Made by a program: the position numbers and the translations under genes. Source: a virus. From it: a stretch of DNA of 37,570 nucleotides. This document shows positions 1-37,570 of this stretch, in pieces (within the stretch, counting starts at the first letter, position 1; every line of letters begins with the position of its first letter). Location: positions 1 through 37,570 of the IMG/VR virus record IMGVR_UViG_3300005831_000047; one strand, 5' to 3'. The notes beneath the pieces are model-generated. The model had not been told where the DNA came from and did not search any database. It worked only from the letters and a program-made list of their open reading frames with translations.

Positions 1-34
1 CTACAATAGTAAAATCATTCCTGTCCTTCGTGAT

Positions 35-847
35 ATGACAGATAAGTTATACATTGCTGATATAGATAAACTTACTCCCGCGAAATTTCCAAATGATACC
101 GCTATCAGAGAGCTGATAGATGAGTATCGGAAAAATGGGAATATGGATGCTAGAGATGCAATTATAATGTCTTTTGGTAGATATGTGGTTTCGATCGCAA
201 AGAACTACCAAGAACAGGGTTTACCTCTATCTGATCTTATTAGCGAAGGCATGATAGGTTTAATAGCTGCAATAGAACAGTTTGATACAACTCAAACTAC
301 CACCAAATTTGTCACTTATAGCAATGTTAGTATAAGTAGACAGATGAAAGAGGCTCTAGATCAGTTCAACAGGCCTGTCAAAGTACCAAAGAACATCCGG
401 AACAGTCAAATGAAGATGCGCGAAAAGCTTCACAACGATCAATTACACGGTAAAGAATTATCCGATATTGTCGAAGAAGTGGAAGACGTAGACTATGAAT
501 TTGCATTGAACCCAAAGATGTTCTCTAGATTAACACTGACAACCAGAAACGAGGAGGATGAAGATGACCCAATGGAGAATTCTCTATTGTTGTCCGGATC
601 CGATTCACCTATGGACCAGATTGATTTCAATACTGATTTAGACAGAGTTTTTGCTCGACTAACAGAGAATGAAGTCAAAGTAATCCGCGCATTCTTCGGG
701 TTTTCAGGTGATTATCTAAAATCATCGATTAAACTAGTTGGAGAGTCGTTGGACATGACTCCTGAGCAGGTAAGAAAGTTAAAACTCTCTGGCCTCCAGA
801 AACTTAGGGATGAAAAAAGTCGTCAAATATTGTCCAAATATCTGTAA
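35..847 (+). CDS. Sigma-70 family RNA polymerase sigma factor (phage-encoded)
   Basis: Probable phage sigma factor that redirects host RNA polymerase to phage promoters. Residues about 35-125 match region 2: a helical core (ARDAIIMSFGRYVVSIAKNY), then the DLISEGMIGLIAAIEQFD segment for core binding and -10 recognition. Residues about 205-265 form a region 4 helix-turn-helix (LTENEVKVIRAFFGF, then MTPEQVRKLKLSGLQKLR). The stretch between them (about 160-200) is acidic and less conserved. At 270 residues it is much shorter than housekeeping RpoD and lacks region 1.1. The reading frame stays open upstream to position 2, so the ATG at 35 is only the first in-window start and the true N-terminus could lie outside. 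It is separated from the next gene by 53 A/T-rich bases. Family call is firm; which phage gene class it serves is not visible. Confidence 0.88.
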   Translation: MTDKLYIADIDKLTPAKFPNDTAIRELIDEYRKNGNMDARDAIIMSFGRYVVSIAKNYQEQGLPLSDLISEGMIGLIAAIEQFDTTQTTTKFVTYSNVSISRQMKEALDQFNRPVKVPKNIRNSQMKMREKLHNDQLHGKELSDIVEEVEDVDYEFALNPKMFSRLTLTTRNEEDEDDPMENSLLLSGSDSPMDQIDFNTDLDRVFARLTENEVKVIRAFFGFSGDYLKSSIKLVGESLDMTPEQVRKLKLSGLQKLRDEKSRQILSKYL

Positions 848-900
848 ATTAAACTATAATAACTTAAATAGACTATGTCAAAAATCCAAATTTAAGTATT

Positions 901-2097
901 ATGTTAACATTTAATGTAGTAAGCCACTCAGATGGTAAATTGATCAATGGGTCAGTAAATGGTAAAAAGTTCAATGTACCATTCAGTGCAGAACTAGTAA
1001 CTTCTTTGAAAGCTAAACAAACTGAGCTGGAAACCATTGAAGAAACTGTCGCATACGAAGCTTGGGTTGAAGCCACAACTGCTCTTCTGGAAACAAAAGA
1101 AGTTGATGTGATCACAACTGCTTGCCCTGATTTGATCAAAAATGCAACTACCGGTTATTATTTCGTGAAGGTAGTTGAAAATGGTGTGGAGAAAGTCTCT
1201 AAAACCCCGGTCCCTGTTAAATTGGTGTCAGTTATTCTCGAATCAGTTGAGAAAGAAATTGACCCAACACCAATCGTGAAGGCATGGATTCGTTTCTTGC
1301 GTAATCCTAATTTTACTGCCGATAAAGCAGGAAGATTTGCTGATTATATTACTTCTATCATTATTGATGACGAAGAAGTTGCTCGTTTAATGAAAGAAGA
1401 AGGATTCACTTACGAAAGTGCAAAGGCACGTGCATCTTACAATGACGTTGCTATCACCCAGGAAGGTCTTGTTGTGGCTAAGAAATATGCTCAACTGATC
1501 ACCGAAGGTTGGGTTATCGACGCTGAAACCAATAAACCAAAACGTATGCCTTTGTATGGTAAAGAAGATGATACCATCAATTTCCAGACCGGAGTTATCA
1601 CTAAAGGTAAAGATACCTTACCAGAGTTTTCTGAAGAATTATTCTTCCAACCTCCTGTAATGGGAACCGGTGGCGATGAATTCTTATCTGGTACTGTAGC
1701 TGGACACGTTATCCAGGTTGGTAAGAAACATACATTGGAAAAATGGTCTCAGGTTAATACCTATGACTATACCAATTGTGTAAAAGGATTACACGTAGGA
1801 GGATGGCGTTATGTTTCATCTTATAAAGGACTTAATTGCCAATTATTAGAATGTTTCGTTGACCCAGCTGAAATTGGTGCAATTTGTGATGTTAGTGATT
1901 CTAGCGATGGAGCAATCCGTGTTCGTGAGTATTTCGTGTTTGGCGCTGTTGAAGGCCGTAACAAAGGAATCTATCACTCATCTAAATATGCAGCAATGAA
2001 AGACGCTGAGTGGGCTACGTACAAAGCCGAAGCTGTTGCTAACAGTAATAAACTTGCTAAACAAGTTGCTACTGAAGCTGAAGAATTAGGACTTTAG
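901..2097 (+). CDS. rIIB-like protein
   Basis: A 398-residue protein resembling the phage T4 rIIB family by its C-terminal third. There, CVKGLHVGG at about residue 299 is followed by a YVSSYKGL segment, then LLECFVDPAEIGAI and IRVREYFVFGAV. This order (C-x-x-GLHV, a strand giving V-DP-A-[DE]-[IV], then R-V-x-[EK]-Y) is the pattern I associate with rIIB-like proteins. The N-terminal 250 residues are rich in E, K and V, and I do not recognise a domain there. T4 rIIB acts with rIIA in membrane-linked exclusion phenotypes; no rIIA partner is visible here, so function is not established. The gene stands alone: A/T-rich leader upstream, strong terminator right after the stop. It has well-ordered codon use and no transmembrane segment. 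Confidence 0.62.
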   Translation: MLTFNVVSHSDGKLINGSVNGKKFNVPFSAELVTSLKAKQTELETIEETVAYEAWVEATTALLETKEVDVITTACPDLIKNATTGYYFVKVVENGVEKVSKTPVPVKLVSVILESVEKEIDPTPIVKAWIRFLRNPNFTADKAGRFADYITSIIIDDEEVARLMKEEGFTYESAKARASYNDVAITQEGLVVAKKYAQLITEGWVIDAETNKPKRMPLYGKEDDTINFQTGVITKGKDTLPEFSEELFFQPPVMGTGGDEFLSGTVAGHVIQVGKKHTLEKWSQVNTYDYTNCVKGLHVGGWRYVSSYKGLNCQLLECFVDPAEIGAICDVSDSSDGAIRVREYFVFGAVEGRNKGIYHSSKYAAMKDAEWATYKAEAVANSNKLAKQVATEAEELGL

Positions 2098-2109
2098 TAT
2101 TTCAAATAG

Positions 2110-2138
2110 GGGCTAGGGAGAAATCCTTAGCCCTTTTT
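2110..2138 (+). terminator. Intrinsic terminator after the rIIB-like gene
   Basis: A 10-bp stem (GGGCTAGGGA at 2110-2119 with TCCTTAGCCC at 2124-2133, one G-U pair) closes a GAAA tetraloop at 2120-2123 and is followed by five Ts. It sits 13 bases after the rIIB-like stop codon and ends 9 bases before the next ATG, so it should insulate the two genes. Confidence 0.9.
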
Positions 2139-2147
2139 ATTTTATCT

Positions 2148-3467
2148 ATGAGGAAAAACCAACAATTATCTGTGGGTAAGATACCCATTTCAGTATTAAC
2201 CGAAGAAGGGGAGACACCAAGTCCTTCATTGCTATACTCTCATTTATTTAATCCCTCTAATTTCTCTGTTGACTATAGGTCAACTGATTATATCAAGAAG
2301 GATGATTTTTTCAAAGCCCTAGACGCTACATTTGAAGAGGAAACTCCCTATTATGTAATATTTGAGTGTATTGATAGTGTTAGAAACAATACTATTGTAG
2401 TGATTCCAAGCGTAAAATGGGTCATTAATTTGGTGGTTTCTACTGGCGATACCAACCAAGATAGAGTTAAAATGGCTATGCAATCCAAAATTGGTGGTGA
2501 TTATTTATCTCCTGATGAGTATGATGTATACCAAGTTATAAAAGATGCGGATGATTTTGAAGAAGTAGATATCGATGATAGTGAAAAAGATCTTGTTAAA
2601 GAAGGACTAAATAAATCTAAATCATTAAAGATTGCTGCTTTTACAAAGAGTTCTGAGTTTTCAATTATTGTTGGATCTCACATCTATACCCCAGTTGAAG
2701 ACCCTTATATTGAAAAGTTTTTTAAACATTACGATAAATACAAATACCCGGAAGTCAAAATCAAGACTAAAGATGCTGTATTTACTCTAGGATCCACGTC
2801 AAATGGTTTATTTCTTAATAAACACTATTTAACCAACGGTTCTTATGGTAAGGATATTATTGAGCATAACTACAACGAAGACTTTGCAGATGTGTATGAA
2901 AAATTGATAGATTTCTTAGGTAATGATGATAGTGGTTTGGTATTACTGAAAGGTGAGCCTGGAACGGGTAAAACATCACTACTTATTCATCTAACCAATA
3001 TTTCTGAGGAACTAGGTAAGAAGATTGTTTTTGTCCCTTCTGCATTTGCTTCGGTACTAACTGATCCATCCTTTTTAACATTTGCTGCTAGTCAATTAGT
3101 AGATTCTATACTTGTGCTTGAAGATGCTGAGGAAGCATTACTTACCAGAAATCACTCTAATGGTGGTGCTGTAACTAATATCCTTAATATATCAGATGGT
3201 ATCTTAGGTAAGATTTTAAAGACCAAGGTTATAGCTACTGTTAATAAACAAGAATCTCTTGATGATGCTTTATTTAGGAAGGGTAGGTTAAAACTTGAAT
3301 ATACATTTAATCCACTTGAGGTTAAAAGAGCCAATGCATTATTAGAGGCTCTAGGTAAGTCTGATCGAGTAACGGTTCCCACCACTCTAGCTAATCTATA
3401 CAATATAGATTATGATCCTAAAATGAACGAAGAAAAACCTGTTAAAAAGATGGGGTTTGGTCGCTAG
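2148..3467 (+). CDS. AAA+ ATPase, Bcs1-like core with unknown N-terminal domain
   Basis: ATP-driven remodelling protein. Walker A is GEPGTGKT at residues 269-276 and Walker B is ILVLEDAEE at about 321-329. They are followed by LNISDGILG and a sensor segment (VIATVNKQESLDDALFRKGRLKLEY). The order 'subdomain for a small set of loops, N-x-x-x-x-LD-x-AL-x-[RK]-x-GR' is typical of classical AAA proteins of the Bcs1/cell-division ATPase type. In place of the usual paired arginines I see R-KGR. Residues 1-240 are acidic and match nothing I can name; they could be the substrate adaptor. At 439 residues it has one AAA module. It starts only 10 bases after a terminator, so its promoter must either overlap that hairpin or be reached by read-through. 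Target unknown. Confidence 0.8.
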   Translation: MRKNQQLSVGKIPISVLTEEGETPSPSLLYSHLFNPSNFSVDYRSTDYIKKDDFFKALDATFEEETPYYVIFECIDSVRNNTIVVIPSVKWVINLVVSTGDTNQDRVKMAMQSKIGGDYLSPDEYDVYQVIKDADDFEEVDIDDSEKDLVKEGLNKSKSLKIAAFTKSSEFSIIVGSHIYTPVEDPYIEKFFKHYDKYKYPEVKIKTKDAVFTLGSTSNGLFLNKHYLTNGSYGKDIIEHNYNEDFADVYEKLIDFLGNDDSGLVLLKGEPGTGKTSLLIHLTNISEELGKKIVFVPSAFASVLTDPSFLTFAASQLVDSILVLEDAEEALLTRNHSNGGAVTNILNISDGILGKILKTKVIATVNKQESLDDALFRKGRLKLEYTFNPLEVKRANALLEALGKSDRVTVPTTLANLYNIDYDPKMNEEKPVKKMGFGR

Positions 3468-3499
3468 ACTTACACAAATAAAATTAATAACAAGAAGAA

Positions 3500-3754
3500 A
3501 TGACAAGAGAATTAGTGGTATTATCCGATGCTATCAACAAAGGAAAAGTTGATCTATCAACAAAAACATCTACTGAGTTAGTAGACATTATTAGTAACTT
3601 ATCAGGCGAATTTACTGTTCTTTCAGTTAAGTTTCTAGAAACAGGTAATAAAAAGGTTGCTCGTGAGGCACGTAAAATAACATTAGGTCTAGAAAAGACT
3701 TTCAAAGCTTTTCGCAAAGCTTCAATGTATATTAGTAAGGACTACAGTTTGTAG
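3500..3754 (+). CDS. Small helical protein of unknown function
   Basis: An 84-residue basic, mostly helical protein (MTRELVVLSDAINKGKVDL at the start; many K/R in the second half). No known domain is recognised and there is no signal peptide or membrane segment. It follows the AAA ATPase by 32 bases and its stop codon lies inside the 3' arm of the terminator hairpin at 3740-3756, so it is the last gene of the AAA transcription unit. Its place suggests a partner of the ATPase, but nothing in the sequence proves that. Confidence 0.7.
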   Translation: MTRELVVLSDAINKGKVDLSTKTSTELVDIISNLSGEFTVLSVKFLETGNKKVAREARKITLGLEKTFKAFRKASMYISKDYSL

Positions 3755-3763
3755 TCTTTTTTT
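3740..3763 (+). terminator. Intrinsic terminator overlapping a stop codon
   Basis: A perfect 7-bp stem (GACTACA at 3740-3746 with TGTAGTC at 3750-3756, GTT loop) is followed by seven Ts; A-T and G-U pairs can extend the base. The TAG stop of the small upstream gene (3752-3754) is in the 3' arm, so a terminating ribosome would cover the hairpin. The next ATG is 11 bases beyond. Confidence 0.9.
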
Positions 3764-3773
3764 ATTTATAGCT

Positions 3774-3995
3774 ATGAGTGTTAAGTTAAAGAAAGTAAAT
3801 ATTAAAATCGAGTCTATTACTGTCGATGGTAAGGAAACCTACGATGGTGCCGATGTTTTTGGTGCCATGTCACCAGACGGTAAAATAATTCTACAAACAT
3901 CTATAGGTAAGACCAAAATTCAGGCGCTTACCATAGTATTATGTGAGGATAATTCAAATTTAATTATTGAAGATGAAGAGATTAGCGATAATTGA
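3774..3995 (+). CDS. Small hypothetical protein
   Basis: A 73-residue beta-rich, acidic-ended protein (MSVKLKKVNIKIESITVDG, C-terminal LIIEDEEISDN). No known family is recognised. It is the first gene after the terminator at 3740-3763 and overlaps the exonuclease start by 23 bases, so it probably opens the long replication transcript and is translationally coupled to the exonuclease. No membrane segment or signal peptide. Confidence 0.68.
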   Translation: MSVKLKKVNIKIESITVDGKETYDGADVFGAMSPDGKIILQTSIGKTKIQALTIVLCEDNSNLIIEDEEISDN

Positions 3996-4932
3996 TGCTG
4001 ATTCTATGATCTACATTGTTGCATATAAGTTTCGAACTAAGAAAGTCGCTAATATGGTTAAGATAAATCTAAACCAATTTATTAGTGAATTACTGCACGA
4101 GGCCAAAGCAACACATTATGTTGGATTTTATGGTTCCAGTGACAAGACAAGAATACCAAACTTTAGATACGCTGTGGATCCAGAGTATAAGAAGAATCGA
4201 CCGGAAACTCCTGACTTTATTACAAAGTGGAGACCGACTATACACCAGGAAATGACTGACAGGTGGAATTTTATGTCAGTAGCTGGTATTGAGGCTGATG
4301 ATGCTGTTGCTATTGCAAAAGCTAAATATGAAAACGAATTTGATGAAATTGTTATCATAACGGCTGATAAAGATCTAAAACAAATTGCGGGTACTATACA
4401 TTTTGATATGAACAAACACAAGTTCACAGTAATGGATAAGTTCTCTGCTGATAAGTTTTTTGCTGAACAAATGCTGAAAGGTGATACTACTGATAATATC
4501 AAAGGATTACCTGGTATTGGTCCAAAGAAAGCTGCTGACCTAGTTGAGACTTGTACTAATTCTGTACAACTTAAGTGGATGATAATCAGAATGTATAAAA
4601 ATCATTTTGATAAAAATATAGTTGAACCAGATATCCAAAAAGAAATTGAGGATGAATGGTTGGCTTTTGCTGCCGATAATGATGAACTTGAAAGTATGAC
4701 CGCTAAGCAGCAAGAGCGCCAAAAGAGATTGTTTGTAATAGGAGCAACCAAACGTAAAGTGATCGAAAAGAATGATGGTGGGTGGAAAGGATATATACGT
4801 CAGCAATACACATTATTGCGTATGTTAGATGAGGCCCCTGATGGATTTGAAATTCCAGAGTTAACAGAGTTTGAGATACCAGATGAAAACGATCAACCAT
4901 CTGATTCTGATGTTGATTTCTTAGGTCTTTAA
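3973..4932 (+). CDS. 5'-3' exonuclease / flap endonuclease (FEN family)
   Basis: Structure-specific 5' nuclease of the T5 D15 / T7 gp6 / PolI N-domain type, removing RNA primers and flaps during replication. The first metal site is IIDADSMIY (D8, D10). A conserved stretch runs FRYAVDPEYKKNRPETP (arch region). The acidic cluster is GIEADDAVAIA and ITADKDLKQIAG. The helix-three-turn-helix that grips the template is DTTDNIKGLPGIGPKKAADL. The 319-residue length suits a stand-alone phage enzyme. A TTG at 3967 could add two residues, but the ATG at 3973 gives the normal N-terminus directly before the first beta-strand and is chosen here. It overlaps the preceding small gene by 23 bases and the MoxR gene starts 2 bases after its stop. 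The C-terminus (about 290-319) is a D/E-rich tail. Confidence 0.93.
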   Translation: MKRLAIIDADSMIYIVAYKFRTKKVANMVKINLNQFISELLHEAKATHYVGFYGSSDKTRIPNFRYAVDPEYKKNRPETPDFITKWRPTIHQEMTDRWNFMSVAGIEADDAVAIAKAKYENEFDEIVIITADKDLKQIAGTIHFDMNKHKFTVMDKFSADKFFAEQMLKGDTTDNIKGLPGIGPKKAADLVETCTNSVQLKWMIIRMYKNHFDKNIVEPDIQKEIEDEWLAFAADNDELESMTAKQQERQKRLFVIGATKRKVIEKNDGGWKGYIRQQYTLLRMLDEAPDGFEIPELTEFEIPDENDQPSDSDVDFLGL

Positions 4933-4933
4933 T

Positions 4934-6055
4934 ATGAACAGGACAGAAGTTGTAACATCGATAAGAGAGACAATATTATCTCATTCACTACAATCTATTC
5001 AAGAAGCACTTAGTAAACGTTTCTACAATATGAACAAGGTTATAGAGGCATTATACCTCGGTACTACAACTGGTAAGAATGTTATACTGTATGGACCAGG
5101 AGGATTTGGTAAATCACAAATTGTAAAGGCTTTTCTTGACTATGTTAGTATACCAGCCCCAACAATTGTTGGTTATGAAGATATGGAAGTCGAGGCTTTA
5201 CTTGGTATACCAAACATCAAGAAATTGACTGAAACCTCTGTATATGAAACAGCGTTTGATCGTAGTGTATTTAGTAGTCCTGGAGTATTGATTCTTGAAG
5301 AATTTCTGGATGCCAGACCATCTACTGCTGCTGCATTGAAGGATATCTTAACCGAAGGCGGATTAAGACAGAATGGTAGGTTCACCGAATCGTTAATAAG
5401 TTCTGTTATTATATGCACCAACAAGAGCCCAGAAGATGTCAGTATTGATGATTCTAGTGCTGCTTTTTATAAGGAAAGATTCCCTATTAGAATTAAAGTA
5501 ATGTGGGATCATTATTCTCATGAAGCTTATTTAGATTTCCTAAAGGTGGTTAAACCAGACCAAGTAGATGCTCAGAGCCTTCTCTATGATGTATTAGCAG
5601 AAACTGCAGCCAGGACTATTGATTTGGTATCCCCAAGGGTTATCAAGGATGCTTCTGATCTTCTTGATGTTCATAAGGATATACGTGTTCTTCAATATGT
5701 TGATGGGTTAGATACTGCTGATATGACTGAAGTCTTAATGTATTGTTCTTTTGTAACAGAGAGATTCAGGATAAAAGCTGTACTAGATCGAGCTAATAAA
5801 TGGGCCGATAATTTGGAAAGTAAACCTCTTACAACCATTAGGGCTATTACTAGTGCCTTAGCTGAAATCAATTTCATTGTAAGCAAACTAACAGAGGTTA
5901 CTTCTAAACATCAAGAGAATACTACAGAGATACTAACCTTTATAAACCGATGTTCTACACTTGAACATTCGCTAAGGTATAGAATTGTAGGTGAACTTGG
6001 GTGTGAGGTCGAGTCTCAATTATTCTTTATAATCAATGGTGAAAGCTCCTCATAA
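4934..6055 (+). CDS. MoxR-like AAA+ ATPase
   Basis: AAA+ ATPase of the MoxR/RavA type. Walker A is GPGGFGKS at residues 54-61. Walker B is VLILEE at 118-123, followed by a helix with LDARPSTAAALKDILTEGG. Sensor 1 lies in SSVIICTNKSPEDV near residue 155, and a pre-sensor region FYKERFPIRIKVMWD follows. The 'EEF-D-A-x-P-x-x-xx-ALKDILTEGG-x-R-xxG' run is the hallmark of MoxR-type modules, with the G-G-x-R sequence as the loop over the pore. The remaining C-terminal 150 residues are helical and unassigned. In this family the ATPase works with a VWA-domain partner as a chaperone or metal-insertion complex, and just such a gene overlaps its 3' end by 20 bases. The substrate in this phage is unknown. 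Confidence 0.85.
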   Translation: MNRTEVVTSIRETILSHSLQSIQEALSKRFYNMNKVIEALYLGTTTGKNVILYGPGGFGKSQIVKAFLDYVSIPAPTIVGYEDMEVEALLGIPNIKKLTETSVYETAFDRSVFSSPGVLILEEFLDARPSTAAALKDILTEGGLRQNGRFTESLISSVIICTNKSPEDVSIDDSSAAFYKERFPIRIKVMWDHYSHEAYLDFLKVVKPDQVDAQSLLYDVLAETAARTIDLVSPRVIKDASDLLDVHKDIRVLQYVDGLDTADMTEVLMYCSFVTERFRIKAVLDRANKWADNLESKPLTTIRAITSALAEINFIVSKLTEVTSKHQENTTEILTFINRCSTLEHSLRYRIVGELGCEVESQLFFIINGESSS

Positions 6056-7109
6056 CTTTATAGTTACTGCATATGATATTATGCGTAGTGCAGAGAGAAT
6101 GGGGTATGAAGGATATATTCCGATTAGTATTGTTTCAGACATGGCTTATCTAAGAATCTATAAGATGTTGAATGCTTATGGTGCCACGGGAAGACCATCT
6201 CCGTACACAGAAACTCTTATTGAGCTTATGGATATGGTTAATGCTGATTCTGTAGAAACCAATAATCCTATTGAGTTTGCTATCAACGTACTAAAACTAA
6301 TATCCCCTAAGGTTAACCTTCGTAGTGCAGAATATTGTAGACTTTCTGGTAATCCCATTCTTATTGATATGGAATCTAGACAGATGAACTATAAAGATGA
6401 TATATCTACGATTAACCCTGAACACCTTGAATTATTAGGGATCGATGCCAGTATACCTGCTAACGAACTGGTTCTAACCGATGAACTTCTTGATATCATT
6501 AAGTTTTACAATGGTATGAAGCATGTCGCCGGTGAATTATTTCCCACAAGAGTATCTCAAGTATCTAGACTATCTAAACTAAGTGACATTCACAAGATTA
6601 GGAAGTATAGGTTTGCTTTACCTTCCTTTAAGACCGACATAGCCTTGAAGAAACCCTTCATACGGGAATCTAAGGTCATCATGAACCAGAACAACAGTGT
6701 TGTGGTTATGGTGGATGTTTCCTGGTCTACGTCAACTAATCCCAAGTATTTTTCTATTGTTAAAGCTGTACTACTCAGCCTGTTAGATTCTTTTATCGAT
6801 GATGTTACTGAAGTTACCATATTGGAGTTCAATAATATGCCAGTTAAAGAGATTGTGTTAAATACAAGACAGGATCTAAAAGAGTATGTCAATTATAAAT
6901 TTTCTCCGGTACTCAGTGCTAAAGGGTGGAAAAACGTGTACAACCATATCAAGAAGTATGATAGTAATTCAGTCATCTTTATTACAGATGGATTGGAGAG
7001 TATAGTTAATTTCCCGTCTAATATTCGCTTGTTTGCTGTTTCCACAAATAGAAACAAAGAACTTGATGAATTATGTGTTAATAGTGGAGGTAAAATGGTA
7101 TTAGTATGA
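6036..7109 (+). CDS. VWA-domain protein, partner of the MoxR-like ATPase
   Basis: A 357-residue protein with a C-terminal von Willebrand A domain (about residues 220-357). The MIDAS metal site D-x-S-x-S is seen as DVSWSTS with D227, S229 and S231. It is followed by a helix (VKAVLLSLLDSF), the strand VTEVTILEFNN, and SVIFITDGLESI carrying the later MIDAS aspartate. The N-terminal 220 residues are helical and unrecognised. There is no signal peptide or membrane anchor, so it is cytoplasmic. It begins 20 bases inside the MoxR-like gene and its stop overlaps the helicase start (ATGA), so the three genes are coupled. By analogy with RavA-ViaA and CbbQ-CbbO pairs, the ATPase probably uses this protein as its substrate adaptor; the target cannot be read from the sequence. 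Confidence 0.85.
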   Translation: MVKAPHNFIVTAYDIMRSAERMGYEGYIPISIVSDMAYLRIYKMLNAYGATGRPSPYTETLIELMDMVNADSVETNNPIEFAINVLKLISPKVNLRSAEYCRLSGNPILIDMESRQMNYKDDISTINPEHLELLGIDASIPANELVLTDELLDIIKFYNGMKHVAGELFPTRVSQVSRLSKLSDIHKIRKYRFALPSFKTDIALKKPFIRESKVIMNQNNSVVVMVDVSWSTSTNPKYFSIVKAVLLSLLDSFIDDVTEVTILEFNNMPVKEIVLNTRQDLKEYVNYKFSPVLSAKGWKNVYNHIKKYDSNSVIFITDGLESIVNFPSNIRLFAVSTNRNKELDELCVNSGGKMVLV

Positions 7110-8257
7110 TATCAACATTAACTCAGGAACAGAAAGTAGCTGCCGAAGGAATCCGTGATTTCTTAAGTAAACCTGCTCAAGCAAACGAGTTCTTTGTATT
7201 ATCGGGGCCTCCTGGTAGTGGTAAGACTTTTATGTTAAAAGAGGCTTTGCAGCACGAGAAAAGGAAAGTAGTTGGTGGAACCATAGCACACTCTGCTAAA
7301 GAAGTATTGAAGCAGTCTATTGGAACTAGTTTTACAATAGCACAACTACTTGGCATGCAAATGGACGACTCCTCGGAAGAAATCTCATTTAAAAGAAATA
7401 AGAACGGTAACATGAAAATTGATGGTACTGAGATTCTTTTGATAGATGAGGCATCAATGATAGATGATCCGCTGGTTGACGCAATTCTGCACGAGGTTAG
7501 TATTCGTGATATTCACTTAATTGTGGTTGGCGACCCATTTCAATTACCTCCAGTAAAACAAGAACATCAGTCTAAGTTTTTTGATAGAATAGATGCTGAG
7601 TTGACTACTTCGCAACGATTCGAAGGACCGATCGGTGAATTAGCTGTCAGGATTAGACAAGAGATCGATAACATCAATAAAGATCTACCGTTCAATAAGT
7701 ATATTCTCGAAGAAGAGTATGGTAGACAGGATTGTATGAGAGGTGATACCGGTTATAGATTTATGAATGATATTCATTGTACTGTTGATCGGGCCGCTAA
7801 TGATATAATTAGTAATCGTAATGATAAGAATCATACTCGTATACTAGCCTATAAGAACTCGACTATTGAGCTTTTAAATACTGGGGTAAGAGAGAGAATA
7901 TACGGAAAGAACTCCCATCAATTCGAAAGAAATGAGATAATCATATCTCGAGGAGGATTTTCAGTTAACAGATCTCCTATAATCCATAATGGTCAGATTT
8001 CGGTAGTTACTGGGATAGCTTATCAGTTAGGTCCCTTTGGTATACCATGTGCATATCTAGCCCTGGATAATGTACCAACTACAGCTACCGGAATACCAGT
8101 CGTGATGAACACAGAGGAAGCTCAGACTGCTTACGAGATAGTTCGTAGACAACGTTACAAGGAGGCCGCCGAATATGGTCAATGGAGCCGCTACAATCAA
8201 TTCTTACAGTCGTTTGCTGTGTTTGATTATGCCTATGCTACATCGCTGTACAAGGCT
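7106..8257 (+). CDS. Dda-like SF1 DNA helicase, exon 1
   Basis: N-terminal 384 codons of an SF1B (RecD/Dda type) 5'-3' helicase. Motif I is GPPGSGKT at residues 34-41. Motif II is LLIDEAS (D114, E115). Motif III is GDPFQLPP at 142-149. Motif IV is the TSQRFEGPIGELA region near 170. The unspliced reading frame runs into TAA at 8258-8260 just after DYAYATSLYKA, where helicases of this family continue with the conserved QG-x-T of motif V. That continuation is found at 9316 after the intron. The spliced protein would have 432 residues, close to the 439 of T4 Dda. Without splicing, the product lacks motifs V (second half) and VI and should be inactive. The start overlaps the VWA stop by 4 bases. 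A Dda-like enzyme would assist replication initiation and fork restart. Confidence 0.9.
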
Positions 8258-9315
8258 TAATACTATGGGCCTTATAAAACCCTCTAAATTGCGGGGACTT
8301 CCTTAAGTCAACATTACCAAACGTATAGTGCGAACTATACGCGGCATAACTAATCATTATGGTATGGTAACAAGATGTTGAATTGGATAATCCGCAGCCA
8401 AGGAACTTTAAAGAGTTCAAGGTTCAGAGACTATAATGGGGGAATCTTTATTATATCTATGATTATGCAACTAGTTTTTACTATAATAGTACTATGGAAA
8501 CATATTACATTTATACACTTGAAGACCCTATATCTAATGAGGTTAGATATGTAGGGTATACTAAGAAGTCTTTATCAAAAAGACTTTACGGTCATCTAAA
8601 GAACTTGGATGAGGCTGAAAAAGAAACTAGAAAATGGAATAAACGTCTCTCTTGGATTAAGTCATTAAGAAGCAAAGGATTAGAACCTCTAATAAAAGAA
8701 CTTGATAGTTGTGAAACTAAACAAGATGCTTATGAATTAGAAATATATTGGATCAGTCAATTGATTCAGTGGGGGTTTTCTTTAACTAATATGACTATGG
8801 GAGGAGATGGCGGTGACACCTTTTCAGGATTATCAGAATCCAATAAGTCAATAGTTAGGTTAAAATTATCAAATAATGCTTTAGGTAGAAAACGTACCGA
8901 GCATCAAATTGATAGTTGGAGAGAGTCTGTTGGTTTAAATGGTCACTGGTTGAATAAACCAGGTGCTATACATCCTATGAAAGGTAAGAAGCATAGTAAA
9001 GATACAAAACTAAAATTATCTAAAGCTAGTAGTGGAAGACTATTTACAGAAGAACAAAAGAGTAGACTTAAGGGTAGAATACCTTTTAATAAAGGTATGT
9101 CTAAATATCCTGGAGTGATTCAATCTGATGAAAATGGATTTGTCGAGGCTTTCGACACTGTTGCATTAGCAATTATTAAACTTGGATTACCTAGTAATAG
9201 ACAATCTGGTATAATAAGATGCTGTAATGGTAAAACTATTAAGGCATTTGGGTATTTTTGGAAATTTAAAGATTAAGGGATAGTCCGGCTTATATTGAAA
9301 GGTATAAGGTAACTG
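8258..9315 (+). other. Group I intron in the Dda-like helicase gene
   Basis: Self-splicing intron of 1058 bases by its core. P1: exon AAGGCT (8252-8257) pairs with GGCCTT (8268-8273), giving the required U-G pair at the 5' splice site. P3: CCCTC (8280-8284) with GGGGG (8438-8442). P4: TGCGG (8290-8294) with CCGCA (8392-8396). P5: GACTT (8296-8300) with AAGTC (8305-8309). P6: CAACAT (8309-8314) with ATGTTG (8375-8380), with a further 7-bp hairpin CGTATAG/CTATACG (8322-8341) inside; P5 and P6 share C8309 as I drew them, so one of those end pairs is not formed. P7: GACTAT (8429-8434) with ATAGTC (9280-9285). The intron ends in G9315. The homing endonuclease gene fills the P8 region between the two P7 strands, and its TAA overlaps the 3' core. 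Joining 8257 to 9316 restores the helicase frame. Confidence 0.92.
8494..9276 (+). CDS. Intron-encoded GIY-YIG homing endonuclease
   Basis: A 260-residue endonuclease that would spread the intron by cutting intronless alleles of the helicase gene. The catalytic domain is N-terminal: YIY at residues 5-7, YVG at 19-21, catalytic R30 in LSKRLYGHL, and a glutamate in ELEIYWISQL near residue 90. From about residue 120 it has DNA-binding repeats of the NUMOD3 kind (HPMKGKKHSKDTKLKLSKAS, then LFTEEQKSRLKGRIPFNKG), followed by a C-terminal module (about 205-260) resembling NUMOD1/intron-endonuclease helix-turn-helix segments. It lies wholly inside the group I intron. Expression is probably kept low or late by the intron structure, but no clear regulatory hairpin over the ATG is seen. 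Confidence 0.92.
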   Translation: METYYIYTLEDPISNEVRYVGYTKKSLSKRLYGHLKNLDEAEKETRKWNKRLSWIKSLRSKGLEPLIKELDSCETKQDAYELEIYWISQLIQWGFSLTNMTMGGDGGDTFSGLSESNKSIVRLKLSNNALGRKRTEHQIDSWRESVGLNGHWLNKPGAIHPMKGKKHSKDTKLKLSKASSGRLFTEEQKSRLKGRIPFNKGMSKYPGVIQSDENGFVEAFDTVALAIIKLGLPSNRQSGIIRCCNGKTIKAFGYFWKFKD

Positions 9316-9462
9316 CAAGGAATGACCTTAAACAACGTGTATGTTTGTGAAGGTGAGATTATGGATGTTAAGCCTATCGAGTGGAAACAAAGGTTTCAAG
9401 CTCTATATGTTGCTATGACACGCGCTCGTAAAGAGCTTATTATTTACAATAAAAATGGATAA
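9316..9462 (+). CDS. Dda-like SF1 DNA helicase, exon 2
   Basis: The last 48 codons plus stop of the helicase, in frame with 7106-8257 after removal of 8258-9315. It starts with QGMTLNNVYV, the second half of motif V, and carries motif VI as ALYVAMTRARKELIIY, which holds the arginine finger of SF1 helicases. No start codon in this fragment would make a useful protein by itself. The stop at 9460-9462 is followed 2 bases later by the next ATG, the same tight spacing as the neighbouring genes. This fits a normal gene end and not a decayed remnant. Confidence 0.9.
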   Translation, partial: QGMTLNNVYVCEGEIMDVKPIEWKQRFQALYVAMTRARKELIIYNKNG

Positions 9463-9464
9463 CT

Positions 9465-9794
9465 ATGCCTATTTTTAGAGGTAAGACTGCCGATGGATCT
9501 GATGCAGAAGAAGTTGGTGGAGCTTATCAGAATCCGAAGAACCCAGAGGAATGGAGTTCAAACCCATACCCAGAACATACTCAAATTATGAATATGAAGG
9601 AAGAGGTGTTACAATACATGAATGGTAAATATACTTTACGAGACGTGTATGAACAGATTCAGGCTAAAACATGTGGTTTAAGCGTCTCTCGAAGAGAATA
9701 TGTTTTAAGTCATTTCGACGAAAATGGAGTATTTCTTTTTAATGAAGCTGATACCACAGAGGTAGAAGTACACGATAATGTTAATGAATCGTAA
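9465..9794 (+). CDS. Hypothetical protein
   Basis: A 109-residue protein, hydrophilic and acidic at its C-terminus (ending in TTEVEVHDNVNES). No motif or family is recognised. The centre (NMKEEVLQYMNGKYTLRDVY) looks helical. It lies 2 bases after the helicase and 10 bases before the radical SAM gene, so it is co-transcribed with both. It has no membrane segment and only one cysteine, so it is not an obvious iron-sulfur partner of the following gene. Confidence 0.65.
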   Translation: MPIFRGKTADGSDAEEVGGAYQNPKNPEEWSSNPYPEHTQIMNMKEEVLQYMNGKYTLRDVYEQIQAKTCGLSVSRREYVLSHFDENGVFLFNEADTTEVEVHDNVNES

Positions 9795-9804
9795 AATAAA
9801 TTAA

Positions 9805-10734
9805 ATGTTTGAATCAATTAAAACAATACCAAGTAGTGACGAGAATGTAGTTAAGTTTGTATTCGAATCAAAGGATGCTGTTGCAGAAGCAGTTTTGTAC
9901 AAGTATCCAACATACGAGGATCGCACAGTAATTTGTTGTTCCACCCAGAGTGGATGCCCGGTTGGTTGTGTATTCTGTGGTACAGGTAAATTCTTTACTC
10001 GTAACCTAACAGCCGAAGAGATTGTTGCTCAAGTTAAGTATGCAGTTGATTATACTGGTGTAGATGTAAGTAGTGTAAAGAAGTTTCAGATTATGTTCAT
10101 GTCAATGGGAGAACCATTACTAAACTATGATGAACTTGAAAATGCTATTCAGGATCTCAATCTTCTTTACGAGAATGCTCAGTTACTGGTAAGTACAACA
10201 TTACCGTTTGGAACAGAAAAGATAAATACCGGTATTGGTCCTAATATCTTTGGTAGATTTATTAAATTATCAGAATTGATTCCAGCCATTGGTATACAAT
10301 TCTCTGTCCATGAATCTTATGATATCGCGCGTAATAAACTAATACCAAGCAGGACTAATTCTTTGTGTACAATAGGTAGAGTTGGAGAGTTATGGAATTC
10401 CATTACCAAACGACGTCCTTTTTTTAACTACTGTGTGCACGATGGTAATAATACCGATCTAGATGTTAACAGATTATTAGCGTGTTTCAAACCCAGTATT
10501 TGGGAAGTTACTCTATCGGTAATCTGTGAGAAAGATCAATCAATGAAGAATGCTATCGAAGATAAGCTGACTCTGGTAACAGATTTTGCACCCAAAATGG
10601 CTGCGGCCGGTTATTCTACTCGAGTATTCAACCCTGCTGGTCAGGATGATATTGGTGGTGGATGTGGTCAGTTATGGTTTGTCCAGGAATGGGCCAAAAA
10701 GTACAAAGATGAGCAGTGCAATCTTCCACAGTAA
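9805..10734 (+). CDS. RlmN/Cfr-like radical SAM methyltransferase, short form
   Basis: Radical SAM enzyme related to RlmN and Cfr, which methylate C2 or C8 of adenine in 23S rRNA (A2503) and, for RlmN, some tRNAs. The iron-sulfur motif is C51-x3-C55-x2-C58 in SGCPVGCVFCGTG. Family landmarks follow: RNLTAEEIVAQVKY, FMSMGEPLLNYDEL, and FSVHESYDIARNKLIPS. Both catalytic cysteines seem kept: one in ICCSTQSGC just before the cluster, the other, which forms the methylated-cysteine intermediate, as C287 in GGGCGQL. At 309 residues it lacks about 70 N-terminal residues that in E. coli RlmN form the accessory RNA-binding domain. So the chemistry looks intact, but the substrate may differ from rRNA. 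It overlaps the next gene by 26 bases. Confidence 0.88.
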   Translation: MFESIKTIPSSDENVVKFVFESKDAVAEAVLYKYPTYEDRTVICCSTQSGCPVGCVFCGTGKFFTRNLTAEEIVAQVKYAVDYTGVDVSSVKKFQIMFMSMGEPLLNYDELENAIQDLNLLYENAQLLVSTTLPFGTEKINTGIGPNIFGRFIKLSELIPAIGIQFSVHESYDIARNKLIPSRTNSLCTIGRVGELWNSITKRRPFFNYCVHDGNNTDLDVNRLLACFKPSIWEVTLSVICEKDQSMKNAIEDKLTLVTDFAPKMAAAGYSTRVFNPAGQDDIGGGCGQLWFVQEWAKKYKDEQCNLPQ

Positions 10735-11158
10735 ACTGCTACGTAACTACCAATTAGTTACAAAGCCTGGTGTGTATATGGTTAGAGTTAGTTACTCTGT
10801 AACTGAAGCTAATGTGATTGATGATGAATACCCAAGAATATTGATTCCCCTACGAGTAACCACTCCTGAGGGGCTGGAGAAGATTGTTGGTATTCTAAAT
10901 AATACTCCTACAGTGCCATTTGACACTATAAAGTCTTGTTTTCTGACTGGTGCTATATTTCTAGAAAACGTAGATCTTAATAACCTTCCTGTGAAGGGAG
11001 ATCTAATCTTAGCGTCGTTTGATTACGACGAGACCTCAAGTAAACTTATCTGTAATGGCTTGTCTCAGTTACCTAGAGAGGAACTGGATTATGTAAAGGC
11101 CGATGAACTATTGGCCTTTCATGCAAAAATGGCTTTGTTATTACAAGGTAAGATATAA
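10709..11158 (+). CDS. Hypothetical protein
   Basis: A 149-residue protein starting MSSAIFHSKLLRNYQ. An open frame extends upstream to 10586, but that part is the shadow of the radical SAM gene, and the ATG at 10709 gives a 26-base overlap like other gene joints here. Residues about 20-60 (VYMVRVSYSVTEANVID, then RILIPLRV) are beta-rich; the rest alternates strands and helices, which would fit a small OB- or SH3-like fold. No catalytic motif is seen. It precedes another unknown gene and the DNA polymerase, so a replication accessory role is possible but unproven. Confidence 0.68.
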   Translation: MSSAIFHSKLLRNYQLVTKPGVYMVRVSYSVTEANVIDDEYPRILIPLRVTTPEGLEKIVGILNNTPTVPFDTIKSCFLTGAIFLENVDLNNLPVKGDLILASFDYDETSSKLICNGLSQLPREELDYVKADELLAFHAKMALLLQGKI

Positions 11159-11175
11159 ATAACATATCATTTAAT

Positions 11176-11628
11176 ATGAATAAAGAATTCGAACAATTAA
11201 ATACTAGATTCAATGACGACACATACCCAGTGTTTCCATTTGTTTCTAAAAGTAAAATAACTCTATTAAAGTCGGGTTTGTACAAAAAACATAAAGCTAA
11301 CTTCCGTGGGATAACAGCTCTATTTAACAAAGAGACAGGAGAATATGAGTTTCCATTATTTGGAATGTACCATGTACCTGACGATTTAGTGATAGTTCCT
11401 GAAGAAATGGAAATGACCGAAAGTAAACAAGCATTTTTGAATGCGGCACTTACTGCTGGCTACAAACTTACTAACAAACCACCTAAATTTCAAACAATTA
11501 AGTTTTCTCCTAATTCAGAGGAAGCAAAATTAGCTCTATCTAACAAGGTTAACTTCCAGTTTAACCAATCAATGTTTTTAGACACAGAAACAGAGTTATC
11601 CGATGATTTACTTTATCACGAGTCGTAG
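11176..11628 (+). CDS. Hypothetical protein upstream of DNA polymerase
   Basis: A 150-residue protein (start MNKEFEQLNTRFNDDTYPV) with a basic first half and an acidic C-terminus (FLDTETELSDDLLYHES). No known family is recognised. An aromatic stretch (YEFPLFGMYHVPDDLVIVP) lies near residue 60. It follows the preceding gene by 17 bases and overlaps the polymerase start by 26 bases, so the two are probably coupled in translation. An acidic tail next to a polymerase gene might suggest protein-protein contact, but this is only inference. Confidence 0.68.
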   Translation: MNKEFEQLNTRFNDDTYPVFPFVSKSKITLLKSGLYKKHKANFRGITALFNKETGEYEFPLFGMYHVPDDLVIVPEEMEMTESKQAFLNAALTAGYKLTNKPPKFQTIKFSPNSEEAKLALSNKVNFQFNQSMFLDTETELSDDLLYHES

Positions 11629-13774
11629 TGAAAACTATGATTGGAAAGATTTATCAACTGATGATATAGTAGAAGGTTCCATAGATGAATTCGTTCATTG
11701 GGCCGCTCATCTAACTGAAGCTCAGTTGGATACCGAGACTACTATCAATGAAGGTCCTAATGAACATCAGGATCGAGAAATGTTAGTATGTCAGCTTGGA
11801 AGTATGGATGGAGAAGATCAATGGATCTTTGATATAGTTGATTTGGCAGATGATTGGTTACGAGTATTAGAAGCAGTCCTACGTCGTACCGATATAACAT
11901 TCTATATCCACAACGCTAAGTTTGATATTCTTGTGGTTCAAAATAAATTTGGTTTTATACTCAACTCAGTACACGATACGTTTTTAATGAGTAAGGTATT
12001 GAATACTGGTTTGGAATTACCGGCCGGTTATCATAGCTTAGCAGGTTGTCTTGAAAGATTCTTTAAGATAACAATGGATAAAGCAGATCAGAAAACGTTT
12101 ACCAGAGAACCATTCACTAAGAAGCAAATAATTTATGCCTCTATCGATGTTATGTTTCTCGGGGATCTTGCAAGTACTCTTAAAGGGTTACTTGAGGGAT
12201 TTGAATTATGGTATATTTACGATACCGTAGAACGTGAAGTTGTAAAAGTGTACGCTGAAATGGAGGTAACTCCAATGCGATTTGATGCAAAACAATGGCT
12301 GTCGGTAGCCAAAACACTAGAAGAAGATAGAGATGCCTTATTGGTAGAATTAAATAAAGCCGTATTAGCAGACCCTAAATTGGTAGCCATGCTATCAACA
12401 GATGATAATGCTATAGGTGAGGCTTTAATCCAACCTCAGGATGAGTTTAAGGTAAGCTGGAATTCAACTACACAACGTAAGCTATTTCTAGGTAAATTAG
12501 TACCTAGTCTTCCTGCTGATTGTACTACCAAACCAACGATTAAAAAGTGGTTTAAAGATAACGAAGATACCCTAACCATGAATGAGATTGATTATATCAA
12601 TTATTATATGGATAGAGACTACGACTCGTTAAATGACATCCTTGTGTCTCAGCATAGAGATTGGTTAATAGAATGCGGACTATATGTACCTAAGGGTACT
12701 GTTATGATAAATTGGAATTCCAATCCCCACAAATTAGCTATCTTTACTTTCTACTACCCTAACTTAGTTGATACTAATTCGAAAAGCCTAAATCGAATCA
12801 CCAAGAACGAAATCATTACACATTTCAAGAAGTATGTATCAGCTCAAAAGAGGGTAACTTCGTACGGAGCCAGCTTTCTAGAGAAGTATGTACGTCGAGA
12901 TGGTATGATATGTCCTAATAACTGCTCTCAAATTTTAAATACCGGCAGAATAGCCTTTGGAATTTTGTTGCAGATACCATCAGAACCACGGTTTAGGAAT
13001 GCTTTCTTACCTCCAGGTGAAGATGATGTGTTTGTGGATTCTGACTTCTCATCAGCTGAACTTGTGATTATGTCATATGCTGCCGGAGAAGAAGCTTTCC
13101 TAGATGCTATAAGAGATAAAAGGGATTTGCATTGCATGTCTGCGTCATTGATTTTTGGTGATAAGTGGACTAGTGCCGCTGAACCTGATTGTGCTTGGAT
13201 GGTTGATGGATCTCAATGTACATGCCCTGAGCATTTGAAGCTTAGAAAGAAATCTAAAGCAATTAGTTTTGGTCTTGCTTACGGTTTAACATACCACGGC
13301 TTAGCCGAACGCTTAGATATTCCTAAAGATGAAGCCAAAGCACTTATTAATCAATTCTTTGTGGTTTTTCCTAAACTCAGAATATTGTTTGATAGTACTG
13401 GTAATTCAGCTATGCAGAATATGTTTGTAAGGAGTTTGATGCCTACAGGTAGAATAAGATTCTTTGCAGAGCCAGAGAATCAAGGTGAACGTGAGGCTAT
13501 CGGAAGAGAAGGGAAGAACTACCCAATCCAGGAGACGAACGCAACTATCTTAAAGATAGCACTTTGCGAATTATCTAAACAGATAAAAAGTACTGGGCTA
13601 AGAGCCAAGCTGCACCTACCAGTTCATGATGAAATACTGTCATCTTGTCATAAAGATGATCAGGAAACATTGGTAGCTCTTCAGGAGAAGTGTATGATCG
13701 AGGCCGGTGAATTATTTCTCGGTAAAGGTTTGCTTGGTGTAGATACTAAAGTATTAACCAAATGGACTAAATAA
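11603..13774 (+). CDS. Family A DNA polymerase with 3'-5' exonuclease domain
   Basis: The replicative DNA polymerase of the phage, PolI/T7 gp5 type, 723 residues. The N-terminal proofreading domain keeps DEDD residues: LDTET (D43, E45), YIHNAKFDILVV, and the tyrosine-aspartate motif in IIYASIDVMFLGDL. Polymerase motif A is DSDFSSAELVI (D479 to E486), motif B is KKSKAISFGLAYGLTY, and motif C is LPVHDEI with H675, D676 and E677. No 5'-3' exonuclease domain is fused; that activity is the separate gene at 3973. A short extra segment with three cysteines (CAWMVDGSQCTCPEHLK) lies just before motif B and may be a small lineage-specific insertion in the fingers. The ATG at 11603 overlaps the preceding gene by 26 bases. 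Confidence 0.96.
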   Translation: MIYFITSRSENYDWKDLSTDDIVEGSIDEFVHWAAHLTEAQLDTETTINEGPNEHQDREMLVCQLGSMDGEDQWIFDIVDLADDWLRVLEAVLRRTDITFYIHNAKFDILVVQNKFGFILNSVHDTFLMSKVLNTGLELPAGYHSLAGCLERFFKITMDKADQKTFTREPFTKKQIIYASIDVMFLGDLASTLKGLLEGFELWYIYDTVEREVVKVYAEMEVTPMRFDAKQWLSVAKTLEEDRDALLVELNKAVLADPKLVAMLSTDDNAIGEALIQPQDEFKVSWNSTTQRKLFLGKLVPSLPADCTTKPTIKKWFKDNEDTLTMNEIDYINYYMDRDYDSLNDILVSQHRDWLIECGLYVPKGTVMINWNSNPHKLAIFTFYYPNLVDTNSKSLNRITKNEIITHFKKYVSAQKRVTSYGASFLEKYVRRDGMICPNNCSQILNTGRIAFGILLQIPSEPRFRNAFLPPGEDDVFVDSDFSSAELVIMSYAAGEEAFLDAIRDKRDLHCMSASLIFGDKWTSAAEPDCAWMVDGSQCTCPEHLKLRKKSKAISFGLAYGLTYHGLAERLDIPKDEAKALINQFFVVFPKLRILFDSTGNSAMQNMFVRSLMPTGRIRFFAEPENQGEREAIGREGKNYPIQETNATILKIALCELSKQIKSTGLRAKLHLPVHDEILSSCHKDDQETLVALQEKCMIEAGELFLGKGLLGVDTKVLTKWTK

Positions 13775-13775
13775 G

Positions 13776-16132
<2,357 letters not shown>

Positions 16133-16140
<8 letters not shown>

Positions 16141-16426
16141 TTTTTTCGATCAAAATAATCAATGTGAAACTGTCGATGGTCCTTATTTAGGTATTTCGGA
16201 TATCTATAGTACAGGTTTAGCTGCGGGTTCTTTAGGAGCTTCTAATAGTACATTGTACAATATTCGCATCGAAGCATTAGACTATGGTTACCTTGTTAAG
16301 GTAGGATGTCAAACTCTTGCTATTGAAAACAAAAAGAAACTTATTGAGAAGTTATCTGCATATCTCGATAATCCCGGTGAGTTTCAGCAAAAATGGAATG
16401 CCGATAGATCTTTATTAATGTCTTAG
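16133..16426 (+). CDS. Small hypothetical protein
   Basis: A 97-residue protein starting MSDFFDQNNQCETVDG. The open frame extends back to 16058, but that part is a shadow of the helicase-like gene; the ATG at 16133 overlaps its stop by 8 bases. It has a glycine/serine-rich turn (GLAAGSLGASNSTLYN), then a beta-rich half (IRIEALDYGYLVKVGCQTLAIE) ending in a helix. The latter resembles small phage proteins that end in 'F.....W', but I cannot name a family. It closes a transcription block, with 61 A/T-rich bases following. Confidence 0.68.
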
Positions 16427-16487
16427 GTGTGTCTGTAATTAATGTAAAGTAAATTAGATTTAATGGTCTAACAAACTTTATATAGCA

Positions 16488-17132
16488 ATGGCTAAAGAAT
16501 TAGCAACAATAAAACCCCTCGACAGTGCCCCAGTTAAGTTAACTGGATTTTCTAACATTGACGAGATGAAAAGATGGGCCGATACCATCATAAACTCTGG
16601 ACTATTACCAAGTAGTATCACCGAACCAGAACAAGTAATAACTATCGTACAACATGGTAAAGAGCTTGGTTTAACCCCTCATATCGCGTTAAATAACATT
16701 CACGTTATAGCCGGTCGTCCTGTAATCAGTTCGTCTATGCTTGGCGCAATGCTAAAGAAACATGGTGTAGAATGGGTAATTGCCGAGGATTATGTAACAG
16801 TCGATGCTCCTAACGGTAAACCGGATAAACGTACTTCCTACAAGTTCTATTGGAAGTCAAATGTAACTGGAACAGTTATCGAAACCGTATTCTCTATTAC
16901 CTGGAATCAAATGACCCTTGCTGGTTATACCGATAAACAGAATTGGTCTAAGTACCCAAAGGAGATGATGCGAGCAAGATGTCTAAGCTATGCTGTAAGG
17001 GCATTATTTCCTGAGGTTCTTCTTGGAATGTATTCCGATGTGGAGCTGAACGATGTCGCTAGAGACCTTGGTGGAGATGAAATGGACGTCGAATTGACGG
17101 AAGATGGTGATATTACAATAATCCATGATTAA
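16488..17132 (+). CDS. RecT-like recombination protein
   Basis: A 214-residue protein similar to the RecT-like single-strand annealing proteins found in many phages. The supporting stretches are PEQVITIVQHGKELGLTPHI and ALNNIHVIAGRPVISSSMLG, then a central beta-rich part (TSYKFYWKSNVTGTVIETVF) and WSKYPKEMMRARCLSYAVRA with LLGMYSDVEL. The order 'repeat-like helix, E-LGL-P, NI-V-GRP, W-KYP-EMM-ARA-S-A-R--FP----G-Y--EE' is the pattern I associate with this group. No exonuclease partner (RecE or lambda Exo) sits beside it. The acidic C-terminal tail (about 195-214) is like that of ssDNA-binding proteins. It starts a new block after a 61-base gap that may hold a promoter. Confidence 0.65.
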   Translation: MAKELATIKPLDSAPVKLTGFSNIDEMKRWADTIINSGLLPSSITEPEQVITIVQHGKELGLTPHIALNNIHVIAGRPVISSSMLGAMLKKHGVEWVIAEDYVTVDAPNGKPDKRTSYKFYWKSNVTGTVIETVFSITWNQMTLAGYTDKQNWSKYPKEMMRARCLSYAVRALFPEVLLGMYSDVELNDVARDLGGDEMDVELTEDGDITIIHD

Positions 17133-17176
17133 ATTGTTGTAATTAAATAATTAGTTGATAACAAATAAGAAATAAA

Positions 17177-17833
17177 ATGGCAAGAAAAGACGTGCTAGCG
17201 TTACTTTCCAGAGTAAACGTATCCAAACTTGATAAGGGTATTCATTCGAATATCACAATAACCTCGGTAGATACCGAAGAAAGGCGTTCTAATGGCACTC
17301 CTTCTAAGAAGTTTTTGTATATTACTTTTGCTGAAGTGGACCCTACAACCAGAAAGAAACTTCGCGATATAGAGGTAAGTTGGTGGAAACTTGACCCAAT
17401 CGGTAACAAGTATTTTCAGGACAATATGCTAGAGCTATGCTCTCAGTTAGTTGGTATTCTGGAATGTTATATGTCTAAGGATGTGGTGGATACTTTCTTT
17501 GATCATATCTTCGATGAGTTTGAATTCAAAACTGTTGAGGATATCAAAGAGTATAAGTGGAAAGTTAAAGATTGTACAACGCTAATGACAAGTTTAAAAG
17601 ATTGTTTTAGTGCTGCCATCAAGGATCATGTTGGAATTGAAGGTAAATTATTACACTTAAAATTAACAACAGATCCAAAAGGTGCTATCGTTGAATTACC
17701 TAAATATGGTACAATATGCGAGCCAATGGGTGATGGTGAAACAACTCTAAAGTTTTCAAACTCAGAGTTAAAGAATCATGCTAAAAGTGGTAATGTATCT
17801 GCTAAGTTAGGTGCAACCGCCGCTAATGTTTAA
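17177..17833 (+). CDS. Unknown replication-region protein, paralogue A
   Basis: A 218-residue protein whose first half is similar to that of its neighbour at 17850: 'I-I--VD-EER' followed by a strand and 'E/Q-VDP-TR', then a W/F-W-LDP segment (SWWKLDPIGN here, SFWDLDPTSD there). The shared part reads as a beta-barrel-like domain of about 80 residues, then helices, then a shared K-C-T-x-[DN]-x-K-G strand near 165-180. No catalytic motif is present. It sits between the RecT-like gene and primase, a typical place for an ssDNA-binding protein, so an OB-fold binding role is possible; the sequence does not prove it. Confidence 0.75.
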   Translation: MARKDVLALLSRVNVSKLDKGIHSNITITSVDTEERRSNGTPSKKFLYITFAEVDPTTRKKLRDIEVSWWKLDPIGNKYFQDNMLELCSQLVGILECYMSKDVVDTFFDHIFDEFEFKTVEDIKEYKWKVKDCTTLMTSLKDCFSAAIKDHVGIEGKLLHLKLTTDPKGAIVELPKYGTICEPMGDGETTLKFSNSELKNHAKSGNVSAKLGATAANV

Positions 17834-17849
17834 TGCTTAATATTATACC

Positions 17850-18551
17850 ATGAGTAATTTATTCAGACAGTATGTAGAGTCTAAACCAGTGAGAGCATCG
17901 CTTTCGTTTGGACATAATTATAATATTATTGTAGCCGGTGTTGACTACGAAGAGAGAAAAGGTAAAGAGGCTGCTATACGTGCCAATACTTTTATTACTT
18001 TACAGCAAGTAGACCCAATAACTCGTGAAGTTAAGGCTAAATTCGAAGGAAGCTTCTGGGATCTTGACCCTACCAGTGATTTCGTATTACTAAACTACGA
18101 CGACCAATTTACAACTATGGTATTCCTTGTGGATGCTTTAGGTGGTGATTTGGAACAATTTGTAGGTGACTTTATCGATGCCACTGGTATCGAAGATGGT
18201 GTTATCACAAAACAACACCTATCTACCAAAAAGGGTGCTAAAGTGATACAGGATGCTCTTCGTGATGCATTTAAGACAGCCATTGATGGTAAAACTGGTG
18301 ATGCTAGTCCTTTACTGCAGTGTAAAATGACTTCAAATAAAAAAGGTTTCCTTGAATTTGGTAAAGAAACCAATTGGATTCTTCCTATGGACTCTGACCA
18401 GGATTTACCTGTAGTAACTGTTAAAGAAAAAGAGATCTTTGATGCAGCACAAAACGAAACTAGACCTACACAGGCTGAACCTGATAGAGTAGGATCGGCT
18501 CCGGAGCCAGGTGAAAAACGAGTTTCTGCTCCAACATTTGATTCTATCTAA
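17850..18551 (+). CDS. Unknown replication-region protein, paralogue B
   Basis: A 233-residue protein, second member of a tandem duplicated pair with the gene at 17177 (see VDYEERKG against VDTEERRS, and QQVDPITREV against AEVDPTTRKK). It begins MSNLFRQYVESK; the primase gene a little further on begins in the same way (MSNLFRKYVSSK), hinting at a shared N-terminal docking peptide. Its C-terminal 40 residues are a disordered, proline- and glutamate-rich tail that paralogue A lacks (TQAEPDRVGSAPEPGEKR), as often seen in ssDNA-binding proteins. Function not established. Its stop overlaps the next ATG (TAATG). Confidence 0.75.
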   Translation: MSNLFRQYVESKPVRASLSFGHNYNIIVAGVDYEERKGKEAAIRANTFITLQQVDPITREVKAKFEGSFWDLDPTSDFVLLNYDDQFTTMVFLVDALGGDLEQFVGDFIDATGIEDGVITKQHLSTKKGAKVIQDALRDAFKTAIDGKTGDASPLLQCKMTSNKKGFLEFGKETNWILPMDSDQDLPVVTVKEKEIFDAAQNETRPTQAEPDRVGSAPEPGEKRVSAPTFDSI

Positions 18552-18847
18552 TGTTAACAGTAGCTACCGATCCGGCTAATAGTGCATTAATAACCGAAGT
18601 ATCCGGCTCCTATATGGATGCTAATGGGGTAGCTCGAGATATTACATTGCATTTCACTTACCCAGAAAATGGTGACTCCTCACAAAAGTTACCATTAACT
18701 AAAAGGGAGATTATGGCTATGACAATCTTTTCAACATTGATATCATCGCCTTCGTTTGAAAATACACCAGAGGATGAATTAGCTTATAAGGCAGTAAAAG
18801 ACGCTGATATGCTAATATCTACTCTAAATAGTGTTACTATACCTTAA
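18551..18847 (+). CDS. Small hypothetical protein
   Basis: A 98-residue protein (start MLTVATDPANSALITEVSG) with a beta-rich N-terminus and a helical C-terminus (DELAYKAVKDADMLISTLNS). No known family is recognised and no membrane segment is present. It is coupled to the preceding paralogue by a one-base stop-start overlap and lies 8 bases before the primase gene, so it belongs to the replication operon. Confidence 0.66.
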   Translation: MLTVATDPANSALITEVSGSYMDANGVARDITLHFTYPENGDSSQKLPLTKREIMAMTIFSTLISSPSFENTPEDELAYKAVKDADMLISTLNSVTIP

Positions 18848-18855
18848 TTATTTAT

Positions 18856-19977
18856 ATGTCAAATTTATTTCGTAAATATGTTTCCAGTAAAAAAACTTTA
18901 ACTGATAAACTACTCGACGAAATTACTGACTTTGATATTTATTGTGAGTTATTGGGTATTGATTTAGAGATGGGGCAATCTATCAGCAGTCCTTTACGGG
19001 ATGATGATACGAGAGCCTCATTTTCTTTATATGTACCCACTGAAACAAAAAGAGATGTAAGACCAGATGAGGTGTGGTGGAAAGATTTTGCAGGTGGATA
19101 TGGAGACGTATTTTCATTTGTACAAAGATTTGCACTATTTCATCATAACATAACTCTGGAAACCAGACTTGATATCATCAAGTATCTAGATACAGAGTTA
19201 GGACTGGGTATATTTGGTACTGAAAAACAAACACATACAAGACGCGAAATTGACCTTGAAGCAGCTAGAGAAAAGAAAGAGATATTATTCAAATCAAGAG
19301 AGTTTACTCGTAGAGACATTCTATGGTGGGCTCGATTTGGAATCGATGAAAGTATTCTTAAGAAGTTCAATGTAAGAAGCGTGCAGTATTTACTTGGTGA
19401 AGATTATTCTATAAAATATGAATTTAAAAGAACCGAGTTAGCATTTGTGTATGTGGTTTATGATAAGGTTAAACTTTATTGTCCGGAAGAAGATGAGTTT
19501 AAGTGGAGAAACACTTGTCCAGCTCATTATATCCTCGGACAAGAACAGTTAGAAGGTAACGATACACTCATTATCACTAAGAGTTTGAAGGATGTTATGT
19601 GTTTCTATTCTCTGATAAAGTGTGATTGTATTGCACCGCAGAGCGAAACCTGGCATTTCCCAGAACACCTTATTAATGAATTTAAAACCAAATATAAAAC
19701 CATCTACGTTGTTATGGATTATGACCCAGCCGGAATTGAGGCTGCTATTAGACTAGAACAATATGGACTTATAATACGATGGATAAGTCAGGATCAAGTA
19801 CTAATAAACGGAAAGCAGAAAGTACTAGATAAAGATATTAGTGATTACATTAAACATCATGATGTCGAAGCTGGTTTGGCTTTAGTAAAAACTATGTTCC
19901 CCGAACTCGAGGAATCACTATTTAAAACAGATAGACCTGAAATTATCAGGTTAATTATTGAGAAATTAGCATCATAA
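18856..19977 (+). CDS. DNA primase, TOPRIM type without zinc cysteines
   Basis: A 373-residue DnaG-like primase. The N-terminal part has the primase front-domain pattern SPLRDDDTRASFSLYV and WWKDFAGGYGDVFSFVQ, but the CHC2 zinc-binding cysteines of DnaG are absent, as in several phage primases. TOPRIM follows from about residue 230: LIITKSLKDVMCFYSL, where bacterial enzymes usually have a catalytic E-G, then IAPQSETWHF and the D-x-D metal site in YVVMDYDPAGIEAA. The TKSLKD variant of the first motif is something I associate with phage primases. It has no helicase domain; its partner would be the RecA-fold gene at 15061. The N-terminus shares MSNLFR-YV-SK with the gene at 17850. Confidence 0.88.
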   Translation: MSNLFRKYVSSKKTLTDKLLDEITDFDIYCELLGIDLEMGQSISSPLRDDDTRASFSLYVPTETKRDVRPDEVWWKDFAGGYGDVFSFVQRFALFHHNITLETRLDIIKYLDTELGLGIFGTEKQTHTRREIDLEAAREKKEILFKSREFTRRDILWWARFGIDESILKKFNVRSVQYLLGEDYSIKYEFKRTELAFVYVVYDKVKLYCPEEDEFKWRNTCPAHYILGQEQLEGNDTLIITKSLKDVMCFYSLIKCDCIAPQSETWHFPEHLINEFKTKYKTIYVVMDYDPAGIEAAIRLEQYGLIIRWISQDQVLINGKQKVLDKDISDYIKHHDVEAGLALVKTMFPELEESLFKTDRPEIIRLIIEKLAS

Positions 19978-21617
19978 TGAAGCAATATATTCGAGATATT
20001 ATAAGAGATTACGTTGTAGAAAATCCAGGTGTAAATAATACTAGTTTGGCTGATAAGATACTTGAAGATCAAGCTATTACAGGTAAATCTCACCGCACAC
20101 TGCGTGGGTTTATTGGGGATATTAAAGCAGAGGTTGCCTATGAAGAGGACATTACAGAATTACGCGACTCTCTTGATCTCCCAGAAGAACCGATCAACAA
20201 ATTAGAGGTAGAACATTCTCCTGAATACTCAGCAGCTCTTGAAATGGCTATCAGTGTTTCCGATGATGATCTTGAGGAAGAGGAAGAAATCGACCCACTT
20301 GAGGAAGAAGAGGAAGAAGAAGAAGTTTTTCCAGACATCGTAAAACCAGTCTACTTTGCTGTACAGAACGAAGAAGTGACTACTGACACCTATGAGGTTA
20401 AGAACCTCAAATATAAATTAACCATTTCAAAAGTCGATTACTTATTCGATGTAGAGTTGGTTGATAGGGTATTCTGTGCATATTCGCGTAAGGGATTAAA
20501 CCTTACTAAAACTCAGATAATGAGTAATTTAAAGTTGTCTGTAAATGAGTTATCCGCAATAATGACTAAACTTAATCTAACTAAAGACTCCGAACCATTT
20601 GGACCATTTACCGATGAGTATATGGAACGTGAAGATATCTATGCCGTAACAGTAGCTAATGCTACATCTTTACTGGATGTTGTAAAAGAAACCGATTCAG
20701 CTGCCTTAGAAGCAGTGATTAAGGCGTATAAGAAAGCCTACGTGGAGTATTCTAACAAGAACCTGCGTCACGATTCTTTTATGACTGAGATTGCTGAGGG
20801 TATTAAAGCATTGAATATTACGTTACCTGCAAAACCGGCAGTAACAGTAAGCAACGATTCTCCTGAATACGTGAATGTGGTTATTACTGATTTACATTTA
20901 GGTTTGTTACTACCGGTATTCAATTACAATATTGCAGAACAAAAACTTAATCAGGTAGCTAAAGATATCAATGCCGTCGGAGGTAAGAAGGTTATCGTTT
21001 CTTTCCTTGGTGATACTATACATACTGTTACTGGTACTAATCATGCAGGAATGTGGAAAACCATAGAACAAGGTGCCTGGGGAGCTAATTCAATTATCAA
21101 ACCATTTGAGATTCTATACAAGTTTCTCGGTAGTATTAATAATCTGGTAACAGTTACTTCGGTAAGTGGTAATCATGACCGGTTACAACCGGATAAAGAA
21201 CTAGAAGACACCAATGAGGGGTCTAAACTATTGTTCTATATGTTAGCTAATAGCATGCCTAGTGTTGAAATAATTCATACTAGTCATAGAACTGTGTTTA
21301 GTAATGGTAATCTACAATTTATCAATCTTCATGGAGATCAAGGACTTGACAAGAAGTCTGCAGATAAAATTGTTTGGAAATATGGTAAACAGGATATGTT
21401 CAATCTGATCTTAGAGGGTCATTGGCATTCTCGTATTATAAGCAAAGACGACGATAATTCAAATTATCGCAAGATGCACTGTCCTGCTTTCGCTCCCACA
21501 GATGACTATGCTGATAGATTAGGTCTTGGATCTACATCTGGATGGTTACTGATAATAGAACGCGATGGATTACCTATGGTAATTGATACACCGATTAATT
21601 ATGGACGAATTGTCTAA
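19977..21617 (+). CDS. Metallophosphoesterase with N-terminal helical domain and acidic linker
   Basis: A 546-residue calcineurin-like phosphoesterase. Its metal-binding blocks fall in the second half: ITDLHLG near residue 305, SFLGDTIH near 343, SVSGNHDR near 398, NLHGDQG and LEGHWHSR near 480. This order resembles Mre11/SbcD-type nucleases or phage DNA phosphoesterases, but no SbcC-like ATPase is beside it. Residues 1-55 (IRDYVVENPGVNNTSLADKI, then LRGFIGDIK) look like a winged helix-turn-helix. Residues about 85-125 are an acidic linker with runs of E encoded by a GAA/GAG repeat near 20270-20325. A second helical domain lies around 140-280. The modular layout suggests the phosphoesterase is directed to a specific nucleic-acid site. 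It overlaps primase by 1 base and ligase by 17 bases. Confidence 0.82.
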   Translation: MKQYIRDIIRDYVVENPGVNNTSLADKILEDQAITGKSHRTLRGFIGDIKAEVAYEEDITELRDSLDLPEEPINKLEVEHSPEYSAALEMAISVSDDDLEEEEEIDPLEEEEEEEEVFPDIVKPVYFAVQNEEVTTDTYEVKNLKYKLTISKVDYLFDVELVDRVFCAYSRKGLNLTKTQIMSNLKLSVNELSAIMTKLNLTKDSEPFGPFTDEYMEREDIYAVTVANATSLLDVVKETDSAALEAVIKAYKKAYVEYSNKNLRHDSFMTEIAEGIKALNITLPAKPAVTVSNDSPEYVNVVITDLHLGLLLPVFNYNIAEQKLNQVAKDINAVGGKKVIVSFLGDTIHTVTGTNHAGMWKTIEQGAWGANSIIKPFEILYKFLGSINNLVTVTSVSGNHDRLQPDKELEDTNEGSKLLFYMLANSMPSVEIIHTSHRTVFSNGNLQFINLHGDQGLDKKSADKIVWKYGKQDMFNLILEGHWHSRIISKDDDNSNYRKMHCPAFAPTDDYADRLGLGSTSGWLLIIERDGLPMVIDTPINYGRIV

Positions 21618-22740
21618 TGAATTAGGTGCAGTTCTGTATAAACAGGATTCTAAAGGTAAGATAAGAACTTTTCAGATGGAAGTGTCTGGAGGTTCTTATC
21701 GGACCATTACAGGTTTAATTGATGGTGCTAAAATCACCACCGCGTGGACCGAATGTAAACCTAAGAATGTTGGTAGAAGTAATGCTACCACTCCCGAGGA
21801 GCAAGCTATCGCTGAAGTTGCTGCAAAGTATACAAAGAAGATCGCTATCGAACACTATTCTTACGATATAGAGGAAGTTACTATTACCCGACATAAGTAT
21901 TTTTCTCCTATGTTAGCTGAAACAGCTAAAGATGCTAAGTGGGAAATGGAAGAAGGGGTAGAGGTAATAATCGACCCTAAACTTGATGGTATGCGTATGG
22001 TTACCCAACCAAAAATAGCCCATTCTAGAAAAGGTAAACCTATAGCAGCTTCTGTAGAAATCCTTGCCAATCTAGGAGGATTCTTTGAACAATACCCTAC
22101 AGTAACTTTAGATGGTGAACTATATAATCACGAATATCATGCTAATTTTCAGACACTAATGAAATTGTTCCGTAAGGAAAAACCAAACCAAGCTGAGCTA
22201 GGAGAAATGTTAAGCGTTGCTGAGTATCATGTTTATGACATGTTTGATGAAGCAAATCCTGACCTTACTGCTAAAGAAAGAAAAGCCTGGTTAGTAGAAC
22301 ACTTACAGTCATTATCCATAGATAAAGTCTTTGTGATACCTGGAACTATAGTTAATACTATTGTTGATTATAAATGGGGTTTGGATAAAAATCTAGAAGA
22401 TGGTTACGAAGGTAGTATTATTAGAATTCCATTTGCTAGGTATGTAAACAAAAGGGCTAAGTCTTTACTTAAAATTAAGATATTTGATGATGATGAATTC
22501 ATTATTAAAGCGATACTACCTGGTAAAGGTAATCGTAGTAGTATGGCCGGCTCTATTGTTGTTGATGTTTATGGGGCTTTGGTTGGCTGTGGAATTAGGG
22601 GGGATAAAAGTTATTTTGAGGATCTACTGGATAGAGCTGATGATTATGTCGGCCTTAAAGCGACTGTTCGTTTCTTTGGATTTACTGATGATGGTAAACT
22701 ACGGTTTCCCGTAGTAGTTGATATTAATAGACCAGATTAA
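21601..22740 (+). CDS. ATP-dependent DNA ligase
   Basis: A 379-residue ligase sealing nicks in Okazaki fragments and recombination products. The adenylated lysine is K127 in DPKLDGMR (motif I). Motif III is LDGELYNHEY, motif IV is YEGSIIR, and motif V is SLLKIKIF. The final 100 residues form the OB domain, ending LRFPVVVDINRPD. Residues 1-85 are an extra N-terminal domain (LYKQDSKGKIRTFQMEV, then CKPKNVGRSNATTPEEQA) that recalls WGR-like domains. The open frame extends 6 codons upstream to 21583, but the ATG at 21601 gives a normal 17-base overlap with the phosphoesterase and is preferred. Confidence 0.93.
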   Translation: MDELSNELGAVLYKQDSKGKIRTFQMEVSGGSYRTITGLIDGAKITTAWTECKPKNVGRSNATTPEEQAIAEVAAKYTKKIAIEHYSYDIEEVTITRHKYFSPMLAETAKDAKWEMEEGVEVIIDPKLDGMRMVTQPKIAHSRKGKPIAASVEILANLGGFFEQYPTVTLDGELYNHEYHANFQTLMKLFRKEKPNQAELGEMLSVAEYHVYDMFDEANPDLTAKERKAWLVEHLQSLSIDKVFVIPGTIVNTIVDYKWGLDKNLEDGYEGSIIRIPFARYVNKRAKSLLKIKIFDDDEFIIKAILPGKGNRSSMAGSIVVDVYGALVGCGIRGDKSYFEDLLDRADDYVGLKATVRFFGFTDDGKLRFPVVVDINRPD

Positions 22741-22741
22741 A

Positions 22742-24325
22742 ATGGAACCTAAGAAAATTTTAAATAACTCTGCTGACATTCTCCTGGAGACTGTTACAGA
22801 GTTTTGCGATGCTGTATGTAGTACTTTAGGCCCAGGAGGCCGCACTGTTATAATAGCCAATAGCGATGGGGATATTCCTCATGTAACTAAAGATGGCGTT
22901 ACAGTAAGTGAGAGTATTAGATATGCTGATCCTACTAAACAGGCCATCGTATCATTGATTAAAGAGTCTGCTCGTAAGACTGCTGCTGCAGTTGGGGACG
23001 GAACTACTACTTCTACTTTATTGACGAAGACAATGGTGACTGAAGGGCTAAATGCTATGAATATATGCGACTCTATCAAGGCGTTTCTTGAATACTTTGA
23101 TGAGGCAATCAGTGATGTAGTTGAGTACCTGGAAGATACCAAGACCCTTATCAATAAGGATTCTGAATTACTGCATTCTGTCATTACTATATCTAGTAAT
23201 AATGATCAGGAAGTTATAGACCTAGTTAATAAAGCTGTTAAATCAGCTGGTGTTGATGGCATAATTAATGTAGAAGCTACTGATAATTTAGTATCTGATG
23301 TAACCATTACCAATGGCGCCTCACTAGATACCAAAGTATATACTAAGGTTAAATCAGAAAAAGCCGATACTAATATAGTACTGATTGAAGGTCCTATATC
23401 CGATATCTATCAGATAGAACAGATACTAAGACAGGCTAGTGCAAGTAAACAACCTTATATTGTTATTGCTAAAGAATTCTCCGTTGATGTACAGCGTGTT
23501 GTAGACATTAATAGGTCTAGATCTTTTGCCGATATAACGTTAGTGGAAGCAGAAGGTTTCTCTTCTTATCGATTAGAGATTTTACGTGATATTGCTAGTA
23601 TAACTGGTGCTACTATTCTTAGTATAGATGGAAGTACTTCTACCTTACTGCGCGATTACTCAGTTGATCATAATGGTCTGGTCGAGAAAGCTATCATCGG
23701 GCCCAATGAGCTAATATTATTTCCATTTGAAGATAAGATAACATCTGAGGTAGAAAAGCTTGTAAAAGAGCTAAAAGCTGCTTATAATGATGTTAAGCTG
23801 GATGCTAACTCGGCAGCTAGTACTCATTTCAAACGTAGGCTTTCTAAATACTCAAGTGTTGCTACCATAAAAGTTGGTGGAACCACTCAAGCCGAAGTTA
23901 TCGAAAAGAAAGATAGAGTTGATGATGCGGTTTGTGCTGTATCTGCGGCTGTAAATGGAGGTGTTCTACCTGGTGGTGGGATGGCTCTTTATTACGCCGG
24001 TAGATTTATGGAGTCTAAGAGACAGGCTACTATGTCATTTGATCAACAATCTGCTCTTGCTGTTGTAATTAGTGCATGCTATATTCCGGTTAGAGTATTA
24101 TGTAGTAATGCTGGTATTGATTGGGATAAGTACTCTTCCGATCCTAAATTTGCAGACAACGAAACTACTGTTCTTGATATTGATTCTTTGGAAATAGGGG
24201 ATGCGTTTACGTTAGGTATAATTGACCCTGCCCTTGTAGCTATTAATGCTATGATTAATGCGTCGTCTGTTACTAAAACATTAATTAAATCTAAGGTAAT
24301 AATTATCCCAGATAACAATGGCTAG
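22742..24325 (+). CDS. GroEL-like chaperonin (HSP60 family)
   Basis: A 527-residue group I chaperonin, near the 548 of E. coli GroEL. ATP-site signatures are present: STLGPGGRTVII, VTKDGVTVSES, and AVGDGTTTSTLLT. The late equatorial region has VDDAVCAVSAAV and GGVLPGGGMAL, with the catalytic aspartate (the GroEL D398 position) kept. The apical domain (about residues 190-370) is divergent, and the flexible GGM-repeat tail is absent (it ends VIIIPDNNG). Phage-coded GroELs are known in some large phages, where they fold phage proteins. No GroES-like gene is seen here, so it may work alone or borrow host GroES. It lies inside the replication operon, 1 base after ligase and overlapping the next nuclease by 8 bases. 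The ATG at 22742 is chosen over a frame-extended start at 22718. Confidence 0.93.
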   Translation: MEPKKILNNSADILLETVTEFCDAVCSTLGPGGRTVIIANSDGDIPHVTKDGVTVSESIRYADPTKQAIVSLIKESARKTAAAVGDGTTTSTLLTKTMVTEGLNAMNICDSIKAFLEYFDEAISDVVEYLEDTKTLINKDSELLHSVITISSNNDQEVIDLVNKAVKSAGVDGIINVEATDNLVSDVTITNGASLDTKVYTKVKSEKADTNIVLIEGPISDIYQIEQILRQASASKQPYIVIAKEFSVDVQRVVDINRSRSFADITLVEAEGFSSYRLEILRDIASITGATILSIDGSTSTLLRDYSVDHNGLVEKAIIGPNELILFPFEDKITSEVEKLVKELKAAYNDVKLDANSAASTHFKRRLSKYSSVATIKVGGTTQAEVIEKKDRVDDAVCAVSAAVNGGVLPGGGMALYYAGRFMESKRQATMSFDQQSALAVVISACYIPVRVLCSNAGIDWDKYSSDPKFADNETTVLDIDSLEIGDAFTLGIIDPALVAINAMINASSVTKTLIKSKVIIIPDNNG

Positions 24326-24776
24326 ATACCAAGGAAGGGTAGTCGTTAAGAAAGTCACTGAAGAAGGTAAATACATTAATGGTTCTGAAGCCAAGTACAG
24401 AGAAGAGAACCCCGGTAAGTTGGTCTTTGACAGCATGCCGGAGTTCAAAGTCTGGAAATATCTAACCGAGGAAGGTATAAACTTCCAATACGAACCTAGT
24501 GTTGATTTATTTGATAGTATAAAGACTACCGAGTTTAAAGATGGTGATATAAAAACCATCACCCAGAGGAAAATAGGCTACAAACCTGATTTCTTTTTAC
24601 CCGACTATAACTGCTACCTAGAGGTAAAAGGTTATGCCGATGAGTTATTTAAGTTGAGATGGAAACTATTCAAACTAAAAGACTATAAAGGATATATCGT
24701 TTTCTCGTTAGAGGAGGCTGTTGAGTTGCTGGATTTATTAAAGTTAATTACCCCAGAAGGTGACACTTCTGTGTAA
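24318..24776 (+). CDS. PD-(D/E)xK endonuclease, DUF1064/T7 endonuclease I-like
   Basis: A 152-residue nuclease of the restriction-endonuclease fold. An FDSMPEFKVWKYL helix supplies the first acidic residue. YKPDFFLPDYNCYLEVKGY supplies PD-x(n)-E-x-K (PDFF, then LEVKG), followed by the basic helix LFKLRWKLFKLKDY. This helix-strand-helix order matches DUF1064-type phage nucleases and junction-resolving enzymes such as T7 endonuclease I, so a role in resolving Holliday junctions or branched DNA is likely. It overlaps the chaperonin gene by 8 bases. A short hairpin (CAGAAG/CTTCTG at 24754-24771) lies across the 3' end but lacks a T tract. Confidence 0.82.
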   Translation: MARYQGRVVVKKVTEEGKYINGSEAKYREENPGKLVFDSMPEFKVWKYLTEEGINFQYEPSVDLFDSIKTTEFKDGDIKTITQRKIGYKPDFFLPDYNCYLEVKGYADELFKLRWKLFKLKDYKGYIVFSLEEAVELLDLLKLITPEGDTSV

Positions 24777-24819
24777 AGTTAAGGTTAGTTAAATACTTTA
24801 CAATCTTAACAACAATTTT

Positions 24820-25158
24820 ATGATATACGCACGTATCAAAATATCTGATACCACTAGTATTACTACTGTAAATACGTTAATAGACATCTTAGAGGGGATC
24901 AGCGAATTATCAACCGACTGGTCTGTTAATAAGTTGGATATTAAATTAATTATTAACAGTTTAGAGCAGTTGGGTACTGTCGAGAGTATTCTTAAGACTT
25001 TATTCAACAATGTTGGTATCCTACAAATGGATGTAGCTATGGACAACGAAGACCCTGAACTTGAATTTAATTATAGGTTCACAATAAGTCCGTCATCCGA
25101 TAGTCCAGAGAAACAATTTCTACTGAAGCTGTTTCCGGCAAAACTTTTAATAAATTAA
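24820..25158 (+). CDS. Hypothetical protein
   Basis: A 112-residue protein (start MIYARIKISDTTSITTVN) with a helical middle (LIDILEGISELSTDW; LIINSLEQLGTVESILKTLF) and a beta-rich C-terminus. No known family is recognised. It is preceded by 43 bases holding an inverted repeat (GTTAAG at 24778-24783, CTTAAC at 24805-24810) that could be a regulatory site. The 95-base gap that follows separates it from ribonucleotide reductase. It may thus form the tail of the replication operon or a short unit of its own. Confidence 0.66.
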   Translation: MIYARIKISDTTSITTVNTLIDILEGISELSTDWSVNKLDIKLIINSLEQLGTVESILKTLFNNVGILQMDVAMDNEDPELEFNYRFTISPSSDSPEKQFLLKLFPAKLLIN

Positions 25159-25163
25159 TGTTA

Positions 25164-25188
25164 ATTGAGCTTTACTACCTCAGTTTTT
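25164..25188 (+). terminator. Weak candidate terminator before the RNR gene
   Basis: A 6-bp stem with one G-U pair (ATTGAG at 25164-25169 with CTCAGT at 25179-25184) closes a 9-base loop and is followed by four Ts. It lies 5 bases after a stop codon and about 65 bases before the RNR start. The large loop and A-T/G-U content make it a weak case. Confidence 0.35.
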
Positions 25189-25253
25189 AAGATAAATTTA
25201 ACTACTATAAATAATGACAAAAGTTTGTTTATAATTTAGTTAACCAGTTGAAA

Positions 25254-27773
25254 ATGACTGTATTTACAAATGAAGAAGTAAAGAAAAATTGTTTAAAGTT
25301 CTTTCGTGGCGATGAATTAGCTGTAAAAGTATGGATGAACAAATATTGTTTAAAAAACAAAGAAGGTGAGTTTGTTGAGGCCTCTCCATTAGATAGATTT
25401 AGTGCAATTGCAAAAGAGATCCATTCTGTAGATATTGCTTTAGGGGATACAACTTACACTGAAGATCAATACTACGAGGCTCTCTCAAATCAGGTAATCA
25501 GCCCCGGAGGCTCTGCTTTATATGGCATAGCTAATCCGTATTCTGTAACGTCCTTAGGTAATTGTTTTGTTATCTCTGGTAATGACGAGGATAGCTACGG
25601 ATCTATTCTAAAAACAGATCAGGAGATAGTGCAAATAGCTAAACGTAGAGGGGGAGTTGGAGTTGATGTGAGTCATCTTCGACCAAAAACCACCACGGTA
25701 AGTAATAGTGCTGGAACTAGTTCCGGTGTAGTATCTTTCTGTGAACGGTTTAGTAATAGTTCTAGAGAAGTGGCCCAAGACGGTCGTCGTGGAGCTTTAA
25801 TGTTATCCATACATGTTGTCCATCCTGATGTACTGGAATTCATAAACATGAAACTGGACACTGGTAAAGTTACCGGTGCTAATGTTTCCGTTAGACTGTC
25901 TGATAAATTCATGCAGGCTGTTGATGCTGATGGGTATTATCTACAACATTTTCCATGTGAGTTCGATGTTAGTAATCTAGGTATTGATATGGATGGTTTG
26001 ATTCTGGACAAACTAACAACTCTAATGTATAACGATAAACCGGTGTATGTTAGGAAAGTTAAAGCTAAACCGGTATGGAATGCTTTAATTAAAGCTAATT
26101 GGTCTTCTGCTGAACCAGGAGCATTGTTCTGGGACACCATCATTCGTGAGTCAGTACCAGATTGCTATGCTAAAAGTGGGTTTACTACCGTATCTACTAA
26201 CCCGTGTGGAGAAATTCCTCTAAGTCCTTACGATAGCTGTCGTCTAATTTCAGTTAATCTGGTTAAGATGGTAATCAATAGATTTCAAGATGTGGCCCGG
26301 TTCGACAATGAATTGTTTGATAAAATGTCTGCTATGGTTACGCATATGATGGATAACATCATTGAACTTGAGATCAAAAAGATCAATCAGATCATCGACA
26401 AGATCAAAGCTGATCCAGAGAACATCGACACTAAATGGACTGAACTTGATATGTGGAATAATATCCGCATTAATACTGAAAAGGGCCGACGTGCTGGTAT
26501 CTCAATCATTGGTCATGGTGACATGCTAGCTATGTTGGGAATGCAGTACGGTACCGAGTATAGTACTGACTATCTGGCGAGAATTCATCAACAGTTTGCA
26601 GAGAAAGTCTATGAGGCTTCTTATGTACTGGCCACTAAACGAGGTACATTTCCTGCATTTAATGCATCACTCGAGCGTGGTAATCCGTTCCTAAACCGTA
26701 TTGGTAAAGCCGGAATCCCGCGCCGTAACATTGCATTGTTGACTATACCACCAGTTGGTACTATGTCAATTATTATGAATAATCAAACTAGCGGAATTGA
26801 ACCAGTTTTTATGCCGGTTTATAAACGTAGTCGTAAGGTTAATCCTAACGATACTCATTCTAAAGTTGATTTTGTAGATGATCAAGGCGACTCTTGGGAA
26901 GAATTTCCAGTATTTCACCCTTATTTTAAGGAGTGGATAGGTACCAAATATCCTGAAATAGAACCAGAAGATTTATCTGACGATATAATAGCTGCTTTGG
27001 TTGAGGAATCCCCGTATGCTAAATCATCTTCTGCTGATATTGACCCTGTTGTTAAAATCAAGATGATAGGTATGGTTCAGAAATGGATAGACCATAGCAT
27101 AAGTAATACAACAAATCTGCCCACTACAACAACTGAGAAAGTAGTTGGTGACCTATACATGAAAGCCTGGAAATCAGGTTGTAAAGGTATAACTATCTAC
27201 CGAGACGGAAGTCGTGCCGGAGTATTGAATTCAGTAGTAAATAGTTCTAGTAAGTTTGAACAGCGTGATGCGCCTAAAAGACCTAAAGATCTGAAGTGTG
27301 ATATTTTCCAACCAACAATTTCTGGTGAAAAGTATATCGTACTGGTAGGATTATTCGATGATAAACCATTCGAAGCTATGGCCTTTAAACGTGGAGACAC
27401 AATACTATCTTCGAAGATAGAGACTGGTATTTTACGGAAACAGAAAAGCGGTGTGTATAACTTACTAGACACATCTGGGCATTTGTTAATCGAGGATATT
27501 ACTTCCAAATTTGAAACTCCAGAATGGGGATTTGTTATGAGACTGATATCTACTGCCTTAAGACATGGTGCTGCTATACAATTCGTTGTTGAACAGCTAA
27601 ACAAGTCTGAGGGATCTGTAGTTCATATTAGTAAAGTTATTGCAAGACAATTGAAAAGATACATACCGGATATCGATGGTGGTGTATCAGCATGCCCTAA
27701 CTGTGGATCTGAGATGCATATGGAAGGTGGGTGTAAACAATGTAAAGAATGTGGTTATGGAGCCTGTGGATAA
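25254..27773 (+). CDS. nrdJ: Class II (adenosylcobalamin-dependent) ribonucleotide reductase
   Basis: Converts ribonucleotides to deoxyribonucleotides using a B12-derived radical. The 839-residue single-chain layout, with no NrdB-like gene beside it, fits class II. Seen: the VTSLGNCFVISGNDEDS start of the barrel with the first redox cysteine, AKRRGGVGVDVSHLRP, the active-site STNPCGEIPLSPYDSCRL (N-x-C-x-E catalytic triad), and IALLTIPPVGTMSIIM. The last 50 residues form a zinc-ribbon-like tail (ACPNCGSEMHMEGGCKQCKE), carrying redox/zinc cysteines up to the final C-G. A part near 680-790 resembles the TSCPD-type region. A TTG at 25248 could add 2 residues; the ATG at 25254 is preferred. It overlaps the next gene by 17 bases. 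B12 must come from the host or medium. Confidence 0.92.
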   Translation: MTVFTNEEVKKNCLKFFRGDELAVKVWMNKYCLKNKEGEFVEASPLDRFSAIAKEIHSVDIALGDTTYTEDQYYEALSNQVISPGGSALYGIANPYSVTSLGNCFVISGNDEDSYGSILKTDQEIVQIAKRRGGVGVDVSHLRPKTTTVSNSAGTSSGVVSFCERFSNSSREVAQDGRRGALMLSIHVVHPDVLEFINMKLDTGKVTGANVSVRLSDKFMQAVDADGYYLQHFPCEFDVSNLGIDMDGLILDKLTTLMYNDKPVYVRKVKAKPVWNALIKANWSSAEPGALFWDTIIRESVPDCYAKSGFTTVSTNPCGEIPLSPYDSCRLISVNLVKMVINRFQDVARFDNELFDKMSAMVTHMMDNIIELEIKKINQIIDKIKADPENIDTKWTELDMWNNIRINTEKGRRAGISIIGHGDMLAMLGMQYGTEYSTDYLARIHQQFAEKVYEASYVLATKRGTFPAFNASLERGNPFLNRIGKAGIPRRNIALLTIPPVGTMSIIMNNQTSGIEPVFMPVYKRSRKVNPNDTHSKVDFVDDQGDSWEEFPVFHPYFKEWIGTKYPEIEPEDLSDDIIAALVEESPYAKSSSADIDPVVKIKMIGMVQKWIDHSISNTTNLPTTTTEKVVGDLYMKAWKSGCKGITIYRDGSRAGVLNSVVNSSSKFEQRDAPKRPKDLKCDIFQPTISGEKYIVLVGLFDDKPFEAMAFKRGDTILSSKIETGILRKQKSGVYNLLDTSGHLLIEDITSKFETPEWGFVMRLISTALRHGAAIQFVVEQLNKSEGSVVHISKVIARQLKRYIPDIDGGVSACPNCGSEMHMEGGCKQCKECGYGACG

Positions 27774-27993
27774 AAAGGAGTTTGTTGTCAGAGTATACTT
27801 AGATGATGGCAGAGTTTTCTCTTATAAAGTTGATTCAGCTGAAAAAGTAAGAGAACATGCATCAGCTATAGTTGTTGGAGGGTACAGACACAATAATAAT
27901 GTTGTGTTTGAGCATTATCCCCCACATCGAATACTGAAAGTAAAGAGTTTCTTTATTCCAACAGAGTATCCAGACCAATGTGAAGGAACTTAA
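27757..27993 (+). CDS. Small hypothetical protein
   Basis: A 78-residue protein (start MEPVDKKEFVVRVYLDDGR) with alternating strands and a helix (AEKVREHASAIVVGG), a compact alpha/beta fold. The open frame runs back into the RNR gene, but the ATG at 27757 gives a 17-base overlap in line with other joints. A KSFFIPTEYPDQCEGT tail follows. No family is recognised. Confidence 0.65.
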   Translation: MEPVDKKEFVVRVYLDDGRVFSYKVDSAEKVREHASAIVVGGYRHNNNVVFEHYPPHRILKVKSFFIPTEYPDQCEGT

Positions 27994-27994
27994 T

Positions 27995-28132
27995 ATGAAA
28001 CAAATTCTAAATGTTGTTCTGCTGGTCGCTTGCTTATATGCAGTGGTTCCAGCAATTATATTGACTATTGATCATTTTATGGATTCTAACAACTCCATAG
28101 TGAATAAAATAGCTGATAATATAAGAGGGTAA
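27995..28132 (+). CDS. Single-pass membrane peptide (45 aa)
   Basis: A short frame from ATG 27995 to TAA 28130-28132, coding 45 residues. Residues about 4-25 are strongly hydrophobic (ILNVVLLVACLYAVVPAIIL), followed by a polar tail (NNSIVNKIADNIRG). This predicts one transmembrane helix, or an uncleaved signal anchor. It starts 1 base after the preceding stop, and its stop overlaps the next ATG (TAATG), so it fills the gap between two genes exactly, which argues it is translated. Function unknown; small membrane proteins in this position in phages can alter host envelope or exclusion. Confidence 0.6.
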   Translation: MKQILNVVLLVACLYAVVPAIILTIDHFMDSNNSIVNKIADNIRG

Positions 28133-28827
28133 TGAGAACATTTGCTGTTGGAGACATCCACGGAAATATCAAAGCCCTTAAACAAGTACTACAACGGTCT
28201 GCCTTTGATAAAGAGGTGGACCGTTTGTTTGTATTAGGGGATGTATGCGATGGATGGCCTTATGTAGCTGAGTGTATAGAAACACTACTGAATATACCAA
28301 ATATGATTCCTATCATGGGAAACCACGATGAATGGACTTATGATTGGTTAAAGTTTGGTATTGAGAAATACGAGTGGATTACTCAAGGCGGTCAAGCCAC
28401 TATAGATTCCTACAGAGAATGTCCAAATGCTATGGTTACCCATCGTATTGAATATTTCGATAGAGCTCATTATTACTACATTGATGAGGCAAACAATGCT
28501 TACATACATGGTGGATGGGCTAGTAAAAAAGGGTTAGGACATGATAGACTATCTTGTTATACATGGGATAGAGCTATGTGGACTGCTCTTGGAGTATCCC
28601 ACCACTATGGTCATTCAGCTAATCGTACAAAGATGTACAACAAAGTCTTCATTGGACACACTGCCTTAGGACAGGAGAAACCAGAGAAGAGGTGTAATTG
28701 TTGGAATCTTGATACAGGCTCTGGTTGGTTTGGAGTTTTGACAATAATGGATGTTGATACCGAAGAGTATTGGCAAAGCGATCATACGTCTGTACTTTAT
28801 CCAGAAGAACTTAAAATTAGAAAATGA
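28132..28827 (+). CDS. PPP-family metallophosphatase (lambda phosphatase-like)
   Basis: A 231-residue serine/threonine-type protein phosphatase or related phosphoesterase. Metal-site blocks are in order and spaced as in lambda phosphatase: VGDIHGN at residue 6, LGDVCDG near 36, MGNHDEW near 63 (GNHE in lambda), YIHGGW near 123, and IGHTALG near 180. The length matches the 221 of lambda phosphatase. Substrate unknown; such phage enzymes remove phosphate from host or phage proteins, or cleave nucleotide signals such as Ap4A. It overlaps the next gene by 4 bases. Confidence 0.9.
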   Translation: MRTFAVGDIHGNIKALKQVLQRSAFDKEVDRLFVLGDVCDGWPYVAECIETLLNIPNMIPIMGNHDEWTYDWLKFGIEKYEWITQGGQATIDSYRECPNAMVTHRIEYFDRAHYYYIDEANNAYIHGGWASKKGLGHDRLSCYTWDRAMWTALGVSHHYGHSANRTKMYNKVFIGHTALGQEKPEKRCNCWNLDTGSGWFGVLTIMDVDTEEYWQSDHTSVLYPEELKIRK

Positions 28828-29123
28828 TAGCATACAAACTGGTGAGGCAGCTGAAGGACGGTAGTATAACCTCTTTATTTATTAATAAAACAGAGAGATT
28901 ACCGTTTAATAAATGGCTTATTGCCGAAGATCACCCTACAACAGGATATGCAGACAGGCCTTTCTGGCATTGTATTGCAGATTGTGTTGCACCCCATCTA
29001 TCTAAGAGAGGTAGAGTGTGGGTAGAAGTTGAAATAGAAGACTATGAATCAATCCAACGACCAGCGAGTCAGGGTGGTTTGTGGTTTTTAGCAAACAGAA
29101 TAAAATTTATCAAGATAGTATGA
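28824..29123 (+). CDS. Conserved phage protein of unknown function
   Basis: A 99-residue protein with the pattern YKLVRQLKDGSITSLFIN, then LPFNKWLIAEDHPTTGYA, RPFWHCIADCVAPHLSKRG, RVWVEVEIEDY and RPASQGGLWFLANRIKFIKI. I recognise this as a compact, widespread phage and prophage protein family (W-H-C motif, 'GRVW-EVEI-DY--- RP-SQGG-W-LA'), but I know no function for it. It is joined to its neighbours by 4-base overlaps on both sides, next to dUTPase. Confidence 0.75.
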   Translation: MIAYKLVRQLKDGSITSLFINKTERLPFNKWLIAEDHPTTGYADRPFWHCIADCVAPHLSKRGRVWVEVEIEDYESIQRPASQGGLWFLANRIKFIKIV

Positions 29124-29617
29124 AAGTACAATTTCAAAAACTACATCCGGAGGCTCAGTTGCCTAAACGCGGAAGTGAATTAGCAGGAGGATGGGATGTT
29201 ACGGTTACTGAAATCGTTGAGAAAGAGCCTGGGTTTGTAATTTGTAAACTTGGATTTGCTCTGCAACCACCAGTAGATCATAAAGTTACCATTGTTCCAA
29301 GAAGCAGTTTAACCGGAACTCAGTGGAATATTCAAAATGCTCCAGGCCTTGGTGATCCTGACTATCGTGGTGAGTATCAAGTTAGATTCAGGGCATTCCC
29401 TATTGATTTCGAGTTTACTCCAGCTGTTATGGTTTATGGACCAGGTGGCTGTGGAGAACGCAAAAAGATGATATACCCTAAATTTCCATACAAAGTAGGA
29501 GAACGTGTAGCCCAGATGTATATCGAGGAAATCATTCCTATTGAGTTTGAAGAAGTAGAAACCCTATCAGAGACAGAACGCGGTGAGGGTGGATTTGGTA
29601 GTTCTGGAAACAAATAA
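29120..29617 (+). CDS. dut: dUTPase (trimeric dUTP diphosphatase)
   Basis: Hydrolyses dUTP to dUMP, keeping uracil out of phage DNA and feeding ThyX. The five conserved motifs are seen in order: AGGWDVT (motif 1), PRSSLTGT (2), GLGDPDYRGEYQVRF (3, which lacks the usual isoleucine before D, carrying glycine instead), GERVAQMYIEEI (4), and ERGEGGFGSSG (5). An insertion with GPGGCGERKKMIYPKFPYK lies between motifs 3 and 4. At 165 residues it is slightly longer than E. coli Dut (151). The ATG at 29120 overlaps the previous stop by 4 bases and is chosen over an in-frame start at 29081 that lies within the previous gene. Confidence 0.93.
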   Translation: MKVQFQKLHPEAQLPKRGSELAGGWDVTVTEIVEKEPGFVICKLGFALQPPVDHKVTIVPRSSLTGTQWNIQNAPGLGDPDYRGEYQVRFRAFPIDFEFTPAVMVYGPGGCGERKKMIYPKFPYKVGERVAQMYIEEIIPIEFEEVETLSETERGEGGFGSSGNK

Positions 29618-29628
29618 CACTATTTAAC

Positions 29629-29907
29629 ATGGACTTATTCAAAATATTACCAATGCTTGCTAGCTTCACTAGCAAAGAGGAATTAGCAAACGCCATTAAA
29701 GCAAAAGCAGAAGCTTTTCTTGCTGACCCAACAGACGACAACTTCGGTCACCTGGAGTTTATCAGTACGTTAATTTGTACTAAGAAAGCTCTTGAAAATT
29801 CTGGTGGAGTGGAAAATCTTATGACAGATTTAGACCACACCAAAACGGTTATGGAGATGGATGAGATGTTGAGATCTACACCTAACATCAAAACATCAGA
29901 TAACTAA
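29629..29907 (+). CDS. Small helical hypothetical protein
   Basis: A 92-residue, mostly helical and acidic protein (start MDLFKILPMLASFTSKEEL; AIKAKAEAFLADPTDDNF in the middle). No known family is recognised. It lies 11 bases after dUTPase and overlaps the kinase start by 1 base, within the nucleotide-metabolism run. Confidence 0.66.
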   Translation: MDLFKILPMLASFTSKEELANAIKAKAEAFLADPTDDNFGHLEFISTLICTKKALENSGGVENLMTDLDHTKTVMEMDEMLRSTPNIKTSDN

Positions 29908-30806
29908 TGATAGTTGGTGTAAGCGGAAAGAAACAGCATGGTAAAGATACTGTGATTAGAATGTTTAATTGGATAATTGCTGCTAAGAAATTAGGAGAAG
30001 ATCAATTACCACCAATGAGAGAATACGTTCTGGATCATAGTATTGAAATCAATACGGAATGGGAGTTCAAGAAGTATGCGGATAAATTGAAGGATATCAT
30101 TTGCATGCTTACTGGGTGTACTCGAGAACAACTTGAGGATGAAGAATTTAAGAATTCCTATATGCCAGTTGCGTGGAATAAAAGGGTTTACGGAAGTTAT
30201 GCTTCTAACTTTGGTAAGATAAAACAAACCGAGGAGACCTATAATAAAAATCCCAGATTCTATTGTTTGGAGTATGATGTTGAGGATACTACTGAAGTCG
30301 ATCGCAGACAAAAAGAATCTATGCTATTCTTTACAGATAGGATAAACTATTTCGATGCAATGGATTACCGTGATCGTAAGTACTGTACACAAGAAAGAAG
30401 AACCTATAGAGATGCTCTGCAGTTCATAGGTACTGATTTATTTCGTAAACAGTTCAATGATAATACTTGGGTTGACGCCACAATGGCTGATTATAAAGGA
30501 GTTCCAGCTCCCAACGGATTACCTGGAGGTTACATTAAGTTTCCTAATTGGTTTATTAGTGATATGCGTTTCCCTAATGAGGTAAAAGCTATCAAAGAGC
30601 GCGGAGGACTTTTAATTCGCATTAACAGACCATCAGTAGTATCCACGGATACTCATGAATCGGAAACAGCTTTAGATGACTTTAAAGGTTTTGACCTAGT
30701 TATCACAAACAACGATGACCTGGATGGAATATACCAGATTTTATTACCTTTCGTAGAAAAAAACATGTTCCCATGGGAAAGAAATTCAAAAACCCAGAAA
30801 CTTTAG
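29907..30806 (+). CDS. Deoxynucleoside monophosphate kinase
   Basis: Phosphorylates dNMPs to dNDPs, recycling host DNA breakdown products for phage replication. The P-loop is VSGKKQHGKDT at residues 4-14. Further landmarks of the T4 gene 1 type dNMP kinase are a KKYADKLKDIICMLTGCTREQL helix, a RTYRDALQFIGTDLFRKQFN segment, and NWFISDMRFPNEVKAIKERG before the last strand (LLIRINRP). HESETALDDF close to the C-terminus is also a common signature of this group. 299 residues is longer than T4 gp1 (241), mainly by an insertion around 90-135. It overlaps the next gene by 34 bases. Confidence 0.88.
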   Translation: MIVGVSGKKQHGKDTVIRMFNWIIAAKKLGEDQLPPMREYVLDHSIEINTEWEFKKYADKLKDIICMLTGCTREQLEDEEFKNSYMPVAWNKRVYGSYASNFGKIKQTEETYNKNPRFYCLEYDVEDTTEVDRRQKESMLFFTDRINYFDAMDYRDRKYCTQERRTYRDALQFIGTDLFRKQFNDNTWVDATMADYKGVPAPNGLPGGYIKFPNWFISDMRFPNEVKAIKERGGLLIRINRPSVVSTDTHESETALDDFKGFDLVITNNDDLDGIYQILLPFVEKNMFPWERNSKTQKL

Positions 30807-31063
30807 AACAAATTCTGGATATCATGCACAAAGAGGTTGTTGGGGCTTTAATCAATTCACAACTAACCAAAGATAATAGTATTCCTAATGCTGTAGATCT
30901 AGTAAGACCTTCTCTAAATGATTTCTCTAAAGAGGATATACTTAATGCTTTTATTATATTTGCATTAAATGTTGCTGCAGATTCTTTATCTACTAAGACT
31001 ACCCAGGAAACTGGTAAAGTTGCTGTTGAAGATGTTATAATGGCTAAAGGCGGCCAAGCATGA
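30773..31063 (+). CDS. Small hypothetical protein
   Basis: A 96-residue helical protein (start MGKKFKNPETLEQILDIMHK; SKEDILNAFIIFALNVAADS later). No known family is recognised. The start overlaps the kinase by 34 bases, the longest overlap in this region; no later ATG would preserve the predicted first helix. The stop overlaps a tiny membrane-peptide gene by 4 bases (ATGA). Confidence 0.62.
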   Translation: MGKKFKNPETLEQILDIMHKEVVGALINSQLTKDNSIPNAVDLVRPSLNDFSKEDILNAFIIFALNVAADSLSTKTTQETGKVAVEDVIMAKGGQA

Positions 31064-31203
31064 TAATAATAAGTACAGTAGTAAATTTGGTATCGTTTGT
31101 ATTTAGTGCAAGCATAGTACTGAATGTACTACTGTTACTTTTTAACAAAAATACCAATGAAAAAGATAAGTGCAACAATAGTAGCAGATTCAATAGGTCC
31201 TAG
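31060..31203 (+). CDS. Single-pass membrane peptide (47 aa)
   Basis: A short frame from ATG 31060 to TAG 31201-31203, coding 47 residues. It has a hydrophobic N-terminal segment (VVNLVSFVFSASIVLNVLLL) and a polar, lysine- and asparagine-rich tail (FNKNTNEKDKCNNSSRFNRS). It joins the previous gene by a 4-base overlap and overlaps the ThyX start by 47 bases. It resembles in plan the 45-residue peptide at 27995: hydrophobic N-terminus, short polar C-terminus, squeezed between nucleotide-metabolism genes. Confidence 0.55.
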   Translation: MIIISTVVNLVSFVFSASIVLNVLLLLFNKNTNEKDKCNNSSRFNRS

Positions 31204-32320
31204 CGGAGATAGGATAACTTCAATGATAGTTACTTTTCCTAGATTCATTCTTGCGGAACTTAATACGCACAGATTATTCTCTAAGAATTCTGCTAGCTCC
31301 AGGGCTATACCGTTTAAAAAGATGTTGGAATCAGTATCTGATGACCCATTTCTACCTATTGCATGGCAGAAGGATCACCCAGGTATGCAGGGTACCGGAT
31401 ACTTTCAATCAGATCCTATAAGAGAGAAAGATGGTGGCGATCTGTCTAGAATTGAAGTTGGTTGGGATGAAGCTAGGAAAGCAGTTATTCATCATGCTAA
31501 ATGGTGTAATGATTATGGTCTTACTAAACAATTATGTAATAGATTACTTGAACCATTTCTATGGCACACCGTATTAGTTACTTCTACTGAATGGAAAAAC
31601 TTCTTCGATCTTCGTGCTCCTAAGTATGTAATCAACGTTGATGCTAAGAAAACTCCCTATAAGAGTCGTAAAGACTTACGTAAAGCGGTAGAAGGATGGT
31701 GGTCAACTCCATCGGATTGGGAACAAATGACGGAGTCAGACTGGTTTAGTATGAGTCAGGCCGGAGCTGAAATTCATATGCAAGCACTAGCAGAAGCTAT
31801 GTGGGATGCTATGAAAACAAGTACTCCTCAAACACTTGAGGGTGGTGAGTGGCATGTACCATTCGGGGATCAGATTGATCCAAAAGCGTTAAAAACTTTG
31901 GCTTATGATTACGTGAATAAACTCGAAGAGAGTAATAATTCCAATAGTGGTTGTATGGTAACATATGATTTTCCTGTTATTGAGGCTAAATTGGCTATTA
32001 AGATAGCTACTGCACGATGTGCTAGGTTATCTTATATGACATTTGACCAAGAGATAGACTACAATAAAGATTTAGAACTTTACGACCGACTACTATCTAG
32101 TAAACATATGTCTCCTTTCGAACATTGTGCTAGAGCTATGACAGAAATCGAAGCTGCTATGTATATAAAAGGTCCTATATTTACTAAAAAAGCTCCCAAA
32201 ACAGTTAAACACCCCACAATTGAAGGTATATGGATTTATCCTAATGACTTAGGGTGGTGTAATAACTTCAAGGGATTTATCCAACAGCGTTACTTATTAG
32301 ATAATCCACTAATTAATTAG
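31157..32320 (+). CDS. thyX: Flavin-dependent thymidylate synthase, enlarged form
   Basis: Makes dTMP from dUMP with FAD, NADPH and methylene-tetrahydrofolate, downstream of dUTPase. The ThyX motif (R/T-H-R-x(3)-S-x(4)-S-R) is NTHRLFSKNSASSRA near residue 35. Other landmarks are SSTEW-like SACTSTEWKNFFDLR (seen as TSTEWKNFFDLRAP), SQAGAEIHMQALAEAMWDAM, and LLSSKHMSPFEHCARAM near the C-terminus (the H-x-x-PFEH motif). At 387 residues it is much longer than the usual 220-250, with added sequence between the first motif and NFFDLR and again before the PFEH motif. The ATG at 31157 places this start as in other ThyX proteins; the frame extends to 31124 but that part lies in the membrane-peptide gene. 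Confidence 0.88.
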   Translation: MKKISATIVADSIGPSGDRITSMIVTFPRFILAELNTHRLFSKNSASSRAIPFKKMLESVSDDPFLPIAWQKDHPGMQGTGYFQSDPIREKDGGDLSRIEVGWDEARKAVIHHAKWCNDYGLTKQLCNRLLEPFLWHTVLVTSTEWKNFFDLRAPKYVINVDAKKTPYKSRKDLRKAVEGWWSTPSDWEQMTESDWFSMSQAGAEIHMQALAEAMWDAMKTSTPQTLEGGEWHVPFGDQIDPKALKTLAYDYVNKLEESNNSNSGCMVTYDFPVIEAKLAIKIATARCARLSYMTFDQEIDYNKDLELYDRLLSSKHMSPFEHCARAMTEIEAAMYIKGPIFTKKAPKTVKHPTIEGIWIYPNDLGWCNNFKGFIQQRYLLDNPLIN

Positions 32321-32321
32321 T

Positions 32322-32657
32322 ATGAAATCTGGTGTATACGCTATTATCAACACCATATCTGGTGATTGTTATGTGGGGTCTTCTATTGACATTAATAGAC
32401 GATTTAAAGCCCATATAAGTGCTTTACGTAGAGGTAAGCATCATTCATGGGAATTACAAAGAGTTGTGGATATCATCGGAATTGATAAATTTACATTTAG
32501 AGTTCTTGAATTCTGTTCTTATGATGAATTACCAGTAACAGAACAACATTATATGGATGAGCTATCTCCGATATACAATATCACTAGAAATGTTAGTTAT
32601 GTACCAATACATTCAGCAATAGTAATAGATAATAGTGCACAATTATCTCTATGGTAA
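32322..32657 (+). CDS. Free-standing GIY-YIG endonuclease
   Basis: A 111-residue nuclease of the Seg/homing type. GVY at residues 4-6, YVG at 17-19 and the catalytic arginine in INRRFKAH form the active site, and a glutamate in PVTEQHYMDEL gives the metal ligand. There is no extended DNA-binding tail, so it is about the bare catalytic domain. It lies 1 base after thyX and 13 before mazG and is not inside any gene, so it is most likely a free-standing homing endonuclease like the T4 seg genes. Confidence 0.87.
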   Translation: MKSGVYAIINTISGDCYVGSSIDINRRFKAHISALRRGKHHSWELQRVVDIIGIDKFTFRVLEFCSYDELPVTEQHYMDELSPIYNITRNVSYVPIHSAIVIDNSAQLSLW

Positions 32658-32670
32658 CTAAATCAATTTT

Positions 32671-33021
32671 ATGGAAATACAAGATTTTGTAAGATACGTG
32701 GACTCTCATACCTTACCTAATAAGGATGACTTTTTCACAATGAATGCCCTGACTGGAGAGTTAGGTGAATTAGCTAATGTGGTTAAGAAGTTCAGGTTTT
32801 ACCTGGATGTTCCACTTTATGCCGAAAGAGTTGATCAGGAAATAGCAGACGGTAAACGAGACACATTTCGTGATCAATTTATCGATGAAGCTGGAGATAC
32901 TCTGTTCTACCTAGTTCAAATAATGAACAAATGGGGAGTTACAACGGAAGAAGTTATGCAGAAACAGCATGATAAGATCGAAGGTCAGTTTAATATATTT
33001 AATGAAATATTTAAAAAATGA
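32671..33021 (+). CDS. MazG-like nucleotide pyrophosphohydrolase
   Basis: A 116-residue all-helical NTP pyrophosphohydrolase. The metal-binding E-x-x-E pair is in TGELGELANVVKKF (residues about 30-42) and the E-x-x-D pair in DEAGDTLFYLVQI (about 74-86). Phage MazG-like proteins have been linked to adjusting nucleotide pools or stringent-response signals; which of these applies here is not visible. The start follows 13 bases after the GIY-YIG gene, and the 3' end overlaps the next gene by 4 bases. Confidence 0.88.
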   Translation: MEIQDFVRYVDSHTLPNKDDFFTMNALTGELGELANVVKKFRFYLDVPLYAERVDQEIADGKRDTFRDQFIDEAGDTLFYLVQIMNKWGVTTEEVMQKQHDKIEGQFNIFNEIFKK

Positions 33022-33878
33022 AAACAAAATTAGTAGGATACAAGGCACCATTCGACTTATTTGATGGTGCTATACCTAAAGACACTCTTTATAAGCCATT
33101 AGCTAGTAATAACAACCAATCCTTCGCTGCTGTAAAAGAAAATGGGTCAGTATTCGATAGCGGACGCACTAACTTACCAAAAGAGATTGTCGAGGAATGG
33201 GAAGCTGTATATAAATCAGAATTCGAAGTAGGAGATATTGTTGTGTCGCTAAATGATTGTGCTGGCATACGAAGAGAGGGTGAAGTATTTAAAGTATTAG
33301 CACTAGAGATTAAGGGTAACATCTACTACAAAAAACATATACATGGAAACCCTATTAATTTTAGAATAGCTACTCCAACTGAAGTAGAAGACTACATGGC
33401 CAAGGATCTGCTAGAGGAAGCAAAGAAACGATACCCAGTTGGCACTAGATTTATTCCTGCTCATATGTCTGAACGCTATGGTAGTATGTCGATAGTCACT
33501 AATGATATATTTAAGATTGCTAAAAGACAGTCTAATGGTATATCTATCTATGCTATGACAGATGAAGGAAAATATTTCAACGGGGATATACAATATGGTA
33601 ATACCACTTTTGATAGAATTGTATGTTTTGAAGGTAAGTGGGCTGAGATATCATCAACTCCATTTATAGTTATTAATAATTATGTAGGAATATTTTTTGA
33701 TGATTATGTCAAGTTTGGGTGTGCCCAAATTTCAAAACAGCTTTTTCTTGAGTTATATGCAGTAAAGGATTCGGCTTGGACTAATAGAGAAGTTGAATCC
33801 ATAACTATAGGTAAAGGCGCGTTCTCTAAAGATCAAATCAAAGAGATAGCTGAATATTATCTAAATAAAACCAAATGA
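33018..33878 (+). CDS. Hypothetical protein with SH3-like modules
   Basis: A 286-residue protein without a recognised family. It may hold two or three small beta modules: residues 1-55 (VGYKAPFDLFDGAIPKDTLY), 65-120 (FEVGDIVVSLNDCAGIRREG, then FRIATPTEVEDY) and 135-215 (YPVGTRFIPAHMSERYGSMS). The 'GD-V------G---EGEVFKV' and 'RIATP-EVE' phrasing recalls SH3-like beta-barrel repeats in phage proteins. It has no membrane segment. It is joined to both neighbours by 4-base overlaps. Confidence 0.7.
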   Translation: MKTKLVGYKAPFDLFDGAIPKDTLYKPLASNNNQSFAAVKENGSVFDSGRTNLPKEIVEEWEAVYKSEFEVGDIVVSLNDCAGIRREGEVFKVLALEIKGNIYYKKHIHGNPINFRIATPTEVEDYMAKDLLEEAKKRYPVGTRFIPAHMSERYGSMSIVTNDIFKIAKRQSNGISIYAMTDEGKYFNGDIQYGNTTFDRIVCFEGKWAEISSTPFIVINNYVGIFFDDYVKFGCAQISKQLFLELYAVKDSAWTNREVESITIGKGAFSKDQIKEIAEYYLNKTK

Positions 33879-34108
33879 CAAAGTTAACATTTGAACAAGT
33901 AGAAGCACTAACTACTCCTCGTTTATTGGCCTACTATAAAAAGTATGGACATTCGTGGGTAAGTAAATACTATTGTGGTTGTTGTGGAGACTTTCTATGT
34001 GAGCATAGTTATAATAAAGAAGACAGTCTTGCATACACAACGGAGTTTACATACTGGTCTAAGGTAAAAGAAATTCTATCAACCAGAGAACACGTACACA
34101 AGAAATGA
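33875..34108 (+). CDS. Small hypothetical protein with Cys cluster
   Basis: A 77-residue protein whose centre has SKYYCGCCGDFLCEHSYNKE. Three to four cysteines and a histidine within 12 residues suggest a small zinc-binding site, though only one side of a ribbon is present. The first 30 residues (LTFEQVEALTTPRLLAYYKK) and the last 25 are helical and basic. No known family is recognised. It may be a regulatory or adaptor protein; this is inference. Overlaps of 4 bases join it to both neighbours. Confidence 0.68.
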   Translation: MTKLTFEQVEALTTPRLLAYYKKYGHSWVSKYYCGCCGDFLCEHSYNKEDSLAYTTEFTYWSKVKEILSTREHVHKK

Positions 34109-34533
34109 TACAACAACTTGTTCCCTATAGAATAGCATTGAACCTAAAGAAATTAGGGTTTGATGAGCGTTGTTTTGGTTACTACAACGAGAAAGGTGGG
34201 TTATTTGCCTTTACTAACCTAAAAGTGTTCTGGAATTCCAATAAGGATATCCACTACAATAGAAGCATACGAAACTTCTTTAATCAGAAGATCGCTATCG
34301 AAACTATGTGTGTGGCTCCTACTTGGCAACAGGTAACTGATTGGTTACGCGAGAAGTACAACATTGATGTTATAATTAGCTCTAACTTACTAGGTTATGG
34401 ATTTATTCTTTATCATAGATATCCGCCTAAGAACACCACTGATAGTAGAGTATTTCAACACTACTCAGAGGCAAGAGAACAAGCAGTTCTCAAAGCATTA
34501 ACATTTACTGAAAATGAAACAGAAAGAACCTAA
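34105..34533 (+). CDS. Hypothetical protein
   Basis: A 142-residue alpha/beta protein, aromatic-rich (FGYYNEKGGLFAFTNLKVFW near residue 25). A segment with CVAPTWQQVTDWLREKYNID is a phrase I have seen in phage hypothetical proteins of the 'APTWQQVTDWLREK' type, which have no known function. It ends close to the RNA ligase start with a 20-base overlap, and so may be translated with it. Confidence 0.7.
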   Translation: MIQQLVPYRIALNLKKLGFDERCFGYYNEKGGLFAFTNLKVFWNSNKDIHYNRSIRNFFNQKIAIETMCVAPTWQQVTDWLREKYNIDVIISSNLLGYGFILYHRYPPKNTTDSRVFQHYSEAREQAVLKALTFTENETERT

Positions 34534-35845
34534 GAACATTAACTATTGTGCTACAGTGGTTGAGGTTAAAAATAAAATTGATCTGGCTACCTGCGACAAT
34601 GTTGTGGGTACCATGATCTGCGGATGTCATGTCATTATAGGCAAAGACACTGAGATTGGAACAGTAGGATTGTACTTTCCGGTTGAGACCCAACTAAGTA
34701 AAGATTTTCTTGCTGCTAACAATCTATACCGCGATACTACTGCAAACGTCGACTCTGAGAAGAAAGGTTATTTCGAAGAGAATGGTCGTGTACGTTGTAT
34801 CAAATTCAGAGGACACCAGTCTAATGGATTGTTCATACCTCTTGAAAGTCTAGCTTTTGTAGCTAAATTAAAGAGCATTCGTTCTATCAATGATATGGTA
34901 GAACTTGGTGATGAGTTTGACGAACTACATGGTATTGAATTATGTAGGAAGTATATTCCAAAAGGAACTCGTACCCCAGGGAAACCAGGATCAGGTAACA
35001 AAGGCAAGGGCCGTAAATCTCGTGAATCTAAGCTAATCGAGAACCAATTCAGGTTCCATTATGACACTGCTCAACTAGGAAGAAATCTACATAAGATTAC
35101 TCCAGATAGTTTGATATCTATAACCTACAAGGTTCATGGTACTAGTGGTATTAGTGGAAAGATCTTATGTAAACGTAAGCTTACATTGGTCGAAAAAGCC
35201 TTGAAATGGGCCAAATTAGCTAGAATCTCTGAGACAGAGTATGATTACATCAATTCATCTCGTAAAGTCATTAAAAACGATGATTTGAATCCTAACCCAA
35301 GTGGTTACTATTCGGAAGACATCTGGAGTATTGCAGGAGAGGAATTAAAATCTTATCTGCTTGACGGTATGACTTTGTATTATGAGATCGTTGGGTATTT
35401 ACCTGGTGGTGGACCAATCCAAGGGTCATGGGATTATGGATGTCAACCCGGAGAACACAAAATCTATGTGTACCGTATCACTTATACTAACGATGCCGGT
35501 CAGGTATTTGAGTTTAGTGCTAAACAAGTACAGGATTGGTGTAAACTCAATGGATTAACCCCGGTAATCGAGAAGTTCTATGGCTATGCTAGAAGTATAG
35601 CACCAGAGGCCTATGAAAGATATGGCGACTCCGATGAGTTCCGTAATGCTTTTCTCGAGAAGATCAAAGAGCTCTATAATGAGAAGGACTGTTATCTATG
35701 CTATCATAAGGTACCAGAAGAAGGAGTTGTGGTGAAGGTTGAAGGTCCTCTAGCCGAGGCATTTAAGCAGAAGAGTTTCCGTTTCTTGGATAAAGAGACT
35801 AGGGATCTTGATGCTAATAAAATTGATATTGAATCAGATAATTGA
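34514..35845 (+). CDS. RNA ligase, Rnl5/DraRnl-like
   Basis: A 443-residue ATP-dependent RNA ligase that would seal broken RNA after PNK end-healing. The adenylated lysine is K206 in YKVHGTSG (motif I). A motif III/IIIa-like strand is MTLYYEIVGYLPGG. Motif IV is EEGVVVKVEG, and motif V is in FKQKSFRFLDKE. Residues 1-170 form an N-terminal domain (VGTMICGCHVIIGKDTEIGT, then GLFIPLESLAFV) that resembles the N-terminal OB-fold of the Deinococcus RNA ligase group. An unusual glycine/lysine-rich linker (PGSGNKGKGRKSRESK) lies at about 155-172. The kinase gene is two genes downstream. Confidence 0.87.
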   Translation: MKQKEPKNINYCATVVEVKNKIDLATCDNVVGTMICGCHVIIGKDTEIGTVGLYFPVETQLSKDFLAANNLYRDTTANVDSEKKGYFEENGRVRCIKFRGHQSNGLFIPLESLAFVAKLKSIRSINDMVELGDEFDELHGIELCRKYIPKGTRTPGKPGSGNKGKGRKSRESKLIENQFRFHYDTAQLGRNLHKITPDSLISITYKVHGTSGISGKILCKRKLTLVEKALKWAKLARISETEYDYINSSRKVIKNDDLNPNPSGYYSEDIWSIAGEELKSYLLDGMTLYYEIVGYLPGGGPIQGSWDYGCQPGEHKIYVYRITYTNDAGQVFEFSAKQVQDWCKLNGLTPVIEKFYGYARSIAPEAYERYGDSDEFRNAFLEKIKELYNEKDCYLCYHKVPEEGVVVKVEGPLAEAFKQKSFRFLDKETRDLDANKIDIESDN

Positions 35846-35846
35846 T

Positions 35847-36071
35847 ATGCAACTTAAAGAATTTATCGAACAGTTCGTGGCTAAGAATACCTTAGTTAGA
35901 CTTTGGTATAAGGAACTAGGTGGGCATAGTTTAATCGATTCAAGTAAACTATATATGGAATGGGAATTAGTAGAATCTGATTTTGCATTAAACGAAGTAG
36001 AATATATTACTGATATCTTAGTTCCTGGTCCATATGTCGAAGCTGTAAATATTGTAATAAAAAGAAGATGA
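35847..36071 (+). CDS. Small hypothetical protein
   Basis: A 74-residue protein (start MQLKEFIEQFVAKNTLVRLW) with an N-terminal helix and a beta-rich second half (VEYITDILVPGPYVEAVNIV). The pattern 'I-EFI--FV--NTLVRLW' followed by a tryptophan and 'V-Y---' is one I associate with small phage hypothetical proteins without known function. The frame extends to 35808, inside the ligase gene; the ATG at 35847 is 1 base after the ligase stop and is preferred. It overlaps the kinase gene by 4 bases. Confidence 0.68.
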   Translation: MQLKEFIEQFVAKNTLVRLWYKELGGHSLIDSSKLYMEWELVESDFALNEVEYITDILVPGPYVEAVNIVIKRR

Positions 36072-36520
36072 ATGATTTAAACAAAGAAATAGTATCCCCT
36101 AAGCCTAAGTTGTTGGTGCTGCAGGGTATACCGGCATCTGGTAAGACCACATATGCTAGGAAATTGATTGAGGAAGATACTTCTTATGTTAGGGTTAACC
36201 GGGACGATCTACGCAACATGCGCGGAATATACTGGTTGCCTTCTCAGGAGAAACTTATCACTCAGTGGGAATTGGATAACACTCGTACTGCCCTAATGTT
36301 GGGGTATAATGTTGTATCTGATTCAACTAATCTTAATTTAGCTACAATCGCGTCCCTTACAGCGATTGCTATTGAGTGTGGTGCTGAGCTAGAGTTCAAA
36401 CTTATAGAAGCTGACCTAGATGAATGTATTAAGCGGGACAGTAATAGGCCCAATCCAGTGGGTGCCGATGTCATACGTAACTTCTACAACAAATACATCG
36501 TTAATGTTTCGAATTGTTAA
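36068..36520 (+). CDS. Polynucleotide kinase domain (no phosphatase domain)
   Basis: A 150-residue P-loop kinase similar to the N-terminal 5'-kinase half of T4 polynucleotide kinase. The P-loop is GIPASGKTT (residues 20-28); YVRVNRDDLRNMRG supplies the substrate-binding aspartates; VVSDSTNLN is the next strand; the lid region has DECIKRDSNRPNPVG with arginines. The 3'-phosphatase domain of T4 Pnk (about 150 residues) is missing. Together with the RNA ligase upstream, it suggests an RNA-repair pathway; 3'-end healing would need another enzyme, for example one of the phosphoesterases in the window. Confidence 0.85.
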   Translation: MNDLNKEIVSPKPKLLVLQGIPASGKTTYARKLIEEDTSYVRVNRDDLRNMRGIYWLPSQEKLITQWELDNTRTALMLGYNVVSDSTNLNLATIASLTAIAIECGAELEFKLIEADLDECIKRDSNRPNPVGADVIRNFYNKYIVNVSNC

Positions 36521-36884
36521 TGGAGTATCTACTGTGGTACAACCTGGAGATACTCTTTGGGGGTGCCGTTATGAGGTTTCATACAGTGGTACCAAAGTTA
36601 TTTCTAACTTAGTACCCTCTTTACTTACCGTTGGTAGCGATGGTAAACTAGTAAATGCTAAAGGAAAAGTTGTACTATGGTGTGATTTATTCACTACTGA
36701 CTCTTTGTGTTGGGATCGCTATAGAATGTCTGTAGCTAATCATCTTAGAACACTAGCTACTGTGATTAAAAATACTGCCGCTGTGGCCTCTAAAGCCATT
36801 AGTAGATGTCCTTCAGTTACCACCTCAAATAGACATAAGGAGTTGGTAGACGCATATCATTCAGCAGCAGATACAATTAAATAG
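36504..36884 (+). CDS. Hypothetical protein, related to the next gene
   Basis: A 126-residue protein (start MFRIVNGVSTVVQPGDTLWG). It shares its plan with the following gene: a 'PG[DE]--W---Y-----YSG' opening, a middle strand with 'D--L[IV]N--G', a 'W--L[FY][ST]T--L' segment, and an amphipathic helix ending in an HL-T-x-x-x-I type helix. No known family is recognised. The frame extends to 36420 within the kinase gene; the ATG at 36504 gives a 17-base overlap and is preferred. Confidence 0.68.
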   Translation: MFRIVNGVSTVVQPGDTLWGCRYEVSYSGTKVISNLVPSLLTVGSDGKLVNAKGKVVLWCDLFTTDSLCWDRYRMSVANHLRTLATVIKNTAAVASKAISRCPSVTTSNRHKELVDAYHSAADTIK

Positions 36885-36888
36885 AATT

Positions 36889-37278
36889 ATGCAAAGTAGA
36901 TATGTCGATAATAGTTATAGAATAATTAGTCCGGGAGAACACTTTTGGACTTCTATTTATAATTATTCAGGTAAGTCACTAAGGTGCACATCCTTCAAGA
37001 AACCTGTAGAGGTAGTAGTGGATCGTAACCATCAATTAATTAATGTCCCTGGGTATAAGGGAAGAAAGATTCCTCGTGATTATTGGGGTTATTTATACTC
37101 TACCGAACAGTTAGCTAGCCAGGAATTTGAGACAAAAATAAAACGCCATTTAATGACTATGCAAGACTCTATTGAGGATATTATATTATCATTACAAGCG
37201 TTATGTAAGAGAGACCCTCAAATACAATCTATGCGAGAAGTAAATGACATTAAACAATTATTATCAAAGTATGCGTAA
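36889..37278 (+). CDS. Hypothetical protein, related to the previous gene
   Basis: A 129-residue protein (start MQSRYVDNSYRIISPGEHFW), apparently a diverged copy of the gene at 36504. It has IISPGEHFW where the other has VVQPGDTLW, and HQLINVPGYKGRKIPRDYWG where the other has DGKLVNAKGKVVLWCDLF. Both end in a long helix with HLMTMQDSI or HLRTLATVI. The shared region looks like a small all-beta domain followed by helices. Function unknown. Its stop lies 8 bases inside the phosphoesterase start. Confidence 0.68.
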   Translation: MQSRYVDNSYRIISPGEHFWTSIYNYSGKSLRCTSFKKPVEVVVDRNHQLINVPGYKGRKIPRDYWGYLYSTEQLASQEFETKIKRHLMTMQDSIEDIILSLQALCKRDPQIQSMREVNDIKQLLSKYA

Positions 37279-37570
37279 ATACTATAAACTAGGTACTCAT
37301 GAACTATTTTTTACGTCAGATCCACATTTCTGGCATAAGAATATTATAAAGTACTGTGACCGGCCCTTTACATCGGTTCAAGAAATGAACGATACTATCG
37401 TGGCTAATTGGAATGCAAAGGTGCCCAAGACTGGAATAGTCTTTGTGGTTGGAGACTTTGCAATGAATTGTACTATCCAACAGATCATTGACATTCGTAA
37501 ACGATTGAATGGTAGGATAATTCTAATACGCGGAAATCACGATGATGACGCTATTAAGGCCAATGATATA
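37271..37570 (+). CDS. Calcineurin-like metallophosphoesterase, 3' truncated by window end
   Basis: The first 100 codons of a phosphoesterase, open to the end of the window. Seen: FFTSDPHFWHKNIIKYCDRP, the first metal motif D-x-H with the 'H-NII-YC-RPF' phrase that marks a phage and bacterial calcineurin-like group, VQEMNDTIVANWNAKV, FVVGDFAM (second motif, GD-x), and LIRGNHDDDA (GNHD, third motif). The remaining histidine motifs would be beyond the window. The ATG at 37271 overlaps the upstream stop by 8 bases. Confidence 0.88.
   Translation, partial: MRKYYKLGTHELFFTSDPHFWHKNIIKYCDRPFTSVQEMNDTIVANWNAKVPKTGIVFVVGDFAMNCTIQQIIDIRKRLNGRIILIRGNHDDDAIKANDI

Follow-up and report, generated by a model that had tools for sequence, protein, structure and literature searches.

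A MoxR ATPase gene and a VWA gene form a real, conserved and uncharacterised pair in the window (the whole stretch of 37,570 nt analysed here), and the pair is of a kind that is known and common among phages. Phage MoxR-VWA pairs as such are not new; what is new is a divergent version with a distinct VWA partner, in a rare and distantly crAss-like lineage. We propose, with a probability of roughly 40%, that the ATPase forms a ring which works with the VWA protein as its adaptor to remodel a phage replication or recombination protein, gene position alone pointing to this client. The features on which the analysis draws are as follows.

3967–4932, plus strand: 5'-3' exonuclease of the FEN/T5-exo type (Pfam 5_3_exonuc_N 1.7e-17, phrog_107 1.8e-51), at the same place in both relatives
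4934–6055, plus strand: MoxR-family AAA+ ATPase, 373 aa (Pfam AAA_5 3.8e-9 and bpMoxR 4.4e-9, both over curated cut-offs; N4-gp24-type profile match)
5093–5116, plus strand: Walker A (P-loop) GPGGFGKS, residues 54–61, invariant in the three family members
5288–5302, plus strand: Walker B region LILEE, residues 119–123, with Glu for the canonical Asp, invariant in the three family members
5477–5479, plus strand: putative arginine finger, R182 of YKERFPI; other phage MoxR proteins have ERF/NR motifs at the aligned position
5636–5638, plus strand: putative sensor-2 arginine R235 in VSPR, from alignment with phage MoxR proteins
6036–6055, plus strand: 20 bases shared by the 3' end of MoxR and the 5' end of VWA (17 in both relatives)
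6036–7109, plus strand: VWA protein, 357 aa, with a helical N-terminal part (~1–210) and a C-terminal VWA domain (~213–357), from Pfam and predicted structure
6714–6728, plus strand: MIDAS motif DVSWS, residues 227–231, invariant in the three family members
6981–6992, plus strand: ITDG with the second MIDAS aspartate, D318, invariant in the three family members
7106–8260, plus strand: Dda-like SF1 helicase, first exon (phrog_325 1.3e-57)
9313–9462, plus strand: Dda-like helicase, C-terminal exon with an approximate splice boundary; the translation matches the C terminus of the uninterrupted helicase of the larger relative

The open reading frames at 4934–6055 and 6036–7109 overlap by exactly 20 bases, as an earlier note on this DNA had stated. 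The two relatives come from IMG/VR, a 175-kb contig (L001) and a 20-kb contig (L002). The gene order exonuclease-MoxR-VWA-Dda, which the note had proposed to seek in other phages, is identical in all three genomes, with a gap of 1–3 bases between exonuclease and MoxR (one base from stop to start in the window), MoxR/VWA overlaps of 20, 17 and 17 bases, and a 4-base overlap (ATGA) of the VWA stop and the Dda start that is also kept in both relatives. The description of a coupled pair in a phage replication operon therefore stands, the unit being kept in the only two relatives found. Identity of the 175-kb relative to the window is 64% for MoxR and 48% for VWA, with similar values for the 20-kb contig, and VWA is the fastest-changing of the four genes (48% identity vs 60–66% for its neighbours). 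Codon comparison indicated purifying selection on all four genes; for MoxR and VWA, pN was 0.16–0.37 vs a pS of 0.76–0.86, with synonymous sites saturated. Both open reading frames are thus real genes rather than chance ones, given this selection and the similar overlap kept in two relatives. It is highly improbable that the pair does little for the phage, as a degenerate or dispensable passenger, since strong purifying selection and active-site residues invariant over 48–75% protein identity argue against it, even if a non-canonical Walker B motif and a family known from three genomes only would suit such a fate.

Synteny between the window and the 175-kb contig extends over ~35 kb, a replication block. 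On that contig the terminase matches its PHROG family at 6e-56 and the portal its own at 3e-64, and the terminase is 24–28% identical to terminases of crAss-like and other gut phages, hence we regard the lineage as a distant crAss-like relative. Three open reading frames of 1567, 3705 and 2723 aa lie at the end of the same contig (151151–175222, minus strand); their size and layout are reminiscent of the giant proteins of crAss-like phages. Searches for further members of the family were negative: tblastn against 50,697 phage records gave none at E<=0.01 (VWA) or 1e-3 (MoxR), with weak matches only at E<=10, additional IMG/VR scans (with alignments, the MoxR protein of a relative and the RIIB-like neighbour) returned the same two contigs only, and a profile search of genome contigs with the MoxR alignment found no relative. 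A scan with the ribonucleotide reductase (RNR) recovered only 27–31% identical genes in MAGs and no clue to the host, and PDB sequence searches were uninformative.

The ATPase has the P-loop, sensor 1, arginine finger, sensor 2 and MoxR-type similarity of a MoxR-family AAA+ protein, with N163 (sensor 1), R182 and R235 invariant in the three family members. Active motifs had been described as intact, which holds for the P-loop and MIDAS; the Walker B motif, however, is LILEE in all three members, not hhhhDE, whereas the canonical Asp (D-E) is present in almost every other phage MoxR protein of the alignment. Walker B Asp-Glu is usual in the MoxR family and not strictly defining. The Glu is a conservative change and so does not, alone, exclude the protein from the family, and it could mean weaker ATP hydrolysis. 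The predicted structure of the ATPase was poor (mean pLDDT 54) and too weak for use.

Pfam matches of the VWA protein fell slightly under the cut-off (VWA_2 4e-4, VWA 4.2e-4) and its single-chain predicted structure was modest (mean pLDDT 59). Within this model, residues ~213–357 resemble many solved VWA domains (Z 11–12, aligned over 216–357, rmsd ~2.5–3.5 over ~140 residues), Foldseek matches include the NorD VWA domain from solved NorQ-NorD complexes, and a search with the full-length model brings up CobT and VWA-like proteins of other phages. This predicted fold gives a clear match that supports the C-terminal VWA assignment independently of Pfam. The helical N-terminal 210 residues had no match in any family tested.

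Judged by profile and tree, the ATPase appears closest to N4-gp24-type ATPases, not to CobS. It matched the N4-gp24-type profile at 97.1% (E 6.9e-11, 244 columns) and the CobS-group profile at 93.6% (E 2.1e-7, 108 columns); phrog_1297 was its best PHROG (4e-6 to 3e-5), and phage-CobS phrog_249 matched only at E 0.07–0.08. In a tree built from 19 ATPases of phages or mobile elements the trio fell on the N4-gp24 side, a starred split (99/97) separating it from CobS. The branch leading to the trio is very long (3.27), hence we claim no exact place for it among DUF2201-type ATPases. Pairs of the N4 gp24-gp25 type (Schitoviridae, Plateaulakevirus, GAP32-like phages and others) combine a MoxR ATPase with a DUF2201/PF09967 VWA-like protein, and the window pair shares with them the MoxR and VWA arrangement, the C-terminal position of the VWA domain and an ATPase of the gp24 kind. 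It differs from them in its long ATPase branch, in the Glu for Asp of Walker B and in the partner: N4-type DUF2201 proteins carry an HExxH metallopeptidase-like N-terminal domain, the motif being conserved in seven phage DUF2201 proteins aligned, whereas HExxH is absent from the VWA protein in the alignment of its three family members. The VWA protein matched neither DUF2201_N nor DUF2201 in Pfam, and no match emerged from profile-to-single-sequence comparison with its counterparts in phiA047 and ABPH49; its VWA domain aligns weakly, in the right register, with the DUF2201 VWA domain (hhalign E 0.0077).

Phage CobS-CobT pairs (Kyanoviridae, ICP2, nickie, haloarchaeal tailed viruses) likewise consist of a MoxR ATPase and a VWA protein, often in a replication module, but CobT precedes CobS in the CobST phages examined, whereas the window has MoxR before VWA. 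Searches with NCBIfam CobS/CobT family models gave none at E<=1, with no CobT in Pfam, and similarity of the VWA protein to CobT was confined to a 22-column stretch. Membership of the CobS-CobT cobaltochelatases was rejected on the missing family model match. As the VWA partner is neither CobT nor, lacking the HExxH domain, DUF2201, we consider the pair a new variant.

The cobalamin connection of CobS-CobT merits mention because the phage encodes a class II RNR and a search for a small subunit was negative. In such a role the pair would keep the B12-dependent RNR active, either by joining a host CobN as CobS-CobT do or by reactivating the B12 enzyme; a cobalamin role has already been proposed for viral CobST (PMC8651126). 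The RNR gene (25248–27773) encodes an adenosylcobalamin-dependent enzyme which scores 452.9 bits with NrdJ_Z (TIGR02504; curated cut-off 399.95) and has a B12-dependent enzyme as best PDB match, and neither the window nor the two relatives yielded a class I small subunit. We nonetheless hold this role to be distinctly improbable: the ATPase is nearer to the N4 type than to CobS, the NCBIfam search found no CobS or CobT, and the NrdJ gene lies 18 kb from the pair. CobN was not found in the window or in either relative, although the host could supply it, nor did it turn up in the 15 surveyed phage records that carry such ATPases; 11 of these 15 records have a class I small subunit and none has an RNR over the NrdJ cut-off. 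The earlier suggestion that the pair activates RNR thus gains some interest from the B12 dependence of the enzyme, but nothing ties the pair to it.

The window ATPase is also over the Pfam cut-off of bpMoxR (PF20030), which belongs to MoxR-vWA-beta-propeller conflict systems. This match is not specific, as the N4-type ATPase of phiA047 passes the same cut-off. No third component (VMAP, iSTAND, FtsH or beta-propeller) was found beside the pair, which is adjoined by the exonuclease and Dda here and in the two relatives, and the MoxR-vWA ternary conflict system was rejected as an assignment because its defining third component is absent there. It is rather improbable that the machine serves host takeover or counter-defence by taking apart a host complex such as a defence assembly. 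The formal match to the MoxR of a conflict-linked system would fit such a role, and the faster evolution of the VWA protein might suit a changing host target, but the pair adjoins no beta-propeller, VMAP or effector gene, it is located in a conserved replication block and not in an early accessory region, and conservation of the unit across a large divergence argues for a housekeeping role.

The ring-plus-adaptor mechanism is established for RavA-ViaA, CbbQ-CbbO, NorQ-NorD and CobS-CobT. The first three have this general mechanism in common with the proposed remodelling machine, but the RavA model matches the window MoxR only at E 0.024 (13.7 bits vs a cut-off of 681) and their client pathways (fumarate reductase, rubisco and nitric oxide reductase) were not seen in the window. 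In the remodelling mechanism that we favour, the MoxR protein would assemble as an ATP-driven ring and probably bind the VWA protein, the adaptor, whose MIDAS metal site would grip an acidic residue of the client; ATP hydrolysis would then pull on the client and so change its state. The presence of both domains, and of catalytic and metal-binding residues invariant across three divergent genomes, supports a machine of this kind. Its client, presumably a replication or recombination protein, would most likely be a product of the same operon: one of the neighbours, Dda-like helicase or 5'-3' exonuclease, or a larger assembly that includes them. No client had been evident to the earlier note either, and none was identified here.

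MoxR-VWA pairs had been thought unusual in phages, a view which the GenBank phage records contradict: of 50,697 records, 757 contain a CobS-like ATPase and 474 a DUF2201-type VWA protein. CobST has been described in many tailed viruses with hosts from eight bacterial or archaeal orders (PMC8651126), pairs are known in Hardycor1 and other haloviruses (PMC7911831), a MoxR pair occurs in Bacillus phage 0305phi8-36 (PMC2147016), and homologues of N4 gp24/gp25 are listed as of unknown function (PMC2784036). In these published descriptions the viral CobST annotation rests on similarity, and we found no published, experimentally tested function for the MoxR-VWA pair of a bacterial phage.

Gene neighbourhoods were compared in a sample picked for diversity. 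On the CobS side, 6/9 sampled ATPases had replication or recombination genes no more than about three genes away. The CobS-type pair is between gp46/47 and the clamp/clamp loader in P-SSM4 and likewise in Ochrobactrum phage OC (same family, hence not independent of one another), shortly upstream of primase, helicase and polymerase in ICP2, and between ligase and DnaE in nickie, while in pJN2-26 the CobS-type gene is immediately ahead of DNA polymerase III alpha. The 'peptidase' of P-SSM4, a presumptive VWA partner, is CobT according to PMC8651126. In a Salmonella mobile island the ATPase is two genes ahead of ssb and three ahead of bet, the VWA partner being only presumptive as the gene between ATPase and ssb has no Pfam match. 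The CobS-side genes of Phendrix, Kayvirus 812 and an Enterococcus phage were not near replication genes. DUF2201-side pairs, the nearest kin of the window ATPase, were mostly not beside replication genes (N4, phiA047, isim, GAP32, PA5oct, ABPH49), which speaks against a replication client; in Thermus phiFa an RNase H gene separates the MoxR and VWA genes. Phage early regions are gene-dense, hence the place of a gene points only weakly to a client, and the CobS-side neighbours together with the four-gene coupling do no more than make a replication protein the likeliest single candidate.

A general folding or assembly chaperone, by which the pair would mature another phage enzyme or a virion part alongside the phage GroEL, is unlikely. 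Such a role has been proposed for p618/p892 in the tail of Acidianus two-tailed virus, and the window does encode a GroEL. The pair, however, is inside the replication block, and in the 175-kb relative the head and tail genes are on the opposite strand, ~50–100 kb away. MoxR-VWA pairs are generally regarded as chaperone and co-chaperone (PMC7911831, PMC7159879).

What MoxR-VWA pairs do in the many unrelated phages that carry them is the question raised by these results, and the exonuclease-MoxR-VWA-helicase unit, four genes end to end, is the most compact arrangement seen. This arrangement leaves two proteins as the first candidate clients, making the client question testable with few purified proteins or by deletion in a model phage, e.g. 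N4 (gp24/gp25). The interest of the pair lies in its unusually tight operon and in the work of phage MoxR-VWA machines. A broader generalisation, tentative and on balance doubtful, is that phage pairs of this kind, many of them annotated as cobalt chelatase, are dedicated replication/recombination remodellers unrelated to cobalamin; the distantly crAss-like lineage would then have a version that diverged separately and uses an adaptor of its own, gene overlaps tying it firmly to the exonuclease and Dda helicase.

Several other genes in the window were annotated. The Dda-like helicase gene (7106–9462) is interrupted by a group I intron (Rfam RF00028, Intron_gpI, 8248–8474, 52.2 bits) with a GIY-YIG homing endonuclease inside it (8494–9276); a similar endonuclease is at the same place in the 20-kb relative, and the helicase gene of the 175-kb relative is uninterrupted. 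An AAA ATPase gene (2148–3467) lies between the RIIB-like gene and the exonuclease; it is not at that position in the 175-kb relative, where the closest copy (28% over 128 aa) is upstream of the sigma-factor gene. The radical SAM protein (9805–10734), kept in both relatives, resembles RlmN/Cfr rRNA methyltransferases (TIGR00048, 88.9 bits vs a cut-off of 290). The GroEL gene (22718–24325; phrog_5725 1.3e-103) is ~60% identical in both relatives and ~30% identical to other phage GroELs. A ThyX-like thymidylate synthase (31124–32320) has 398 aa vs 329 aa in the 175-kb relative and matches its family in separate stretches, the extra length possibly being an insertion. Finally, a sigma-70-like factor (35–847; phrog_351 2.2e-31), 68% identical in the 175-kb relative, may redirect the host RNA polymerase.
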